A stretch of DNA of 64,000 nt, from the NCBI GenBank assembly GCA_013426015.1, contig CP058998.1:496001-560000 (forward strand), written 5' to 3'. Below are positions 1 through 64,000 of this stretch, piece after piece (positions within the stretch are counted from its first letter, which is position 1; the number at the start of each line of letters is the position of its first letter). The stretch comes from Candidatus Fermentimicrarchaeum limneticum. GTDB taxonomy: Archaea; Micrarchaeota; Micrarchaeia; Burarchaeales; Fermentimicrarchaeaceae. The position numbers and the translations under genes are program-made. The notes under the pieces are model-generated. The model did not search any database and was not told where the DNA came from. It saw nothing but the letters and a program-made list of their open reading frames with translations.

Positions 1-1
1 G

Positions 2-301
2 AAATATGTTGGAGGAGACAGTTTGTGGTCGTGTTTTTTCATCTCATTCATGGGGGCTTTCTCTTACTTCTCGTCTCTAACAGAAGTGCCGATTACACAG
101 ACGCTTGTTTCGCTTGGGATGGGGAGAGGAGCCGCGCTGAGTGAATTCCTAGCGGACCCTGCATTGAGCTTGCCCAGTGCAATGGCAGTTGCAAAAATAA
201 TAGGCTGGAAGAGAACTGCAGTATACCTGAGCTTGGTTGTGATATTCTCAACTTTCATAGGCTGGCTTATGGGTGCTGAGATGCTTGGCTGGGTTTATTG
301 A
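2..301 (+). CDS. C-terminal fragment of a DUF318/ArsP_1-type permease (5' end outside window)
   Basis: This is the last ~99 residues of a multi-spanning membrane permease. The frame stays open back to base 2, so the ATG at 23 is internal and the gene starts before the window. The tail contains PITQTLVSLGMGRG, then ALSLPSAMAVAKIIGWKRT, then a final hydrophobic helix ending in GAEMLGWVY. That is the C-terminal pattern I associate with the DUF318/UPF0718 (ArsP_1, PF03773) permease family, whose few characterised members export organoarsenicals. The substrate here cannot be inferred. The gene ends 27 bases before the decayed MscS fragment on the other strand. Confidence 0.7.
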   Translation, partial: KYVGGDSLWSCFFISFMGAFSYFSSLTEVPITQTLVSLGMGRGAALSEFLADPALSLPSAMAVAKIIGWKRTAVYLSLVVIFSTFIGWLMGAEMLGWVY

Positions 302-327
302 AAGGATTATTTTCCTAGGACCGAGCC

Positions 328-540
328 TCAAGCCTGCTTTTGCCTCAGGACAAGTCTCTCAGCCTCCCCCCTGAACCCACCCAACTCCATCCTCTCACCA
401 CGCTTTACGAAACCCGAACTCCTTATGGATACCCCAGACAGTATGTCCGGCATCATATCCTTGAGGCCAAATCCTATGAGGGCGAAGATGAAAATTTGCT
501 TGCATATGCCTGCAGCACGCTCTTGAATTTTTTCTTCCAA
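328..540 (-). pseudogene. Decayed MscS mechanosensitive channel fragment
   Basis: On the minus strand 70 codons read a piece of an MscS-family channel: FALIGFGLKDMMPDILSG, then IRSSGFVKRGERMELG. The intact MscS gene at 2057 has FLVLFFGIKDMIADIFAG and IRSSGFIKLGERVRID at the matching place, i.e. the end of the pore helix and the start of the beta domain. Upstream helices and the rest of the beta domain are missing: the match fades after the GERMELGG stretch and the frame stops at 328. A ~285-residue family reduced to 70 residues is best read as a relic paralogue. The overlapping plus-strand reading (340-555) is Pro-rich, has no recognisable domain, and is probably a shadow. Confidence 0.65.
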
Positions 541-625
541 CCATCCCCAAAATAATTGCTCGGCCTAAAATAGTTGTATCCGCAGTTGCCTACATGGAAG
601 GGAAGCATATTATTAATTGATAAAT

Positions 626-1999
626 TTATAAATAATTAAGCAGCTCGGACATGTCCTTTTTGTTTATGACAACTGTGGCGGCTTCCCTCACTTCTTGAGA
701 GGCGTTGAAAGCAACAGCCATTCCAACCGCCTTCATTGCATGGGCATCGCTCAAATCATCCCCAACAAGGATGCAGTTCCTGAGAGGAACGTTGAGAATT
801 TTGGAGAGGAATCTGACTCCTTCCAATTTGCATACCGAATAACCGCAGTTCTCCTCGCATGTGAAATTTGGCGTCTTAAGTCTCCCTGTTATTTCGTCGT
901 TGATTGTCTCAAGCTTGTTTGCCACAATGTAATCTGCACCTATCCTGCAGCCAACCACCTCACACACCTGTTCATAGCTGTTGCTCAGAATCGCTATTCT
1001 GTAACCCCTTCTCTTGAACTCGCTAACCACTCTCTTCACCCCCCTGTTGAGAGGAATGCCCGATGCAATCCTAACCAGCTCTGACTTCTTCATCCCCTTC
1101 AGCAGCCTTGCAATCTTTCTGCTCGCCTCGTCTTCGCATATTTTCCCTCTCTTAACCTCTCTGTTGATTTTTGAAATCTCCCTCCCCAACTTCTTGGTTT
1201 TTGCAAGCTCCGTTATGAATCTCCCATCCAGAAGAGTCCCATCCATATCAAATATCACCATTCTTGACTCTTCTCCATTACCCGCAGCATGTAGCCTACC
1301 AAAAGCACTTTTCAGCATATGACTGAAGTTCCTCAAGAACCACCACTTGCGCTTTACTCCGTGACGTATTATCACCTGCGCAACTTCTCTTGACATGGTC
1401 ACCAAATCGCCGGTCGACCTCATCTTGTGCTCCTTATACCCCAGGTTGACCTCCTGTATTCTTGCTTTGAGCAGGAAAGCATTGATGAGTATCCCAATGT
1501 CTATCCCCCACCCTTCCTCAAACTCCATCCTGAGAAAAAGCTCTCTATTGCCAGCTATCTCGCCACTCAACGGCTGCCTGAGCTGTAGCTCCGGGAAGAA
1601 TATCGCCAGCAAAGGTTTCGCAGTTATCTCCGTGACCCTTCCCGCCTTCCTCGCATAATATCCTTTCACAAAATCGGCTTCACCAACAAGTATAGGCTCA
1701 ATAAGCTTCTCTATAAAACCAGTTTTAAAATTCGTGATGTCAGCATCAGTGAACACCAGCACATCACCGCTGGAATTCACCACACCGTCCCACATCGCAA
1801 TGCCTTTCCCTGGGAATTTCTTCCTGCTCTGAGTTATAACTCTCGCACCGGCTTCCCGGGCTCTTTTGACAGTTTTGTCCCTCGAGCCTCCATCAACTAC
1901 CAGAACCTCGCTCACAAGCTCGCATTTTTTTGCCTCCCTGATTACCCTCCCTATGTTTTTCTCCTCGTTTAACGCGGGTATTACGATGCTCACCTTCAC
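626..1999 (-). CDS. Fused glucosyl-3-phosphoglycerate synthase-like GT / HAD phosphatase
   Basis: A 457-residue, two-domain protein. Residues 1-235 are a GT-A glycosyltransferase: N-terminal VSIVIPALNEEKNIG, GKG at 64-66, the metal-binding D-A-D at 85-87, and QPLSGEIAGNRELF around 142, a signature of the GpgS/MpgS (GT81) group that transfers glucose from NDP-glucose to 3-phosphoglycerate. Residues ~247-457 are a SerB-like HAD phosphatase: DMDGTLLDG at 251-259 (nucleophile D251), LSNS motif II and GDDLSDAHAM motif IV. Synthase plus phosphatase in one chain would make glucosylglycerate (or mannosylglycerate), a compatible solute, in two steps; the only comparable fusion I know is Dehalococcoides MgsD. 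The start is 57 bases from the divergent MscS gene. Donor sugar is inferred, not shown. Confidence 0.75.
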   Translation of the reverse strand: MKVSIVIPALNEEKNIGRVIREAKKCELVSEVLVVDGGSRDKTVKRAREAGARVITQSRKKFPGKGIAMWDGVVNSSGDVLVFTDADITNFKTGFIEKLIEPILVGEADFVKGYYARKAGRVTEITAKPLLAIFFPELQLRQPLSGEIAGNRELFLRMEFEEGWGIDIGILINAFLLKARIQEVNLGYKEHKMRSTGDLVTMSREVAQVIIRHGVKRKWWFLRNFSHMLKSAFGRLHAAGNGEESRMVIFDMDGTLLDGRFITELAKTKKLGREISKINREVKRGKICEDEASRKIARLLKGMKKSELVRIASGIPLNRGVKRVVSEFKRRGYRIAILSNSYEQVCEVVGCRIGADYIVANKLETINDEITGRLKTPNFTCEENCGYSVCKLEGVRFLSKILNVPLRNCILVGDDLSDAHAMKAVGMAVAFNASQEVREAATVVINKKDMSELLNYL

Positions 2000-2056
2000 A
2001 TGCTCACCAGTGGATACTTATTTATAAGGGGAGTATAAAATAGATTTGGTGGGTAT

Positions 2057-2920
2057 ATGACGGATGGAATCGCTATTAACATAAACAGCATCTTGGCGGG
2101 CATCATTGAATTTTCAATACTCTTTGGGAAAATAATACTGCTTGCCATTATCGGCTGGCTATTCGGAATTCTTGCTGAAAAGACTGTGAAGGAGATGCTG
2201 AAGCATGCAATAAGCCTGACAAGGAGAAAGGGGAGGAGTATAGAGTATTCAACTGTAGAAACGACTGTTGAGTTTAGTGTTGCTGAGATAATTGCTAGGT
2301 TGATAAAATACGCGATATACCTGGGCGTGATAATCGTCATATCCGATATTGCTAATATAACAATAATTCGGGATATGCTGCTCATAATATGGAACTACCT
2401 GCCCAACATCATTGCTGCGTTGCTGGTGCTTGTGCTTGGGGCAATGGTCGCCCAGCTGGCTGGCGGCATAGTGAAGCTCTCCGCCAAAACATCTGGCTTG
2501 GACGACCTTTTCAAGGAAGTGAGCAGCACCTTCCTGCCATCCTCGCTCATATCGCTGTTTTTCAAATATTTCATATACCTTGTTTCCATCACAATAGCAT
2601 TGACTCAGCTGGGGTTTCAGACGCTTCTGCTGTCAGCAATGGTGGGAATTTTCGCATCGGTTGTGACAATATTCGTATTCCTCGTCCTCTTCTTCGGAAT
2701 CAAGGATATGATAGCGGATATTTTCGCAGGAATTTTCATAAGAAGCTCCGGTTTTATCAAGCTTGGCGAGAGGGTGAGAATTGATGATGCGCAGGGAAGA
2801 GTCACAAAGGTGGGGTTGGTGACGACAACCATAAAGAACGGCAGGCGCACAGCAAAAGTGCAGAATTCGAAAGTTATAAAGGGAGTGAGAATAACGGGGA
2901 TGCTCAGTAGAGCAGCTTAA
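2057..2920 (+). CDS. mscS: MscS-family small-conductance mechanosensitive channel
   Basis: A 287-residue membrane protein. Hydrophobic helices lie near residues 15-40, 80-105, 110-135 and 165-215. The pore-lining helix and beta-domain entry read FFGIKDMIADIFAG and IRSSGFIKLGERVRID, followed by GRVTKVGLVTTTI, the conserved beta-sandwich of MscS proteins. The chain stops soon after the beta domain, so the alpha/beta C-terminal cage domain of E. coli MscS is short or absent. MscS channels open under membrane tension to release solutes on hypo-osmotic shock. The ATG follows a GGTGGGT ribosome binding site. The gene sits divergently beside the compatible-solute fusion gene, a functionally sensible pairing, and its last 17 bases overlap the convergent GT4 gene. 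Confidence 0.85.
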   Translation: MTDGIAININSILAGIIEFSILFGKIILLAIIGWLFGILAEKTVKEMLKHAISLTRRKGRSIEYSTVETTVEFSVAEIIARLIKYAIYLGVIIVISDIANITIIRDMLLIIWNYLPNIIAALLVLVLGAMVAQLAGGIVKLSAKTSGLDDLFKEVSSTFLPSSLISLFFKYFIYLVSITIALTQLGFQTLLLSAMVGIFASVVTIFVFLVLFFGIKDMIADIFAGIFIRSSGFIKLGERVRIDDAQGRVTKVGLVTTTIKNGRRTAKVQNSKVIKGVRITGMLSRAA

Positions 2921-4676
2921 CCACTTTCATATCAAGAAACTTTTTTATAAGCTTGCTGTTGTCTATTCTTCTCCCCCTTATGTTTTTCCTGTAGTTAGAA
3001 TTCCCTATCGCGATTGCATTGACAAGCCTTTTCGCCATTGCATTCAAGCTGTATTTCTCCTCAACCACACGTTTGTTGTAGTTTATTAGACCAATATTTT
3101 TCGACTTGATCAGCTTGGCTGTTTGCTTTATTTTAGGGTTGAGTCCAAGGAATTCTGAAAAAATCTTCTCATCATTCCTGATTTTTAGAAAGACTTCCTC
3201 CTGCATCTCCAAGCTCAGATCTGAAAAATCTATGCAGATTCTGTCTTTTTTCTTTAAGAATTTCTTCTTTCTCAGCTCTCTCTCAATTTTCTTCAGAGAG
3301 GATATTCCCAGCCCATACGCTTTCCGTAGATCATTTATTTTTTTGAAGTATTCTCTTACAATCCTCCTGGCACCTCCAGAAACCCATTTCACATCAATAG
3401 CAATTCTTGTGTAAAGATGATCGAGTCTCATCCCGTTGGCTTCAAAACTGTCACATACGTAGGGAATCTTCCGCCCAACAACAAGCTTGTTCGCAAGCAA
3501 TCCTTCCACGTACATGAACCCGAAGCCTTCGAGTACAGATGTTGTGATTATTGCATCGCTTATGTGGAGAAGGTCTACAAGATTGAAAGCTTCCACCCTC
3601 TCCCCTCTCCTCACTCTCGAGTAATCTTTTGAAATGAGCTCCTCCCCAACTCCTATAACAACTGGCAGAGAGTTCTCTTTGATGAATTCCTTGAGTTTCT
3701 TGCTGTAGAGAATATGGTTGGGTGAGTCAGCGTCCAGGGTTATCACCAGCCCGTACTGGTCACCGTTGATTCTGTTGAATACTTCCAGGAGAAGGATTGA
3801 TTCCAGATTGTTTTTTCTGAGCATTATCCTCAAGGGGCTGAGCAGAATCTTTCTGCTTCCATCGAATTCATACCCATTACTCTGCGCGTACTCCTCAATC
3901 CTCTCAACCAACTGTTTTTTGAATTTCTCTCGTTTAGTTATAGGAACTGAGGAGAAGAACTCGACGTTTACTGAGTTGGGAATTAGATAGACCCTTTTGG
4001 GAGAGATTCCTAGCTCAAGTACATTCTCATAATCACTTGAGTTTAGAACAAGATAGAAGACGTTTCTTTCGTTTGGATACATGATGAAGGAAGCGAACTC
4101 CTTATCCTCCCTCCCTGTGCAGTGCTGCAAAGCGTATAACCTGTCGGGCCTTGAATTCTCTGCAAAATCATGTATATGGTATAATATCCAAACCGGGTAT
4201 TTCCTCTCGCAGCTCTCCTGCGTGAACAGTTTCACCGCTGCGCTCGCAACAGCGTTCTTGCCCAGCGAGAAATTGTGGATGTGGAGGACCAGTGGATTAG
4301 AGGGGGAATACTTCTCCACTTGCAGCACCTGAAGAAGCTTATCCTTAAGTCTGTTCGCTTGCTCCAGGAATATCTCCCTATTCGGAAAAATCCTGTCGCT
4401 GTACCCCAGTTCCGGAAAGTCGATATAGGAAATGCCAATGTTCTTCCCCCCAGAGTCTTTCAGATGCCTGCGTGTATCCAGGTGGTCGGCCCCCAAACCC
4501 GCAATTATGCCAATGTTCAGCGAGTCGAAGTTTCCATATGCCGCCAGCGCCTCAACAGAGTTCTCTATAACAGTTCTCACGCCACCCTTCTTCAGGTGGT
4601 AGTGCATCTCAATCAGGTTAACTTCACGAAGTTTCCTTTCAAAAGTTGATGACAGCAGCTTATCTTCTACTTTCAT
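2904..4676 (-). CDS. GT-B glycosyltransferase, GT4-like
   Basis: A 590-residue GT-B enzyme. The N-terminal half has the acceptor-domain features of GT4 enzymes (HYHLKKGGVRTVIENSVEAL near 25, LHIHNFSLGKNA near 131), VLNSSDYENVLELGI near 210 and the PNSVNVEFF hinge near 235. The C-terminal half has the E-x7-E donor motif (E383 in VLEGFGF to E391). It starts inside the stop of the upstream GT gene (ATGA overlap at 4673-4676), so the two are translationally coupled. Near a GpgS-type gene, a GT4 enzyme could extend glucosylglycerate (in Petrotoga a mannosylglucosylglycerate pathway is known), but the acceptor cannot be read from sequence. About 130 extra C-terminal residues, Lys/Arg-rich, are unassigned. 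Confidence 0.7.
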   Translation of the reverse strand: MKVEDKLLSSTFERKLREVNLIEMHYHLKKGGVRTVIENSVEALAAYGNFDSLNIGIIAGLGADHLDTRRHLKDSGGKNIGISYIDFPELGYSDRIFPNREIFLEQANRLKDKLLQVLQVEKYSPSNPLVLHIHNFSLGKNAVASAAVKLFTQESCERKYPVWILYHIHDFAENSRPDRLYALQHCTGREDKEFASFIMYPNERNVFYLVLNSSDYENVLELGISPKRVYLIPNSVNVEFFSSVPITKREKFKKQLVERIEEYAQSNGYEFDGSRKILLSPLRIMLRKNNLESILLLEVFNRINGDQYGLVITLDADSPNHILYSKKLKEFIKENSLPVVIGVGEELISKDYSRVRRGERVEAFNLVDLLHISDAIITTSVLEGFGFMYVEGLLANKLVVGRKIPYVCDSFEANGMRLDHLYTRIAIDVKWVSGGARRIVREYFKKINDLRKAYGLGISSLKKIERELRKKKFLKKKDRICIDFSDLSLEMQEEVFLKIRNDEKIFSEFLGLNPKIKQTAKLIKSKNIGLINYNKRVVEEKYSLNAMAKRLVNAIAIGNSNYRKNIRGRRIDNSKLIKKFLDMKVVKLLY

Positions 4677-5827
4677 CGCATCACTGGTTCGAGTTTTTCT
4701 ATCAATCTTTCCCGCTTCCCAAAGAATATTCTGGCCTGCTCGAGGATTTGCTGCTCGGCTTCAAGGCTGCTCATGCTTTCAGTTTCTTTTACGAACGAGT
4801 AATTCCTCGCGCTCCAGAGTGGTATGAGCGCGTTCATCCAATCCCCTTCTCCTGTGGAATGCGCGATAAAATCAAAAACGATATCGCACCACAGCTCCGC
4901 ATCTACCTCCGGCTCTTCCATACCGTGTATCAGGGAGAAGGTTCTCGCATCAAGGATGCTCTTCCACCTGCCAGCCATCTCCCGCCTTCCTTTCAGAAAG
5001 TCCTCCCTCATTCTTTCCACATCAACTTCAAAAGCCTGCGGCTCGACATCCCCTCTGGAGCCAACCATCTCCACCTCCCCGACTTCTTTCAGTTTGAACC
5101 ATTCTCCCTTGCTGCTGGCAATTATCCCAAAAAACGTTTTGACTACCTGGCTGAACATTGGCTTGAGGTCTGTTGGGTTCCGGGGGTCGTGTATTTTCTC
5201 GCCAAGGAAAACCTGCTTTACCTTGAAATTTCCCAATACTGCGTTGGAGGTCATGAAAATGTCAATTCCGAATCTTGCGATATCGTTTTCCCACGAGGTT
5301 CTCCCAAGCCAGAACTCCACCATTGCCCTGTTGAATGCAAAATCCCCCCCTATGGGCTGCCGTATGTTTCTGCACAGCACTCCGTATATGAGGGGGAAGC
5401 AGATGTTATTCGTTATTGTCCCATCATACTTATACCGGAAGTAGTTGGGGACTGTGAAGTCCGCGCCCACCTCTATTGGTTTTATCATGAGCCTCACCCA
5501 CTCCGGCGTTATGCTCCGTAGATCGCTGTCGAAAACTGCGATGAACTCCGAATTTTTTTCTATGCTCAGTTCGAATATCTCCTTGAGGGCGGACCCCTTG
5601 CCGGATATGGGGTTTTTGTAATGGACGAACAGCTTCTCGGTTTTGGTTTCCGTCCCCTCAAACACCTCCATAGTCCCATCGTTGCTCCTGGCATCGGAGT
5701 CAACTATCAGCGCCCTGCGATTGGGAAAATGCTTCCTGAGCCCGGCGTCAATCTGTTTAACCACGAAGGAGATCGTTTTTGAGTTGTTGTAGGTGGGGAT
5801 TCCAACAACAATGTCGAATTTGTCCAT
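4673..5827 (-). CDS. GT-A glycosyltransferase resembling mannosylglycerate synthase (GT78/GT81-like)
   Basis: A 384-residue GT2-fold enzyme. FDIVVGIPTYNNSKT opens the nucleotide-binding fold, GKG precedes a D-S-D metal motif (~100-102), and IRQPIGGDFAFNRAMVEF matches the QP-(L/I)-(S/G)-G-(E/D) signature of GpgS/MpgS-type and Rhodothermus mannosylglycerate synthase enzymes. The C-terminal ~100 residues, including NALIPLWSARNYSFV, resemble the helical tail of the GT78 synthase from memory. I chose the ATG at 5827 over the upstream ATG at 5848 because a TATA-like TTAAATA lies about 25 bases ahead of it, as for a leaderless start, and no ribosome binding site is seen. First gene of a two-gene operon with the GT4 enzyme. 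Substrates are inferred. Confidence 0.65.
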   Translation of the reverse strand: MDKFDIVVGIPTYNNSKTISFVVKQIDAGLRKHFPNRRALIVDSDARSNDGTMEVFEGTETKTEKLFVHYKNPISGKGSALKEIFELSIEKNSEFIAVFDSDLRSITPEWVRLMIKPIEVGADFTVPNYFRYKYDGTITNNICFPLIYGVLCRNIRQPIGGDFAFNRAMVEFWLGRTSWENDIARFGIDIFMTSNAVLGNFKVKQVFLGEKIHDPRNPTDLKPMFSQVVKTFFGIIASSKGEWFKLKEVGEVEMVGSRGDVEPQAFEVDVERMREDFLKGRREMAGRWKSILDARTFSLIHGMEEPEVDAELWCDIVFDFIAHSTGEGDWMNALIPLWSARNYSFVKETESMSSLEAEQQILEQARIFFGKRERLIEKLEPVMR

Positions 5828-5912
5828 GATAATTTCACGTAATAACATTATTTAATGTTTTTATTGGCTTGAGCACATTGAGAACTGGTTTTTTATTCGG
5901 GTTAGTACTCAC

Positions 5913-6851
5913 CTATTTCATTTGAATCTGCAGGCCGAACTCTACGAGCAGGAAGATGAGATAGACCATCAGAAAGACCATTCCCTCCTTCTGGTTCAGC
6001 TTCTTTCTAGTTTCAATGAAGTACCAGAAGAGAATGTTGGTTATTATCAGGAATATCACCAGGCTTGAAACAACCGTTATGTTGAATGTCGTTTGCGAGA
6101 GCAGGCCAGTAACTCCTAAAACAAGAGTGAGATTCGTCATACAGCTTCCTATCGCATCGCCAAGCGCAAGCTTTATGTTGCCCTTTCTTACAGCAGCCGT
6201 ATCTATAGCAAGCTCAGGTAGTGACGTACCCAGTGCAATTATCGTTGCTCCGATGAAAGATTTACTCAGAGAAAACACATCTGCAATTCTGACTGCGGAA
6301 TCAACTGTGAACCTTGCGCTTACCAGCACCCCTACAATCCCTGCAACGAAGTAGAGGAACGCCTGCAACGCATTCTTTTTGGAAACTTCCTCGCTTATGC
6401 CAAGGTTTACATCCTTCTTGAAAAGGTAGTAGGTATAACCCGCGAATACTGAAAGCAGTATAAGCCCTTCCACCCATCCGAATTCAGTTCTGAGCAGGAG
6501 TATCAGCGGGATCATTGAGGTTATGAAAAGCAGGCGGATGAGCTCCAGCATTTCGTCCTTCTTTATTCGTATCGTTCGAATCATCGCGCACGCGCCGATG
6601 ACAATCAGGATGTTCGCTATGTTTGAACCTATCACGTTGCCGATTGAGATTGAGCTCTGGCCACCGGATGCGGATACCAACGCAACGGCAAGTTCCGGCA
6701 GAGAAGTTGAGACCGAAAGAAGCACGAAGCCGATTGTCATTTCGCCGATTCCGAAAAATTTTGCAAGTTTTAATACGTTGTCAACCACTAGATGAGCGCA
6801 TTTTGCTAGGACCAATACCGACGCGAAAAGTATAATTGAGTCTGTAATCAA
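5913..6851 (-). CDS. Cation/Ca2+ exchanger (CaCA family)
   Basis: A 312-residue, about ten-helix membrane protein with the two inverted alpha repeats of Na+/Ca2+ exchangers. Alpha-1 reads SVSTSLPELAVALVSA followed by GNVIGSNIANIL; alpha-2 reads ALGTSLPELAIDTAA followed by GDAIGSCMTNLTLVLG. The acidic residues in both SLPEL motifs are the known Ca2+-coordinating positions. The length is usual for prokaryotic members such as YrbG or Mj NCX. It would expel Ca2+ using a Na+ or H+ gradient and complements the Ca2+-type P-ATPase at 16628. It is monocistronic, between two glycosyltransferase genes and a broken DUF389 gene. Confidence 0.88.
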   Translation of the reverse strand: MITDSIILFASVLVLAKCAHLVVDNVLKLAKFFGIGEMTIGFVLLSVSTSLPELAVALVSASGGQSSISIGNVIGSNIANILIVIGACAMIRTIRIKKDEMLELIRLLFITSMIPLILLLRTEFGWVEGLILLSVFAGYTYYLFKKDVNLGISEEVSKKNALQAFLYFVAGIVGVLVSARFTVDSAVRIADVFSLSKSFIGATIIALGTSLPELAIDTAAVRKGNIKLALGDAIGSCMTNLTLVLGVTGLLSQTTFNITVVSSLVIFLIITNILFWYFIETRKKLNQKEGMVFLMVYLIFLLVEFGLQIQMK

Positions 6852-6937
6852 GCCTTACACCTATTTATTCATTTCATTCTATTTCAATCCTTAATTCGAA
6901 AGTTAATTTTATATAAGTATGCGCAACAATAGCATTG

Positions 6938-7143
6938 ATGCAAGTAAGAGATTTTGTGAAACGGGTCGATCCGGAGGATAGGGAAAAAGTCTATGATATG
7001 CTTAGTCTGGGTTCGCACCCAAACTTCGATTTCTTTCTGATGGTCCTGCTTCATCAATAATCGCAACTTTTGGCTTGATAACAAACAGCACAGCTGGTAT
7101 AGTGGGAGCAATGCTTGAGGCCATTGTTCTCTCTTCTGGCTAG
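6938..7143 (+). pseudogene. Frameshifted, truncated DUF389 membrane protein
   Basis: Starting at the ATG at 6938, 40 codons read a start like MQVRDFVKRVDPEDREKVYD, then NFDFFLMVLL and stop at TAA. Shifting frame near 7053-7057 continues immediately as SSIIATFGLITNSTAGIVGAML and ends at TAG 7141-7143. The composite matches the first helices of the DUF389 (TIGR00341) membrane family, where a VLLS-x-IIAT-x-GL-x-x-NS-x-A-x-x-IGAML block is typical. Restoring a single base repairs the frame, but the protein still ends after two helices of a ~300-residue family, so the gene is also truncated. A TATA box (TTTATATA, about 6908-6915) sits the correct distance ahead of the ATG, so the promoter survives. 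The 3' end touches the convergent flavin reductase gene. Confidence 0.7.
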
Positions 7144-7649
7144 AACTGCTGTGGTATGACCAGCCTGATTATGCTCTCCCTTATCTTCTCATTCTTCAAA
7201 TTGCCGTTCTCGTCAAAATCATCATCAACCGAAAAAACAGGCCTTGGGTTGCTGAGGATGTTGAAGTAGTTCGTCAATGCGACAAGATGTCCTCTCACCT
7301 GCTGGTGGGTGCCTGGGTTGTTGGATTTTACTATGAACCCCGCAACTCTGCCCTCAAGAGCCTTGTAGTTTACAAACTCAAACAGGTTCTTTATGCCGGA
7401 GCTGAGCAGGGCATCGTATACCGGCGAGCCGATAATGAAAACATCTGCGTTCTCCATCATCTTTACCGTATTCATCGTTTCATCGCTATATTTTTCCTCA
7501 AATCCTCTGAAGGGATCAATGTCTTTTTTTCCCAGATCTATGTATTCGACATCTCCATACTTTCCTTTCGCATATTCAAAGGCAATGTCCGTGAGCTTCC
7601 TCGTAAGCGAGTCCTTCCTCCTGCTGCCGCAGATTATTAGGATCTTCAT
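7140..7649 (-). CDS. NADPH-dependent FMN reductase-like flavoprotein
   Basis: A ~169-residue flavodoxin-fold protein. KILIICGSRRKDSLTRKL is the N-terminal FMN phosphate-binding loop of the NADPH-dependent FMN reductase family (PF03358), and FIIGSPVYDALLSSGIKNLFEF is the second flavin loop with its catalytic-site GSPVY. Such enzymes reduce free flavins, quinones or azo compounds. I start at the ATG at 7649: GAGGTGA sits nine bases ahead, whereas the upstream GTG at 7658 lies inside that ribosome binding site. It follows superoxide dismutase within a few bases, so both probably belong to one oxidative-stress operon driven by the promoter at 8292. Confidence 0.78.
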   Translation of the reverse strand: MKILIICGSRRKDSLTRKLTDIAFEYAKGKYGDVEYIDLGKKDIDPFRGFEEKYSDETMNTVKMMENADVFIIGSPVYDALLSSGIKNLFEFVNYKALEGRVAGFIVKSNNPGTHQQVRGHLVALTNYFNILSNPRPVFSVDDDFDENGNLKNEKIRESIIRLVIPQQF

Positions 7650-7654
7650 AAAAG

Positions 7655-8257
7655 TCACCTCTCCATCCTCCTGCTCACTTCATCCCAGTTCACTATGTTC
7701 CAGAAAGCCTCGATGAACTTTGCCCTGTCGTTTTTGTAGTCAATGTAGTAGGCATGCTCAAACACGTCAAGCACCATGAGGATTTTGAATGCCGGGTATA
7801 CCTCCATGTTGTGCTTCTCTATCTGCATTATCAGCGGCCTCTGAATCTGCTCTGAGAAGCTCAGCGCTGCCCAGCCGGAACCTTCCACGCTTGCTGCAGC
7901 CTGCGAGAACTCCTTCTTGAAGCGCTCAAAGCTCCCGAACTCCTTGTTTATCGAATCAGCCAGTGCTCCGCCAAACTTTCCTCCCTTTCCCGCAGGCGCG
8001 AGGTTGCCCCAGAAAAGCGAGTGAAGCACATGCCCGCCTATGTTGAATGAGAGCTCCTTGAGGGTTGACTTCACGTCAATGTCAGCGCCCTCCTTTCTCG
8101 CCTTATCGAGCTTCTTGAATATTGCATTCGCCCCGTTGACATATGCCTGGTGGTGCTTCTGGTGGTGTATCCTCAGCTGTTCCTCGGAGATGTACGGGAC
8201 CATGTCCTTGTAATCATAGTTCAGTTTCGGTAGAGAGTACAGTTTAGGATTCTCCAT
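7655..8257 (-). CDS. sodA: Superoxide dismutase, Fe/Mn type
   Basis: A 200-residue Fe/Mn superoxide dismutase, normal length. Metal ligands are all present: H31 ([12 protein letters not shown]), H79 ([11 protein letters not shown]), D164 and H168 ([11 protein letters not shown]). SGWAALSF and the C-terminal EAFWNIVNW are also standard. It dismutates superoxide to peroxide and oxygen in the cytoplasm. A GAGGTGA ribosome binding site precedes the ATG and a TTTAAATA box lies about 35 bases upstream. The downstream flavin reductase starts at its stop codon. Metal choice (Fe, Mn or either) cannot be decided. It implies exposure to oxygen. Confidence 0.95.
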
Positions 8258-8291
8258 AACTTCACCTCTGGCATATGATTGTTCTAAGTTT

Positions 8292-8299
8292 TATTTAAA
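8292..8299 (-). promoter_or_regulatory. TATA box for the sod operon
   Basis: TTTAAATA on the minus strand, with transcription expected near 8266-8270, just ahead of the GAGGTGA ribosome binding site of the sod gene. An archaeal BoxA by sequence and spacing. Confidence 0.55.
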
Positions 8300-8372
8300 C
8301 CTTCATATTAAAGCAGTAAACCTGTTATAGCGCAGTATAGTTACTTGGTATTTTTAATGATTATTAATAACG

Positions 8373-8395
8373 TGAAAAAATGGTAAATTTTTTCA
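8373..8395. repeat. Inverted repeat with 9-base arms between sod and tfb
   Basis: Arms TGAAAAAAT (8373-8381) and ATTTTTTCA (8387-8395) separated by five bases. It sits midway between two divergent promoters in the only gene-free stretch of this part (8258-8610). It could be an operator or just AT-rich symmetry. The rest of the stretch holds the two promoters and no convincing gene. Confidence 0.4.
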
Positions 8396-8468
8396 TTTAT
8401 CATATAAGGGGTTGGGGGGATAAAATGGAAGCTTTGCGGCCGAAAATTCCCCTCGGAACCGAAAAGTA

Positions 8469-8476
8469 TTTATATA
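8469..8476 (+). promoter_or_regulatory. TATA box for the tfb gene
   Basis: TTTATATA preceded by a purine-rich BRE-like CGAAAAG. Predicted start of transcription is near 8500, leaving a ~110-base leader before the TFB start at 8611. That is long by the standard of this window, where several genes appear leaderless. The leader contains a short GGGCAA/TTGCCC hairpin about 20 bases before the ribosome binding site. Confidence 0.5.
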
Positions 8477-8610
8477 AGTTATTGCACATGATTTTAAAAG
8501 GCTATGCTCTTTTCCCGAGATGAACAAAGAGCTTAGAAAACCTAATCTGAATGTATTGTTTTGCATGATTGGAAAGGGCAAGCTTTGCCCATCTAAACAG
8601 AGGTGTATGT

Positions 8611-9516
8611 ATGGATGAAAAATGCCCAGAATGTGGGAGCAAAAGGCTGACAAGGGACTACGAGAGGGGAGAGCTCGTATGCGCTGACTGCGGGCTTATA
8701 GTGGCCGAGAACATTGTGGATTCCGGTCCTGAGTGGAGGGCTTTTGACGCCGAGCAGAGGGAGAAGAGGGCAAGAGGAGGCGCGCCTATCAAGTACATGA
8801 GGCCCAACAAAGGATTGGTGACGGAAATTGACCAGTACAATAGGGATATAAGAGGCGCAAAAATTCCCTCAAAGAAGCAGGCCCAGCTTTACAGAATGAG
8901 GAAGTGGCACAAGAGGGCGAGCATTGCTTCCTCGATGGAGAGGAACCTTGCAATTGCACTCAGCGAGCTGGACAGGATAGCTTCCTATCTAGGTCTGCCT
9001 GAAAGCATAAGGGAATCATCGGCTCTGCTTTACAGGAAGTGCATTGAGAAGGGACTTATAAGAGGAAGGCTGATTGAGAGCGTGGTATCCGCTGTGCTTT
9101 ATGCAGTATGCAGGAGCTACGGCATACCAAGAACGCTGGACGAGATTTCCGAGATCTCTGGGGTGGAGAAGAAGGAGATTGGCCGAACCTACAGGTTCAT
9201 AACGCACGAGCTGGATCTGAAAGTTCCTCTGACAGATCCGACGCACTACGTGCCCAGATTCACTGCGGCTCTGAGGCTTTCAGGGCAGGTTCAGGAGAAG
9301 GCGATAAACCTGCTCAAGAAGGCAATTCAGAAAGGCTTGATTTCCGGAAGGGGCCCAACCGGAGTTGCGGCTGCGGCCGTCTACATCGCAAGCGCAATGG
9401 TCGGGGAGAGGAGGACCCAGAAGGAAGTTGCCGATGTTGCCGGAGTGACCGAGGTAACGATAAGGAACAGGTACAGGGAGCTGAAGAAGGAACTTGACCT
9501 GAAAATAGCGCTCTGA
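8611..9516 (+). CDS. tfb: Transcription initiation factor B (TFB/TFIIB)
   Basis: A 301-residue archaeal TFIIB. The zinc ribbon has C5, C8, C24 and C27 ([18 protein letters not shown]), followed by the B-finger region with EWRAF, then two cyclin repeats (about 105-200 and 205-300) ending in the helix-turn-helix [16 protein letters not shown] that reads the BRE. TFB bridges TBP-TATA and RNA polymerase. The start at 8611 is set by GAGGTG five bases upstream; the earlier in-frame ATG at 8569 lacks one and would add 14 residues not seen in the family. Transcribed alone, with a long leader. Confidence 0.96.
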
Positions 9517-9557
9517 GGGGCGCTATTCCCCTTTTATTTTTTATTTAATATTTCTTG

Positions 9558-9601
9558 GTGACATGCTCCCACCTCTGAAGAGCGTGGGGTTTCTCGCTCG
9601 C
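9558..9601 (+). repeat. IS200/IS605-type right-end-like hairpin, solo copy A
   Basis: A 44-base element that recurs at 47128-47171. It runs from GTGACATGCTCCCACC to GTGGGGTTTCTCGCTCGC and contains a hairpin, CCCAC plus CTCT pairing with AGAG and GTGGG. An ACATxCTCCCAC hairpin followed by GTGGGxTTCT is, from memory, the usual right end of IS605/IS1341 (tnpB) elements. No tnpB remnant adjoins it. It lies between the TFB gene and an ABC exporter. Confidence 0.6.
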
Positions 9602-9676
9602 TTCTGCTAATTTGTCTTACGCCACAGTACAGACAGTATCTATACATTTTTATAGTTCATGAAAGATAAGAGTCGT

Positions 9677-10756
9677 ATGGCTTTGAGGAAACTCAAAACG
9701 CTTGTTGGAAGAGAGTTCCTCGTAATCGGGAGAAGCGCGCTGATGCTCCTTCTCATAGTTATACTTCCAGTCACATTCAGCATGATATTCGCCAGCTTCA
9801 AGCAGGTGATCCCGAACAGCACCCCCGCATCCTTGATTGCGGCAAGCCCCGAGGTTACCGAGAGCGAGATGAACTCGACATTCAAGCTGCTCTCCCGCTT
9901 CTGCTCGCCTTCAATAGATTCACGTGAGGATGCATTCAGGAAGCTCAGCAGGGAGGAGGTTTATTTCATCGTCTCGGTTCCTTCTGGCGTGTGGAGCGGC
10001 GAGGGGAACGTGCGGGTCTTTGTCGACAATTCTCTCTCCCCGGTTGCGGAAATGTCGGACTATGTTGCGGAGATACTGAAGTACGAGCTGGGCGAGGCGT
10101 ATAGGAGGGACTACCTCAGCTTCCCTCCTCCGAATATACTTGTTGAGAAGATCGGCAAGCCGATCTCGCCTATAGAATACTTCGCTCCCGGCGTGGTGAT
10201 GGTGCTTCTCGCGATTGCCGGGATTCTTGTCATTCCCTTCAATACGGTGAAAGATCACAATCTTATGACAAGGCTGCTTTCCTCAGCCAGCCCGTGGGAG
10301 TTCATCGGAAGCAAGCTGCTTTTCTCGCTCCTGCTTGCGTCTTTGCAGATAGCAATCTTCTTCATAGCACAAAGCATCCTCAGACTTCCGGTTATGAGCG
10401 TCAACCTCCTCTCGGCAATTACCTTAATCCTGGCGTCTTTCGCACTTACTTCAACAGGTTTGCTCATTGCGTTTGCTTTCAAACTTTCAAATTTATCTAG
10501 ATATGTCTGTTCGCTGCTGTTCGGGGCGGTAGCCACCTTCTCCGGCATATTCTACCCGCCTGGTTTCCTGCCCTCCTACCTGCAGCCAATCCCGAAGATC
10601 CTTCCAACGTATTATGCGATGGTTCTGGTCAGGGGCTTTGGGATGAAGGGACTGGAGGCTGGAATCTTCGTAGACTATTTTGCAATCATGGTAGTTTGGC
10701 TGGTTATCTCGCTTGCCCTGCTGTATTATTTCATAAGGAGGTTCAGGGATGGCTGA
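9677..10756 (+). CDS. ABC-2 family transporter permease
   Basis: About 359 residues. One N-terminal helix (LMLLLIVILPVTFSMIF) is followed by a ~130-residue extracytoplasmic domain and then five helices, with PIEYFAPGVVMVLLAIAG and GIFYPPGFLPSYLQPIPKILPTYY typical of ABC-2 membrane subunits (PF12698-like). It exports an unknown lipid, drug or peptide with the ATPase that overlaps its last 8 bases. Two starts are possible: ATG 9659 or ATG 9677. I prefer 9677 because TTTTTATA is centred ~26 bases upstream, fitting a leaderless transcript; neither has a ribosome binding site. Confidence 0.8.
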   Translation: MALRKLKTLVGREFLVIGRSALMLLLIVILPVTFSMIFASFKQVIPNSTPASLIAASPEVTESEMNSTFKLLSRFCSPSIDSREDAFRKLSREEVYFIVSVPSGVWSGEGNVRVFVDNSLSPVAEMSDYVAEILKYELGEAYRRDYLSFPPPNILVEKIGKPISPIEYFAPGVVMVLLAIAGILVIPFNTVKDHNLMTRLLSSASPWEFIGSKLLFSLLLASLQIAIFFIAQSILRLPVMSVNLLSAITLILASFALTSTGLLIAFAFKLSNLSRYVCSLLFGAVATFSGIFYPPGFLPSYLQPIPKILPTYYAMVLVRGFGMKGLEAGIFVDYFAIMVVWLVISLALLYYFIRRFRDG

Positions 10757-11423
10757 TGCGATTGTTGTTGAGAGGCTGAGCAGGCACTTCGGCAGCAAAG
10801 CTGCGCTCGCAGAAGTTTCGCTGAGGATATCCAAGGGATGCGTATTCTGCATAGCCGGCCCAAACGGAAGCGGCAAGACGACGCTGCTGAATATAATTGC
10901 GGGAGTTCTTGCCCCAAGCAGCGGCAGGTGCGAAGTTATGAAAGGCTTGAAAGTGGGGTACGCGTACCAGCACCCCAAGCTGAGTGATGAGCTAACAGTC
11001 GGCGAGAACATCTCATTCTTCTCACAGCTCAACGAAGGCGAGGAGGAATGGGGCAGGAGGATGGTTGAAGCAATGGGACTGGGTGAACTGATGGACGAGA
11101 ATGCAGATGAGCTCTCCTCAGGGACAAGGAAGAGGCTGGAGGTTGCCGTGGCCCTTCTGCACAATCCAGACGTGGTGCTTCTGGACGAGCCTACCACCGG
11201 TCTTGACGTTGAGTCGAAGGAGGGAATCCTCCAGCTGATAAAGTTGTTCAGGAAGAACGGAAAGACCGTTGTGATCGCAACCCACCAGCTCGATGATTTC
11301 TCAGGAGTATGCGACGAGCTTGTCATACTGGACAAGGGGAGAGTTGCAGTTGAGAAGGGGGTTAAGGGATTTGATGGTGAGAAGCTTTTGCGCGTCTACT
11401 CAAGTGCAGTGAGCAAAGATTAA
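10749..11423 (+). CDS. ABC transporter ATP-binding protein
   Basis: A 224-residue ABC ATPase. Walker A GPNGSGKTT (~38-46), Q-loop YAYQHPKLS, signature LSSGTRKR (a variant of LSGGQ with S for the first G), Walker B VVLLDEPTTGLD and H-loop IATHQ are all present. Its start overlaps the end of the ABC-2 permease by 8 bases, so they form one exporter. It is compact, lacking the C-terminal extension seen in the drug-exporter ATPases elsewhere in this window (20885, 39285). Confidence 0.9.
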   Translation: MADAIVVERLSRHFGSKAALAEVSLRISKGCVFCIAGPNGSGKTTLLNIIAGVLAPSSGRCEVMKGLKVGYAYQHPKLSDELTVGENISFFSQLNEGEEEWGRRMVEAMGLGELMDENADELSSGTRKRLEVAVALLHNPDVVLLDEPTTGLDVESKEGILQLIKLFRKNGKTVVIATHQLDDFSGVCDELVILDKGRVAVEKGVKGFDGEKLLRVYSSAVSKD

Positions 11424-11449
11424 AAACAGTGCCGAGCAATATCATCTGC

Positions 11450-11977
11450 ATGAGAGGCTTATTCGTGGGGAGATTCCAGCCCTTCCACAACGGCCACATG
11501 AAGGCGGTGGAGTGGATACTGGGCAGATGCGACGAGCTTGTCATAGCTGTGGGAAGCACCCAGCGCTCGTTCAACAGGATGGAGGTATTCACCGCAGGGG
11601 AGAGGATTGAGATGATGAGGAGGGCGTTGAAGGCAAGAAAGCTTGACGGAAGGTGCATCATAATCCCCGTCTCTGATATAAACAACAACGCGCTGTGGGT
11701 GAGCCACGTGAATTCGCTCTGCCCGGAGTTTGACGTTGTTTTTTCAAACAACCCGCTTGTCAAACTGCTGTTCTCCGAGGTGGGAAAGAAGGTTGTCGAG
11801 GTCCCTCTATTCGACAGGAAGAGCTGCGACGGAAGCCACATAAGGAAGCTGATGCTCTCTGGAGCGAAGTGGAAGGAACTTGTACCCAAGGAAGTTGCAG
11901 AATTCATAATTCAAAAGAGAGGGATTGAGAGGCTGAGGAGTATTTCGAAAGAAGACAAATATGGGGTGGTAGCTTGA
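11450..11977 (+). CDS. Nicotinamide-nucleotide adenylyltransferase (archaeal NMNAT)
   Basis: About 175 residues. GLFVGRFQPFHNGHMKAVE at the N-terminus holds the (H/T)xGH nucleotidyltransferase motif, and CDGSHIRKLM is the second ATP-binding motif (usually ISGTxIR in this family). The enzyme joins NMN and ATP to make NAD+; with NadX and NadA at 45-47 kb it forms the back end of NAD synthesis. I start at ATG 11450, because GRFQPFHNGH is normally a few residues from the N-terminus and a TTAAAAA box is ~27 bases upstream; the GTG at 11429 would add seven residues. The following glycosyltransferase overlaps its stop by four bases. Confidence 0.88.
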   Translation: MRGLFVGRFQPFHNGHMKAVEWILGRCDELVIAVGSTQRSFNRMEVFTAGERIEMMRRALKARKLDGRCIIIPVSDINNNALWVSHVNSLCPEFDVVFSNNPLVKLLFSEVGKKVVEVPLFDRKSCDGSHIRKLMLSGAKWKELVPKEVAEFIIQKRGIERLRSISKEDKYGVVA

Positions 11978-13203
11978 GAATTGCATACTTTGTATGGGAG
12001 TACCCGCCCAGGCTGATTGGCGGGCTGGGGACATACGCTGCTGAGATAACGAAGAAGTTTGACGAGATGGGGCATGAGCTTGTAGTCTTCACGATGAACG
12101 ACGGGGAGAAGCTTCCCAGAAGGGAGCAGTGGAACAACACAACGGTACACAGGCCGCTGCTTGCTGATGCAACCCCTGTGCTGCCGACTTTCGTGGATGA
12201 TGAGATAAAGAGGTGGGGGGAGGGCCTGAAGTTCTTCTCTGATATACTCACGTACAACTTCCTCTCAGCAAACAAGTTTTCAAACGAGGTTGCCAGGAAG
12301 GAGAATTTTGATATAATAATCTGCCATGACTGGCTTTCCGCAATCTCCGGAGTGATTGCCAAGAACAGCACCAAGAAGCCGCTGGTATTCCACGTGCACT
12401 CGACCGAATTCGGCAGGAGCGGCGGGGGAGGCTCCCAGACGATAAGGGATCTGGAGTACTCAACTGCAAACTACGCAGACAGGATAATAACAGTCAGCTC
12501 AGCCATGAGGGAGGAGCTTTACAAGCTGCACTTCCCGGCGGACAGGATAAGGGTGTGCTGGAACGGAGTGGACGAGAAGAAGTACGACATCTCCAGATTC
12601 AGCAAGCAGCAGATTGATGATCACAGGAAGAAGCGGGGTGTAAAGGAAAATGAAAAACCGATTCTGTTCACGGGCAGGCTGACGTGGGTGAAAGGGGTGA
12701 ACACGCTTGTCAACGCAATGCCGGAGATACTCAGGTCATGCCCGGAGGCAAGGCTGGTCATTCTGGGGAGGGGGGAGATGGCTGACGAGCTTAAGGTCCT
12801 TGCGAGGCAGTTAAACATAACGGACAAGATAATCATGATTGACGAGTGGGTTGACGAGGAGGAGAGAATCCTGCTTTACGCCAGCAGCTACATGGTATGC
12901 GCCCCATCCAGATACGAGCCATTCGGCATAGTTTCGCTTGAGGGCATGAGCATGAAGAAGCCGGTGCTTGTCGGGAGAGGTGGTCTCAGGGAGGCTGTTG
13001 TTGACGGAGAGACTGGCTTCTACTGCGAGCCTGACGATGCGCACGACCTTGCAATGAAGGCACTGAAAATATTGAACGACCCCGATCTGGCCAGAAAGCT
13101 TGGAGAAAACGGCAGAGACAGGGTGCTGAAGAACTTCACGTGGGACAAGATTGCAAGTGATACGATACAGATATACCAGAACGTGATTGACAAAAAAGGT
13201 TGA
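11974..13203 (+). CDS. Glycosyltransferase, GT4 family (glycogen-synthase-like)
   Basis: A 409-residue GT-B enzyme. N-terminal YFVWEYPPRLIGGLGTYAAE carries the GGLG loop that contacts NDP-sugar phosphates, as in glycogen synthases and GT4 enzymes. HDWLS, HVHSTEF, ITVSSAMREEL, WNGVDEKKYD, GRLTWVKGVNTL and the donor motif APSRYEPFGIVSLEGMS follow in the normal order. Product unknown: a glucan or a surface glycan. The start is TTG in a TTGA overlap with the NMNAT stop, with GGGTGG ahead, so it is coupled to that gene. Confidence 0.85.
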   Translation: MRIAYFVWEYPPRLIGGLGTYAAEITKKFDEMGHELVVFTMNDGEKLPRREQWNNTTVHRPLLADATPVLPTFVDDEIKRWGEGLKFFSDILTYNFLSANKFSNEVARKENFDIIICHDWLSAISGVIAKNSTKKPLVFHVHSTEFGRSGGGGSQTIRDLEYSTANYADRIITVSSAMREELYKLHFPADRIRVCWNGVDEKKYDISRFSKQQIDDHRKKRGVKENEKPILFTGRLTWVKGVNTLVNAMPEILRSCPEARLVILGRGEMADELKVLARQLNITDKIIMIDEWVDEEERILLYASSYMVCAPSRYEPFGIVSLEGMSMKKPVLVGRGGLREAVVDGETGFYCEPDDAHDLAMKALKILNDPDLARKLGENGRDRVLKNFTWDKIASDTIQIYQNVIDKKG

Positions 13204-13224
13204 GCTGCAGCATGCCGGCGTAGT

Positions 13225-13875
13225 ATGAGTGATCCCATGGAGAGGGCGGAGGTATTCGGAAATGTCAAAATGGCGATGGGTGTCGCTGGAATTTTCCTCA
13301 GCGCGCTAGGGATTGTCTGCGCTCTTGCATGTTACCTCGTCGTCTCGCCATTAATCGACAGGGCTGGCGCGAATGCGGTTGTTGCTCTGGACCACGCATC
13401 CTCGGCAGTTGAGGGCGTGTCAGACTCCTTCGATGCGGCATCAGCCAGCTTTACATCGATGGCAGAGACGCAGCAGAATGTGTCGGGAGTGCTGGAGAAG
13501 CTGAGGAACGGCACTGCGAAGCTCTCATCCTCCCTTTCTCTGCTTTCAACAAGCCTTGGCAGGCTCTCAGTCTCTATCCCACAGAGCTCGCTGGAAGAGC
13601 TGAACGATTCCTCCAGCGCATTCTCGGAAGCAGCATCTCAGATGGATTCTGCAGGGTCATCTTTCTCACAGCTGTCGGCTTCCACGCAGAGCGTGTCATC
13701 ACAGCTGGATTCGACAAAGAACAGCATCTCGTCCACAAGAGCGGATATAGAGGATGCGAAGGAGACTGTGAAGAGCATTATCGGGGGGGTGAAGCTGGCG
13801 CTGCTCCTCATGACGATCATGGCAGTGCTGTTATTCCTTGCGATGATGAGCTATTCTACCGGGATACTGCTCTGA
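13225..13875 (+). CDS. Two-helix membrane protein with Ser-rich coiled-coil ectodomain
   Basis: Not a family I recognise. A 216-residue protein: helix 1 near residues 15-45, helix 2 near 187-210, and between them ~140 residues rich in Ser, Ala, Asp and Glu with heptad-like spacing (SLSLLSTSLGRL, SSQLDSTKNSISST). Both ends would be cytoplasmic and the coiled coil outside. The topology recalls short versions of YhgE/Pip-like or methyl-accepting-like rods, but no signature is present. It follows the glycosyltransferase by 21 bases and may share its transcript, hinting at an envelope role. Confidence 0.65.
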   Translation: MSDPMERAEVFGNVKMAMGVAGIFLSALGIVCALACYLVVSPLIDRAGANAVVALDHASSAVEGVSDSFDAASASFTSMAETQQNVSGVLEKLRNGTAKLSSSLSLLSTSLGRLSVSIPQSSLEELNDSSSAFSEAASQMDSAGSSFSQLSASTQSVSSQLDSTKNSISSTRADIEDAKETVKSIIGGVKLALLLMTIMAVLLFLAMMSYSTGILL

Positions 13876-13882
13876 GAAAAAG

Positions 13883-14086
13883 CTAGGGGACTCTCTCCCC
13901 TACCGCAAAAGTCCTCCTCAATGCCGTTATCTTCACCCTGAGCTTGTCCCCGACTTTTGCATTCGGAACGAATATGACGAATCCCTCGTAATGCGCGATT
14001 CCGTCCCCTTTGCTGCCCTGGGCGTTTACTGTGACCTCATACTCCTTGCCCTCTTCAACGGGCGCATTCATCGGAATTCCCCTCAT
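13883..14086 (-). CDS. Small TRAM-domain RNA-binding protein
   Basis: A 67-residue protein consisting of one TRAM domain: VEEGKEYEVTVNAQGSKGDG, then GFVIFVPNAKVGDKLRVKIT and a C-terminal FAVGERV. Stand-alone TRAM proteins are abundant in archaea and, in Methanococcus and cold-adapted methanogens, bind RNA as chaperones. The start is ATG 14086, six bases after GAGGTG; a GTG at 14095 lies within that site. It is the last gene of a minus-strand operon with the RCK protein and the channel-like protein, 22 bases after the latter. Confidence 0.8.
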   Translation of the reverse strand: MRGIPMNAPVEEGKEYEVTVNAQGSKGDGIAHYEGFVIFVPNAKVGDKLRVKITALRRTFAVGERVP

Positions 14087-14108
14087 CCGGTCCACCTCTC
14101 AACGAAGC

Positions 14109-14837
14109 CTAAACAGCCTCGGCAATTTCCTTCCCGAGCTCCAATCCCGCTACAACCTCGGGAAGCACCACTATCTCGGCGCCTGCCCTGTGCATCTTGC
14201 TCACCACTTCTTCCGAGACTGCACGGCTTGCTATGAGCAGATTGGGGTTGAGCTCCCTTGCAGTGAGGATTATGTAAACATTTTTCGTATCGTTGCCGAG
14301 TGCAGCGATAAGCCCACCTGCCCTCTCTATCCCCGCCATCTTAAGAACCACGGAGTGGGTTGCGTCTCCCTCAACAACCGCGATGTCTCTCTCCCTAAGC
14401 AGTTTCACAACCCGAGGGTTCTTCTCAATCACCACGTAGCCCATTGTGTGGTCGTCCAGTATCTCGCAAGCCTTCTCACCCAATCTTCCGTATCCGCAGA
14501 CGATTATGTGCTCGTTCATTGAGCTTATCCTTCTCTTCATCTCCCTCTTGTGAACGTTGATCCTAGAAAGAATGTTCACAAACTTTGCAGTTACGAAGGT
14601 TACGAGTATGAGGTATGCCAGCCCGTTTATGAAGGTGAATGCCTGCACTGTCCACAGCCTGTAGAAGCCCGGCACGTCAAGCACGAAGCCCGGCACGCTG
14701 AAAACAGTCGCAACAGTCCAGTAAAGTGCAATTGAGGGGTCGATATTGCTTATGAAAATCAGCGAGAGCGTTGAGAGTATGAAGATGCATGTTATGATGA
14801 CGGCAATAATATGGTCAAGTCTCCATCTGAAAGCCAT
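14109..14837 (-). CDS. Two-helix ion-channel-like protein with RCK (TrkA-N) domain, altered filter
   Basis: A 242-residue protein laid out as a two-helix K+ channel: helix near 9-30, pore region ~40-60, helix near 65-90, then a cytoplasmic RCK/TrkA-N domain from residue ~107 (EHIIVCGYGRLGEKACEIL, the NAD-binding GxGxxG). The pore segment reads YWTVATVFSVPGF where K+ channels have T-x-T-T-V-G-Y-G, so the selectivity filter is not canonical. It may pass another ion, be a sensor, or be a non-conducting partner. It starts two bases after the stop of the stand-alone RCK gene, and the two share an almost identical 121-base segment. Confidence 0.7.
   Translation of the reverse strand: MAFRWRLDHIIAVIITCIFILSTLSLIFISNIDPSIALYWTVATVFSVPGFVLDVPGFYRLWTVQAFTFINGLAYLILVTFVTAKFVNILSRINVHKREMKRRISSMNEHIIVCGYGRLGEKACEILDDHTMGYVVIEKNPRVVKLLRERDIAVVEGDATHSVVLKMAGIERAGGLIAALGNDTKNVYIILTARELNPNLLIASRAVSEEVVSKMHRAGAEIVVLPEVVAGLELGKEIAEAV
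14152..14272 (-). repeat. 121-base near-identical segment, copy 1 (in channel-RCK gene)
   Basis: Identical at 120 of 121 positions to 14907-15027 by my reading (C versus T near 14237/14992). It codes for ILTARELNPNLLIASRAV and on to LPEVV in both proteins, while flanking sequence is clearly diverged. Confidence 0.9.
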
Positions 14838-14839
14838 CG

Positions 14840-15292
14840 CTACACCCTCAGGCTCCTTATCTTCAGCTTCCTCTTCACCATTTCCCTTCCGAGTTCCATC
14901 CCGCCGACAACCTCGGGAAGCACCACTATCTCGGCGCCTGCCCTGTGCATCTTGCTCACCACTTCTTCCGAGACTGCACGGCTTGCTATGAGTAGATTGG
15001 GGTTGAGCTCCCTTGCAGTGAGGATTACGAAAATATTATTGGTGTCGTTGCCAAAGGTTGTGACAAGAGCCTTTGCCTTTTCTATGAGGGCCATCTTAAG
15101 GACTCGGGAGTGGGTTGCGTCTCCTTCAACTACTTTAATCTTCATGCTTCTGAGCAGGTTTGCTATCGCAGGGTTCTCCTCTATCACTATGTAACTCTTT
15201 TTGGACTGCTCGAGAACCTCGCAAATTTTCTCCCCGATTTTTCCATAACCGCAGACGACAACATGCTCTTCAAGCGTCTCTGGCTTCTTCAT
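14840..15292 (-). CDS. Stand-alone RCK/TrkA-N domain protein
   Basis: A 150-residue soluble RCK domain. HVVVCGYGKIGEKICEVL holds the dinucleotide-binding glycine motif, followed by VIEENPAI and VVEGDATHSRVL, the usual second and third strands. RCK proteins gate K+ channels or Trk/Ktr uptake systems in response to NAD(H), ADP or Ca2+. Start ATG 15292 follows GGGTG; a longer reading from 15358 adds 22 residues with no similarity and overlaps the tnpB element. It is the first gene of the operon with the channel-like protein. The C-terminal third is nearly identical to that of its neighbour at the DNA level. Confidence 0.78.
   Translation of the reverse strand: MKKPETLEEHVVVCGYGKIGEKICEVLEQSKKSYIVIEENPAIANLLRSMKIKVVEGDATHSRVLKMALIEKAKALVTTFGNDTNNIFVILTARELNPNLLIASRAVSEEVVSKMHRAGAEIVVLPEVVGGMELGREMVKRKLKIRSLRV
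14907..15027 (-). repeat. 121-base near-identical segment, copy 2 (in stand-alone RCK gene)
   Basis: Partner of 14152-14272, in the same reading frame and in direct orientation 755 bases away. The sharp edges suggest gene conversion between the two paralogues. Confidence 0.9.
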
Positions 15293-15350
15293 AAAACACC
15301 CACAACGGAGTATATGTAACAGATGGACTTTAATACTTTTAGTGTGATAT

Positions 15351-16544
15351 GCCCTCACCTATAAATAGGTATGGGCTTCTTCTTTCCTAGACGTTGCTAC
15401 TGCAACATCTCCAGAAGCGTTACTTCCCCCTTGCCCAGGGGTAGCTCTTTTGAGTATAACACGTGCAGCATTTAAATCTCTGTCGATATTCAGACCGCAG
15501 AAAGGACAGTTATGTATCCTATCCCAAAGGGTCTTTTCAGTTATTATTCCGCAGCTGCTGCACTCCTTGGTTGTATTCACAGGGTTCACAAACACCACCC
15601 TGCATCCAGCTCCCTCCGCCTTGTATGCAAGCATGTTTGCAAACATATTCCACCCTGCATCATTGATTTGCTTGCCGTAATTCTGTTCTATCATTTCCTT
15701 TGTTGCAAGTTTTTCCAATGCAATGATGGAATAATCATTAACCAATTCAGTTGAAATCTTGTGCAGGAAGTCTCTCCTGCAATCTGAAATTTTTTCATGC
15801 AGTTTTGCAACCCTCACCTTTGCTCTTTTTCTGTTGCTGCTTCCCTTCTTTTTCTTTGAGAATTCACGCTGAATGAAGGCAAGTCTATCCTGATATCTAT
15901 CGAACTGTCTTGGATTTTTTATCTTCTGTCCATTTGAGAGAGTTGCAAATGTTTTCAGCCCCAAATCAATCCCTACTGTCTCTCCCTTGTTTTCTTTTGG
16001 AAGAGACTTCTCTTCTTCAGCAGTGAAGATGGCAAACCACTTTCCTGATGGCTCCTTCTTCAGAGTCAGGGTTTTTATACTGCCTTTTACTTCCCTATGT
16101 TTTTTGATACTGAGTTCACCAAAAGGAGTTACTTTGAGTTTCTTTTCAAGGGAAAAACCAGATTGCGGGTAGTATAAGGCCTTCATCCTGTCAAAAGACT
16201 TGAAGCGTGGGAAGCCCCAGTTCTTACCTTGTTTCTTTGCTTTTATTTTTGCCTTCAGGGCTCTGTCCAGCCTGTGCGCTATCCCTTGTGCTGTTTGTGA
16301 GTACAAGCCACTTTCTTTTACCATAACCTGAAGTTCTGACCTTGTGAAGAACTTCTTTTCCTTTTCATATTTCTTTTTGGTCTTTTCAAGGAGTTTGTTC
16401 CAGAGTTCTTTGGATATCCACAAATGCCTTTGCATCTCCTCTTCCTGCTTTTTTGAAGGGTATATTCTGAATTTATAGGCTCTCATATACGGTATTTACG
16501 TCGTTTTTTCTCTTTATAAACCTCTGGAAGGGGTAACTTTCCAG
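15351..16544 (-). mobile_element. tnpB-only insertion sequence (IS1341/IS605 type)
   Basis: Bounded by two hairpins. At the 3' end of tnpB, 15351-15376, GCCC and ACCTA pair with TAGGT and GGGC around a 4-base loop; this includes the tnpB stop codon. Ahead of tnpB, 16524-16544, CTGGAA pairs with TTCCAG. Subterminal hairpins are how IS200/IS605 ends are recognised. No tnpA (Y1 transposase) is present, so movement would need one in trans. The limits given are those of the hairpins; true ends may lie some bases further out. Confidence 0.65.
15359..16486 (-). CDS. tnpB: TnpB RNA-guided nuclease of an IS1341-type element
   Basis: A full-length 375-residue TnpB. N-terminal helix-turn-helix/WED region with YKFRIYPSKKQEEEM; RuvC catalytic residues D174 (VGIDLGLKTFATL), E258 (IIALEKLATKEM) and D337 (NIDRDLNAARVI); zinc finger C309-x2-C312 and C327-x2-C330. 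All key residues are intact, so the nuclease should be active. Family members use an RNA made from the right end of the element to cut target DNA. The stop codon lies inside the right-end hairpin, so the guide RNA would overlap the end of the coding region. Confidence 0.92.
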   Translation of the reverse strand: MRAYKFRIYPSKKQEEEMQRHLWISKELWNKLLEKTKKKYEKEKKFFTRSELQVMVKESGLYSQTAQGIAHRLDRALKAKIKAKKQGKNWGFPRFKSFDRMKALYYPQSGFSLEKKLKVTPFGELSIKKHREVKGSIKTLTLKKEPSGKWFAIFTAEEEKSLPKENKGETVGIDLGLKTFATLSNGQKIKNPRQFDRYQDRLAFIQREFSKKKKGSSNRKRAKVRVAKLHEKISDCRRDFLHKISTELVNDYSIIALEKLATKEMIEQNYGKQINDAGWNMFANMLAYKAEGAGCRVVFVNPVNTTKECSSCGIITEKTLWDRIHNCPFCGLNIDRDLNAARVILKRATPGQGGSNASGDVAVATSRKEEAHTYL

Positions 16545-16627
16545 TGAAGCAATTTAAGCAAGAATTTATGTGCAAAGCCGCATTGGTAGAAATATTAATA
16601 AATGTTCGAAGCGCATCAGTGTGAAAT

Positions 16628-19366
16628 ATGGAATGGCACAGCATAGGTGTGAAGGAAGTTCTTTCTGAGCTGAGGACTTCGGAGGATGGTCTCGGTCAGG
16701 ATGAGGCAGGAAGGAGGCTGGAGGAGTACGGCCCTAATGAACTGAAGGAGATGAAGAGGGAAAGCCCTCTCCAGATGTTCCTCGGGGGGTTCACTGACGC
16801 ATTGATAATAATACTGATAATATCCGCAGTTATCGCTGCTTTGCTGGGAGAGGTTGTCGATGCTTTTGCCATACTCGTCATCGTTGTATTAAACGCAGTT
16901 CTCGGCTTCGTTCAGGAGTACAAGGCTGAGAAGTCGCTGGAAGCGCTGAGGAAGCTTGCAGCCCCGCAGGCAAGGGTGATGCGCGGGGGAGAGGAAGTCC
17001 GTATACCCGCAAGGGAGCTTGTGCCGGGCGATATACTTCTCATTGAGAGCGGGGACAAGCTGTCTGCTGATGCAAGGATAATCCACGCAGTTGATATAAG
17101 GGTTGACGAGAGCTCGCTCACAGGAGAATCGGTGCCTGTAGCAAAGGAAAGCGCTCCTGTGAAAAAGGACGCGCAGGTTAGCGAAAGGAGGAGCATGCTG
17201 TTCATGGGGACTGCTGTTACATACGGAAGGGGGACTGCTGTTGTTACCGACACCGGGATGAACACCCAGATTGGCAAGATTGCCGAGATCATCCAGGTGA
17301 CAGAGGAGGAGATGACCCCCCTGCAGAAGAGGCTGGAGAAGTTCGGAAGGCAGCTTGGGATAGCGATACTCATCATATGCGGGATTGTCTTCGTCAGCGA
17401 GATACTGCAGAGCGCAGATCTGATGGGGCTCATCTCTTCAATGGATATCGCAGGTTTGCTTGGCAGCAAGCATCTCATTGAACTGTTCCTCATCTCGGTT
17501 AGCCTTGCCGTTGCTGCGATTCCGGAGGGGCTTCCTGCCGTCATAACAATCACATTGGCGCTTGGCCTGCAGAAGATGGTGAAGAGGAATTCAATCATAA
17601 GGAAGCTGCATGCTGTCGAGACGCTCGGCTCGACGGGGATAATATGCTCGGACAAGACAGGGACGCTGACAAGGAGCGAGATGACCGTCAGGAAGATTTA
17701 CGTCGACGGCGGGTTCATTGAAGTCACGGGGCAGGGCTACGAGCCCAAAGGCGATTTCATAAGAGACAACCGCAAGGTAGATGTTGGTAAGGAGGGGGGC
17801 CTGTCGCTTCTTCTGAGGATAAATTCGCTGTGCAACAACTCCCATCTGGACGATGGAGGAGGATGGCGCGTTTCCGGCGACCCTACCGAAGGTGCGCTGG
17901 TCGTTGCTGTGGAGAAGGCTGGCATATCCCAGGGAGATTTGAAAAGAAAGTTCCCGAGGATTGAGGAGATCACGTTTGACTCTGAGAGGAAGAGGATGAC
18001 CACAATCCACAAGACAGCTGGGGGGGTGGAAGCATACATGAAGGGGGCGTGCGAGATAGTCCTGGAACTTTGCTCATCTGTGCTTGAGGACGGGAAGGTG
18101 AAGAAGCTAACCCCTCAAAAGAGGAAGGAGATCCTCAGGAGGAATTCGGAGATGGCGGATGACGCCCTACGGGTTCTGGCGTGCGCATACAGGAAGCTTG
18201 GCTCTAAGGATTACTCCCCTGACAAAGTTGAGAGGGACATGATTTTCGTGGGTCTGACCGGCATGATGGACCCGCCAAGGGAGGAGGTTTTTGACGCAGT
18301 GAGAAGATGCGAGAAGGCCGGGATGAGAGTGGTGATGATAACCGGGGACCACAAGATAACGGCGGTTGCAGTTGCGAAGGAATTGGGGATAATGAAGAAG
18401 GATTCCAAGGTCCTTACTGGGGAGGAACTGGACAAACTTGGTGATGAGGGACTGGAGAGGATAGTCGAGCGTGTTGCAGTCTACGCAAGGGTGTCGCCGC
18501 AGCACAAGATAATGATTGTGAAGGCGCTGAAGGCAAAGGGGCACATAGTTGCAATGACAGGTGACGGCGTGAATGACGCGCCTGCCCTGAAGATGGCGGA
18601 CATCGGGATTGCAATGGGAATCACCGGGACAGATGTCTCAAAGGAAGCGAGCGACATGATTCTTGTTGATGACAACTTTGCCTCCATAGTTGCTGCGGTG
18701 GAGGAGGGTAGGGGGATTTTTGACAATATAAAGAAGTTCATAAGGTACCTACTCTCGTGCAATGCTGCTGAAGTCCTGACAGTCTTCTTTGCTCCGCTGC
18801 TGAACCTGCCGATTCCGCTGTCGCCTCCGCAGATTCTGATGATGAATCTGGTCACTGACGGACTGCCGGCGCTTGCGCTGGGGGTTGACCCGACATCGCC
18901 AAACATAATGGACAGGCCGCCTCGCAATCCGAAGGAGGATATAGTGAAGCCCATGTTTCCAACCATCGCGATGGTTGGCCTGCTCATCTGCATTGGGACA
19001 CTCTTCATATTCAGCCAGTACTGCAGGGCGTATTACGTGCCTGGCGATGCGGATTCGCTGAAGCTTCCGATGACAGTCGCATTCACAACAATCGTAATGT
19101 TCGAATTGTTCGTTGCGTTCGCATGCAGAGATGAGAAGGCAACTCTGTTCGAGGTTGGGATATTCTCAAACAAATCATTGCTGCTTGCAGTCGCATCATC
19201 AGCCATACTGCAGCTTGCGATTATTTACCTGCCTCCTCTTCAGGCAATCTTCAAAACGGTACCGCTCTCATTGGATGATTGGGCGATAATACTCATCATA
19301 TCAAGCACGGCATATTTTGAGATGGAACTCGTAAAAGTGCTGCAGAGGGGAGCTAAGAAGTCATAA
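16628..19366 (+). CDS. Ca2+-transporting P-type ATPase (P2A, SERCA-like)
   Basis: A 912-residue P2-type ATPase. Actuator TGES (164-167), PEGLP (299-303), phosphorylated D342 in DKTGTLT, and hinge TGDGVNDAPALK are present. The transport-site residues of SERCA site II are conserved: E300 in helix M4, N and E in SCNAAEVLTV (M5), N and D in NLVTDGLPALALG (M6). This supports Ca2+ rather than Na+/K+ or H+. It pumps Ca2+ out at the expense of ATP. It stands alone, and its stop is one base from the stop of the convergent PGI gene. A TATA-like AATATTAATAAAT lies ~30 bases ahead of the ATG. Confidence 0.9.
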   Translation: MEWHSIGVKEVLSELRTSEDGLGQDEAGRRLEEYGPNELKEMKRESPLQMFLGGFTDALIIILIISAVIAALLGEVVDAFAILVIVVLNAVLGFVQEYKAEKSLEALRKLAAPQARVMRGGEEVRIPARELVPGDILLIESGDKLSADARIIHAVDIRVDESSLTGESVPVAKESAPVKKDAQVSERRSMLFMGTAVTYGRGTAVVTDTGMNTQIGKIAEIIQVTEEEMTPLQKRLEKFGRQLGIAILIICGIVFVSEILQSADLMGLISSMDIAGLLGSKHLIELFLISVSLAVAAIPEGLPAVITITLALGLQKMVKRNSIIRKLHAVETLGSTGIICSDKTGTLTRSEMTVRKIYVDGGFIEVTGQGYEPKGDFIRDNRKVDVGKEGGLSLLLRINSLCNNSHLDDGGGWRVSGDPTEGALVVAVEKAGISQGDLKRKFPRIEEITFDSERKRMTTIHKTAGGVEAYMKGACEIVLELCSSVLEDGKVKKLTPQKRKEILRRNSEMADDALRVLACAYRKLGSKDYSPDKVERDMIFVGLTGMMDPPREEVFDAVRRCEKAGMRVVMITGDHKITAVAVAKELGIMKKDSKVLTGEELDKLGDEGLERIVERVAVYARVSPQHKIMIVKALKAKGHIVAMTGDGVNDAPALKMADIGIAMGITGTDVSKEASDMILVDDNFASIVAAVEEGRGIFDNIKKFIRYLLSCNAAEVLTVFFAPLLNLPIPLSPPQILMMNLVTDGLPALALGVDPTSPNIMDRPPRNPKEDIVKPMFPTIAMVGLLICIGTLFIFSQYCRAYYVPGDADSLKLPMTVAFTTIVMFELFVAFACRDEKATLFEVGIFSNKSLLLAVASSAILQLAIIYLPPLQAIFKTVPLSLDDWAIILIISSTAYFEMELVKVLQRGAKKS

Positions 19367-19367
19367 G

Positions 19368-20069
19368 TCATTTTCCAAGCAGCTTCTTCACTTCATCAGG
19401 AGTCTCAAAGAACAGGTCAAGGGTCCTGCCGCTGCCCGCTTCGGACAGCTCAAACTCAACATCCTTGAATTTCGGGTTCTTGGGATATTCGTATTTGCCA
19501 CCCTTCAGGAAGACTGCATAAGGCATTCCTTTTCCTTTCACTGCGTTGTAGTCGTGCCCAGCCTCCCTTGGGACAAGCCCTGCGACAACGGCACCTTTCC
19601 TGCCGCAGTATAACCTATGTATTGAAGTCGGGGAGATCAGGACCTCCTCTCCCTCCTCCATGTGTATCATGGTGGTCTTCTGCCTGCCCTCCTCGTATGA
19701 AACAAGGAAAGCCTCTCCTGCAAGAAGTGTGTAGATTTCTGAATATCCTTTCTCATGCCTGTGGCCGTAGGTGAAGAAAAGCTCGCCAGAATCGGAGGCT
19801 GAGATAACGCCGTGGTTGAGGACGGTAATGTCGCAGTTCACTCCGGTCTTTTCAGAAATCTCCTTTATTCTCGGGATGGTCTTCCAGAGGTTGTAAACGT
19901 CGTAGATGATGACGTCCCCTTCCTTCCTGAGGAGTTCCCTTGCGTCCTTAAGGCTGAACACGACGTCGTCGTCTATGAGCCTGCTGAGGCTCCTCCTCCA
20001 GCCGGATGCATTCTCGTAATCGATGGTGTAGTTCTTTCCTTCCTCACTTATCTTGATTCCTAAATCCAT
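19368..20069 (-). CDS. pgiA: Cupin-type glucose-6-phosphate isomerase (archaeal PGI)
   Basis: A 233-residue metal-dependent cupin that interconverts glucose-6-phosphate and fructose-6-phosphate. Metal ligands fit Pyrococcus furiosus cPGI: H103, H105 and E111 in GHRHEKGYSEIY, H151 in SPTSIHRLY; the GHxH-to-E spacing is one residue shorter than in Pyrococcus. REAGHDYNAVKGKGMP and a late NPKFKD match the C-terminal blocks of the family. The N-terminal ~40 residues are also typical. With the FBP aldolase/phosphatase at 22295 it supports gluconeogenesis. Confidence 0.85.
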   Translation of the reverse strand: MDLGIKISEEGKNYTIDYENASGWRRSLSRLIDDDVVFSLKDARELLRKEGDVIIYDVYNLWKTIPRIKEISEKTGVNCDITVLNHGVISASDSGELFFTYGHRHEKGYSEIYTLLAGEAFLVSYEEGRQKTTMIHMEEGEEVLISPTSIHRLYCGRKGAVVAGLVPREAGHDYNAVKGKGMPYAVFLKGGKYEYPKNPKFKDVEFELSEAGSGRTLDLFFETPDEVKKLLGK

Positions 20070-20117
20070 GGAAGTAGATTGGATAGAGGAGAATATAAAT
20101 ATTATTTCTTTTCTGCC

Positions 20118-20888
20118 TCACTCTATTATCCTCTTGAAGTTTAGAGAGGCTATGGAGATGAGCACCGCGTCAAAGATGAGAATGATGACTATGTCAAGAG
20201 GCAGCTGCGAGATGTTCCCGGTGATGAGCAGCCCTCTCAGAGCGTCAACTATGTACGTCATGGGGTTTACGCTGGCAAAGAGCTGGAGAAGAGGAGGCAT
20301 TGAGTTCACAGGGTAGAGCGCATTGCTCCCGAAGAACATTGGCAGTATTATGACCTGCCCCAGCCCCATGAACCTCTCCCTTGTCTTCAGAATAGATGCA
20401 ATGAGGATGGAGAGGGATGCGAAGCCGCTTGATGCAAAAAATACAAGGATGAGGGCAGAGATGAGGTAGAGCGGATTCGGGAATATCTTAACTCCCATAA
20501 GCACCGCGAACGGGATGATGAAAACTGCCTGAAAGAGCGCCCTTGTACCGGCTGCCATTGACCTTCCTGCAACTATGGCAAAGTCAGGGGAAGGGGATGC
20601 AACCAGCTTTTTCAGTATGCCCGACTCCCTCTCCCATATTATGACAAGCCCGAAGAATATTGCCACTGTGGTTGTCGACTGGGCAAGCACTCCGGGCATG
20701 ATGTAATCCGTGTAAGGAATATTGCCAGTAGGTATGCTGTGGAACGAGCCTACGATTGGACCGAAGACGAGCAGCCAGAGAAGCGGCTGCACTGCCCGTA
20801 GGTATAGCTCAGTCCTATCGTGCATTATCCTCCTTATCTCAAGCTCGATCATTGAGAGTATCACTCTTAGGTACTCGTTCAGCTTCAT
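20118..20888 (-). CDS. ABC-2 type transporter permease (DrrB-like)
   Basis: A 256-residue, six-helix ABC-2 permease. PLLWLLVFGPIVGSFHSIP opens it, YTDYIMPGVLAQS is the conserved YxxxxxPG loop, and GSNALYPVNSMPPLLQLF with NPMTYIVDALRG is the C-terminal ABC-2 signature. It works with the ATPase whose last bases overlap its start (ATGA, 20885-20888). Probable drug, lipid or polysaccharide export; substrate not deducible. It closely resembles, in organisation, the pair at 39285-41002. Confidence 0.88.
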   Translation of the reverse strand: MKLNEYLRVILSMIELEIRRIMHDRTELYLRAVQPLLWLLVFGPIVGSFHSIPTGNIPYTDYIMPGVLAQSTTTVAIFFGLVIIWERESGILKKLVASPSPDFAIVAGRSMAAGTRALFQAVFIIPFAVLMGVKIFPNPLYLISALILVFFASSGFASLSILIASILKTRERFMGLGQVIILPMFFGSNALYPVNSMPPLLQLFASVNPMTYIVDALRGLLITGNISQLPLDIVIILIFDAVLISIASLNFKRIIE

Positions 20889-21883
20889 CCCCTCCTTATG
20901 CGCTCCCTAATCCTCTTGAGCTCGGAAAGTCTCCCCGTGTCCTGTGCAGATCCCTTAGTGCCCGCATATCTCAGGAACGCGTCGTCAATGCTGGGCTTGT
21001 GCGTTGCAATTCTTTTTATCACAACCTTGTCAGAAAGGAGAGATTTCACAATTGCTCCTAGAGATTCCTCGCTGCTCCTTGTTGATATTTCCAGGGTATT
21101 CCCCTTCGATTCCACACAGCTGACATCCCTCAGCTTCCTGAGGTGGGATGCTGCACTCCTGCTAACCTCAGAGCTGCTTTCTACAGTCACAAGGTCGCTG
21201 CTCACCGAGCGCTTCAATTCATCAGGTGATGCAACCTTGATGAGCTTACCCCTGTTTATTATCCCAATTTCATCAGCATACAATTCAGCCTCATCCATAT
21301 AATGGGTGCTGAAGAACACATTGGTGCCGCTCTCCCTGTTCAACGCCTTCAGCTTTTCCCAGATTGTCTTCCTTGTGGCAGGGTCCAGCCCAATTGTCGG
21401 CTCGTCAAGGAAGAGTATTTTCGGCTTTATCATCACTGCACAAGCGAGCTCCAGCTTTCTTATCATACCACCTGAAAATGTGCTGACAAGCCGATTTGCC
21501 GCCTCAGTGAGGTCCATCAGCTGCAGGGAGTCGCGTATGGCATTCTTCCTTTCCTCTGCAGAAAGCCCGTATATTTTTGAGTATATCAGAAGATTCTCAT
21601 ACCCGCTGATGTCCGTCCACACGCTCATCTCCTGTGGCACATAGCTGATTAGCTCGCGCAGCTCCTCTCCCTGCGTCACGACATTCCTGCCCAGCACGAA
21701 AGCCTCACCCGAGGTTGGCTCAAACTGAGTTGTGAGAATGCGCAACAGCGTGGTCTTCCCAGCACCGTTAGGCCCCAGGAGCGCGAAGAGCTTGCCCTCC
21801 TCAACCTTCAGGTTTACTTTGTCAAGGGCAAGCAGAGTACCGTATTTTTTCGATACATTGTGAACACTAATGGCAAAATCCAT
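20885..21883 (-). CDS. ABC transporter ATPase (DrrA-like, drug-exporter type)
   Basis: A 332-residue ATPase. Walker A GPNGAGKTTLL, Q-loop ISYVPQEMSVW, signature FSGGMIRKLE, Walker B ILFLDEPTIGLD and H-loop STHYMDEAE are in order; the ~90-residue C-terminal extension is typical of DrrA-like exporters. The start is ATG 21883, with a divergent small gene at 22003 beyond. First gene of a two-gene exporter operon. Confidence 0.92.
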   Translation of the reverse strand: MDFAISVHNVSKKYGTLLALDKVNLKVEEGKLFALLGPNGAGKTTLLRILTTQFEPTSGEAFVLGRNVVTQGEELRELISYVPQEMSVWTDISGYENLLIYSKIYGLSAEERKNAIRDSLQLMDLTEAANRLVSTFSGGMIRKLELACAVMIKPKILFLDEPTIGLDPATRKTIWEKLKALNRESGTNVFFSTHYMDEAELYADEIGIINRGKLIKVASPDELKRSVSSDLVTVESSSEVSRSAASHLRKLRDVSCVESKGNTLEISTRSSEESLGAIVKSLLSDKVVIKRIATHKPSIDDAFLRYAGTKGSAQDTGRLSELKRIRERIRRG

Positions 21884-22002
21884 AAAAAATCATTATGGTG
21901 GCATTAGTTTAAATTGCTTTTTACCTCGCTAGCGCATCCTCAGCTGATAATCTGCAGAGATACAAAATAAGGATTATATATATTGAAATCCGTAATATTT
22001 TC

Positions 22003-22146
22003 ATGTTTGTTAGGAAAGAGCAGCCTCTCAGGGAAGAGATGGTTGAGCTGTATTGCGAATCCTGGAGGAAGGCGAAGGAATCACTTGACAGGCTCGGGAT
22101 TGACTCAAAATTTCTTGAGAAATTGAACTCATTGAATTTCATTTAA
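22003..22146 (+). CDS. Small hypothetical protein, 47 residues
   Basis: I do not recognise it. MFVRKEQPLREEMVELY leads into a predicted amphipathic helix and a C-terminal LNSLNFI. Supported by a clean TATA box (TTATATATA, ~21974-21982) about 26 bases ahead of the ATG, which fits a leaderless message, and by charged, codon-like composition. It lies between a divergent ABC operon and tRNA-Ile, ending eight bases before the tRNA's 3' end on the opposite strand. Confidence 0.6.
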   Translation: MFVRKEQPLREEMVELYCESWRKAKESLDRLGIDSKFLEKLNSLNFI

Positions 22147-22153
22147 AAAAGTA

Positions 22154-22228
22154 TGGGCCCGGTGCGATTTGAACGCACGACCCCCCGGTTATCAGCCGAG
22201 TGCTCCGACCAAACTAAGCTACGGGCCC
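22154..22228 (-). tRNA. tRNA-Ile (anticodon GAT)
   Basis: A complete cloverleaf on the minus strand: acceptor stem GGGCCCG/CGGGCCC, D arm, anticodon stem CTCGG/CCGGG with loop CTGATAA (anticodon GAT, reads AUC/AUU), five-base variable loop, T arm GTGCG/CGCAC with loop TTCAAAT. Discriminator base A, right for isoleucine. CCA is not encoded and no intron is present. A TATA box at 22251-22260 lies upstream. Confidence 0.97.
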
Positions 22229-22250
22229 TTCAGGAAATATTCTACATCAA

Positions 22251-22260
22251 TATATTTAAA
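22251..22260. promoter_or_regulatory. Symmetrical TATA box shared by tRNA-Ile and the FBP aldolase gene
   Basis: TATATTTAAA with the adjoining T gives an ATTTAAAT palindrome. It is placed to serve tRNA-Ile leftward (about 25-30 bases from the tRNA 5' end) and the FBP aldolase/phosphatase gene rightward (about 38 bases from its start). Confidence 0.5.
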
Positions 22261-22294
22261 TGCCTTGAGTTATCATACCTAATTGGTGGTATTT

Positions 22295-23410
22295 ATGGTG
22301 GGAAAAACAACTTTCAGTTTAATAAAAGCTGATATCGGGAGCTATGCGGGCCACTCCATGGTGCATGAGGACACTCTCAAAGTGGCGGAGAGGAAGCTGG
22401 AGAAGGCGAAGAAGTCCGGCTTGCTGATTGACTTCAGGGTGACTCACTGCGGTGATGACACCGAACTGATAATGACTCACAAGCACGGAGTGGACAGCCC
22501 AAAGGTGCACAAGCTTGCATGGGATACATTTGTGGAATGCACAGCCCTTGCAAAGAAAATGCACCTCTACGGGGCAGGGCAGGATCTGCTGAAAGATGCT
22601 TTCTCAGGAAATGTAAAAGGCATGGGCCCTGGCAGTGCGGAGATGGAATTCACCGAGAGGAAGGCTGAGCCAGTGCTTGCATTCATGATGGACAAGACAG
22701 AGCCGGGTGCATTCAATTTACCAATATACAAAATATTTGCAGACCCATTCAACACACCTGGTTTGGTGATAGACCCCTCTCTTCATGGTGGTTTCATTTT
22801 TGAGATTTGGGATATAATGGAGCACAAGAAGGTGTTGATGGAATCACCTGAGGAGATGTATGACATTCTTGCTCTGATTGGAGCGAAGGGAAGGTATGTG
22901 ATAAAAAGGGTCTTCCCGAAGCCTGGGGGAAAGCTGCCTGCGAATGAGCCGGTTGCGTGCATAAGCACTGACAAGCTGTACCAGATTGCCGGGGAATATG
23001 TGGGGAAGGACGACCCCTGCGGAGTTGTCAGAGCACAGTCAGGCTTGCCTGCGGTTGGGGAGGTATTGGAGGGATTCAGCTTCCCGCATCTAGTTTCAGG
23101 CTGGATGAGAGGCTCCCACAATGGACCACTCATGCCCGTGGGAGTTAAGGATGCCAAGTGCACAAGGTTTGATGGTCCTCCAAGGCTTATTGGGCTGGGG
23201 TTCCAGCTTGCAGACGGGGAGCTTGTAGGTCCGAACGACATGTTCGACGACCCTGTGTATGACTACAACAGGTGGAGGGCTGCAGAGATTGCGGATTACA
23301 TGAGGAGGCACGGCCCTTTCGAGCCGCACAGGCTTCCGCGCGAGGAGATGGAGTACACAACTCTGCCAAATGTGCTGAAGAAGCTTGAGGGAAGGTTCAG
23401 CAAGCTCTAA
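22295..23410 (+). CDS. fbp: Fructose-1,6-bisphosphate aldolase/phosphatase
   Basis: A 371-residue bifunctional archaeal enzyme (class V FBPase) that condenses DHAP and glyceraldehyde-3-phosphate and dephosphorylates the product to fructose-6-phosphate, making gluconeogenesis one-way. Visible: TTFSLIKADIGSYAGH at the N-terminus, GDDTELIMTH and TEPGAFNLP metal loops, DPFNTPGLVIDP, and the Schiff-base site EYVGKDDP with Y235 and K238 (Y229/K232 in Sulfolobus). DYMRRHGPFEPHRLP and EMEYTTLP close the chain. Start ATG 22295 follows GGTGGT; a TTG at 22283 would precede that site. Monocistronic. Confidence 0.95.
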   Translation: MVGKTTFSLIKADIGSYAGHSMVHEDTLKVAERKLEKAKKSGLLIDFRVTHCGDDTELIMTHKHGVDSPKVHKLAWDTFVECTALAKKMHLYGAGQDLLKDAFSGNVKGMGPGSAEMEFTERKAEPVLAFMMDKTEPGAFNLPIYKIFADPFNTPGLVIDPSLHGGFIFEIWDIMEHKKVLMESPEEMYDILALIGAKGRYVIKRVFPKPGGKLPANEPVACISTDKLYQIAGEYVGKDDPCGVVRAQSGLPAVGEVLEGFSFPHLVSGWMRGSHNGPLMPVGVKDAKCTRFDGPPRLIGLGFQLADGELVGPNDMFDDPVYDYNRWRAAEIADYMRRHGPFEPHRLPREEMEYTTLPNVLKKLEGRFSKL

Positions 23411-23412
23411 AG

Positions 23413-24288
23413 TTACAGCCGGAGTTCAAGCCTGAACAAGCTGATGGACAGCAGGGATGCTATCAGGACTATGTCGAATATTATGTTCCCTCCCACGGAG
23501 TGGAAGACCTGCAGCGCGAGCGAGATGCCTGAGTAGTACCAGATGAGCAGCACTACCAGTATCCTTACCACGTTCAGGAGCCATCCTCCAATCACCCATG
23601 TTATCAACCATGCCAGCTTGTTTTTTGTCTCTCCTCCTGCAACATAGGCGAACGGCAGGAGGAAGCAGAAGAGCGCAATCATTGCACCGAGCGGGACGCA
23701 TTCCGGCACCACTTCCAGCGATATCTTTGAGCCCGAGTAGAAGATGTTGCCGTCCCTTTCTATCGGGAGCCCGCTCAGCATTATTGGGATGGAAACAATG
23801 TCGCTTGTGAAATTTGTGATGCCCAGCTGCGTGGACACGAGCGGCTGGAACAGCGGGGTCCAGAGGAGGAATAGGTACAGGACCGGGAAGAGAAGTTTCT
23901 CCAGGGTTGCGATGCTGAAGAAAAGCAGGATGCCGCCCGCGACGAACAACGGCAGGGACAGCACATCCAGCCCGGAGTAGGGATGGAGGTTCGATGTGAA
24001 TAGCATTATCGCTGCGAGAATGAGGAAGGGAAGGGCAAAAAGGAGTTTCGTGGCATCCTTCCCAACCTTCAGGTCGTTCCTGTAGAAGAATATCAGCGTG
24101 ATGAGGAACATTGGTGGTATTATCGCCCTGTATGAGTAAGGATCGGCGTCATCTATGTAAAGCTTCAGGCTGGAGAAAGTCCGTGAGTACACGGATAGGG
24201 TGAATATCACTAGAAGCAGCAGGGAGATTACAGCAAACTTCCATTCTGCATGAGGCTTTTTCACTTTTCTCACGGGTTTTTTCTTCAT
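23413..24288 (-). CDS. Archaeosortase/exosortase family membrane protein
   Basis: A ~291-residue membrane protein with about eight helices. The exosortase/archaeosortase catalytic set is present: the cysteine in VVPECVPLGAMIA (C198), arginine in LLNVVRILV (R243) and histidine in VFHSVGGNIIFD (H264), numbered from ATG 24291. Archaeosortases cleave C-terminal sorting signals and transfer surface proteins to membrane lipid. The subfamily, and thus the signal it reads, is not clear to me. Of two adjacent ATGs the second (24288) has better spacing to GGGGTGG. It is three bases from the convergent FBP aldolase stop. Confidence 0.78.
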   Translation of the reverse strand: MKKKPVRKVKKPHAEWKFAVISLLLLVIFTLSVYSRTFSSLKLYIDDADPYSYRAIIPPMFLITLIFFYRNDLKVGKDATKLLFALPFLILAAIMLFTSNLHPYSGLDVLSLPLFVAGGILLFFSIATLEKLLFPVLYLFLLWTPLFQPLVSTQLGITNFTSDIVSIPIMLSGLPIERDGNIFYSGSKISLEVVPECVPLGAMIALFCFLLPFAYVAGGETKNKLAWLITWVIGGWLLNVVRILVVLLIWYYSGISLALQVFHSVGGNIIFDIVLIASLLSISLFRLELRL

Positions 24289-24306
24289 CATACCACCCCC
24301 TAAGTT

Positions 24307-24576
24307 TCAACCGCATTTATTCCTGCCTGCAAGAAACTGGAACGTGATGCCTACCGCAAGCAGGATTACGCCAACTAGGATGAACAGCCAGCTGTTTTTT
24401 GCGAGAAGTATTGAGATGGCTCCCAGCACGGTTAGGAATAATGCGATTGACGGATTCGCAGCAACTATGCAGGGTATGCACATCATGCCGAACATTGCGA
24501 ACATTCCTGATACCACACCAATCAATACAAAACGCAGGTCCAGCTCTGTCTTCTTTTTCTCCTTCCTCCTTGCCAT
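24307..24576 (-). CDS. Small membrane protein, three predicted helices
   Basis: Not recognised. About 89 residues: a basic N-terminus (MARRKEKKKTELDLR), then three hydrophobic segments, the first with GMMCIPCIVA, and a short basic C-terminus (AGRNKCG). ATG 24576 is favoured over 24612 because a TTAATATA box lies about 26-30 bases ahead of it. It is immediately upstream of the archaeosortase gene on the same strand, so they may share a transcript and it could be an accessory subunit. Confidence 0.6.
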   Translation of the reverse strand: MARRKEKKKTELDLRFVLIGVVSGMFAMFGMMCIPCIVAANPSIALFLTVLGAISILLAKNSWLFILVGVILLAVGITFQFLAGRNKCG

Positions 24577-24627
24577 GTTTGTATAAGTGAAGGAGGATAT
24601 ATTAATATTCATTGTAGAAAACTACTC

Positions 24628-25041
24628 ATGAAGGAGATAACGATATTCGCAAAGGACAGGGTAGGTTTGCTGGCGGACATAACCGAGATGATGGGGAGGA
24701 ACGGGATAAACATAGAGTTCCTTTCGGGCGAGGCGGTTGCAGGCATTGCCGTGCTGCACATGACGTTCTCCAACGAGCTTGCAGCAGTATCCCTGCTTGA
24801 AAGGGAGGGTTTCACGGTCATCAGTTCCGAGATAATGGTGCTTAGGATTCCGAACAAGCCGGGGGAGGTAGGCAGGATAAGCAGAACGCTTTCTAAGGAG
24901 GGGATAAACATCCAGAACATCTACTTCATGGGTGAAAAAGCGAAGCATGGGTTCTTTGCAGTGAAGGTTGACAGGCATGACGATGCAAAGGAGATTCTTA
25001 AAAAATACATTTCAAAAAGAAATATAGCCGGCGTGGGGTAA
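24628..25041 (+). CDS. Tandem ACT-domain protein
   Basis: 137 residues made of two ACT domains: KEITIFAKDRVGLLADITEM (1-20) and VLRIPNKPGEVGRISRTL (~72-89). Each has the G-hinge (DRVGLL, NKPGEV) where ACT domains bind amino acids. Stand-alone double-ACT proteins are thought to be small-molecule sensors or regulators of amino-acid enzymes; the ligand is unknown. It is divergent from the small membrane protein and 32 bases ahead of the KaiC-like ATPase gene, possibly in the same unit. Confidence 0.8.
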   Translation: MKEITIFAKDRVGLLADITEMMGRNGINIEFLSGEAVAGIAVLHMTFSNELAAVSLLEREGFTVISSEIMVLRIPNKPGEVGRISRTLSKEGINIQNIYFMGEKAKHGFFAVKVDRHDDAKEILKKYISKRNIAGVG

Positions 25042-25073
25042 GGTTAATAAGGAAGTTCGCCAAAGGTAATTGC

Positions 25074-25856
25074 ATGAAAAAAGTAAGAAGAATTAAGAGG
25101 GCTGCGAGGAGGAGGCATGTTGAGTCTGTGCGCGCTTCGCCCCAGAAAGCTGAGGAGGACAGAGTGCGTTCGGGTGTGAATGGGCTTGACGATCTTATAG
25201 GAGGAGGGTTTGAGAGGAACAGTGTTATACTCGTCTGCGGGGATGCGGGAAGCGGCAAGACGACGCTGAATCTGCAGTTCCTGTATAATGGCGCAGAGCA
25301 GTATGACGAGCCTGGAATTTTCATAACTTTTGAGGAAGGCAAGAAATCAGTATACAAGCATGCGATGCAGTACGGCTGGGACTTCAAGTCGCTTGAGGAC
25401 AAGGGGCTTTTTACGTTTATAGAGTACAGGCCGCAGCAGATTGCGGAGATAATAAAAGGGGGCAGCAGCACAGTCAAGGATTCGATTGATTCCATTGGGG
25501 TAAAGAGGATAGGGATAGACTCCCTCACCTCATACTCGATGCTGTTCAAAACACCTTATGAGGGAAGGGAGGCTGTGCTTTCGCTTTTTAACAGGCTGAG
25601 GGACTGGAAGTGCACAAGCATGATAGTTTCAGAGATAATCCTGCAGTTCGGGAGCAAGAGAGGGGAAGCCGGTGTGGAGTTCCTCTCAGATGCAGTTCTG
25701 TTGCTGTACTACGCAAGGCAGCAGGATCTGAAAGTGAGGGCGCTGGAGATACTGAAGATGAGAGGCACGAGGCATTCAGACAAGGTATGCCCATTCAAGT
25801 TCAGCGACAAGGGAATAGTTGTGTTCCCAAAAGACTCTGTTTTTGGAAGGTTGTAG
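25074..25856 (+). CDS. KaiC/RecA-like ATPase at the head of the pilus locus
   Basis: 260 residues. A basic N-terminus (KKVRRIKRAARRRH) precedes a single KaiC-type domain: GLDDLIGGGFERNSVILV, Walker A GDAGSGKTTL, ITFEEGKKS, and IGIDSLTSYSML as Walker B. Single-domain KaiC proteins include ArlH, an ATP-binding partner of the archaellum motor. Being directly ahead of the pilin genes suggests a similar assembly or regulatory role here, but no ArlI-specific contact can be proven. The stop is followed seven bases later by the first pilin-like gene. Confidence 0.8.
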   Translation: MKKVRRIKRAARRRHVESVRASPQKAEEDRVRSGVNGLDDLIGGGFERNSVILVCGDAGSGKTTLNLQFLYNGAEQYDEPGIFITFEEGKKSVYKHAMQYGWDFKSLEDKGLFTFIEYRPQQIAEIIKGGSSTVKDSIDSIGVKRIGIDSLTSYSMLFKTPYEGREAVLSLFNRLRDWKCTSMIVSEIILQFGSKRGEAGVEFLSDAVLLLYYARQQDLKVRALEILKMRGTRHSDKVCPFKFSDKGIVVFPKDSVFGRL

Positions 25857-25863
25857 TGGTCCT

Positions 25864-26943
25864 ATGAAGGGACAAACTGCGGTTGAGCTGGTAGTCATAC
25901 TTGCAGTTTCCCTCCTCATTCTTTTTGTCATACTTTCGCTTTCAGCACAGTATCTAGGTGAGCTCAGCTCCTCAAAGTCGATGGCAGAGGCGAGGAACGG
26001 CGTGGACGACCTTGCGGCCGCTGCGAAGCAGGTTTACTACCAGGGGGAGGGGGCGAAGCAGCAGGTTTTTGTAAAAATCCCCGAGGGGACAGATGCGCAG
26101 AAAAGCGGGATAACGAACAGGACGATATCCCTGAACGTCCTTGGGAGTGACGTTGTCGCAAGGACGGACTTTGAGATTAAAGGAAGGATTCCCACGACAC
26201 CTGGCGGGTACAGCGTATGGGTAAACGCAAAGAGAGGTTACGTCCTGATAGGCACGATGAGCCTCAGCGCGGAGCCCGGCTCTTTATTCGTTCATTTCTT
26301 CTCAAAGAACCAGAGCCAGTCCTCCCAGCAATCGGTTGTTTTCAAGAATGACGGGGAATCCGAGATGGCGGCGGAGCTGAATATGGAGTTCCCGAGCGGG
26401 GACGTCAACGTGACATTCTCAAACCCGTCTGATACTAACTTCCAGCTGCAGCCCGGCGAGTCGAAGGAGGTGCTGCTTGATTTCAACGTTGCAGAGGGTG
26501 CTTTCGGAAGCTATGGCGGAATGCTTTATGCAAACTCAAGCAATGGGGATGAACTTGCAGTCAACATAATAGTCGATGTGACAAGCCAGATATGCACAAC
26601 ACCTTCCTGCCCCTCTGCTGGAATGAACTGCACCCCCCATTATGTGGTGATCGAGACGTTCAACGACAGCACATATACGAACTTCAAGGAAATATTCGAT
26701 TCGTCGGAGTATGTAACCATAGGGGGCAGCGGTTGGACGCCCTCCTCCCAGATAACTGTTGATATAAAGGACCCCGGCGGAGCATCGGTTGCAGGCTACC
26801 CAAAACTTGTAACGGCGGATCAGGATGGGATTTTCTCCGAACAGTGGGACACGGCAGGAGCAATCACTGGAACATACACAGTTCATGCAAACGATTCCAC
26901 AAAAAAGAGGAGCTATGCATTTGATATAACCGCATGCACGTGA
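25864..26943 (+). CDS. Large pilin-like surface protein (class III signal peptide)
   Basis: 359 residues. N-terminus KGQTAVELVVILAVSLLIL is a class III (EppA-cleaved) prepilin signal: a short basic leader, cleavage before Q, glutamate at +5 and a hydrophobic helix. The remainder is a large, Ser/Asn/Gly-rich, beta-type ectodomain with several N-glycosylation sequons, and a C-terminal C-x4-C-x5-C region. At this size it may be a pilus adhesin or tip protein. The true ATG is 25864 (GTGGT ahead), not the earlier in-frame ATG at 25819 inside the preceding gene. Confidence 0.75.
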   Translation: MKGQTAVELVVILAVSLLILFVILSLSAQYLGELSSSKSMAEARNGVDDLAAAAKQVYYQGEGAKQQVFVKIPEGTDAQKSGITNRTISLNVLGSDVVARTDFEIKGRIPTTPGGYSVWVNAKRGYVLIGTMSLSAEPGSLFVHFFSKNQSQSSQQSVVFKNDGESEMAAELNMEFPSGDVNVTFSNPSDTNFQLQPGESKEVLLDFNVAEGAFGSYGGMLYANSSNGDELAVNIIVDVTSQICTTPSCPSAGMNCTPHYVVIETFNDSTYTNFKEIFDSSEYVTIGGSGWTPSSQITVDIKDPGGASVAGYPKLVTADQDGIFSEQWDTAGAITGTYTVHANDSTKKRSYAFDITACT

Positions 26944-26947
26944 GAAT

Positions 26948-28528
26948 ATGAAAGAGTGTATCCGCATTTCAATTTTCCTCTTCTTCATAGCTCTGCTATT
27001 CTCGGAAATTGTTTCTGCAAAAACTCTTTACTCCAACATGAGTCTACATCCAATCAATTTCAGAGTAGACACACCATACCCCATGCAGACCTATGCGACA
27101 TTCTCCCCTACGATAGTTTTGCCCTATGACACCAGCACAAAGGTGACACCGAGGCGTAGCAATACATACTGTCTCTACTCGCCCTCCACCTCCTGGCCCT
27201 CCTCCAGTTGCACCAGCTCTGTCCCATCAACGATAGCCAGAAGCGGCATGGGGTGGGCCGTGAACGAGACTGGAACAATACCCACCGGGGAATGGAGAAT
27301 CGGAGTTAACACAAGCTCGACAACCAGCACGGGTGTTGGGAGGATGCTCGTGTATGCGTGGAAGGTGTGCGCAATAAACGGAGCGGAGTATGATACGCTG
27401 CTATTTAGGGTGCAGGGGACAAGGGACCATATAACGGCTGGAACAAACCTTGAGACAATATCAACCACCCAGCCAAGCTTTAACTTTGGTGGAGGGGAAT
27501 GCTACCTGATTGTTGAGTACTACTTAAATGTCTCAACAGGTACGGGAAGCGAGCCTCAGAAGCAGACATTGGTTGGGAATGTTGTTGGCTCAAATATCAC
27601 CTACCCAACTCCAGTGAATCGGATAAGTGGTGTGGCTCTGAACGCCCCTCAAACAGACCCCATGCTCGAAACAGGGCAGATATTCATTGTAAACTGCAGT
27701 CCATACACAGATGACTCAATATATGGGATAAATATGAGCTTCGAATTTAACTACACCGGAAACCCTGATTTTGTTGAGATACCTCTTTCTGGAGCTCTCC
27801 TCACTGCAAATGCGAGTGGAGAGCAGAATGTGAGGAATAATACTCCATATTCGAGACTCATAACTGCGAGAGGCGGTAGCGAGTACTATGTAAGGTGCAG
27901 AGCATATAACTCAACGGAGAGCATTTACTCACCAGCACAAAAAGTGACGGTAGCAGAGGTGCATACAAATAAGAGGAGCTACAGAAGTTGCGGTGCTGTC
28001 TACTACAAAGTGAGAGTTTACGATTCAAAGAATATGCCAAGGGATGAGAATTTAACAATAAGGCTATATGACCCTGTTGGAAATGTTATGAACCAGAGCC
28101 AAGTGCAGACCAGCGGAGGCGTATACTATGGTGTGTACACACCACCTATGGGCTCGCAGATTGGAGAGTGGCTCATACGTATATTCTCTTGCGGAATTTT
28201 CAGCAAGTCATTCGGGGTTGGGTTTGGGGATGTAAACGAATTCTGGAAGATGGAGATAACGCAGCCCACCAAGGTGAGGTTCTCCCCGTCTGAAGCGATG
28301 CCTCTCACAATCAGGTTCTACAACCAGGCAGGTGATGGGGTGAGGGTTTTCACACTGGTGGTTAAGATTGATAACACACCAATGCCATGTTCGTACGTGA
28401 ATGGAGCATATGAGTGCCAAGGAATCACGCCTTCGTCAGAGGGAGTACACTCCTTGAACATTTTTGGAGTGTATATTCAGACAAGCAGGCTAATCAACGA
28501 GACGAGTTACTTTTATGTTGGTGGTTAG
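26948..28528 (+). CDS. Large secreted protein of the pilus operon
   Basis: 526 residues, not recognised. A Sec-type signal peptide (ISIFLFFIALLFSEIVSA, cleavage near 24) is followed by Ser/Thr/Asn-rich extracellular sequence with many N-x-S/T sequons and about ten cysteines, without a C-terminal helix. C-terminal ~170 residues (around VHTNKRSYRSCG onward) look like two Ig-like beta domains. It is flanked on both sides by pilin-like genes within a few bases, so it is probably an adhesin or structural partner of the pilus. Confidence 0.65.
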   Translation: MKECIRISIFLFFIALLFSEIVSAKTLYSNMSLHPINFRVDTPYPMQTYATFSPTIVLPYDTSTKVTPRRSNTYCLYSPSTSWPSSSCTSSVPSTIARSGMGWAVNETGTIPTGEWRIGVNTSSTTSTGVGRMLVYAWKVCAINGAEYDTLLFRVQGTRDHITAGTNLETISTTQPSFNFGGGECYLIVEYYLNVSTGTGSEPQKQTLVGNVVGSNITYPTPVNRISGVALNAPQTDPMLETGQIFIVNCSPYTDDSIYGINMSFEFNYTGNPDFVEIPLSGALLTANASGEQNVRNNTPYSRLITARGGSEYYVRCRAYNSTESIYSPAQKVTVAEVHTNKRSYRSCGAVYYKVRVYDSKNMPRDENLTIRLYDPVGNVMNQSQVQTSGGVYYGVYTPPMGSQIGEWLIRIFSCGIFSKSFGVGFGDVNEFWKMEITQPTKVRFSPSEAMPLTIRFYNQAGDGVRVFTLVVKIDNTPMPCSYVNGAYECQGITPSSEGVHSLNIFGVYIQTSRLINETSYFYVGG

Positions 28529-28909
28529 TTGAGGGGACAGGTCAGCTTTGAATTCTTCGTCGCATTCTCATTCCTAATACTGTTCTTTCTCGCTTCTGTG
28601 ATGATCTATGACCATGAGAACAGAAGTTCACAGGCATTCCTCTCAAGGATGAGAGCGCAGGCAGTAGCTTCGGACTTCTCAAGGGCTATAAACGGAGTTT
28701 ACCAGTGCGGCAGCGGCTGCTCCTATGTCATTCAGCTGAGGCAGGACTATTCGCTGAAAATCTACGGGAAGGTTGTGGAAGTTGCCGGCAACTTACAGGT
28801 TGGACAGGCGCCGCTGGTTACGGACAGGATTGAACTCCATTCTGCAACTCCAGGTGCGTATATACGGATTGTAAACAACAACGGAGTGGTTGAGCTGCAT
28901 GATGCGTAA
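28529..28909 (+). CDS. Pilin-like protein, class III signal peptide
   Basis: 126 residues. RGQVSFEFFVAFSFLILFF is a class III prepilin N-terminus (G/Q cleavage, glutamate at +5, hydrophobic helix); the short ectodomain contains a C-x3-C pair (QCGSGC). Start is TTG directly after the stop of the preceding gene, with GGTGGT seven bases ahead. Likely a major or minor pilin processed by an EppA-type peptidase (not in the window). Confidence 0.78.
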   Translation: MRGQVSFEFFVAFSFLILFFLASVMIYDHENRSSQAFLSRMRAQAVASDFSRAINGVYQCGSGCSYVIQLRQDYSLKIYGKVVEVAGNLQVGQAPLVTDRIELHSATPGAYIRIVNNNGVVELHDA

Positions 28910-29402
28910 GGGCCAGCTCATTTCAACCGACATGCTTGTCGCTTTCGTGATATTCATTCTCATAGCTGATGCATCGATAATAATGTGGCAGAGCGAGCTG
29001 AGCAGGGCTGGGGATATTGAAAGCAGGAACTTTGCCGATGAGGCTGCCAGGAGTGCAAGCAACCAGCTGCTTACCTCCGGGGACCCGTCGAACTGGAATC
29101 TGATTGAGCTGAACGAAAGCTCCTTTCATTCCTTTGGGCTGACCAGCTCCAGTAATGTTGTAGAGTGGGATAAGATTGAGGGACTTAGGCAGCTGAAAGG
29201 GGATCCGGCAAAATACGGCATGGTGAAGCGTGCCCTTGGCTTGGAGTTCTGCGAGGTTTGGCTCGCCGTATTGTATTCCAATGGCACAGTCATAGAGAGC
29301 TTTGGTGAGGTCGCTCCCCAGGGAACGCCAAGCGTGAGCATTGACAGGAAGGCAATGCTCAACTCCTCTCCGGTTACGGTCAGGCTTGAGGTGTGGAGAT
29401 GA
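28902..29402 (+). CDS. Pilin-like protein, class III signal peptide
   Basis: 166 residues from ATG 28902, overlapping the previous gene by eight bases. RKGQLISTDMLVAFVIFIL is a class III signal with D instead of E at the +5/+6 position, then a helix and ~130 residues of mixed alpha/beta ectodomain with one cysteine. The coding end overlaps the next gene (ATGA), showing tight translational coupling across the pilin series. Confidence 0.72.
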   Translation: MRKGQLISTDMLVAFVIFILIADASIIMWQSELSRAGDIESRNFADEAARSASNQLLTSGDPSNWNLIELNESSFHSFGLTSSSNVVEWDKIEGLRQLKGDPAKYGMVKRALGLEFCEVWLAVLYSNGTVIESFGEVAPQGTPSVSIDRKAMLNSSPVTVRLEVWR

Positions 29403-29794
29403 AGGGATTTGTCCTAACAATTGACGGGATAATAGCATTGATTGTATTCATCTCACTGTTCGTCATCATAAGCTCCCCCACACTGAGGACGACTTCCAGC
29501 GCATGGAGCGATGTGCAGGTGAGGCGCCTCTCCATGGATTCTCTGACGATACTGGAGAAGAACGGGGCGCTCGGCAGGGCTGTTGAATCCAATTCTTCAT
29601 CTGAATTGATTTACTTCATGGGCAGCGAATTCACCTCATTGTGCATGCAGATTACAGTAAGTGAAGGTGACAGCCATGTTCTCTCCGCCGTGAAAAGCGG
29701 ATGCGTGGAGGGGAGAGGAGCTTTCATAACAAGGAGGAGCTTCGTTTCCGGGGATGATTTCTACACTGCAGAGTTGCATGCGTGGAGCAGGTGA
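29399..29794 (+). CDS. Pilin-like protein with Gln-less signal
   Basis: 131 residues from ATG 29399 (ATGA overlap). KGFVLTIDGIIALIVFISL has the short basic leader, glycine and hydrophobic helix of a prepilin but lacks the Gln that usually follows the cleavage site; an acidic D lies in the helix start. Two cysteines in the C-terminal half may pair. Probably a minor pilin or membrane-anchored accessory protein. Confidence 0.65.
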   Translation: MKGFVLTIDGIIALIVFISLFVIISSPTLRTTSSAWSDVQVRRLSMDSLTILEKNGALGRAVESNSSSELIYFMGSEFTSLCMQITVSEGDSHVLSAVKSGCVEGRGAFITRRSFVSGDDFYTAELHAWSR

Positions 29795-29798
29795 ATGA

Positions 29799-30632
29799 AT
29801 GAGAAGGGGTTTCGTCATAACCATAAGCACGATACTTCTGCTTATGGTAATCCTGCTTTTCTCGCAGGCCAACCAGAACAGGATGAGGGAAGAGCAGAGA
29901 GCAGTCATGGAGGCACACCTGATTGACTCCGCAGCTTATTTTTTTGATGATGCGGCTGAGGATTTCCGCTCCATGCTGGGCCCGGCGGTTGAAATTAGCA
30001 GGAACAGCTCGGAAAGCAATATAACGTTCAGGGATAGGCTCCCGAGAGGCGGCGGGGATGGCTTGCTGCTTTCCAATTACGGTGAGTTCGTTGCGGACTA
30101 CTCCAACAAGACGAATTCAGCAGTGTCTCTAAATTCCAGCAATTTGGAGAATGGGAGGCTTATTGTTTTCAGCAATGGATTGAGGTACGACAGAAATTCA
30201 ACTTCAGTCAGGTTCTACTCTTCATCAGGAGGAACGAATGCAACTGCATACGAGCTGAGCATCTTCTCCAATGCTTACAGGAAAGGCGAGAACATAAGCT
30301 CGCTTTCAAAAACCGGGAGCGTGAGGCTGACAATCCATTACTCTGACCTGAGCGGAAACAGAGATGTGAGCGGAGCGTTCGACCCGAATGCGGAAACGGT
30401 GTATTCAGTAAATTACACAGACAGCCCCGAAAGCGCATTGCTGGTAAGAGTCGGCAGTTCCGGCAGCCCGGGCAGCGTTGGCGTGGAACAGAACGGTTCG
30501 GTTCAAACGGACATGAATGTCACTGCTACGGGAGGGTGGAGCTGCGCGCTTGATTATGCTTATGATGTAAACATGAGCTACAGGCAGCTGAATGCCGCCA
30601 AGGAAGGCCTGCTGTGGGTGAGGAAGGGTTAA
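29799..30632 (+). CDS. Pilin-like or membrane-anchored accessory protein
   Basis: 277 residues. RRGFVITISTILLLMVILLF resembles the preceding protein's signal (R-R-G-F-V) but without an acidic residue; a ~230-residue ectodomain rich in Ser, Asn, Gly follows, with about a dozen N-glycosylation sequons and one cysteine. It ends the pilin series, 35 bases before the secretion ATPase gene. Could be a minor pilin or an anchor that stays in the membrane. Confidence 0.62.
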   Translation: MRRGFVITISTILLLMVILLFSQANQNRMREEQRAVMEAHLIDSAAYFFDDAAEDFRSMLGPAVEISRNSSESNITFRDRLPRGGGDGLLLSNYGEFVADYSNKTNSAVSLNSSNLENGRLIVFSNGLRYDRNSTSVRFYSSSGGTNATAYELSIFSNAYRKGENISSLSKTGSVRLTIHYSDLSGNRDVSGAFDPNAETVYSVNYTDSPESALLVRVGSSGSPGSVGVEQNGSVQTDMNVTATGGWSCALDYAYDVNMSYRQLNAAKEGLLWVRKG

Positions 30633-30667
30633 TTATTAAAGGTGTAGAATATTACTAAGGTGGGTTT

Positions 30668-32392
30668 ATGCTTGAGACAAAGATTGAGCTGCTGATGGAG
30701 CAGATAGAGAGGAAGAAGTCTGTTTCTCTTGACGAACTTTCCGCAAAACTGAAGTGGGATTCTGCAGGGGTTGAGAGAGCATGCAAGATGCTCGAGAGGA
30801 AGGGCATTGTTGAATTGAAGTACCCCATAAGCATTTTGGAGAAGCCGTCAGTGGCGCTCAAAAAACCATTGGAGCACGTGAGCAGGCCTGCAAGGGCCGC
30901 GGGAGAGCTTCTTGAATCGTACAGGATAGTTTCGGACCATGTGCCGAGCGAGATCAAGATATTCAAGAAGAAAGGGGAGCAGAAACCCAGCTACTACATA
31001 GCGCCTCCTGAAATACCTCCCTATACGAGGCTGCTGCTGGACAGCATAAGGGATGAGATGGGAAAGCTGGTCACGGTGAACATAGACGAGATAATGCACA
31101 GCGCAAAAAGCGCCGAAGTCAAGACAAGGTTCTACGAAGTCGGAAAGAAGAGGCTGCAGGAAGTCCTCCCGAGCCTTGAGGGGAAGGACGTGGAGATGCT
31201 TGCAGGCATACTGCTTCATGAGACGTATGGGCTGGGCGAGCTGGAGCTGCTCCTGGGTGATGACAACCTTGAGGAGGTTGCCGTGAACAACTCACAAGTG
31301 CCCATTGCCGTGTACCACAAGAAGTACGGCTGGATGGAGAGCAACCTCGCAATGAAAAACGAGGATGAGATAGCCAACTATGCAATGCAGATCGGGAGGA
31401 AGGCCGGGAGGCAGATAAGCCTGCTGAATCCCATACTGGACGCGCACCTCGGTTCAGGCGACAGGGTCTACGCCAGCCTGTCTCCGATATCAACGAAGGG
31501 CAACACCATAACAATCAGGAGGTTCGCCCGCAACCCATGGACGATTACCGACCTGATGGGAGAGAAGCTGTCCACAATATCAAGCGAGATGGCCGCCATG
31601 CTGTGGCAGGCAATCCATTACGAGATGAACATAATGGTTGCCGGAGGAACCGCTTCTGGAAAGACCAGCATGCTGAACATCCTGTGCTCGTTCATTCCCG
31701 CGTATCAGAGGGTTGTGACAATTGAGGATACAAGGGAGCTGTCCCTCCCATCCTTTGTCTGGAACTGGATTCCGATGCTGACCAGGCTGCCCAACCCAGA
31801 AGGACTGGGGGAGGTCAGCATGCTTGACCTGATGCTTGCCTCGCTGAGGATGAGGCCTGATAGGATAATCGTGGGGGAGGTAAGGAGGAGAAGGGAGGCT
31901 GAGGTGCTTTTCGAGGCGATGCATACGGGCCACGCAGTCTGCTCCACAATGCACGCGGACACTGCAGCGCAGGTCCTCAGGAGGCTGATGGAGCCGCCGA
32001 TTGAGATACCCATGGTTGAGCTGGAGTCGCTGCACCTGCTCGTCATCCAGTACAGGGACAGGAGGAGCAACATAAGGAGGACGCTGGAGATATGCGAGAT
32101 AGTGCCGGGCATAGGGGGGGAAAGGCTGTCGGTAAACCACATATACCAGTGGAGGCCCCGAGGGGATGTGTTTGAGAAAATCAACGAGCCGATGAGGATA
32201 TATGAAGCGCTGAACCTGCACACAGGCATGACGCAGAAGGAGATAGTTGAGGATTTGAACAAGAGGAAGAGCGTGCTGGAGTGGATGACGAAGAACAATG
32301 TCAACACGATTGACAAAGTTGGGAGAGTCATGCAGCAGTATTACAACGATCCTGATGGGTTTATGAAGGAAAATAGGATAAGGGTGGGGTGA
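30668..32392 (+). CDS. Type IV pilus/secretion ATPase (GspE/TadA family) with N-terminal HTH
   Basis: 574 residues. C-terminal half is a VirB11/GspE-type hexameric ATPase: Walker A GGTASGKTSM (326-335), Asp box TIEDTRELSLP, and Walker B around IIVGEVRRRREA (GEVR, 403-406), with the His box HTGHAVCSTMHA. It would power pilus extension. The first ~50 residues (VSLDELSAKL then VERACKMLERKGIVEL) look like a winged helix-turn-helix, an uncommon front end for this family. AAGGTGGG precedes the ATG. The two TadC-type genes follow. Confidence 0.9.
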   Translation: MLETKIELLMEQIERKKSVSLDELSAKLKWDSAGVERACKMLERKGIVELKYPISILEKPSVALKKPLEHVSRPARAAGELLESYRIVSDHVPSEIKIFKKKGEQKPSYYIAPPEIPPYTRLLLDSIRDEMGKLVTVNIDEIMHSAKSAEVKTRFYEVGKKRLQEVLPSLEGKDVEMLAGILLHETYGLGELELLLGDDNLEEVAVNNSQVPIAVYHKKYGWMESNLAMKNEDEIANYAMQIGRKAGRQISLLNPILDAHLGSGDRVYASLSPISTKGNTITIRRFARNPWTITDLMGEKLSTISSEMAAMLWQAIHYEMNIMVAGGTASGKTSMLNILCSFIPAYQRVVTIEDTRELSLPSFVWNWIPMLTRLPNPEGLGEVSMLDLMLASLRMRPDRIIVGEVRRRREAEVLFEAMHTGHAVCSTMHADTAAQVLRRLMEPPIEIPMVELESLHLLVIQYRDRRSNIRRTLEICEIVPGIGGERLSVNHIYQWRPRGDVFEKINEPMRIYEALNLHTGMTQKEIVEDLNKRKSVLEWMTKNNVNTIDKVGRVMQQYYNDPDGFMKENRIRVG

Positions 32393-32413
32393 GCTGCCAC
32401 GAGAGTCCCCTTC

Positions 32414-33277
32414 ATGATATTTTCAGTTGAGCAGGCTTCAAGGATAAGCAGGAGGCTCATGGGAGTGGGCAATCTGTTTGTCCGCCTCTACCCAAGCCTG
32501 AGGTACGATTTGAGAAGCGCCGGGTTGGAGCTGGAGGCAGGCGCATATGCCGCGGCAGCTCTCATCTCCTCAATCATGTGGGGCGTTGCCATGTACGCCT
32601 TCTCCTACCTGGCGTTGTATTCGAGGGGGGTAGAAAACGCAACAGCAGTTTCTGCAGGCCCGGGCCTGCTAATCGCTGCGATAATACTCATGTTCCAGTT
32701 CATCTATCCGAGGGTGATGGCAAGGAAGGTGGCTGAGAAGGTTGACAGGGAGCTCATCTTTGCGCTGAAGGACATGTACATACAGATAAACTCCGGCGTT
32801 TCCTTGTTTGACGCGATGTGCAATGTTTCAAAAGCGGATTATGGTTACGTTTCGAATGATTTTGAGTTTGCTGTCAGAGACATAACTGCAGGCGACTCGG
32901 AGGAAAGGGCGCTTGAGAAGCTTGCCGTGAAGACGAAGTCGGATTATTTCAAGAAAGCGCTGTGGCAGCTGATAACCGCCATGCACTCAGGAGCTAGCAC
33001 TGCCGGTGCTTTGAGAAGCGTGATTGACGTGCTGATAGGGTACCAGCACAGGATGATAAAGAACTACTGCTCCGAGCTGAACTTCTGGATTCTGATGTTC
33101 ATGCTCATAGCCGCGACAATACCAACATTGGGGATAACGCTCTCAGTCGTGCTTTCGACATTCGGGAGCGCGGGCATAACCCCCGCGCTTTTCCTAGAGT
33201 TCATCTTCGCATCATTCATAATTCAGGCAGTCATGATAGGGTTTCTCAAGAGCAGGAGGCCAGAGGTGTACGCGTGA
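32414..33277 (+). CDS. Type II/IV secretion membrane platform protein (TadB/C-like), first copy
   Basis: 287 residues, with helices near 45-70, 85-105 and two at the C-terminus (~218-240 and 255-275). The cytoplasmic segment FALKDMYIQINSGVSLFDAM and a second repeat TAMHSGASTAGALRSVI are the T2SF (PF00482) pattern found in TadB/TadC and ArlJ. Works with the ATPase upstream to assemble pilins. GTGA overlap with the second copy. Confidence 0.85.
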   Translation: MIFSVEQASRISRRLMGVGNLFVRLYPSLRYDLRSAGLELEAGAYAAAALISSIMWGVAMYAFSYLALYSRGVENATAVSAGPGLLIAAIILMFQFIYPRVMARKVAEKVDRELIFALKDMYIQINSGVSLFDAMCNVSKADYGYVSNDFEFAVRDITAGDSEERALEKLAVKTKSDYFKKALWQLITAMHSGASTAGALRSVIDVLIGYQHRMIKNYCSELNFWILMFMLIAATIPTLGITLSVVLSTFGSAGITPALFLEFIFASFIIQAVMIGFLKSRRPEVYA

Positions 33278-34296
33278 TCATTGGGGTGTCAAAGGCATTC
33301 TCGGGCATTGCGCCCAGGCGGTACAAGAGAGGGGTAGAGGCCCTCATGAACTACGCCGGGGTGGATGAGGATGTTGATGTGTGGCTGGGGAAGAGGATAC
33401 TTGCCGTATTGCTGCTTGGCGTGATAGGGGTGTTCATACCGCATCTGCTCCTGCTTGCCGGAGTTACATTGTTTGACTACTCACAGCCGAATGCTGAATT
33501 CTACTACTCCGCAATGTCCGGACTGGCTCTGCTCCTGCTGACATGCGTTGTGCTCTACTTCCACCTGTATTACGTGATAGACGAGAGGAGGAAGAGGGTG
33601 GAGGCCATCCTTCCTGACTTCCTACTCCTGATAGCGGCAAACCTCAGGGCGGGCATGACGCCAATAGCGGCATTCATAGAATCCTCAAGGCCGGAGTTCG
33701 GCCCGCTGGAGGACGAGATAAGGGTTGTTGCATCGCGTTCACTTGGAACTGAATCGTTTATGAGCATTTTTGGCAGGCTCAGCGAAAGGATAGATTCCAG
33801 GGTGCTGAAGAGGGTCGTGGGACTGTTCACAACCGGAATGGTTTCTGGAGGGCATCTCGCAAGGCTGCTTGAGACGAGCGCTTTGGACATAAGGGAGACG
33901 CAGGAGCTGAGGCAGGAGCTCGAGTCAAGCACGAGGATGTACATCATATTCGTCCTATTCGTGGTTCTAATAGGAGTCCCCCTCCTTCTTTCAATCTCAA
34001 TCCAGTTCCTGGTGAAGCTGACCGCCCTCAAGTCGCAGATTTCAAACATTTCTTTCGGGGAGTTTGGGTACACGTTCATGATGGTTCAGAGCACCCTTGA
34101 ACCTGCATTTGTTGAGAACATGACGTACATGATACTCATAGGAACGACCTTCTTTGTGAGCATACTTATTGGGGTGATAAATGAGGGTAAGCTGATGTAC
34201 GGACTGCGTTACTTCATCCCACTTGCCGTGATAGGAGTGGTGGACTTCATAGTATTCAGAGGAGTCGTTCAGGGAATTCTAGTCGCGTTAGCATAA
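33274..34296 (+). CDS. Type II/IV secretion membrane platform protein (TadB/C-like), second copy
   Basis: 340 residues starting GTG at 33274. DFLLLIAANLRAGMTPIAAF and GLFTTGMVSGGHLARLLE are the two T2SF cytoplasmic repeats; helices lie near 40-65, 75-100, 225-250, 278-300 and 310-335. Having two half-size T2SF proteins is the Tad/Epd-like arrangement, in contrast to one ArlJ in archaella. Last gene of the pilus operon proper; a new TATA box follows at ~34299. Confidence 0.85.
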   Translation: MIIGVSKAFSGIAPRRYKRGVEALMNYAGVDEDVDVWLGKRILAVLLLGVIGVFIPHLLLLAGVTLFDYSQPNAEFYYSAMSGLALLLLTCVVLYFHLYYVIDERRKRVEAILPDFLLLIAANLRAGMTPIAAFIESSRPEFGPLEDEIRVVASRSLGTESFMSIFGRLSERIDSRVLKRVVGLFTTGMVSGGHLARLLETSALDIRETQELRQELESSTRMYIIFVLFVVLIGVPLLLSISIQFLVKLTALKSQISNISFGEFGYTFMMVQSTLEPAFVENMTYMILIGTTFFVSILIGVINEGKLMYGLRYFIPLAVIGVVDFIVFRGVVQGILVALA

Positions 34297-34328
34297 GATA
34301 TTTAAACCAAGTTAACAGAAGGTATACC

Positions 34329-34901
34329 ATGGCACAGAAATCTGAAAAGGAGATAGAGGAGAAGCTCAGTAAACTCCCGATAGAGTTCATAGCGCTCATT
34401 GTCTCATCTGCTGATGTGTACAGCATAGCGCAGGAGGTTGCGCTACGCGTTCTGATAAAAATGAAGGATATGTCCGGTGTGTATGTAACGTTCAACAGGC
34501 CTTACAGCAACCTGAAAGCAACGGTTGAGAGACAGGGCCTGGACGTATCAAAGCTGTTTTTCATAGACTTGATAACGGAGAGCGCAGGAGGGAAGGCGGA
34601 GAGGAGTTCAGAGGAAAGGTGCTTCTATGTGAGCTCTCCCAAGAACCTTACGGAACTGTCCATACTCATGGAGCAGGCAATGATACGCCTGCCAAGGGAG
34701 AAGAGGTTCGTGTTCATTGATTCGATAAGCACGATGCTCATCTACAATGACCCGGACACCGTTCTGAGGTTCATACACTCCCTCACGGGCAAGATGAGGC
34801 TGCTGGGCATAACGGGGATAATCTTCCTGCTTGAGAAGGAGAGCGATGAGAAATTCCGCGCCCAGGTTTCCCAGTTCTGCGACAGGGTAATCACCATCTG
34901 A
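34329..34901 (+). CDS. Degenerate KaiC/RecA-fold protein without Walker A
   Basis: 190 residues. Overall order resembles a KaiC-type RecA fold (SGVYVTFNRPYSNLKATVE, then FVFIDSISTMLIYN in the Walker B place, then a GIIFLLEKE strand), but the first strand ends IVSSADVYS with no GxxxxGK(T/S), so ATP binding by the usual loop is unlikely. Such inactive RecA-like proteins often accompany archaeal surface-structure motors. TTTAAAC about 26 bases before the ATG gives it its own leaderless promoter. Confidence 0.6.
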   Translation: MAQKSEKEIEEKLSKLPIEFIALIVSSADVYSIAQEVALRVLIKMKDMSGVYVTFNRPYSNLKATVERQGLDVSKLFFIDLITESAGGKAERSSEERCFYVSSPKNLTELSILMEQAMIRLPREKRFVFIDSISTMLIYNDPDTVLRFIHSLTGKMRLLGITGIIFLLEKESDEKFRAQVSQFCDRVITI

Positions 34902-35218
34902 TGAGTATGTTCTGGGAGTACTCCCTTTACATGCTGGCGGTTGTTTTTGGAACAGTTTTGGTGAATCTAGCTTTCAGGCTGAAGCCTTTGAGAAACATCA
35001 GGCTGCTTATCTCCTCGATCCTGCCAGTATCCCTGGTATTCATCTCGTGGGATGTGTTTGCGGTTTACAGGAGCCACTGGAGCTTCAACATGGGGCACAC
35101 GCTCGGCATTATTGTGATAAACCAGCCGCTTTAGGAGATTGTTTTCTTCTTCGCAGTGCCTTTTTACTACATAACAGTGTGGGAGTTATCCAAAAAATTC
35201 TTTGGTGGGAAGAAATGA
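34901..35218 (+). pseudogene. Lycopene cyclase domain, first half (CrtYc-like), with in-frame TAG
   Basis: Membrane protein of the heterodimeric lycopene beta-cyclase family. The frame reads 77 codons with three helices to HWSFNMGHTLGIIVINQPL, meets TAG at 35132-35134, and continues without any other stop as EIVFFFAVPFYYITVWELS to TGA at 35216-35218. Family members have PLEE at this point, so the TAG replaces the first Glu (GAG to TAG, one base). The true stop overlaps the ATG of the second half (ATGA), as expected for a coupled crtYc-crtYd pair. Either a fresh nonsense mutation, a sequencing error or read-through. If translation stops at TAG the product is 77 residues and likely inactive. 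Confidence 0.75.
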
Positions 35219-35523
35219 TTGAGTACGCCCTGCGCTGCATCGTTGTCCTGGCTGCTGTCTACCTTTTTGACCATCTGCTTAAAACGAGAGTTGGCAGGAG
35301 GAGGACATTCCTTTATGCGCTTGCCATGGCCCTGCTGACGCAGCTTGTTGTCGACAACCTCACCGCATGGAGGGGTTTCTGGAATTTCAACAGGGATGCG
35401 GTGCTGGGGGTGAGGGTTCCCGTCATCCCTCTGGAAAACCTGCTTTTCGGAATCGCGCTTTTCTATTCAACCATCATCTCGTGGGAGTTCAGCTCAAGGA
35501 ATCTTGCAAACGTATTTAAATAA
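35215..35523 (+). CDS. Lycopene cyclase domain, second half (CrtYd-like)
   Basis: 102 residues, three helices. WNFNRDAVLGVRVPVIPLENLLF is the conserved lycopene cyclase block (W-x-F-x(n)-G-x-x-x-x-x-(I/L)PLE), the partner of the same block in the upstream half. Together the halves would cyclise lycopene to beta-rings in the membrane. It starts in an ATGA overlap with the first half. No other carotenoid genes are visible in the window, so they must lie elsewhere. Confidence 0.78.
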   Translation: MIEYALRCIVVLAAVYLFDHLLKTRVGRRRTFLYALAMALLTQLVVDNLTAWRGFWNFNRDAVLGVRVPVIPLENLLFGIALFYSTIISWEFSSRNLANVFK

Positions 35524-35542
35524 CTGGTTACATCATTCACAC

Positions 35543-36292
35543 ATGAAAGTCGAATTGAACAGGATGAAAAAACGCATCACATCTCTGCTTTTTATCTCCC
35601 TTATTCTCTCGCCGCTCCTGGGTGCGCATCCCGCATGGGTGCAGACCGGTGTGGTTGCCTATTATGAAGGAATCGGGGCCTTCAAGAACGCGGAGGGATA
35701 CAACTCGGGAGCTATGATGGACGTCACGAAAAGGGTTGACAGCGCGAGCAACGGCAATGTTGTGGTGACCACCACTTACAGGGAACCTACTTCCGGCTAC
35801 ACGATAACGAACACCTCAAGCTACGGTTTAACTGATGCTCTTGGTGCATTCTGGTATGATGACAGAGCACTTCAAAGTATGAAAACTGGCGACAAGGTGG
35901 GGATTTTCACCGTCACAAAAGGACCCTTCACTGATAGGATTAACGGGAAAATATGGAATGCTGTGATGTTCGAAGTAAAGGACAAGGTTGAGGTCAGGGC
36001 GATTTATGACGAGAGGACTGGCCTGCTGCTGCATTACGCCGAGGTTTACCCAAATCAGGAGACGTATATCGACATAAAATCCGTGAGCGTTGATCTGTCC
36101 GCTTATACGACCCCGCAGGGCGTGGGCGCACCGCAGAACGCAGGAAACGGGCTGCCTGGCTACGGAAACAACAGCCAGAACAATACAGGGCCTCTTGGAA
36201 CTCCGTTAATTAATTCTAACGCTTTCTGCGGAAGCCTGTTCTTCATAATGGCAGGAGCCGCCCTGGCTTTTGCAAGGAGGGTGGAACGATGA
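35543..36292 (+). CDS. Secreted protein with C-terminal membrane anchor
   Basis: 249 residues, not recognised. ATG 35543 lies ~26 bases after TATTTAAATA (35513-35522), so leaderless. An N-terminal signal (LLFISLILSPLLGAHPA) is followed by a ~150-residue beta-rich domain (VVTTTYREPTSGYTITN and on), an Asn/Gly-rich linker, then FCGSLFFIMAGAALAFARR, a C-terminal helix with basic tail. The layout is that of an archaeosortase/CTERM-type surface protein, though I do not know this exact signal. Coupled (ATGA) to the clostripain gene. Confidence 0.6.
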   Translation: MKVELNRMKKRITSLLFISLILSPLLGAHPAWVQTGVVAYYEGIGAFKNAEGYNSGAMMDVTKRVDSASNGNVVVTTTYREPTSGYTITNTSSYGLTDALGAFWYDDRALQSMKTGDKVGIFTVTKGPFTDRINGKIWNAVMFEVKDKVEVRAIYDERTGLLLHYAEVYPNQETYIDIKSVSVDLSAYTTPQGVGAPQNAGNGLPGYGNNSQNNTGPLGTPLINSNAFCGSLFFIMAGAALAFARRVER

Positions 36293-39240
36293 GGAGATAT
36301 GTTGTTCCTCTGCTGCTGACGCTGTTTTTTCTTTCAGGATGCTGCGGACTGACCTACAAGCAGTTCGCTGATCTATTTTCCTCAAATGAGACAGGGGGCA
36401 TCGGCGGCATAGGCGACGTTTTCTCCACGCAGCCGGAATGGACTTACATGGTGTACATGGACGGGGACAACAACCTGGAGCAGGCTGCAATTATGGATTT
36501 CCTTGAGATGGAGTATGGGGGAGGCTCCTCGGAGAAGGTGAACATTGTCGTGCAGATGGACCGCTCCGAAGGTTTCTTCACAGGGGAGGGCGACTGGAGC
36601 GGGGCGAGGAGGTTCCTTGTGAAGGGAGGGGACGGCGAGCGTATCTCAAGCCCTGTTGTCGAGGAGCTCAGCCAGGTTGACATGGGGAGCCCTGACACGC
36701 TCCATGATTTCGTCTCATGGGCTGTTGATAGATACCCTGCCAAGAAATACGCGCTTGTGCTGTGGAACCACGGGGGAGGGTGGACCGGGATGCTGATGGA
36801 CGAGGGAGTGAACAGCAGCATGAACCTCAACGGCATGAAGCAGGCTTTCGGGAGGATAAAGCAGAAGCTCGGCAGGAAGATGGACGTGGTGATTTTCGAC
36901 ATGTGCCTCATGGGGCAGTATGACGTCATGCTTGACACGTATGACTATGCGGACTATATGGTTGCATCAGAGGAGTCTGTTCCTGGCTACAGCTTCGATT
37001 ATTCAAAGATAGTTGAAGGCCTTGCTGCCAACCCGCGCATGGGCTCCCGCGAGCTCGCTGCCATGGAGGTCGAGAAGTTCCGCCAGTTTTATATTGACAA
37101 GCAGCAGGCCACCACGCTTGGAGCTTATGACATGTCCAAGCTGCCCCAGCTGAAGCAGGCGTTTGACGCATTCGCGCTTGCTCTTACGGCGCGAGTCAAG
37201 AGAGGCGGGTGGAGGGACGTTGCGGAGATGCACCAGTACGCTGAGCATTATCCCATGGGCTCGGAAGAGGAGAGAATCTTCTCCTTCGGGGACCTTTACG
37301 ATTTCGCGTCAAATGCAATTGCATACTCCTACAACGACACGGAGCTGGCAGAGGAAGCGCTTGCGCTCCAGAAAGCGATAAACGACACTGTTGTGCTGAA
37401 CTACAACCACGCCAAGCATCCGCGCTCATACGGCATATCCTACTATTTCCAGCCGGCAAAGTGGATATATGAAAAGATCAACGCCAACAGCTATCCCCAG
37501 ACCACCGCCTACAACCAGCCCTCGTGGAATGGGTTCCTGAAGGAGTACTACGCGCGGGAGAACCTGGCGCTGACGCAGCCAAGCATATCCGACTTCAAGG
37601 TTTCTGCATCCGCATCCCTTGTTAGGCCCGTGATATTCTCCTACACTGTGATTGGCTCGAATATCGTGAAGAACCAGTGGTTGCAGTTCTACTATGAGAA
37701 CGGCGAGTGGAAGCTCGCGCGCTTGATAGGGCAGAGGGCGGTCACAACACTTCCAAACGGCAAGGTGGTTTACGGGATATCGGACGGAGTCAGCCAGGGG
37801 GTGGGGAGAAGCTCCACGCTGGAGATGCGCCTGGGCAACGGCACGAACAGCGTGAAGGCGAGCGTGGATAAGAGATGGCCTGCTGAGGACTTCTGGGCGG
37901 TAAACGGGCTCCTGCAGAGAGGCAGCGACGGGGTGGATGCGCAGGTTTACTTCTACGAGTCGAACGGCAGCATAGCACAGGTGCAGGTGACCTCCCAGGG
38001 GCCTGACGGCCAGCCGGTAATTGGTTACCTGCCTGGTTTGGAGGAGGGGGACGTGTTCACTCCCTATGTCTACAAGCTCACGCAGGCAGGCCTTACCTAT
38101 GAGACGAGCCAGGCGTTAGTATATTCCAGCAGGGGGTTCGAGATAGAGTGGCACATGCTGCAGCCCGGGACGTACATGGTCGCAGACATGCTCACGGATT
38201 TGAGCCAGCAGACCGCCTACTCTGTGGGGACGCTGAAGGTGGAGCGCCAGCCAACCCTGACGCCGCTGGAGGCAGGTGATTTGAAGAAGGACTGGCAGTG
38301 CGGTCAGATAGAGCAGGGCCTTACTCTAGTTTATCTGGCTGATTTCAACTTCTCAGGCGGGAAGTGCGTCATGGAGGACGGCGCAGGGGTTTCGGATTGC
38401 GAGCTCACCTACTCGAACAACGCAATACCACATCTGTATGTCTACATGAAGGACAGGTTTGAGACTCTTAAGTTCGTCGCATCGCGCATCAACAACAGCG
38501 CTATGTGGCTTTTTGATGATGCCGGCAGCGACCCGATGATTTGCGTGACTGCCGGAAGCCCGCCTCCCTCAACCGCGGTGTATACGGAGCTGTACGCGAG
38601 CATTGGGGATAGCGGAAATGATTTGGAGGAGAGGCAGGTTGACGCATCCGGCATGAGGGGCGATTGGGAGGGCCCAGAGAACAGGATGGCCCTGAAGCTC
38701 AACCCGGACGGAACCTTCAAGTGGACGATAAGCAGCCACGCGATAACGGGAAGGTACGCGGTGAACGTCACCCATGTCTCGCTTAACGCAACGTCGCCGT
38801 CTCCTGAGTATTCAACTATATTCCGCTACTTTAGAAGCAGCCGCAAGCTTGTGCTGTATGACCCGACAGGTACTGCTTTGGTTTTCAACAGGGTCGGGGA
38901 GAAGATCCCTGAAGCTTCAAACGCACCTGTTCCTGCTGTCGCGCCGGGCACGAGCCCCACGCAACCGACCCAGACCCCGTACCAGCCGCAGGCTCCCCCT
39001 AATGAGCTTGTTGGGCAGTGGTACAACACCTACACGAACACAATGCTGATGCTGGATGCAAGCGGTTACTACACCCTGCTGGACGGATACAATTACTACT
39101 ACGGCACATACACCGTGCAGGGCGGAATCCTCACGCTGAGCTATCTGGGCCAGACAGCCCAGTACGTGTACACGCTAAGCGGAAACACATTGACACTGCA
39201 GGGACAAGGGATAACAATAACACTGACGAAATATACCTAG
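36289..39240 (+). CDS. Clostripain-family (C11) cysteine protease lipoprotein
   Basis: 983 residues. Lipobox LFFLSGC with C18 makes it a lipoprotein. Residues ~50-420 are a peptidase C11 domain: EWTYMVYMDGDNNLEQ, catalytic H161 (LWNHGGGW) and C206 (IFDMCLMGQYD). C11 enzymes cut after Arg or Lys. A large middle region (420-880) of beta-type domains follows, then a Pro/Thr linker near 905-930, and a C-terminal lipocalin-like domain (ELVGQWYN onward) rich in Tyr, Gly and Thr. Upstream gene overlaps its start by four bases. Acts outside the cell; target unknown. Confidence 0.85.
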   Translation: MRRYVVPLLLTLFFLSGCCGLTYKQFADLFSSNETGGIGGIGDVFSTQPEWTYMVYMDGDNNLEQAAIMDFLEMEYGGGSSEKVNIVVQMDRSEGFFTGEGDWSGARRFLVKGGDGERISSPVVEELSQVDMGSPDTLHDFVSWAVDRYPAKKYALVLWNHGGGWTGMLMDEGVNSSMNLNGMKQAFGRIKQKLGRKMDVVIFDMCLMGQYDVMLDTYDYADYMVASEESVPGYSFDYSKIVEGLAANPRMGSRELAAMEVEKFRQFYIDKQQATTLGAYDMSKLPQLKQAFDAFALALTARVKRGGWRDVAEMHQYAEHYPMGSEEERIFSFGDLYDFASNAIAYSYNDTELAEEALALQKAINDTVVLNYNHAKHPRSYGISYYFQPAKWIYEKINANSYPQTTAYNQPSWNGFLKEYYARENLALTQPSISDFKVSASASLVRPVIFSYTVIGSNIVKNQWLQFYYENGEWKLARLIGQRAVTTLPNGKVVYGISDGVSQGVGRSSTLEMRLGNGTNSVKASVDKRWPAEDFWAVNGLLQRGSDGVDAQVYFYESNGSIAQVQVTSQGPDGQPVIGYLPGLEEGDVFTPYVYKLTQAGLTYETSQALVYSSRGFEIEWHMLQPGTYMVADMLTDLSQQTAYSVGTLKVERQPTLTPLEAGDLKKDWQCGQIEQGLTLVYLADFNFSGGKCVMEDGAGVSDCELTYSNNAIPHLYVYMKDRFETLKFVASRINNSAMWLFDDAGSDPMICVTAGSPPPSTAVYTELYASIGDSGNDLEERQVDASGMRGDWEGPENRMALKLNPDGTFKWTISSHAITGRYAVNVTHVSLNATSPSPEYSTIFRYFRSSRKLVLYDPTGTALVFNRVGEKIPEASNAPVPAVAPGTSPTQPTQTPYQPQAPPNELVGQWYNTYTNTMLMLDASGYYTLLDGYNYYYGTYTVQGGILTLSYLGQTAQYVYTLSGNTLTLQGQGITITLTKYT

Positions 39241-39284
39241 GTAAACTGTTGCTTTTTTATCCTTTATTTGCCAAGTGTATCCGC

Positions 39285-40250
39285 ATGATTATAACCACCA
39301 ACGACCTCACCAAGAAGTTCGGGAATTTCACGGCAGTTGACAAGCTGAACATCGAGATAGAGGAGGGGGAGGTATTCGGCCTGCTTGGCCCCAACGGGGC
39401 TGGGAAGACCACTACAATATCGATGCTGTGCACGATCCTAAAGCCGACTTCTGGCAGTGCAAAGGTGAACGGCTTTGACGTTTCCGCGCAGCCCAGCAAG
39501 GTGCGCTCCTCAATCGGGATAGTCTTCCAAGAACCGAGCGTTGACGACCTGCTTACAGGAAGGGAGAACCTGGAGATACATGCGATGCTCTACAAGATAC
39601 CCAGGGAGGTGAGGAAGAGGAGGATTGGGGAGGTCATCAGCCTTGTTGGCTTGGAGGACAGGGCCGACGATGTGACGCGTGTTTATTCTGGCGGTATGAG
39701 GAGGAGGCTGGAACTGGCGAGGGGGCTGATGCACCACCCAAAGGTGCTTTTCCTGGACGAACCTACACTTGGTCTGGACCCACAAACGAGAGAGCACATC
39801 TGGGATTACATCAAAAAGCTTTCGAAGGAGGAGGAGATGACCATGGTGCTCACAACCCACTACATGGAGGAGGCGGACATGCTGTGCAACAGGATTGCGA
39901 TAATGGACGCAGGAAAAATTGTGGTGCTTGACAACTCCACAAACCTCAAGAAGAAAGTCGGCGGTGACATCGTTGTATTGAAGATGGACAATCCTAACCT
40001 GGAGAAGATCAGAAAACTGAGCTTCGTGACAAGCGCGGAGAGCAAGGACGGCTCGGTGCAGATAGTCATCAAGGACGTGGACAGGAACCTGCAGAAACTT
40101 CTCTGCAAGGTGGGGAGGATCAAGTCTGTGGAGGTAAGGCCGGTGACGTTGAATGATGTTTTCATACATTACACAGGCAAGGAGATACGGGGAGGGGAGG
40201 AGGAAGGGAGCTACTGGGATAGGATTATGCGGTCTGAGGTGAACAGATGA
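39285..40250 (+). CDS. ABC transporter ATPase (DrrA-like)
   Basis: 321 residues from ATG 39285. Walker A GPNGAGKTTT, Q-loop IGIVFQEPSV, signature YSGGMRRRLE, Walker B VLFLDEPTLGLD, H-loop TTHYMEEAD, then the ~80-residue DrrA-type C-terminal region. An apparent upstream extension back to 39018 only reads through the end of the protease gene in another frame. The stop overlaps the permease start (ATGA), so both form an exporter similar to the one at 20118-21883. Confidence 0.92.
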   Translation: MIITTNDLTKKFGNFTAVDKLNIEIEEGEVFGLLGPNGAGKTTTISMLCTILKPTSGSAKVNGFDVSAQPSKVRSSIGIVFQEPSVDDLLTGRENLEIHAMLYKIPREVRKRRIGEVISLVGLEDRADDVTRVYSGGMRRRLELARGLMHHPKVLFLDEPTLGLDPQTREHIWDYIKKLSKEEEMTMVLTTHYMEEADMLCNRIAIMDAGKIVVLDNSTNLKKKVGGDIVVLKMDNPNLEKIRKLSFVTSAESKDGSVQIVIKDVDRNLQKLLCKVGRIKSVEVRPVTLNDVFIHYTGKEIRGGEEEGSYWDRIMRSEVNR

Positions 40251-41002
40251 TAGATGCTGAAGCGGTTTATGCAGTGTGGCTGAGGGAATTCAAGGTTTAC
40301 CTGAGGGAGAAGGAGAGGGTGATATCCTCCTTCGTATCCCCAATACTCTGGCTGATCGTCTTCGGCTCAGGCCTTGGGGCTAGTGTTTCCCTGCACGGCG
40401 TGAGCTACCAGGTATTCATCTATCCGGGCGTGCTGAGCATGGCGCTGCTCTTCACTTCTGTTTTCTACGGGATTTACATAATATGGGACAGGAAGCTGGA
40501 CTTCCTCAAGGAGGTGCTGGTCGCGCCTGTTTCAAGGAGCAGCATATTCGTCGGCAAGATGCTCGGCGGATGCACTGACGCTATGATGCAGTCGCTTATC
40601 CTGCTGGTGCTGGGAGTCCTCATCGGCATACCGCTGACTCCGGCGACATTCATCTACTCCCTGCTCATACTGTTCCTGACATCTGTTGCGATGGTGAGCC
40701 TTGGCCTTGTGCTGGGCTCGAATCTTACGAACCAGGAGGCGTTCAACCTCGTGATAAACTTCGTCATATGGCCTCTTTTCTTCTTCAGCGGGGCTCTGTT
40801 TGATGTGACAACCCTGCCTCCCTGGCTGTCCACCATAACGTATCTGAACCCGTTGACATACGGAGTTGATTTGCTGAGGGGTGCAATACTCAACGTGCAG
40901 GTGTTCCCGACATACCTGGATTTCTCGGTCCTCATAGTCTTCTCGCTTGTAATGATGTGGTTAGGAACTGTGAGTTTTGGCAGGATGCAGCAGTCAAAGT
41001 GA
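40247..41002 (+). CDS. ABC-2 type transporter permease (DrrB-like)
   Basis: 251 residues, six helices. SPILWLIVFGSGLGASVS, IYPGVLSMALLF, and WPLFFFSGALFDVTTLPPWL with LNPLTYGVDLLRG are ABC-2 signatures. Together with the overlapping ATPase it exports an unknown substrate, perhaps drugs, lipids or surface glycan parts. CysRS begins five bases after its stop, so they may be co-transcribed by chance of packing. Confidence 0.88.
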   Translation: MIDAEAVYAVWLREFKVYLREKERVISSFVSPILWLIVFGSGLGASVSLHGVSYQVFIYPGVLSMALLFTSVFYGIYIIWDRKLDFLKEVLVAPVSRSSIFVGKMLGGCTDAMMQSLILLVLGVLIGIPLTPATFIYSLLILFLTSVAMVSLGLVLGSNLTNQEAFNLVINFVIWPLFFFSGALFDVTTLPPWLSTITYLNPLTYGVDLLRGAILNVQVFPTYLDFSVLIVFSLVMMWLGTVSFGRMQQSK

Positions 41003-41006
41003 GTTG

Positions 41007-42227
41007 ATGCTGAAGGTTTTCAACACCCTTACAAGAAGGAAGGAAGTCTTCAGGCCGATAAAGGACAGGCTTGTTAAGCTTTATACCTGCGGTCCCAGCG
41101 TGTATTCGCAGCCGCATTTGGGGAACTTCCGCACGTATGTTTTCGAGGATGTTGTGAAGAGGTTTCTGGTTTTCAAGGGTTACAGAGTGAGGCACATAAT
41201 GAACATAACCGACATCGAGGACAAGGCGGTGAGGGCTGGGAGAGGCAGCATGAAGGGGATGGTGAGGATAACCAGAATGAATGAGGGGGTCTTCATGAAG
41301 AATGCCCGCGACTTGAACATGCTCCCGGCGGATGAGTACCCGAGGGCGACTGAGAACATTGCATATATGGTTAGGATGGTGAAGATGCTCTTGAAAAGAG
41401 AGATGGCTTATAAGGACGAGAAGGGGAACGTGTTCTTCGATGTCTCTCGCTTTCCGAACTACGGGAAGCTGTCCCGCTCCAGATTCAGGCATTCTCTTGA
41501 CAGGAGGGTATACAAGGATGACTACTACCAACGCGAGGCAGGGGATTTCATACTGTGGAAGGCGTGGAGGAAGAGCGACGGGGATGTGTTCTGGGACACG
41601 GAGCTGGGGAGAGGGAGGCCCGGCTGGCACATAGAGTGCAGCGCCATGAGCTGGCGCTACCTTGGAACGCCGTTTGACATGCACATGGGAGGAATCGACA
41701 ACATATTCGCCCACCATGAAAACGAGATAGCGCAGACTCGGGGCGCCACAGGTAAGATGCCTGCCCATTACTGGCTTCACGTGAGGCATCTCATCATAGA
41801 GGGGAAGAAGATGAGCAAGTCCCTTGGGAATTTTTATACCGTGGATGACATACGCAGGATGGGATACGGGTATGACGTGATAAGGGCGCATCTCCTGAAG
41901 GAGCATTACAGGAGGAGGCTGAACCTCACGTTCAGGAGCCTGAAGAGGACTGCAGCTGAGATAAGGAGGTACAAAAGCTGCGCGAAGTCGCTTGGGAAGA
42001 GCAGATTCTGGGAGGATGCCCCGGAAGCGGACAAGCTTTGCAGGGAGACCCTCTCGGAGTTCAACAGATATCTTGAGGATGATTTCAGGGTGCCCGAGGC
42101 AATCGAGATATTCTGCACGTTTGTCTGCTCTGTGCAGGATCTGATAAGGAAAAGAAGGTTCGGCAGGAGGAACGCAAGGAATGTCCTGGAGACTCTTATG
42201 AGGATGGATTCCGTGCTTGGTTTATAG
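41007..42227 (+). CDS. cysS: Cysteinyl-tRNA synthetase
   Basis: 406 residues, class I synthetase charging tRNA-Cys. YTCGPSVYSQPHLGNFRTYV contains the zinc ligand C28 and the HIGH-type HLGN; WHIECSAMS and HHENEIAQT give the other zinc ligands; KMSKSLGN is the KMSKS loop. It is shorter than the ~460-470 residues usual for the family, with a reduced C-terminal anticodon-binding region. ATG 41007 fits the family start; an earlier in-frame ATG (40977) lies inside the permease gene. Confidence 0.95.
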   Translation: MLKVFNTLTRRKEVFRPIKDRLVKLYTCGPSVYSQPHLGNFRTYVFEDVVKRFLVFKGYRVRHIMNITDIEDKAVRAGRGSMKGMVRITRMNEGVFMKNARDLNMLPADEYPRATENIAYMVRMVKMLLKREMAYKDEKGNVFFDVSRFPNYGKLSRSRFRHSLDRRVYKDDYYQREAGDFILWKAWRKSDGDVFWDTELGRGRPGWHIECSAMSWRYLGTPFDMHMGGIDNIFAHHENEIAQTRGATGKMPAHYWLHVRHLIIEGKKMSKSLGNFYTVDDIRRMGYGYDVIRAHLLKEHYRRRLNLTFRSLKRTAAEIRRYKSCAKSLGKSRFWEDAPEADKLCRETLSEFNRYLEDDFRVPEAIEIFCTFVCSVQDLIRKRRFGRRNARNVLETLMRMDSVLGL

Positions 42228-42248
42228 GAAGCTGCAGGAGGTGATGGC

Positions 42249-42581
42249 TTGCTGGAAATGAGGAAGGAGGCTGAGCTGAGTGAGTTCATAGGCAGAAACA
42301 AGGACGCGCTGGTGCTGTTCTTCGCCAGCTGGTGCCCCTCCTGCAGGGCTTTCAAGCCTGTCTTTGAGAAGGAAGTTGCAAAATCCAAGTGCGCTACTGC
42401 GGCTGTCTGCCTTGACGACAATGAAAATCCGCTGTGGGACAGGCATGGTGTGGAGTATGTTCCAACTGTCGCATATTTCAAAAAAGGAAGTTTGACGAAG
42501 CGTCTTGTAGAATCGCCAGGCACGAAGCTGGGCAGGGATGAGTTCGTCAGGTTTCTGAAGTCGCTTTCAGCCGAGCGTTAG
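42249..42581 (+). CDS. Thioredoxin-like protein
   Basis: 110 residues with the thioredoxin active site ASWCPSCRAFKP (C-P-S-C rather than C-G-P-C) and the cis-Pro loop YVPTVAYFKKG. A disulfide reductase or related redox partner in the cytoplasm (no signal peptide). Start is TTG at 42249: GGAGGTG ends five bases ahead of it, while the nearer ATG is out of frame. It lies 21 bases after cysS; its last 15 bases overlap the convergent Lrp gene. Confidence 0.85.
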   Translation: MLEMRKEAELSEFIGRNKDALVLFFASWCPSCRAFKPVFEKEVAKSKCATAAVCLDDNENPLWDRHGVEYVPTVAYFKKGSLTKRLVESPGTKLGRDEFVRFLKSLSAER

Positions 42582-43043
42582 GATGGTATCCTCCTTTATC
42601 TCGTCTATGGAGACCATCGTCATTGTTTTGTCTATCCCCGGGATTGTCCTTACGCTCTCGTTCACGAATTTCCCCAGCTGCTGGACGCCCTTGAATTTCA
42701 CCTTGATTATAAGGTCCCAGTCTCCGCTGACAGTGTGTACTCCCAGAACATTCGGCAATGAAGCAACTTTCTCTCCGAGCTTTCTTTGAAAGTTTTTGTC
42801 TCCTCCGAGGTACTCTGTAGACGCCATGATGAATGCGGTCACATCAAAGCCAAGTTTTTTTTCATCAAGCAGGGCCCTGTAGCTTTTTATAAGCCCTGTC
42901 TTCTCGAACCTCTTAATTTTCTCGTGGACAGTGGACATGGGCATGCCGGCTTTCTTTGCAATCTCCTTAAGGCTTTTCCTGCAGTCTGTCTGGAGCATTT
43001 CCAGAAGCAGCAGGTCCTCCTCGTTTGCTCGGATTTTTTCCAA
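42567..43043 (-). CDS. Lrp/AsnC-family transcriptional regulator
   Basis: 158 residues. N-terminal winged helix (LLLLEMLQTDCRKSLKEIAK, then MSTVHEKIKRFEKTGLIKSY) and C-terminal RAM/ACT-like domain with PNVLGVHTVSGDWDLIIKV. Regulates amino-acid or energy genes in archaea, usually as an octamer binding amino acids. I start at TTG 43043 because GGAGGTG lies six bases ahead; the longer reading to 43094 adds an unrelated Asn/Gln/Phe-rich stretch. Targets unknown; the divergent 51-residue gene is a neighbour. Confidence 0.9.
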   Translation of the reverse strand: MEKIRANEEDLLLLEMLQTDCRKSLKEIAKKAGMPMSTVHEKIKRFEKTGLIKSYRALLDEKKLGFDVTAFIMASTEYLGGDKNFQRKLGEKVASLPNVLGVHTVSGDWDLIIKVKFKGVQQLGKFVNESVRTIPGIDKTMTMVSIDEIKEDTILTLG

Positions 43044-43144
43044 AGCAACCACCTCCTTTTGTAAATTTTGCGTGATTATACCAAAAAAATTCATTGTTAA
43101 CGTAATATTTCCGCATTTTCTTAATAAAATTATAAATATTACCG

Positions 43145-43153
43145 GTATATAAA
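43145..43153 (+). promoter_or_regulatory. TATA box for the 51-residue gene
   Basis: GTATATAAA preceded by CCG, about 27 bases ahead of the ATG at 43176, with a GGAGGGGGTGGTG ribosome binding region in between, so a very short leader is expected. Confidence 0.5.
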
Positions 43154-43175
43154 GCTATTTCTGGAGGGGGTGGTG

Positions 43176-43331
43176 ATGAAGAAGAAGCCTGCGGGGGGTG
43201 AGTTTGTAAAAGGACTTCTAGAGAGATTCAGCGCAGGTGAAGAAAACGAGGGCAGTTTCCATACCCTGATGTTCAGGGCTGCCTACGAAGGAATCAAGGG
43301 TAGATTCAGGGAGCTGAGTGAGATCAAATAG
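43176..43331 (+). CDS. Small hypothetical protein, 51 residues
   Basis: Not recognised. MKKKPAGGEFVKGLLERF opens a soluble, charged, mostly helical protein that ends in ELSEIK. Supported by a TATA box (GTATATAAA, ~43145) and a strong GGAGGGGGTGGTG before the ATG. It sits in the gap between the Lrp gene and the zinc-ribbon surface protein gene. Confidence 0.62.
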   Translation: MKKKPAGGEFVKGLLERFSAGEENEGSFHTLMFRAAYEGIKGRFRELSEIK

Positions 43332-43453
43332 AGCAAGCAGTGTTTGGTAATGAGGGTCTTGAGTAGAGGATAGGCTCGCTAATTTTTAAGAAGAAACTTG
43401 TCTTGTCCTGAGTTGATGCAATCCGACTGGCTGGGGAATCAGTTGCGTCACAA

Positions 43454-45223
43454 TCAGCAGAACGCGCTCGGCTTGCAGTCTCCGCCGCAGCAGACCCAGC
43501 CGTTGAGGCAGCACCTCCACCGCCCGCCGCAGTATACAGAGTAATGCCCTGGCTCGCACGACGGAGTCGGAGTGTAGCAAGAGCAGTCTGGTGCTGGTCT
43601 TTGCTGCTGGCCTGCCGGGCATGTGTTGGTGCATGTCACAGGTTCGGTCTTCTCCTCCACGAGTATGGTAACATCCTTGCAATCCTCCCATCCAATCATA
43701 TCTATTACGCAGACTTCAAGCGCGTAGGTGCCTGCTGTTGAAGGTGTACCCCTGAGTACTCCGTCTTTCCATAGCATAAGGCCAAGCGGGTATTCGCCAT
43801 TTTCGGAATAATAACCTGCATAGTAGTAAGGCGGCAAGCCTCCGGTGACTCTGGAAACCACCGACTGTTCGCACTTTTCATCCGTGTAACATACCACCGC
43901 TTCAGTCTCGAGCTGAGGAGGCTTCTCCCTGATGTTGATCCGCAGCTCTATCTCGCATTTTTTTTGCGGATTTGAGGAGTCGGACACTCTAACGGTGAAG
44001 GGAGGGGAGATGCTTTCGACTGTCCCGGGGGACAGAGTTCCTGTCCCGGAGAGATTTCCATCCGCCCTGAGAATGAATCCTGTCGGGAGGGTCGAGCCCT
44101 TCTTGATCTCCCAGGAGTAAGGCAGAGTGCCGCCAGCAGCAGTCATGGAGAACCATCCGAACTCGCCGTCCGTCCACATGGGGAGCGTGGTTGTGCTTAT
44201 GTAGAAATTCGGGTCTGCGCATACCTGCTTCAGCGCGATTGGGAACTGCTCAAGGTATGTCACGTGATATGGGCTTGACATGTATCTGGTTATGCCCCCC
44301 TGGAGGTCGCCCAGGCCTGCTGAGGGGCTGAGCGCAGATGAGTTTCCGGAAGCGTCCCTGAGGTTTATGTTTTTGCCATCCTCTGCTCCGTCCAATGTGC
44401 CGTCAGACCAGTCCCGCGCCAGCCCCTGCGCAAAATCGATTGACCGCACTTTCTTGTCGTGCGCAGTTTGCACAAGGCCGGCAAGGAGCAGGCCGTAGGT
44501 TCTCTGCCTGTAGGTTGAAACAGAGACGGAATCGTGGCTGTAGGCGGTGGCAGGCAAAGTCCCGACAATGCTCCAGACGTTGTACTGCTGGCCGATTACT
44601 GTGTTTGCGAATTGCACAGCATCTTCCGCAGGAATGCCCTTCGTCATGGATTTCATTGCAAGGGCGGCAGCCATGCTGGTGAAAGGCGTGATAACCAATG
44701 CATCTGTACCCGCAGGCGCAACTGCCTGCAGCGTATCGGTTTCAAGCAGCCCAACGGAATTGTTCTCTCCCCCTTTTCCGGCTCCCACAACCTCGTAGTA
44801 CGAGCCGCCGGAGGATTCAACGAGAAGAGGCGTTGATGAGCGTGAAAGGTTTAGCTCCAACTCCCCATTTTCATCGGAATAAGCCGGCCCTGCAAGAAGC
44901 TCACCTTTTGTTCCATTGTTGTTCAGTGCGTAGACTCTCACGGCAGCTCCTGAAACAGGCCCTTCCATGTAGACTCCGACAAACAAGGTCTTGGGTTGGG
45001 GAGGCAGGGTCATGAAAAAATAAGCGATAAGTCCAACCACGAGCAGAAGGATAAGCAGGAGAAACAGGTAAGCAAGAATTCCGAGGAGTCCGGTTTTTTT
45101 CGGAGTTTTTGAAACAGCCGGTGCAGGCGTTTCCTTAGCCGCAGAAATGGCAACTCCGCACTCTGGGCAGTGCTTCGGGTTTGGTTGGGGAAGCTCATGC
45201 CCGCAGTCTGGACAGTATTTCAC
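43454..45223 (-). CDS. Membrane protein with cytoplasmic zinc ribbon and extracellular Ig-like domains
   Basis: 589 residues, no known name. Residues 1-25 form a zinc ribbon (C4, C7, C19, C22: KYCPDCGHELP, KHCPECGVA). A helix follows at ~45-70, then an extracellular part: a carboxypeptidase-regulatory-like domain (~85-160), a helical middle (~170-310) and two putative Ig-like repeats that start GGTLPYSWEIKKGSTLPTG and GGLPPYYYAGYYSENG. The last ~60 residues are cysteine-rich (about 16 Cys), ending in PSAFC. Cytoplasmic zinc ribbons attached to large ectodomains are common in archaeal membrane proteins of unknown use. Confidence 0.7.
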   Translation of the reverse strand: MKYCPDCGHELPQPNPKHCPECGVAISAAKETPAPAVSKTPKKTGLLGILAYLFLLLILLLVVGLIAYFFMTLPPQPKTLFVGVYMEGPVSGAAVRVYALNNNGTKGELLAGPAYSDENGELELNLSRSSTPLLVESSGGSYYEVVGAGKGGENNSVGLLETDTLQAVAPAGTDALVITPFTSMAAALAMKSMTKGIPAEDAVQFANTVIGQQYNVWSIVGTLPATAYSHDSVSVSTYRQRTYGLLLAGLVQTAHDKKVRSIDFAQGLARDWSDGTLDGAEDGKNINLRDASGNSSALSPSAGLGDLQGGITRYMSSPYHVTYLEQFPIALKQVCADPNFYISTTTLPMWTDGEFGWFSMTAAGGTLPYSWEIKKGSTLPTGFILRADGNLSGTGTLSPGTVESISPPFTVRVSDSSNPQKKCEIELRINIREKPPQLETEAVVCYTDEKCEQSVVSRVTGGLPPYYYAGYYSENGEYPLGLMLWKDGVLRGTPSTAGTYALEVCVIDMIGWEDCKDVTILVEEKTEPVTCTNTCPAGQQQRPAPDCSCYTPTPSCEPGHYSVYCGGRWRCCLNGWVCCGGDCKPSAFC

Positions 45224-45332
45224 AAGGATTTTTATTGAGAGGCTATTGAAAATACTTTCGGTAGAATTGGTGAATCTATCCGACTGCGAGAAGAAAGATT
45301 ATTAAAGTTAAAAATGCTAGTCTAACGCTTGA

Positions 45333-46136
45333 ATGAAAATTGCACTGATAGGTTGCGGGTCTATCGGCAGAGTTATTGCCAGGAACATAACCGGGGGCAG
45401 TGTAAAGGCTGATCTCAGGTATGTCTATGACATGGACGCCAAGAAAGCTGCAGAATTTGCCAGAAAATTCCGTACGGAATACAGGGATTTTGACGAAATC
45501 CTGAAACAGGAGCTGGATTTGGTGCTGGAAGCAGCCTCGCAAGAGGCGGTTAGGACCCTGATACCCAAAGCCTTGAAGGCAGGGAAGAATGTCATGATAA
45601 TGAGCACGGGCGCTTTGGCGGATGAGCATCTGTTGCAGGAGATTAGAGGACTGGCAGAAAAAAACAACCTTAAGGTATACCTGCCGTCCGGAGCCATAGC
45701 CGGCCTGGATGGTATAAAATCCGCAAGAGATGAGATAGAGAGGGTGACGATAAAAACGACAAAACCTCCTGAATCGTTGGAAGGCGCTCCTTTCTTCGAA
45801 AAACACCCAATGGATCTGAAGGAAATCAAAAAGCCGACAGTCATATACGAAGGCACTGCCGAAGAGGCTGTCAAACTGTTCCCTTCCAACGTAAATGTTG
45901 CAGCTTCTTTAAGCCTGGCGGGCATAGGCCCTAAAAAAACAAGGGTGCAGATAGTTGCGGACCCTGATGCAAAATCAAACGTTCATGAGATCACAGCAGA
46001 GGGCAGGTTCGGCGTGCTGAAGATCAAGGCTGAGAACGTCCCGAGCCCTGATAACCCGAAGACAAGCTACCTGGCGGCATTGTCTGCAGTCGCTACATTG
46101 AAAAAGATTAGCGAGCCAATCCAGGTTGGGACATGA
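45333..46136 (+). CDS. nadX: L-aspartate dehydrogenase
   Basis: 267 residues. N-terminal Rossmann fold IALIGCGSIGRVIARNI; EAASQEAV and PSGAIAGLDG follow; NVNVAASLSLAG is the family's substrate-binding block, and a catalytic-region DNPKTSYLAALSA closes it. It oxidises aspartate with NAD(P)+ to iminoaspartate, the substrate of the next gene's quinolinate synthase; it replaces the FAD-dependent NadB. TTAAAAAT about 22-26 bases ahead of the ATG suggests a leaderless message. The nadA gene follows 20 bases later. Confidence 0.92.
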   Translation: MKIALIGCGSIGRVIARNITGGSVKADLRYVYDMDAKKAAEFARKFRTEYRDFDEILKQELDLVLEAASQEAVRTLIPKALKAGKNVMIMSTGALADEHLLQEIRGLAEKNNLKVYLPSGAIAGLDGIKSARDEIERVTIKTTKPPESLEGAPFFEKHPMDLKEIKKPTVIYEGTAEEAVKLFPSNVNVAASLSLAGIGPKKTRVQIVADPDAKSNVHEITAEGRFGVLKIKAENVPSPDNPKTSYLAALSAVATLKKISEPIQVGT

Positions 46137-46156
46137 GGTATATCTGAGGTTTTGGG

Positions 46157-47068
46157 ATGGATTTGAAATTGATTGACAAAATCAACAGGCTGAAGAAAGA
46201 GAAGAATGCGGTTATCCTCGTCCACAACTACCAGCGGCCTGAGATATACCGAGTAGCTGACTTCATCGGAGACTCGCTGGAGCTGAGCAGGGAGGCTGCC
46301 AAGATTGATGCCGACATAATAGTGTTCTGCGGAGTGGACTTCATGGCTGAGTCCGCAAAGATACTCAACCCAGAGAAGAAGGTGCTGATTCCCGTAAAAG
46401 GGGCGGAATGCCCCATGGCCGGGATGGTCACAAGGCAGGAATTGCTTAATCTGAAGAGACAACATCCTCGTGCAGCGGTTGTTTCTTATGTCAATACGTC
46501 TGCCGAAACAAAGGCTGAGTCTGACATCTGCTGCACATCCTCGAACTGCATTGAGGTTGTCAACTCCGTGCCGGAAAAAGAGGTAATCTTTGTTCCTGAC
46601 GAGAACCTTGCGAAGTACGTGCAGACAAAGACTGACAAAAGGATAATCCCGTGGAAGGGGTTCTGCTATGTGCATGCAAAGATTACTGCTGAGCAGGTGA
46701 GGGAGGCGAAGGGGCTGCATCCTGAGGCGAAGGTTCTGGTCCATCCTGAATGCCCTCTGGATGTGATTGCACTGGCGGATAAGGTGTGCAGCACCAGCCA
46801 GATGCTTTACTATGCAAAGGAGGACGAGGCGCGGAAGTTCATCATCATTACGGAGCATGGGATGGTTGAAAGGCTGAAGCTGGAGATGCCGGAAAAGAAG
46901 TTCTACTCGATTGTTGCGACATGCATACAGCAGAAGAAGAACACTCTGCCTGCAGTTTTGAGGTCCATCCAGGAAGAAGTTTACCCAGTCGAAATAGACG
47001 ACGAGATTATCAAAAGGGCCAGAAAAGCTCTGGACAGGATGCTGGAGGTATCCAGAAAATCTGACTGA
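46157..47068 (+). CDS. nadA: Quinolinate synthase
   Basis: 303 residues. NadA condenses iminoaspartate with DHAP to quinolinate using a [4Fe-4S] cluster. The three cluster cysteines are present at C85 (KGAECPMAG), C170 (WKGFCYVH) and C256 (VATCIQQKKNTLP), close to the Pyrococcus enzyme's spacing. LVHNYQRPEIYRVADFIGDS is the usual N-terminus. Operon with nadX. Quinolinate phosphoribosyltransferase (nadC) is not in the window. Confidence 0.95.
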   Translation: MDLKLIDKINRLKKEKNAVILVHNYQRPEIYRVADFIGDSLELSREAAKIDADIIVFCGVDFMAESAKILNPEKKVLIPVKGAECPMAGMVTRQELLNLKRQHPRAAVVSYVNTSAETKAESDICCTSSNCIEVVNSVPEKEVIFVPDENLAKYVQTKTDKRIIPWKGFCYVHAKITAEQVREAKGLHPEAKVLVHPECPLDVIALADKVCSTSQMLYYAKEDEARKFIIITEHGMVERLKLEMPEKKFYSIVATCIQQKKNTLPAVLRSIQEEVYPVEIDDEIIKRARKALDRMLEVSRKSD

Positions 47069-47127
47069 ATGCTCTTCAATCATGCATGACTCTAACCGCC
47101 ATGGTAGCCTGTCCTGAGAGTCTAAGC

Positions 47128-47171
47128 GTGACATGCTCCCACCCCTAAAGGATGTGGGGTTTCTCGCTCGC
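47128..47171 (+). repeat. IS200/IS605-type right-end-like hairpin, solo copy B
   Basis: Second copy of the 44-base element at 9558-9601. The stem differs (CCCT/AGGA for CTCT/AGAG inside the CCCAC/GTGGG outer stem) so that most pairs are kept. It lies directly ahead of the promoter of the ATP-cone gene. Confidence 0.6.
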
Positions 47172-47218
47172 AAATGTTAATATACTACTTGAATAGCAAC
47201 TCTGTAAGGGGTGGTTTT

Positions 47219-47476
47219 TTGGAATTAAAAGTATTAAAGAAAGCCGGTAAGCTTGAAGCGTTCAGTGCAGACAAGATCAAGAAGGGAGTGATGAAGGCAG
47301 GCGGAACCGCCAAGCTTGCAGGAGACGTTGCCCTGAGCACTGCCAAGTGGGCAAAGGAGACGGCAAAGGAGGGAGTTGTTTCTGCCGTTGATATGCATAG
47401 CAAAGTCCTTGAACTGCTCTATGACAAGGATAAGGAAATCGCAGGTAAATTCAGGGGTTTTGTGAAGAAGCACTAG
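47219..47476 (+). CDS. Stand-alone ATP-cone-like protein
   Basis: 85 residues. ELKVLKKAGKLEAFSADKIK followed by KGVMKAGG, and a later VSAVDMHSKVLELLYDK, fit an ATP-cone (PF03477), the nucleotide-sensing domain normally fused to ribonucleotide reductase or NrdR. Here nothing else is attached. The start is TTG 47219, four bases after GGGGTGG; an ATG reading from 47174 lacks a site. TTAATATA at ~47178 is a plausible promoter. Could be a free nucleotide-sensing regulator. Confidence 0.65.
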   Translation: MELKVLKKAGKLEAFSADKIKKGVMKAGGTAKLAGDVALSTAKWAKETAKEGVVSAVDMHSKVLELLYDKDKEIAGKFRGFVKKH

Positions 47477-47486
47477 TGCAAGGGAT

Positions 47487-47505
47487 GTGCATTACTTTTT
47501 TGCAC
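47487..47505 (+). terminator. Possible terminator hairpin after the ATP-cone gene
   Basis: GTGCA (47487-47491) and TGCAC (47501-47505) around a T-rich loop, 10 bases after the stop codon. Archaeal termination mostly relies on T-runs, and TTTTTT lies within the loop. Weak. Confidence 0.3.
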
Positions 47506-47576
47506 TGTCTCGCTGTTATTTTCCTTGCTCTGGGAGCAGAGGAAGCCCGGGATAGTTCAACTCTTACTTCGTAAAA

Positions 47577-48704
47577 TCAGGGGTGATCGGAATGCAAAAG
47601 TCCGAGAAGATGTTCGATGTCCCTCAGCTCCGCCTCCAATTCCTTTTTTGAATATTTTGAAAGCTCTTCCTTTCTTTTTTCAATCTGCTTGCTTTTTTCA
47701 TATTCTTCCCTATAGGAATATTTTTCTTTTCTCAACTGTCTTATTTGTCCAACAACCTCTTTTGCACCCTCGATCCTTTCGGCATAAAAGTCCATGATTT
47801 TTTCGTTCTCATCATCCACTGCCAGGAAGGCCGTCTGCTCAAGTGAACAGATTGTTTCGAATAAACTTTTGTTTCCCATCACCAGTCTTCTGAACCTAGA
47901 AGTCTCAGGGCAGACATGCGAAAGCTTTTTTTCGCTATATCCAAAGAACTCGCAAAGCTGATTGACATTACATCTTCCAAATGCAGGATATTCAGAAAAG
48001 AATTCTTTTAACTCTGTCATTTCCTCTTTTCCGGGAAAAGGTTGGCAATAATATTCCAGAGGATATTTTTCTACATCTCCAAGCAGTTCTACTATTGGTT
48101 CTGAAAGGAGGGAACGGATATGTGTTCCTCTGAGTTTTTCCAGTTTTTCCAAATTTTTCAATAGGTTCTCGTACCTGCGGACCTTTTCCGAATCAACTGT
48201 TTCTTTTTCCAGCTCAGACATTTCCGCCAATATTTTTCCTATCCTGAGTTGCTCTCTTTTGAGTATCCTGTCTTCCTCCTTCATCTGCTCTTCGGCTCGT
48301 TCGTATCTTTTGCTCAATTCGGTAATTTCTTCAAAATGCCCGAATTCTTTTTTTGCAGGATCCATCTTGTTATCCCTAATCAGCCTTGCAATCGACATAA
48401 ACCTCTTTCCTGCATCTTCCGGGATGTTGCCCTTTTCAAACTCGCCCGCCACCCCCGTTACAAAATAATTTAATTCCTTGGAGAGTTTGATACCTTTCTT
48501 GGAAAGTTTTATCCGTGTGTTAATGTCGGGATTCCACATGGTTTTTTCTTTCTCCTGTACTGATCCTATGTCTGCCATTAATTCTTTTAGCCGTTCCGAA
48601 AGTTTAACGATAGTAGAACGTTGGTTCTTTTCGATTTTTTCCATTCTTTTTTCTAGGCTATCGTGTGTTCTTTTTAATTCGCATATCTCTTCCGCGCTAA
48701 GCAT
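47577..48704 (-). CDS. Coiled-coil hypothetical protein
   Basis: 375 residues, no recognisable domain. Long Lys/Glu-rich coiled coils occupy ~5-55, ~125-195 and ~320-365; a middle part (200-300) is more globular, with several aromatic residues and four cysteines (YYCQPF, FGRCNVNQLCEFFG, HVCPETS). No signal peptide or membrane segment, so cytoplasmic. Next to the repeat family that starts at 48811. Lys/Glu-rich, AT-richer codons differ from the conserved genes to the left. Confidence 0.6.
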   Translation of the reverse strand: MLSAEEICELKRTHDSLEKRMEKIEKNQRSTIVKLSERLKELMADIGSVQEKEKTMWNPDINTRIKLSKKGIKLSKELNYFVTGVAGEFEKGNIPEDAGKRFMSIARLIRDNKMDPAKKEFGHFEEITELSKRYERAEEQMKEEDRILKREQLRIGKILAEMSELEKETVDSEKVRRYENLLKNLEKLEKLRGTHIRSLLSEPIVELLGDVEKYPLEYYCQPFPGKEEMTELKEFFSEYPAFGRCNVNQLCEFFGYSEKKLSHVCPETSRFRRLVMGNKSLFETICSLEQTAFLAVDDENEKIMDFYAERIEGAKEVVGQIRQLRKEKYSYREEYEKSKQIEKRKEELSKYSKKELEAELRDIEHLLGLLHSDHP

Positions 48705-48810
48705 CTGATTCGCCCTAGCCCCTTCACCTTTTGGCTTCTTCGTCTATTTAATCCTTGCTAGAATCCCGTAAGCGCTCAAGAATGCTTGAATTGTCCAATT
48801 CCCCGTTGTG

Positions 48811-48860
48811 AAATCAGCTTTGCCTCGGAATCTATACTCCAAGCGGTTGATGTGTCCGGC
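48811..48860 (+). repeat. Intergenic repeat, copy 1 (partial)
   Basis: Shares AAATCAGC, GCCTCGGA, ACTCCAAG and GGTTG-TG blocks in order with the copy at 53783 (a two-base gap), but its right half (the CAGTCAC and ACACTTTCCT blocks) is not recognisable. Lies between the divergent coiled-coil and trpB2 genes. Confidence 0.55.
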
Positions 48861-48929
48861 AGGGTTTGCAGACTCCATGATGTCATGGTTTTTAATATTT
48901 AAGTGAGAAACTGAATGTGGGGTGAACAG

Positions 48930-50219
48930 ATGAAAATAAGTCCGATAGATCTGACTATTGATGAGTTGCCTGATAAGTGGTACAACATAACTGCTGATTT
49001 CCCTTCTCCCATGTCCCCTCCGAAAGATCCAGTCGAAGGAGAATCTAGGTTGAAACTTTTGCCAGAATTCTTTACAGCGGAAGCTTTGAAGCAGGAGATG
49101 TCGCAGGAAAGATGGATAAGAATCCCGGAGGAGGTTAAAGAGCTGTACATTCACGTTGGAAGGCCCAGGCCGCTTTACAGGGCGTATCGTTTGGAGAAGT
49201 ACCTGAAAACTCCGGCGAAAATCTATTACAAGAGGGAGGACCTCTCGCCAACCGGAAGCCACAAGGTGAATACCGCACTAGCCCAGCTGTACTATGTTGC
49301 AAAAGAGGGGTATGAGAGAGTCACAACTGAGACCGGCGCAGGGCAGTGGGGTTCGGCATTAGCGCATGGAGCTGCGCTGATGGGTTTGAAATGCACGGTC
49401 TATATGGTGAGATTCGCTTACAACCTGAAGCCGGGCAGAAGAACCATCATGAAATACTACGGGGCGGAATGCCTGCCCTCTCCAAGCAATAGGACTACGT
49501 TTGGTAAAAAACTCCTGAAAGAGAACCCGAACCACAACGGCTCGCTGGGAATCGCCGTCTCCGAGGGGATTGAGGATGCGCTGAAGCATGATGATACAGT
49601 TTACTGCCTAGGGAGCGTTCTCAACCATGTCCTCCTGCATCAAACGGTAATCGGTCAGGAGGTCATCAAACAGTTTGAAAAAATCGACGAGACTCCGGAT
49701 GTGATGTTCGCCTGCCTGGGCGGGGGCTCCAATTTCGGCGGGTTCACGATTCCGATGATGGGGCTGAGATTAAAGAAAAAGGTCGATACGAGGTTCGTTG
49801 CATGCCAGTCTGAGGTGAGCGCGAACCTTGTTAATGGAAAATATGAGTATGATTTTGGCGATGCTGCGGAGCAGACCCCGTTGCTGAAGATGTTCACCCT
49901 CGGGCACAAGAAGGATATGCACCCGATCTATGCCGAGGGACTGCGTTATCATGCCGCTGCCCCGGTCTTAAGCTACCTGAGAAATTTGGGGATGATCGAG
50001 GCAAAGGTATACCCCAGGGACGAGAAACTGATCTTTGAAGCAGCAAAAATCTTCATGCGGACCGAAGGTTTCATCCCGGCGCCTGAATCAGCCTATGCGA
50101 TAAGGGCAGCCATAGACGAGGCGTTAGAGGCGAGAAGGAAAAACGAGAAAAAGGTAATCGCGATGAACATAAGCGGGCACGGGTTTGTTGATCTGGAAGC
50201 CTACGACAAATTCATCTGA
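48930..50219 (+). CDS. trpB2: Tryptophan synthase beta-like protein (TrpB2)
   Basis: 429 residues. PLP-binding K112 in GSHKVNTALAQ, phosphate-binding glycine loop GGGSNFGGF, and the longer TrpB2 N-terminus (DELPDKWYNI, PLYRAYRLEKYL) distinguish it from ordinary TrpB. TrpB2 makes tryptophan from indole and serine, or uses free phosphoserine. No trpA or other trp genes are nearby, so it may salvage indole. ATG 48930 follows GGGGTGA. The repeat copy at 50221 starts just after its stop. Confidence 0.92.
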   Translation: MKISPIDLTIDELPDKWYNITADFPSPMSPPKDPVEGESRLKLLPEFFTAEALKQEMSQERWIRIPEEVKELYIHVGRPRPLYRAYRLEKYLKTPAKIYYKREDLSPTGSHKVNTALAQLYYVAKEGYERVTTETGAGQWGSALAHGAALMGLKCTVYMVRFAYNLKPGRRTIMKYYGAECLPSPSNRTTFGKKLLKENPNHNGSLGIAVSEGIEDALKHDDTVYCLGSVLNHVLLHQTVIGQEVIKQFEKIDETPDVMFACLGGGSNFGGFTIPMMGLRLKKKVDTRFVACQSEVSANLVNGKYEYDFGDAAEQTPLLKMFTLGHKKDMHPIYAEGLRYHAAAPVLSYLRNLGMIEAKVYPRDEKLIFEAAKIFMRTEGFIPAPESAYAIRAAIDEALEARRKNEKKVIAMNISGHGFVDLEAYDKFI

Positions 50220-50220
50220 G

Positions 50221-50293
50221 AAAATCAAGACTGTCTCGGACGCTGTTGACCTTATCGCGTTGATAACCTCAGTCACAAGGTATACACTTTCCT
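50221..50293 (+). repeat. Intergenic repeat, copy 2 (left flank of the FecR-like operon)
   Basis: Ungapped 73-base match to 53783-53855, 53 identical positions by my count. Blocks held in common: AAAATCA, CTCGGACGCTGT, GAC, GTTG, TCAGTCAC and ACACTTTCCT. It begins immediately after the trpB2 stop. Confidence 0.75.
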
Positions 50294-50398
50294 GCAGTAA
50301 TATGTGAGTTCGATATATAAAAGAGTATCAGAATTATCCGATCACTAACCGATTCAGCAAAGCCTATTATTTACCTAACTTACTATATTGGCCAATAA

Positions 50399-52114
50399 TT
50401 AAACCGCATCAGTTTCAATAGGAGGATTATAAGGTGGAAAGTTTGTGTTTAAATCAGGTGATAATTTCGTGAGTTCTTTATCGCACCAGTCAATCATTAT
50501 TCTTATGTGTTCCCCAATGTTTTCTGTGTTTTGATCTAATATGTCCATTTGCATTTGAATCATGTTTACCTTAAATTCATTCCCAGCCTTCCTCGCATCC
50601 TCCTCTTCCTCCAAAAGCTCTTTCTTCCACTCACTTATCTGCTTCTTAGAAATTTCTTGTTGTTTTTGTGGGTCCAGTTCATCAAGTTGCATCTGGGTTG
50701 CATCGGCCATCATTGTGTCCCCCGCTTGTTTGTAATATTTCAGCTTCTCTGCAAGCTCTGCCTTTCTTTTCTCCTTATCTCTCTTTGATGCCTCGCTTTC
50801 AGCCGGTTTTGGTTGTGATTTTTTTTCATCTGTGTCTCTGAGCTTTTGTTCAAATTCTTTTTTATTTGCCAGCAGGGAGACATATTTCTCGATTGCCATT
50901 CCATATCTCACTACTGCCCTGATTCTTGGGTCTGGGTTTCCTGACTTATCGGAATAGGTCGTATTGCCCAGCATAGTAATCTTCCCTGAAAAAATGAAAT
51001 CCTTGCTTCCAGCTTTTGGGAACAGGATACTTGCGGTTTTCCCAGTGCGTTTATTTTTCACAGAATTCATTGTTCCAAAAACAACAATAGAACTATCAGC
51101 GCCCAATTCGGTATATGCTGAAATCTCGTCGCATACCTTGGATTTCACCTTTTGGGCGTTGTATGCCGCAACTATTGATGCTGCATTTGGAACATTCGCC
51201 AGTTTTGCGTATTCTTTGTCCATAATGCTTTCATAAGTTTTTGAAGAATGCAAAAATTCAATCGCAGGGTATCCGGAGGAGAATTCCAATAAGTTATTTG
51301 CATTTGTATTTTTGTTCAGTAAGCTGACCCTGAATATTCCTTTGACCAATAGAAAACCCGAAATGTTGTAGTTCATTACAGTGCACTCTGATTTATTCTT
51401 TATGACCTCCGGCACTTGGGAGGGGTCCATGAACCCGGGAGCTGGATGCGTTACCTTTTCTGACACCTTCATAACGGCTTCTGAATTTGGGAATATACCT
51501 ATCTCCCGATGGTAATCATCGTTTGAGATAAAATCATTCACGCACGCATAGGAGTCTCCATCAGTTACAATCCTGTCCCCGTCTTGTAGCATAAAGCCGA
51601 CATTCTTCGGGTCCAAAACTTGACTGCCCATGCCAATGCTCTTTGTGGTGGGGGGATTAGAATCTTCTGGGAGAGGGATTCTTTGCATCCCTCGTTTAAC
51701 ATAAGCCTTGCCATATGCCCTAACATTTGCGGTGAAGATTGAAGTGCTCTTTATTATAGAAAAGAATGGATAATTGTGTTTTTTCAGTAACTCTATTTTG
51801 CTTTTGAATGCGTCCTCATATCTATACTCAACAGAGACATCGTTGATGTGCTTTGTGATTACTACGGGGGGATTTATTTTGAACTCTTCCGATATCCTAT
51901 CGCATTCCTCGATCTCCTCCAGGTCCTTTGCTGCTCGTTTGCCTGTTGCCTTCAATTCCTCTACTTCACTTGATTTCGAATATGATTCTATCTCCTCTGA
52001 CGCTTTTTGAGATGCTTTTTCCTGCATCTTTGCAATTCTTTTAAGAAACTCCTCATCGCTCTCTTTGCCGGCAGTATCAACATCTGCGCTTTTTTTAGGT
52101 TTTTTATCAACCAT
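50399..52114 (-). CDS. Soluble protein with FecR-like segment and C-terminal coiled coil
   Basis: 571 residues, no family recognised. Residues 1-75 are charged coiled coil; ~95-420 are globular and beta-rich, including FMLQDGDRIVTDGDSYACV and IFPNSEAVMKVSE (175-220), the order DGDxIxTGxxS... then ...NSExxxxV typical of FecR domains; ~420-540 are Lys/Glu coiled coil; the C-terminus is Pro/Asn-rich. No signal peptide or helix, so cytoplasmic. Third gene of the operon, nine bases after the second, with GTGGT ahead of the ATG. Function unknown. Confidence 0.65.
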   Translation of the reverse strand: MVDKKPKKSADVDTAGKESDEEFLKRIAKMQEKASQKASEEIESYSKSSEVEELKATGKRAAKDLEEIEECDRISEEFKINPPVVITKHINDVSVEYRYEDAFKSKIELLKKHNYPFFSIIKSTSIFTANVRAYGKAYVKRGMQRIPLPEDSNPPTTKSIGMGSQVLDPKNVGFMLQDGDRIVTDGDSYACVNDFISNDDYHREIGIFPNSEAVMKVSEKVTHPAPGFMDPSQVPEVIKNKSECTVMNYNISGFLLVKGIFRVSLLNKNTNANNLLEFSSGYPAIEFLHSSKTYESIMDKEYAKLANVPNAASIVAAYNAQKVKSKVCDEISAYTELGADSSIVVFGTMNSVKNKRTGKTASILFPKAGSKDFIFSGKITMLGNTTYSDKSGNPDPRIRAVVRYGMAIEKYVSLLANKKEFEQKLRDTDEKKSQPKPAESEASKRDKEKRKAELAEKLKYYKQAGDTMMADATQMQLDELDPQKQQEISKKQISEWKKELLEEEEDARKAGNEFKVNMIQMQMDILDQNTENIGEHIRIMIDWCDKELTKLSPDLNTNFPPYNPPIETDAV

Positions 52115-52123
52115 CCTAAACCA

Positions 52124-53347
52124 CTACGCAACCTTTACTGCTCCGGACTCTTGTGTTAAATGTTTGTACTTTCTTGGAGATTTAAAGAAGGACTCGATGT
52201 CTATCGTTTTACCTTCTGCTGTAACATTTTGAACGGGCTGCTCTAGCTGCTTTTTCGTTTGTTCAAATGCCTTTGTTTGAGCCTTTGTAAGCCTGTCTAT
52301 GCCCTCGCTTCCCAAACCTTCTATGAATCCCTTCCCTCCCGCCATTGCCCGCTTCATTTCCTTCATGGTGCCTCTCTTTTCCATTAGATTAAACATTTCT
52401 GGGATTTCCTTCATCTTTTCCATCATTTCAGGAGTAAGTTCATGTCCCCCCATTTTCATGAGCCGGGCTAAGTCATCAGGTGACATCTGTTTAAGTGTTT
52501 CCATCCCTGCGAGCGCCTGCTCCATATTTTTTGGCATGTTCTTATACTGCTCCGCCATAGTTTTTTCATCAATTGGGTTTAACGGCATCATCTTGCGTAT
52601 GTTGTTCTGGAAGAAAAGGTTCAACTGCACAGGATTAAGAAATATTTCATCCATCTGCGTTAACCCTCTTCTGTATATCCCATCCCGAGTTACTATTATC
52701 TCCTCGAACGTATCGGATTTTGCAGTGAACGATTTTTTAGTCAGCCTGTTTGTGTATTCCGTTCCGCCGGCGCCGATGGAGGTTGAAGCGATAGGGGCGC
52801 TGTAAACAGCATTATCGCATATATCAAAAAACCCCCCTCCATCAAAAATGAACTTTATTATGGCGACAGGAGTTACAAGAACATCTTCGGTATGGGAGTA
52901 TGAAACCTGGAAAAAACCTTTTTTCAGCTCTATGTTTTTTATCAGCTCGCCGTGATGCCTTTCCTTTGTTTTTGCATCTGTTTTGTCCCACCGCTCAATA
53001 CCGCTGACCTGCAACTCACTGCCCGGAACCATCTGAACAGATTTCGATGCCCTAAATTTATAGTCGTCGACAGGCTTTTCTTTTCCAGCATTGTAACTAT
53101 TATAAAGGCGTATAGACGTTTCCTTGCCGCAAAGTATCGTATCGCCATCCATGAGCTTCGGGTAATCCTCTTTGTATTTGTCAAGCTTCGTATGGTCTTT
53201 TGTTTTCTGGAATTCATCCAGCAGCTTGTTTTCGATTTCAACAGAGGGAATGCCAATTTTCTTCCCGTCTTTTCTTGTTATGGATCCGTTCGAGCCTACC
53301 GCAAGTAAGTCAATACGTCCGGTTTCAATATCGAAGACTAGTCCCAT
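52124..53347 (-). CDS. Soluble protein with FecR-like segment and Met-rich tail
   Basis: About 407 residues from ATG 53347. MGLVFDIETGRIDLL opens it. LMDGDTILCGKETSIRLYN and MVPGSELQVSG (66-116) give a FecR-like segment parallel to that in the next gene. A beta-rich region runs to ~255; then a Met-rich helical tail (MSPDDLARLMKMGGHELTPE and on) with amphipathic helices. No signal or membrane helix. The longer start at 53389 overlaps the preceding gene and adds basic residues; the ATG at 53347 is 20 bases after that gene. Unknown function. Confidence 0.62.
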   Translation of the reverse strand: MGLVFDIETGRIDLLAVGSNGSITRKDGKKIGIPSVEIENKLLDEFQKTKDHTKLDKYKEDYPKLMDGDTILCGKETSIRLYNSYNAGKEKPVDDYKFRASKSVQMVPGSELQVSGIERWDKTDAKTKERHHGELIKNIELKKGFFQVSYSHTEDVLVTPVAIIKFIFDGGGFFDICDNAVYSAPIASTSIGAGGTEYTNRLTKKSFTAKSDTFEEIIVTRDGIYRRGLTQMDEIFLNPVQLNLFFQNNIRKMMPLNPIDEKTMAEQYKNMPKNMEQALAGMETLKQMSPDDLARLMKMGGHELTPEMMEKMKEIPEMFNLMEKRGTMKEMKRAMAGGKGFIEGLGSEGIDRLTKAQTKAFEQTKKQLEQPVQNVTAEGKTIDIESFFKSPRKYKHLTQESGAVKVA

Positions 53348-53367
53348 AAGGCGCCTCGTGAATTTTA

Positions 53368-53676
53368 TTACTTTAACGCTTCGCCGCACTGCTTGCAGAA
53401 TTTCATACCAAGCGGATACTCAACATTGCATTTCTCACATTTGACAATAAGTCTGAATCCGCATGCAGGACAGAATTTTGCATCAGGTTCTAGTTTAGCC
53501 TTACATTTTGGGCAATTTTCCAATGGCTTTGCCGGCCCCGGTTCTTTTTTCACGGCGTCCATGCCTTTCTTTATCCCAGATGTAACAGTGCTGGTTGCAA
53601 CATCTCCTGCTCTATACGTTAAATTATCCTTTGTCCTTTTTATCACATTATCGGCAATCCCATCAAGTAAACCCAT
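53368..53676 (-). CDS. Double zinc-ribbon protein
   Basis: 102 residues from ATG 53676. N-terminal amphipathic ~50 residues (MGLLDGIADNVIKRT) are followed by two zinc ribbons: C-x2-C pairs in ENCPKCKAKL and KFCPACGFR, then VKCEKCNVEY and KFCKQCGEAL, a DZR arrangement. It opens the three-gene operon. GTGGTG precedes this ATG; the earlier ATG at 53709 is too close to the TATA-like TTTTAAAATA (~53730). In other systems DZR proteins act as adaptors for larger assemblies. Confidence 0.68.
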   Translation of the reverse strand: MGLLDGIADNVIKRTKDNLTYRAGDVATSTVTSGIKKGMDAVKKEPGPAKPLENCPKCKAKLEPDAKFCPACGFRLIVKCEKCNVEYPLGMKFCKQCGEALK

Positions 53677-53782
53677 AGCACCACTCGATACCTTGAAGGT
53701 ATCAAACATATATTGTATGCCTATTTTAAAATTCTTTGCATCGGATTAATCCGAAGTGATAGTAATTCATTTTTACGTCGTA

Positions 53783-53855
53783 AAATCAGCAAGGCCTCGG
53801 ACGCTGTAGACTCCAAGTGGTTGGTGAGGTCAGTCACCATGTACACACTTTCCTA
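53783..53855 (+). repeat. Intergenic repeat, copy 3 (right flank of the FecR-like operon)
   Basis: Best-preserved copy, 73 bases, same orientation as 50221-50293. It contains a GGTGA/TCACC hairpin (about 53824-53839) that is not kept in the other copy. The rest of the 53677-54029 gap holds the operon promoter (~53730) and a promoter for the PP-loop gene; I see no RNA gene. Confidence 0.75.
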
Positions 53856-54029
53856 ATTTATTATGGCATGCTGGTATAAAAATCTACTCTAAATATCCCT
53901 TGGATTCACGACTCTCAGCTGTATGTTTTATATTGTCTAGAAATCAGAAGTTAAAAAGTAACAGATACCATTTCGTAAGGGAAAATAAAAGCAAATAAAT
54001 TTTTCTAAAAGTGTAATGGTGAACCCAAT

Positions 54030-55043
54030 ATGGCAAAGATTCAGCGAACACCTTCGGAAAAAATCAGGGCAGTCGCTCTGCTTTCAGGTGGATTGGATTC
54101 AACACTGGCAGTGAAACTCATACTCGACCAAGGCATAGACGTCACTGCGTTGAAGTTCACATCGCCATTCTGCATGTGTGACCAGAAAGGCAGGTGCTAC
54201 GCACTTGAAGTTTCTAAAAAATTCAAAATCCCGCTGAAGGTTATGAAGAAAGGCAATGAATACCTAGGGATTGTAAGAAAGCCCAAATTCGGCTACGGCT
54301 CAGGGATGAATCCCTGCATAGACTGCAGGATATACACATTAAAGAAAGCGAAGGCGTATTCCAAGAAAATAGGGGCCAGATTTATCCTAACAGGCGAAGT
54401 GCTAAACCAGAGGCCCATGAGCCAGCACATGAGGGCCCTGAAGCTAATAGAGAAGGAAGCAGGCCTGGAGGGCAAGCTGCTCAGGCCGCTCTCTGCAAAG
54501 CTGCTACCAAGAACAGAAGCAGAGAGAAGGGGGTGGGTTGATAGGGAAAAACTGCTGGCAATTGAGGGAAGGACAAGAAAACCCCAGATTGCCCTAGCAG
54601 AGAAGTTCTGTGTAACCGATTACCCATCATCTGGTGGCGGCTGCCTTCTGACCTCCAAGGAATTTGCAAACAAAGTCAGGGATTTGTTCAAGCACAAGAA
54701 AAAGGTTACCATGGAAGACATGCAGCTCCTGAAAGTAGGCAGGCATTTCAGGTTCGGCGAAAACAAGATAATTGTAGGGAGGAATGAGGTGGAGAACAGG
54801 ATACTGCTCAAATCTAAGAACAAATCAGACTATGTATTCGATGTCCCCAATTTCGGGAGCCCTATAACAATCCTGCAGAACAAAAAAATAGAGAAGGCGA
54901 TAAAGCTTGCTGCCCGATTAACGGCAGCCTACTCGGATGCCAAGAAGGATAACGTTATGGTGAAATACGGTCCCCTAAAACCCTCAAGAAAGATAGTTGT
55001 AAAGCCGATAAGCAGGGAGCAAATAGACAAGCTCAGGGTCTGA
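54030..55043 (+). CDS. PP-loop ATPase, MnmA/ThiI-like tRNA thiolation protein
   Basis: 337 residues. PP-loop SGGLDSTLAVKLI binds ATP. FCMCDQKGRC, MNPCIDCRIYTL, ILTGEVLNQRPMSQHM and SSGGGCLLTSKEF with paired cysteines match a group of MnmA-related proteins found in archaea and some bacteria, which adenylate a tRNA base and add sulfur; the exact base modified is not known to me. It is not queuosine QueC (different spacing). GGTGAACCC precedes the ATG. It follows the repeat copy at 53783. Confidence 0.75.
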   Translation: MAKIQRTPSEKIRAVALLSGGLDSTLAVKLILDQGIDVTALKFTSPFCMCDQKGRCYALEVSKKFKIPLKVMKKGNEYLGIVRKPKFGYGSGMNPCIDCRIYTLKKAKAYSKKIGARFILTGEVLNQRPMSQHMRALKLIEKEAGLEGKLLRPLSAKLLPRTEAERRGWVDREKLLAIEGRTRKPQIALAEKFCVTDYPSSGGGCLLTSKEFANKVRDLFKHKKKVTMEDMQLLKVGRHFRFGENKIIVGRNEVENRILLKSKNKSDYVFDVPNFGSPITILQNKKIEKAIKLAARLTAAYSDAKKDNVMVKYGPLKPSRKIVVKPISREQIDKLRV

Positions 55044-55122
55044 AAAATACTCCCATGCGACAAGCCAAAGCAAGCTTAAAATATTCAAGATGGATAGCCC
55101 GTACTTGGGATTGCCTGGCTTC

Positions 55123-55266
55123 CTAATCCTCTTCCTCGTCTTCTTCCTCCTCTTCCTCTGCATCTTCCTCCTCGTGCTCTTCCTCTTCCTCGTCCGTTCC
55201 TCTTCCTTCAAGCATGTGCTTTGACATCTCATCACCAATCAGATATATCTGCTTGGAGTTTCCCAT
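55123..55266 (-). CDS. Small acidic protein, 47 residues
   Basis: MGNSKQIYLIGDEMSKHML leads to an unbroken run of Glu and Asp (about 22 of the last 23 residues, one His and one Ala), ending at TAG. It starts nine bases after the lipoprotein gene, on the same strand. Such tails imitate nucleic acid or bind basic proteins. The Lys/Arg-rich reading over the same bases (54984-55238) is its shadow. No ribosome binding site is visible. Confidence 0.55.
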   Translation of the reverse strand: MGNSKQIYLIGDEMSKHMLEGRGTDEEEEEHEEEDAEEEEEEDEEED

Positions 55267-55275
55267 TTATTCGGT

Positions 55276-55935
55276 TTACTTTGGAGGCTGAGGCTGCTGC
55301 CCGCCGCAGTACTGTATGTTTCTCAGGCACTGCTCCTTGGTGCTGTTGCTGGCTATCTTGTTGCAGAGCGAGCTGTCGCATTGCGATGAGGCAAGGTTCA
55401 TGTAGCAGCTGTCCTTGTAGTTCAGTGTTCTTATCATCTCGCAGACAGTGGAATCCGCGTATCTTGATGCGTACTGCGAATAGCAGCTGTCCTTGCTGTT
55501 TATGTCGGAAATCTTGTCGCAGGCGGTCACGTCGCCCTTCTCTGATGCATAGTTGGAGTAGCAGGAGGTCTTCTGCGTTCCGGCCGCGTCGCATATAGTT
55601 GCATCACCTTTCAGAACTGCAAGGCCGGAGTAGCACTCCTGTCTCCTAGATTCGCTCAGTTTTTTGCATAGTGTTGCGTTCTCCCTCTTGTATGCCAAGC
55701 CCATGTAGCAGTAATCTGAAAAGGGTATCCTCTCTGATTCCGGCATCTCCTCGCAGGTTTTCATCTCTGGGTCTGTTTGCTCAACTACCTGTTGCGCAGG
55801 AGGGCATTGCGAGGCGTTTGCGACAATAGCTCCATTGGGGCAGACATATTCTCTCTGGACCTGGCCGCCTGTCTGCACGCACCCGGCTAGGAATAGAACT
55901 GTTACCAGAAGGGGAAGCAATAGATAAACTTTCAT
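55276..55935 (-). CDS. Cysteine-repeat lipoprotein
   Basis: 219 residues. Lipobox LFLAGC (C19). From ~60 on, the chain contains about five tandem units of roughly 25-28 residues, each with the order C-x2-(I/L/M), D/E, then a YCY, ECY or SCY and an (A/G)-x(3-7)-C element: DYCYMGLAYKRENATLC, ECYSGLAVLKGDATIC, SCYSNYASEKGDVTAC, SCYSQYASRYADSTVC, SCYMNLASSQCDSSLC. About 17 cysteines suggest disulfides outside the cell. Ends in QQPQPPK. No known function. Confidence 0.7.
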   Translation of the reverse strand: MKVYLLLPLLVTVLFLAGCVQTGGQVQREYVCPNGAIVANASQCPPAQQVVEQTDPEMKTCEEMPESERIPFSDYCYMGLAYKRENATLCKKLSESRRQECYSGLAVLKGDATICDAAGTQKTSCYSNYASEKGDVTACDKISDINSKDSCYSQYASRYADSTVCEMIRTLNYKDSCYMNLASSQCDSSLCNKIASNSTKEQCLRNIQYCGGQQPQPPK

Positions 55936-56097
55936 GTACCATCACCCAGAGATATTGACATATCGATATTTAAAAAACTATCTAGTCAGAGAGCGGCTAT
56001 GAACGTTTAAGGTTACGGGACCTCGGACAGCGAGGAAGAACCAGGCCGGAAGCATGCATATAAATACCTGTTTTTTATCTTCGCAGACAGGTACGTC

Positions 56098-56391
56098 TTG
56101 AAAAGAAGGCCGACCTTCCTGGAGACTCTCGGTGTTGCCTTTATCGGGAGGGTGGCCCTTGATGCAGTGATTTTTTCACTCTTCTATTTCACCGGGGAGT
56201 GGTTTCTGGGGGCAACCCTGAACGACCTTGCGGATTCCATACTCATTTTCGTGTTGTGGATAATCTGGTTCTTCTGCGAAAAGTATGACGAGAGAAAGGA
56301 GAAGATGGGCAAGAACACGGTGGAGGAGCCCAAGCCAAAGGAGGAAAAGGGCAAGAAGCAAGCAGAAGAGCGCAGGTCAAGGGAAGCCTGA
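56098..56391 (+). CDS. Small membrane protein with charged C-terminal tail
   Basis: 97 residues, not recognised. Two hydrophobic helices (VAFIGRVALDAVIFSLFYF, and SILIFVLWIIWFFC) precede a Lys/Glu-rich tail of ~40 residues. The start is TTG 56098; ATATAAATA at ~56060 is 30-odd bases ahead, with no good ribosome binding site, so the start is tentative. Lies between two repeat-family fragments (56021, 56410). Confidence 0.5.
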   Translation: MKRRPTFLETLGVAFIGRVALDAVIFSLFYFTGEWFLGATLNDLADSILIFVLWIIWFFCEKYDERKEKMGKNTVEEPKPKEEKGKKQAEERRSREA

Positions 56392-56409
56392 AGACTCGGT
56401 CATAGGATT

Positions 56410-56430
56410 GCTTTGCCTCGTACGCTGTTC
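56410..56430 (+). repeat. Intergenic repeat family, fragment
   Basis: GCTTTGCCTCG then ACGCTGTT, matching the first half of the copies at 48811 and 53783 (TTTGCCTCGGA, CGGACGCTGT). No right half is visible. Confidence 0.35.
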
Positions 56431-56452
56431 AGCAGAAGCAGTCAACAAACTC

Positions 56453-56479
56453 AATTAATTACTTTCTTAGTAATTAATT
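56453..56479. terminator. Perfect 11-base inverted repeat between convergent genes
   Basis: AATTAATTACT (56453-56463) and AGTAATTAATT (56469-56479) around TTCTT. It lies in the 214-base gap between the ends of two convergent genes (56391 and 56606), so a bidirectional terminator is the simplest reading. It might also be a protein site. Confidence 0.45.
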
Positions 56480-56605
56480 TTACGGATTCCAAAGAATATT
56501 TAGTATTTGGGTATAAGATATTTTGGAGAATCTTGATTACTTACAACTGTTTCTCAAAGCCTCTCCGGCTTCCACTCCTGAAAAACAACTAAAAAAGAAA
56601 AGGGA

Positions 56606-57694
56606 TCAGGGGCATCTTACCGCGGTTACGCACCCCCGGTTGTCTCTCTCAAAATCTGCATTCTTTTGCTGCCCCCAGCAAGCTGCAAGAGCATCGACTA
56701 TTTGTTGAGATACTTGGCAGTCCGGTCCCTGGTTGTTCTTAATCTGCATTTCTGCCCTTTCTTTTAAACTCATGCACTTGTACTCGGTTATGCAATTGTT
56801 GCTATCTCTTATACTCTCCACGCTTCCACCCTGCTGATTGCAAGTATTCGACTCCTGTTGCGTTAAGGTTTCGATTTTTGGGCAAGTGACTGGAGAAAGG
56901 CATTGCGGGTATTTTGCTATGTTTGATTTAACTTTCTCAACGCTCTTCAGTTTCCAGGTAGGCCCACCCTCTCCTCCTTTTGGTTTGAAGTATACAATAT
57001 ACGGAAGTGGGTTAGTATCGGTTATGCGTGCAACGCAAGCAATCAATTGCTCTGAGGAGGTAGTTCCCCTTACGACAACATTGAACTCAGTACACGGAAC
57101 AACTCCGCTTGTTGATTCGCTAAGTTTAGTTATTGAAATATTTGATTCTGAGCCGAATACATTCACTTCCTTTAATATAATGGGTTCTGTAGAATTCCAA
57201 ATCGGGTCATTCATGAAGTTCTTGCCGGCACTGTTGAAGATATAGTTCATTAAAAGTAAGAAATCTATGTCAGCTGCCTGCGGTTTTGCAGTATCAAATG
57301 AGAGGTCAGACTCTTGCTGCCAGTTTGAAACCACAACCTCCCCTTTATCAAGGTATACTGTGACTTTTGCATAAGGCTGTCCTCCACCACCAACACCTTG
57401 CATGGTGAGTAGTCCCAAAACTGAAGCTCTAGCACTGCAATTTTTCTCATCCTCAAGCCAGTAGATTATTCCGATGGTTTGGTTAACTTGTACCCCTCCT
57501 TCCATTGTCCCCTGCACCATCTCATATGCAATTTTCATTGGGAATGGAGAAGGTTTTGGAGTAGGAGGAGTAACCGGCGGTGTTTGATTTGCGCTTGGCG
57601 GTTGTGCAGGAGGCTGTTGCTGTGGAGGTTGACCTCCTCCCGTGCAACCAAATAAAAGCAAAGTCAGAACCAACATTGCTAAATATTTTTTCAT
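56606..57694 (-). CDS. Lipoprotein of unknown function
   Basis: 362 residues. Lipobox LLLFGC (C17), then a Pro/Gln-rich linker (to ~50), a beta-rich domain (~50-270) with PMKIAYEMVQGTMEGG and SVLGLLTMQGVGGG, and a C-terminal region with about ten cysteines (YPQCLSPVTCPKIE, DSNNCITEYKCMS, GCVTAVRCP), the last two repeating an xxC(I/V)Txx(Y/R)C unit. The architecture is usual for archaeal lipoproteins with a lipid-anchored LolA/LppX-like domain, but I cannot assign it. Divergent from the Asp-box protein gene. Confidence 0.65.
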   Translation of the reverse strand: MKKYLAMLVLTLLLFGCTGGGQPPQQQPPAQPPSANQTPPVTPPTPKPSPFPMKIAYEMVQGTMEGGVQVNQTIGIIYWLEDEKNCSARASVLGLLTMQGVGGGGQPYAKVTVYLDKGEVVVSNWQQESDLSFDTAKPQAADIDFLLLMNYIFNSAGKNFMNDPIWNSTEPIILKEVNVFGSESNISITKLSESTSGVVPCTEFNVVVRGTTSSEQLIACVARITDTNPLPYIVYFKPKGGEGGPTWKLKSVEKVKSNIAKYPQCLSPVTCPKIETLTQQESNTCNQQGGSVESIRDSNNCITEYKCMSLKERAEMQIKNNQGPDCQVSQQIVDALAACWGQQKNADFERDNRGCVTAVRCP

Positions 57695-57770
57695 TTATAC
57701 CACCGCTTTTATATTCAATTTACGGGTATTTAAGATTAATCATACATCTACAAGTCTCAAGCCAAAGCAA

Positions 57771-57780
57771 TCTTAATATA
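57771..57780 (+). promoter_or_regulatory. TATA box and CCAAAGCAA element ahead of the Asp-box protein gene
   Basis: TCTTAATATA preceded by GCCAAAGCAA. The same element, with AAGYCAAAGCAAGYTTAAA order, recurs at 55061-55081 and 62716-62738. Expected transcription start is ~57805, 38 bases before the coding start. Confidence 0.45.
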
Positions 57781-57842
57781 CTTTAGAATAGCAGATATCT
57801 GATGTGGTGGTGAATTCACATCTTGCAAAAGTAGGTGGTCGG

Positions 57843-60800
57843 ATGAATAAATCAATTTTTGCAATTGTTCTTCTTTTGGTTTTAATAATGGTGATTGCGT
57901 ATTTTTTGGGGAAAGCAGTCGAAAAAGGTGAGGATCGTGGAAAAGACGTTAGTCGACTCTTAGGCATTTCATGGGAATCCATTAATGGCCCACCGGGAGG
58001 AAGGGTAACCGCACTTATACAGAATTCTTACAAGCATAATGAGCTGTATGCGCTAACAGCACGCGGCGTATACAAATCTGAGGACAAGGGTGAAAGCTGG
58101 AGGCTGATGAAAGGCCTGGAAGATAAATGGGTTAATTCCATAGCAGCCTACAAAGATAGGTTATTTGTTTGCGCTGATGGTGTTAGTTATTACGACGGCA
58201 CTGAAACTCTTGTTAAAGTTTATGACGGCCGGTGTGAAAGACTTGCAATAAGCAGTGATAAGATTTTCGTCGCGACTGCAGGTAGAAAAAAGGAAGAGTT
58301 GCAGGTATTATATTCTGATTTAAAGTCGGGAAGTTTTGATTGGCATGATATGTCTCCTTCCGCTTCAGAATTGAGGGATATAACGCTGCCCTCAGCCGAT
58401 ACTGGCTTTGATTGCATCATAAATGTTCCGCATATTGTCACAGTTGGGAATAGAATATTGGCCAATATTATGGTGGAAATGGGAGGTGGTAGCGGAGAAT
58501 GCAGTAACGGCCAGTTATACAAATCTGAAGATTTGGGGAAGACCTGGTCCAAGGTTGGGCTTAATAAGTCAGACGAACTTGTGATTTCAAATATTGTGCG
58601 AGACCCAAATGACGAAGAACATGTAATAGTGACGCTTAAGCATAAATTGCATGATAGTTATTTGCCTTTATACATGTTCTTAAGAGAATCTTATGATGGT
58701 GGTCTCACCTGGTCTCCTGTAACAAATATTGCTAATTTTGAAGTAAATTTCGTAGGTGATGTTGACATAACAGAATCATCCTATTATATAACATTACCAA
58801 AGGGCGGGCAATTTCTTAAGCTGAACAAGTTGAACAAATCTGATTATGAATTAATTGATCAGCCAAGAGCAGAAGGATATGATAAGGATCTCATCTTTTA
58901 CTTGCAAGAGCTGCTATTTGATTTGGATGACCCGAAGATAGTTTATGGAAGGACTAACGATATGTGGGCATACGGCCTTGTTAAATCAGAAGATAATATG
59001 CAGACATGGAGGAAGATGGATAGGGATATTGTGGCGTCATCTCCTTCTATTGTAATTGTCCATCCAACAGATCCAAATATTATATTCACTACTGGCAATA
59101 CGGCACACGAGGCATATTTCACAGAGGATGGAGGAAAGACGTGGAAGCCTTTTTCTCGTATCGCCTTTGGGGATGAGTTAAAAATAGACCCGAATAATCC
59201 AAACCATTTGATTCTCATAGATGAGAACACCGCGCTATTTGAATCGTACAATCTTGGAAAAAACTTTAGTGGAATCAATTGGCCATCAGGAGGAAACAGC
59301 AGCTTCTCTTCTGCAAAAGTTTTCGATTTCGAAATTGCAAAAGACGACCCTAATAAGATTTATGTTTCCAATATGGGTGTTGGCATATCAAAGTCTAACC
59401 TTTCACAACCATGGGAGCCTTGGAGATACCTACTAAATTCTCCAGACTATGTATACTCAATGAAGCTAGATCCAGAAGATAGCAACATTCTTTATGCTTC
59501 GTATTCTCCGAAGATATTTGAAAACTATGCGTCTGTCTGGAGATATTCAAAATATCAGGAAAAGAATTCTGGATGGAGCGAGATATTAAGGGTGGAAAAC
59601 TCCAGAGGAATAACCTCGCTTGAATTCGATGAGTCAAATCCAGATAATATTTACGCGGGAGTTATAGGTAAAGAAGGTACCATATATTCAAGCCCTGATA
59701 GAGGAAAAACATGGAGCAAACTGGATGAAGACTTAACATTTACAACTATTTGGGGTCATTCGCAACTGCAGATAGATCCAAGAGACAAAAATGCAGTCTA
59801 TGCAGGTACTTGGGGTGGGGGCACTTATAAAACAATAAATGGTGGAAAGGATTGGAGTTTATTAGATGAAAATCACACTTTTTCTCCAACATGTTTGGCA
59901 ATCTCTGAAAAAAATCCGAATGTCATGTATGCCTGCGATAGAACTTCTCCCAAAATCCATAAATCAACAGATGCTGGAAAAAGCTGGACTGAATATTATG
60001 ATTTTGGGAAAGATTATATGTTAACATCTGCCGTTGCTATCGATCCCGATGATCCAGATACAATATACGCATCTGCATTTAAACCACCAATGGCTCACCT
60101 AGGGGGTTTAGTTAAGATCACAAACGGACAGGCTACTCCAATTGGGAAGGATTTGCCAAGATCTGTCATAGAGATTGAAATTGACCCAAAAAATAAAAAT
60201 ACAATTTACGCCGCAACACACATCCACGGTGTATACAAGAGCACTAACGGTGGGAATAACTGGGAGGAGTTGGATGATAAGAACAATGGCTTGCCTAGGA
60301 TTGGTGTCTATGATATTGATGTTGACCCTAAAAACAGTGAGATTCTATATGCAACAGCTTTGTGCGGTCCGCTGCCCGATTATATGGTGCCTCCTCAGGC
60401 AGTTCAACTGTTAACTGGATTTAAAAACTTGGATCCGAATGGTAAGTGTGGAGTTTACAAAAGCGTTGATGGAGGGAAACGCTGGAGCTTGATATTGGCA
60501 ACAGTAAGTGAAGCCAGAGGAATAGATATCGACCCTAAAAATCCAAACAATCTTTATGTTGCTGATATGATGGGTGGTGTATGGGTTAGCAATGATGCAG
60601 GAGAGAACTGGAGGCAGGAGAATAATGGCTTGGGAAGCATAAGTATGACTTCTGTTAAGATAAAAGATGATTACATTTATGCTTCAACACAAGGAAGCGG
60701 AGTTTATTCTGGAGTTATAAACAAGGATGGTTTAATAACATGGGATAGGTCAAGAAGCAACAAACCAAAAACCTATGTTTACAAAATACAGATAGAGGTT

Positions 60801-62690
60801 GACCCAACCAACTCAAAGAGAATTTATGCAAGCGCTTATCCAGGTGGCTTGCTAAGAAGCGATGATGGTGGAAAAAATTGGAATGATAAAAACTTCTTAA
60901 CTCCAAGCATTAAAGTTGATGACCCGGTGCTTCAAGGCTATTACTCCTTTGATATTGATCCAAAAAATACGAGTATTATTTGGATGGGGGTTTATGGTAA
61001 GGGAATGCTTGTTTCTTACGATGGGATGGATTTTGACATGTTTGCGGATGGCGATAACAACACAATGAGAGGGAAACGTATAACTTCTGTAAGAATAAAC
61101 CCTAACGCAGATGAGGTATATGCTGGAAGTCAAGAAGGTGTTTTTGTTACAAAAGATAATGGTAAAGATTGGGAAGCAATGAACGATGGACTAGAGACCC
61201 TTGACATAAGATCGCTGAAAATTGCGAATATAACCTATCCTCCTTTTGTGGATGATTTTGAGGATGGAAAGGCTGATGGGTGGGGATTTTGGTCCGTTGT
61301 AGAAAATGTGGGTGGTTGGTCCGTTGTGCAGGAAAATGGAAATCATGTTTTACAAGGTATTGACCACGCAGGCGTTGGTACTGGTTCAGACTCATGGTCG
61401 GATTATACCTTTGAATCCAAAGTAAAATTAATCGAAGGTGGTATTCATGTTAATTACAGGGCGGGCGAAGCAGGAAGAAGGTATGCCATAGGTATGTATG
61501 AGAATAGCATGTATCTAATGAAATCAACTGCTCCGAATGTTCATATTCGGCTGGTTGATGTTGAGCTTCCTTTGGGCGAAGACTGGAATACAGTTAAGAT
61601 AGTTGGGAAAGGAGGCAACATCAAGGTTTACGTGAACAATGTATTGAAAATAGATTACACTGATAATGAGCCTGTATTGAACGGGGGGATTAATTTTGAA
61701 TCACTTCCGGATTCCAAGGTTTATGTGGATGATGTTAATGTAACTATAGATGTTGTTGAATCTACAGTCTATGCAGGCACTGCTGGATACGGAATATACA
61801 AATTTGATCCTCTAAATAAAAAATGGCAAAACACTGGAAGGACGCTCGGCTTTGGCTGGTGGAACCCTTGGGACAGAAGGATGTACCAGTTCAGTTCCTT
61901 GCTGTTTGACCCAGATGTTCCTGGAAGAGTCTATTTAGGCCATTTTCCAAGCGGATTTTACATAAGTGAGGATAATGGGCATGCATGGAGGGATTCAAGC
62001 GTGGGGCTAGGAAATGATGGAATGTTCTCCCTTTACATGCATCCTTACAACCACAGCATACTCTTTGGAGGAACATACAACGGAATTGCCAAATCAGAGG
62101 ATGGAGGTAAGACGTGGAAGCTTAAAGGAAAGAAAGGAATAGAAAACTTGAGGGGGGAAGGGGCATGGAAAGTGTGGGAAAAACAGACCAAAGGTATCAT
62201 GCCTCCAGAGCAATGGCCATATGTAGTGGCGATTGATAGCAATAACCCGAACATAATTTATACGACCACCAAAAACGGCAAGAACAAGGGTTACTGCCAA
62301 AGAAACATGAACATGCTGGGTGGGTATGATAGAAATCACTTCTGTGGCATAGTGATGAAATCAACCGATGGTGGAGAAATATGGTCTGAAATCATGAAAG
62401 GCCTCAACTGGGGGAGCGAATTTTACACATTGATAATTTACCCGAAGAACCACAGCGTACTGTTCCTGAGCAGCAATAAAGGAGTTTACATAAGCACGAA
62501 TGCTGGGGAGAGCTGGAATCCGATAAACGAAGGCCTTCCAACACCTACCTCACTATATCCTAATCAGGTTAGAGATAATGTCGCAGATAATCTAGCGCTC
62601 ACACCAGACAACAATTATTTGATACTCGGTTTAACGAATTATGGTGCGTGGAGAGCTGACCTATCGAAGCTTAATCTCAGTTCAAGTTGA
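57843..62690 (+). CDS. Giant membrane-anchored Asp-box (BNR/sortilin-like) propeller protein
   Basis: 1615 residues, the longest gene here. An N-terminal helix (FAIVLLLVLIMVIAYFLG, uncleaved) anchors it; the rest is outside. At least 18 Asp-box motifs S-x-D-x-G-x-x-W (KSEDKGESW, SPDRGKTW, STDAGKSW, STNGGNNW, SVDGGKRW, SNDAGENW, SEDGGKTW, STNAGESW and others) with ID(P)-(K/N)-(N)-x-x-x-(I/L)YA spacers make two or three beta-propellers, as in GH74 xyloglucanases and sortilins. Near residues 1140-1300 a jelly-roll (LamG/DUF1080-like) domain interrupts the propellers. Catalytic residues of GH74 are not evident, so binding rather than hydrolysis is likely. AT-richer than earlier genes. Confidence 0.8.
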   Translation: MNKSIFAIVLLLVLIMVIAYFLGKAVEKGEDRGKDVSRLLGISWESINGPPGGRVTALIQNSYKHNELYALTARGVYKSEDKGESWRLMKGLEDKWVNSIAAYKDRLFVCADGVSYYDGTETLVKVYDGRCERLAISSDKIFVATAGRKKEELQVLYSDLKSGSFDWHDMSPSASELRDITLPSADTGFDCIINVPHIVTVGNRILANIMVEMGGGSGECSNGQLYKSEDLGKTWSKVGLNKSDELVISNIVRDPNDEEHVIVTLKHKLHDSYLPLYMFLRESYDGGLTWSPVTNIANFEVNFVGDVDITESSYYITLPKGGQFLKLNKLNKSDYELIDQPRAEGYDKDLIFYLQELLFDLDDPKIVYGRTNDMWAYGLVKSEDNMQTWRKMDRDIVASSPSIVIVHPTDPNIIFTTGNTAHEAYFTEDGGKTWKPFSRIAFGDELKIDPNNPNHLILIDENTALFESYNLGKNFSGINWPSGGNSSFSSAKVFDFEIAKDDPNKIYVSNMGVGISKSNLSQPWEPWRYLLNSPDYVYSMKLDPEDSNILYASYSPKIFENYASVWRYSKYQEKNSGWSEILRVENSRGITSLEFDESNPDNIYAGVIGKEGTIYSSPDRGKTWSKLDEDLTFTTIWGHSQLQIDPRDKNAVYAGTWGGGTYKTINGGKDWSLLDENHTFSPTCLAISEKNPNVMYACDRTSPKIHKSTDAGKSWTEYYDFGKDYMLTSAVAIDPDDPDTIYASAFKPPMAHLGGLVKITNGQATPIGKDLPRSVIEIEIDPKNKNTIYAATHIHGVYKSTNGGNNWEELDDKNNGLPRIGVYDIDVDPKNSEILYATALCGPLPDYMVPPQAVQLLTGFKNLDPNGKCGVYKSVDGGKRWSLILATVSEARGIDIDPKNPNNLYVADMMGGVWVSNDAGENWRQENNGLGSISMTSVKIKDDYIYASTQGSGVYSGVINKDGLITWDRSRSNKPKTYVYKIQIEVDPTNSKRIYASAYPGGLLRSDDGGKNWNDKNFLTPSIKVDDPVLQGYYSFDIDPKNTSIIWMGVYGKGMLVSYDGMDFDMFADGDNNTMRGKRITSVRINPNADEVYAGSQEGVFVTKDNGKDWEAMNDGLETLDIRSLKIANITYPPFVDDFEDGKADGWGFWSVVENVGGWSVVQENGNHVLQGIDHAGVGTGSDSWSDYTFESKVKLIEGGIHVNYRAGEAGRRYAIGMYENSMYLMKSTAPNVHIRLVDVELPLGEDWNTVKIVGKGGNIKVYVNNVLKIDYTDNEPVLNGGINFESLPDSKVYVDDVNVTIDVVESTVYAGTAGYGIYKFDPLNKKWQNTGRTLGFGWWNPWDRRMYQFSSLLFDPDVPGRVYLGHFPSGFYISEDNGHAWRDSSVGLGNDGMFSLYMHPYNHSILFGGTYNGIAKSEDGGKTWKLKGKKGIENLRGEGAWKVWEKQTKGIMPPEQWPYVVAIDSNNPNIIYTTTKNGKNKGYCQRNMNMLGGYDRNHFCGIVMKSTDGGEIWSEIMKGLNWGSEFYTLIIYPKNHSVLFLSSNKGVYISTNAGESWNPINEGLPTPTSLYPNQVRDNVADNLALTPDNNYLILGLTNYGAWRADLSKLNLSSS

Positions 62691-62767
62691 TTTATAATAT
62701 TCGATGGATTAATCTGAAGTCAAAGCAAGTTTAAATGGAAAGTTCAGTTGCACCTGACACTGCAGAA

Positions 62768-63988
62768 TTATTTAGTTTTAAAATCAATGCTCGCAATCAT
62801 TTTGTCGGCAATTTGCTCGTTTCTGTAGTAGTTCGCCTCCTTTGAAACAAAGGTTATGCTCACAAGCTCGCCGGGTTTTGAATCAACAACGATCACTTTT
62901 CCTTTTGCATAATACCCTTTTGCCTCCATGTATGTTCTGTAGTAGTATATCTTTGCCTTCTTACCATCAACATAGCTATCTGTTGTTGATAAGAATGTCT
63001 CACCAACGCCTTCTGAGTTGTGTGAAAGGATATACGCTGCTTCTTCAAATGTTTTGTCCGAGTAAAAGTCCTTCTCTATGCTGAAGTACGCCTGCGTATT
63101 CCCTTCGTCAGGTCCGATGACTTCTACTAGGATGTTCGGATCGGGATATTTGGTCACAGTCCAGCCATCGGCAGGAACAAACCTTATGCCGTCAACCTCA
63201 ACTGGCTTCGGAGCGAACAAGCCTTTGATGAAATCAGGGCCGGCAACAATGATGACGATGACCACCATTAGTAATATAAAGAACAGGGCAAACATTCCAA
63301 GACCTGAGAAGAAGTTGCTGGCGCTTTTCGCTTCGGGGGTTTTTTCCTTGAAAATTTTGCCAAACTTAAAGCCAGCTCCGCCCAATTTTTTGTAAATTCT
63401 GTAGATTAGGTAGATGGGAAGAATGATAGATAGCAAAATGATTGCGCCAAATCCAATTAGACGCTCGCCATCCATCTCACCTAAATCAGAGAGGCTGCGA
63501 AATAGCATGGGGTATGCATTCTCGTAGAGTGCGGCGAAGAGCAAGGCGAATAGAACTATTATTTCTCCAGTGACTTCCGGAAACTTTTTGGTCTCTTTTA
63601 CAATGATCTCTTTTTTTCTAGGTTTAATCTCTTTTCCCTTGGATTTTCCCTTCTCTGGTTTTTTCTTTGAGTCTCCCGGCTTTAGGAAATACCCAACTAC
63701 GGGGCAAGCAACTACGTATGAGAATATTATTTGGATGATGAAACTGGGCAGCATTTCAGAAAATATGCTGAAGTCGAAAATCATTACTGAAAACCATGCC
63801 ATGCCATAAAACATGACAAACGCAGTATATGTTTCGGTTGTGCACTCCTGCGGCATATCAAAAGCAGGCGCATACCATGGAGTGCAACTCCTGTGCTCTC
63901 CAAAAATAATGTTTGGGAGAATTAGGAATGCTATGAAAGCTATCAAAAGCTTTCTGCGGGTTGGATTCAGAAATTCCGCAAAATTCAT
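62768..63988 (-). CDS. Membrane protein with C-terminal extracytoplasmic domain
   Basis: 406 residues, not recognised. Helices lie near 13-30, 55-75, 80-102, 140-160, 175-195 and 235-255, with a Lys-rich cytoplasmic loop (105-135). The last ~130 residues after PKPVEVDGIRFVPADGWTV look like an extracytoplasmic PsbP/LpqN-like alpha-beta domain, ending in IADKMIASIDFK. It is convergent with the Asp-box gene 77 bases away, and its start is 12 bases from the window edge, where the promoter would lie. Confidence 0.6.
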   Translation of the reverse strand: MNFAEFLNPTRRKLLIAFIAFLILPNIIFGEHRSCTPWYAPAFDMPQECTTETYTAFVMFYGMAWFSVMIFDFSIFSEMLPSFIIQIIFSYVVACPVVGYFLKPGDSKKKPEKGKSKGKEIKPRKKEIIVKETKKFPEVTGEIIVLFALLFAALYENAYPMLFRSLSDLGEMDGERLIGFGAIILLSIILPIYLIYRIYKKLGGAGFKFGKIFKEKTPEAKSASNFFSGLGMFALFFILLMVVIVIIVAGPDFIKGLFAPKPVEVDGIRFVPADGWTVTKYPDPNILVEVIGPDEGNTQAYFSIEKDFYSDKTFEEAAYILSHNSEGVGETFLSTTDSYVDGKKAKIYYYRTYMEAKGYYAKGKVIVVDSKPGELVSITFVSKEANYYRNEQIADKMIASIDFKTK

Positions 63989-64000
63989 TGTTTTAAGTAG

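Follow-up and report, generated by a model that had tools for sequence, protein, structure and literature searches.

Little is understood of the ways in which DPANN archaea, whose genomes are small, acquire genes. The described systems closest to the locus analyzed here are integron arrays, FecR-domain proteins (PF04773), which are normally periplasmic or membrane-anchored, and double zinc-ribbon (DZR) proteins (PF12773). Integrons have been reported in archaea, in a text where Micrarchaeota go unmentioned (Ghaly et al., 2022, PMC9668308). In the literature searched we found no paper linking Micrarchaeota with FecR.

We analyzed a window (the whole stretch of DNA under study, 64,000 nucleotides) from the genome of a Candidatus Micrarchaeota genus (G000, 1.2 Mb in two contigs). 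Our favored explanation, which we consider probable with some reserve, is that a laterally acquired, co-inherited operon occupies, as a single unit, a place in a gene-cassette array specific to the genus. For the array we count as established the conserved operon, its patchy distribution, the domain common to proteins A and B, the multi-copy sites, the reassortment of their arms and one core-edged cassette. The features concerned, in window coordinates, are as follows.

53368..53676, minus strand: double zinc-ribbon protein, 102 aa; PF12773 DZR and PF13240 above cut-off; MG(L/I/F)L start in the G099 and G125 orthologues
52124..53347, minus strand: protein B, 407 aa; N-terminal domain common with A (residues ~12-153), helical C-terminal part
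50399..52114, minus strand: protein A, 571 aa; residues ~129-268 hold the domain common with B, and each end has charged segments predicted to be helical
50206..50300, plus strand: cassette site 1; core at 50233-50246, differing from the consensus by one base; abuts the PALP/TrpB-type gene at its 3' end
53764..53857, plus strand: cassette site 2; core at 53794-53807, identical to the consensus; scored at 45.3 bits by model R1, E 6.7e-13 (a circular value, see below)
48796..48852, plus strand: degenerate site of the same family, across the PALP/TrpB-type gene from site 1; 20.4 bits, E 4.9e-5
56409..56493, plus strand: type U3 site (hairpin arm); core 56415-56428, one mismatch; arm 87% identical to L037 7042-7128
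48915..50219, plus strand: PALP-family (tryptophan synthase beta-like) gene; PF00291, E 9e-39; fills the neighboring site-to-site interval
54030..55043, plus strand: ThiI/NFACT-R-type gene flanking site 2; PF18297 and PF02568; the neighbor of this gene in congener G001 is another one

A preliminary description of this DNA had proposed a tight three-gene operon on the minus strand, with a zinc-ribbon gene among the three, and both points were borne out. As read, the three open reading frames run 53709-53368, 53389-52124 and 52114-50399, all on the minus strand. Alignment with orthologues moved the zinc-ribbon start to 53676 and that of B to 53347 and left A unchanged at 52114, giving intergenic gaps of 20 and 9 bases; the zinc-ribbon frame is open further upstream, to 53709. 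The first gene product matched PF12773 in Pfam (E = 4e-11).

A first search, among 60 close relatives, found no homologues of A and B and gave the impression of an orphan operon, which was overturned once 301 genomes from across the phylum were searched. There the three-gene set was present in the host and in two other genomes only (3/301), with weaker matches elsewhere (E > 7e-4) left out of the homologue count, and was missing from the sampled congeners. The two distant genomes, G099 and G125, belong to other families of the same class as the host. In both, B and A lie side by side in the same order (B orthologues 44% and 42% identical, A 38% and 33%, zinc ribbon 44-51%), with the zinc-ribbon gene placed before B in G099, as in the window, and after A in G125. 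Judged by this conservation, the zinc ribbon/B/A operon is a real, conserved but rare unit. Being conserved yet rare, and absent from the sampled congeners, it points to lateral transfer, in agreement with a G+C content of 41% against 48% for the window. The loci of the orthologues are different and non-conserved, and the family model described below detected no site at them (L124 and L125). A fixed housekeeping locus without the repeats had been named as a finding that would speak against the earlier proposal; the homologues do lack the repeats, but their loci are not fixed.

Proteins A and B had been described as twins. Pairwise BLAST gave no match between them, though profile-profile comparison (hhalign) of three-member alignments did, with E = 1.2e-6 for the whole proteins and E = 5.7e-8 once the domains were excised; the domain score was 54, whereas none of 120 controls with shuffled columns exceeded 30.6. 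The common region carries the pattern noted earlier, (D)GD..S...P-x-SE, followed by a G-x-F strand, and by these profile scores A and B have a homologous domain in common. The proposed likeness to FecR fared less evenly, with a weak signal for B and none of significance for A. Against a comparison set of five Micrarchaeota sequences that a FecR search had yielded (three exceed the Pfam cut-off), B scored 27.7 over 39 columns only (maximum 24.7 in 120 shuffles, P ~0.002), whilst A showed no significance against the same profile set. PF04773 itself gave no match for A, B or their orthologues at E values up to 5-10, none reaching the gathering threshold. Kinship with FecR would therefore be a lead and not a result, and is plausible for B only.

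None of the three proteins has a signal peptide, as had been noted for A and B, or a transmembrane segment (maximum 19-residue mean hydropathy 1.68). Operon conservation together with the paralogy of A and B suggests that the three proteins may form a joint cytoplasmic complex. More tentatively, A and B might be paired scaffold subunits, each with a related beta-type (FecR-like) domain and helical extensions, and the zinc ribbon might be a small adaptor, all three acting together in the cytoplasm. The scaffold role seems doubtful to us: no family match or structure supports it. AlphaFold2 models of A and B built from single sequences had low confidence (mean pLDDT 44 and 38). The intracellular assembly or the regulatory or defence device proposed earlier found neither support nor contradiction.

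The operon is flanked by two repeats in the same direction (50221-50293 and 53782-53854). The preliminary count of 53/73 identical positions without gaps stands, and the next best match of either repeat within the window is 38/73; in a whole-genome search the pair is found at E = 1e-5. They are, however, not a private pair but two members of a larger family, with other full-length copies in the host at C1:560087 (8e-11) and 452841 (3e-4). A family model scored the two operon-flanking copies at 6.7e-13 and 3.1e-6 in ~95 kb, values that are circular because the alignment behind the model included those copies; independent evidence for the repeats thus comes from the direct match and from further copies in other genomes.

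Sites of this family measure ~75-130 bp and contain a constant 14-bp core, ACAGCGTCCGAGGC, so that a site read on the operon strand consists of an upstream arm, ACAGCGTCCGAGGC and a downstream arm. All site and cassette comparisons are based on the congeneric set G000-G003, which are draft metagenome assemblies of four species. With at most one mismatch, the core was matched 30 times in this set (7, 11, 6, and 6) and its reversed-pattern control 0 times in each genome; eight further genomes gave 5 matches against 7 for the reversed control. Host sites are confined to two clusters (447-453 kb and 545-564 kb) of the 1.18-Mb contig and point in one direction except the last. As the distant copies of the operon are without repeats, these do not form part of it and belong to the genus. 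The core-to-core unit that holds the operon is 3,561 bp long.

Upstream arms fall into several types, and downstream arms into one large class plus unrelated sequences. Their combination is nearly free (Mantel r 0.14, p 0.07, 27 sites): across the core, upstream arm U3 is followed by five downstream sequences unrelated to one another, and a single downstream arm class is joined to several upstream types. Such free combination across the core is the pattern that exchange at the core would leave. U3 arms (window 56437-56493; L037 7067-7128) carry an almost perfect hairpin, AATTAATTACT...AGTAATTAATT, next to the core, which sets them apart from the other arm types. Two further identities for the repeats were considered and rejected. 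As C/D or H/ACA guide RNA genes they show box-like motifs in some copies that are not kept, with no Rfam match; as a coding sequence for a peptide (TASEA...LILRR, minus strand) they have frames broken in many copies. RNAalifold on four copies found few pairs and little covariation.

On contig C50 of G001, successive sites at 7659, 8340, 9133, and 10833 lie at distances of 0.7-1.7 kb, and each gap holds one gene. A zinc-ribbon/transglutaminase gene (PF01841) has sites on its flanks in three genomes. Between G003 and G000 this cassette is ~91% identical over 1.3 kb, most of its length; the left edge of the identity falls exactly on the first core base and the right edge in the core region, where likeness between arm types blurs it, and the sequences outside are unrelated. 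This is one well-resolved cassette, found by looking and without prior prediction, and several of the comparisons were unplanned. Two genes adjacent in G003 are separated in G001 by a 1.4-kb insert with two sites, and in G000 the block of those genes is rearranged by an inversion that ends close to sites. Other site neighbors include a methyltransferase gene and an AbiE toxin-antitoxin pair. Beside the operon, the intervals reach 8 kb and hold genes in both orientations, so the array looks looser than an integron. No empty site for the zinc ribbon/B/A operon was found in the congeners, all of which lack the operon. The earlier proposal of a mobile or swappable module is supported in an altered form: the sites are of a recombination type and form a genus-wide array, but they are not the ends of an element defined by the operon, which occurs elsewhere without them.

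Several other features were seen near the sites. Relative to G003, the inversion ends at window 48785 and at G000:C1 ~566338, both near site-like sequence. The AbiEi/AbiEii-type pair (L029:7956-9175, on G001:C50) stands directly beside a cassette site of the congener. A family with an N-terminal zinc ribbon and membrane segments (window 43454-45223; L036 11349-12791; L029 6253-7674; L034 8235-9566) recurs near cassette sites, at least one member, the L029 copy, having a transglutaminase domain (PF01841). Window 57804-62690, within an interval between two sites, encodes a 1,628-aa protein with many DGG-x-(N/S/T)W (Asp-box-like) repeats. Elsewhere in the window, 14125-14518 and 14880-15272 are a direct duplication of ~395 bp at 78% identity.

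Among tyrosine recombinase (PF00589) matches in G000-G003, none was tied to the sites. Those in G000, G002, and G003 lie away from the arrays, and G001 has 11 cores yet no PF00589 match in a 91% complete genome. On contig C1 of the host, at ~341-415 kb, three tyrosine-recombinase genes have identical scores and a spacing of exactly 25,989 bases, each with a second weak recombinase match ~21 kb later; this 26-kb segment in three tandem copies is either an integrated element or an assembly artefact.

We propose that a putative site-specific recombinase would exchange DNA at the 14-bp core, such that units bounded by two cores could be gained, lost or shuffled. Insertion of a two-core unit next to an existing site would build an array, which the zinc ribbon/B/A operon would have entered as one core-to-core unit. 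The exchange pattern comes from comparison, whereas a circular intermediate and present-day activity would be further assumptions of the model. Homologous recombination between the short repeats could account for part of the pattern. The broader proposal, that some Micrarchaeota have an integron-independent means of cassette capture, which would use a dedicated recombinase at the core and serve to collect accessory operons such as this undescribed one, is tentative and on balance rather unlikely.

The multi-copy nature and small size of the sites would also suit dispersed non-autonomous insertion elements (MITE- or IS605-like), homologous recombination between which would have rearranged the genes passively. 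The U3-arm hairpin is strong (z ~ -2.5 to -5 in three of five copies), and the inversion relative to the congeners ends close to sites, as this explanation would have it. A fixed-end element would not, however, have arms that vary independently on both sides of the core; terminal inverted repeats and target duplications were not seen by eye, and the sites are limited to a few clusters. We regard insertion elements as an unlikely explanation. It is very unlikely, in our view, that the repeats are 3'-end or promoter/RNA elements of many genes, unrelated to mobility. Cores do often follow directly on stop codons, and TTTAAG-like candidates for a TATA element occur in the downstream arm; but the repeats have neither an Rfam match nor a folding signal, are restricted to one genus and to clusters, and coincide at the core with cassette edges.

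A canonical integron array lacking an integrase of its own (CALIN) would account for sites of like orientation with one or a few accessory genes between them, and archaeal integrons are on record (PMC9668308). That reading is already largely refuted and extremely improbable. The integron integrase IntI (TIGR02249) exceeded the cut-off in 0/8 genomes, and the sub-cut-off matches come from ordinary tyrosine recombinases, whose alignments leave out positions ~167-240 of the model. The U3 hairpin apart, 26 sites showed attC-like folding no better than dinucleotide shuffles on either strand (mean z -0.3 (R) and 0.0 (F)), and RYYYAAC/GTTRRRY boxes were not seen by eye at the sites. An origin of the operon in a phage or plasmid, or a role as an anti-phage defence unit, would fit its patchy distribution, its low G+C, the AbiE pair beside a site of a congener and the want of an assigned family: A and B match nothing in Pfam, NCBIfam, PADLOC or the PDB, and nothing convincing in PHROGs. 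The PADLOC and PHROG results nevertheless count against this origin, as does the lack of relatives of A and B in viral contigs, phages and plasmids, and we think it quite unlikely; in PADLOC the zinc ribbon gave a weak match only, to the zinc-ribbon stretch of DruE.

If the cassette-array explanation is true, an array laid out like an integron, yet lacking both IntI and attC folding, would amount to a second way of solving the problem that integrons solve; it would also offer a genomic marker for finding others. The operon adds three conserved uncharacterized protein families with a clear orthologue set for structure work.

Compared with known systems, the operon zinc ribbon resembles DZR proteins in its two CxxC...CxxC ribbons above the Pfam cut-off, and differs in a short orthologue-conserved N-terminal segment and in its fixed operon partners. 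Protein B and its orthologues show (D)GD-x-I..G..S, PxSE, a (K/E)G-x-F strand and TP-x-A in this order, and align in register with the FecR domains of related Micrarchaeota; A and B differ from FecR proteins in falling below Pfam thresholds (A without significance), in long helical extensions and in a cytoplasmic location without a hydrophobic segment. The array differs from those of integrons in having no IntI, no attC fold above chance and a constant core of 14 bp, and in its genes in both orientations, some large intervals and arrays in more than one place. It resembles them in small accessory-gene units that repeated sites separate and that for the most part share one direction within the array, in greater site similarity within a lineage, and in cargo of toxin-antitoxin genes and genes without functional annotation. 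As in integrons, small units stand in tandem (G001:C50), and unit edges fall at the conserved core, seen for one cassette in two genomes.
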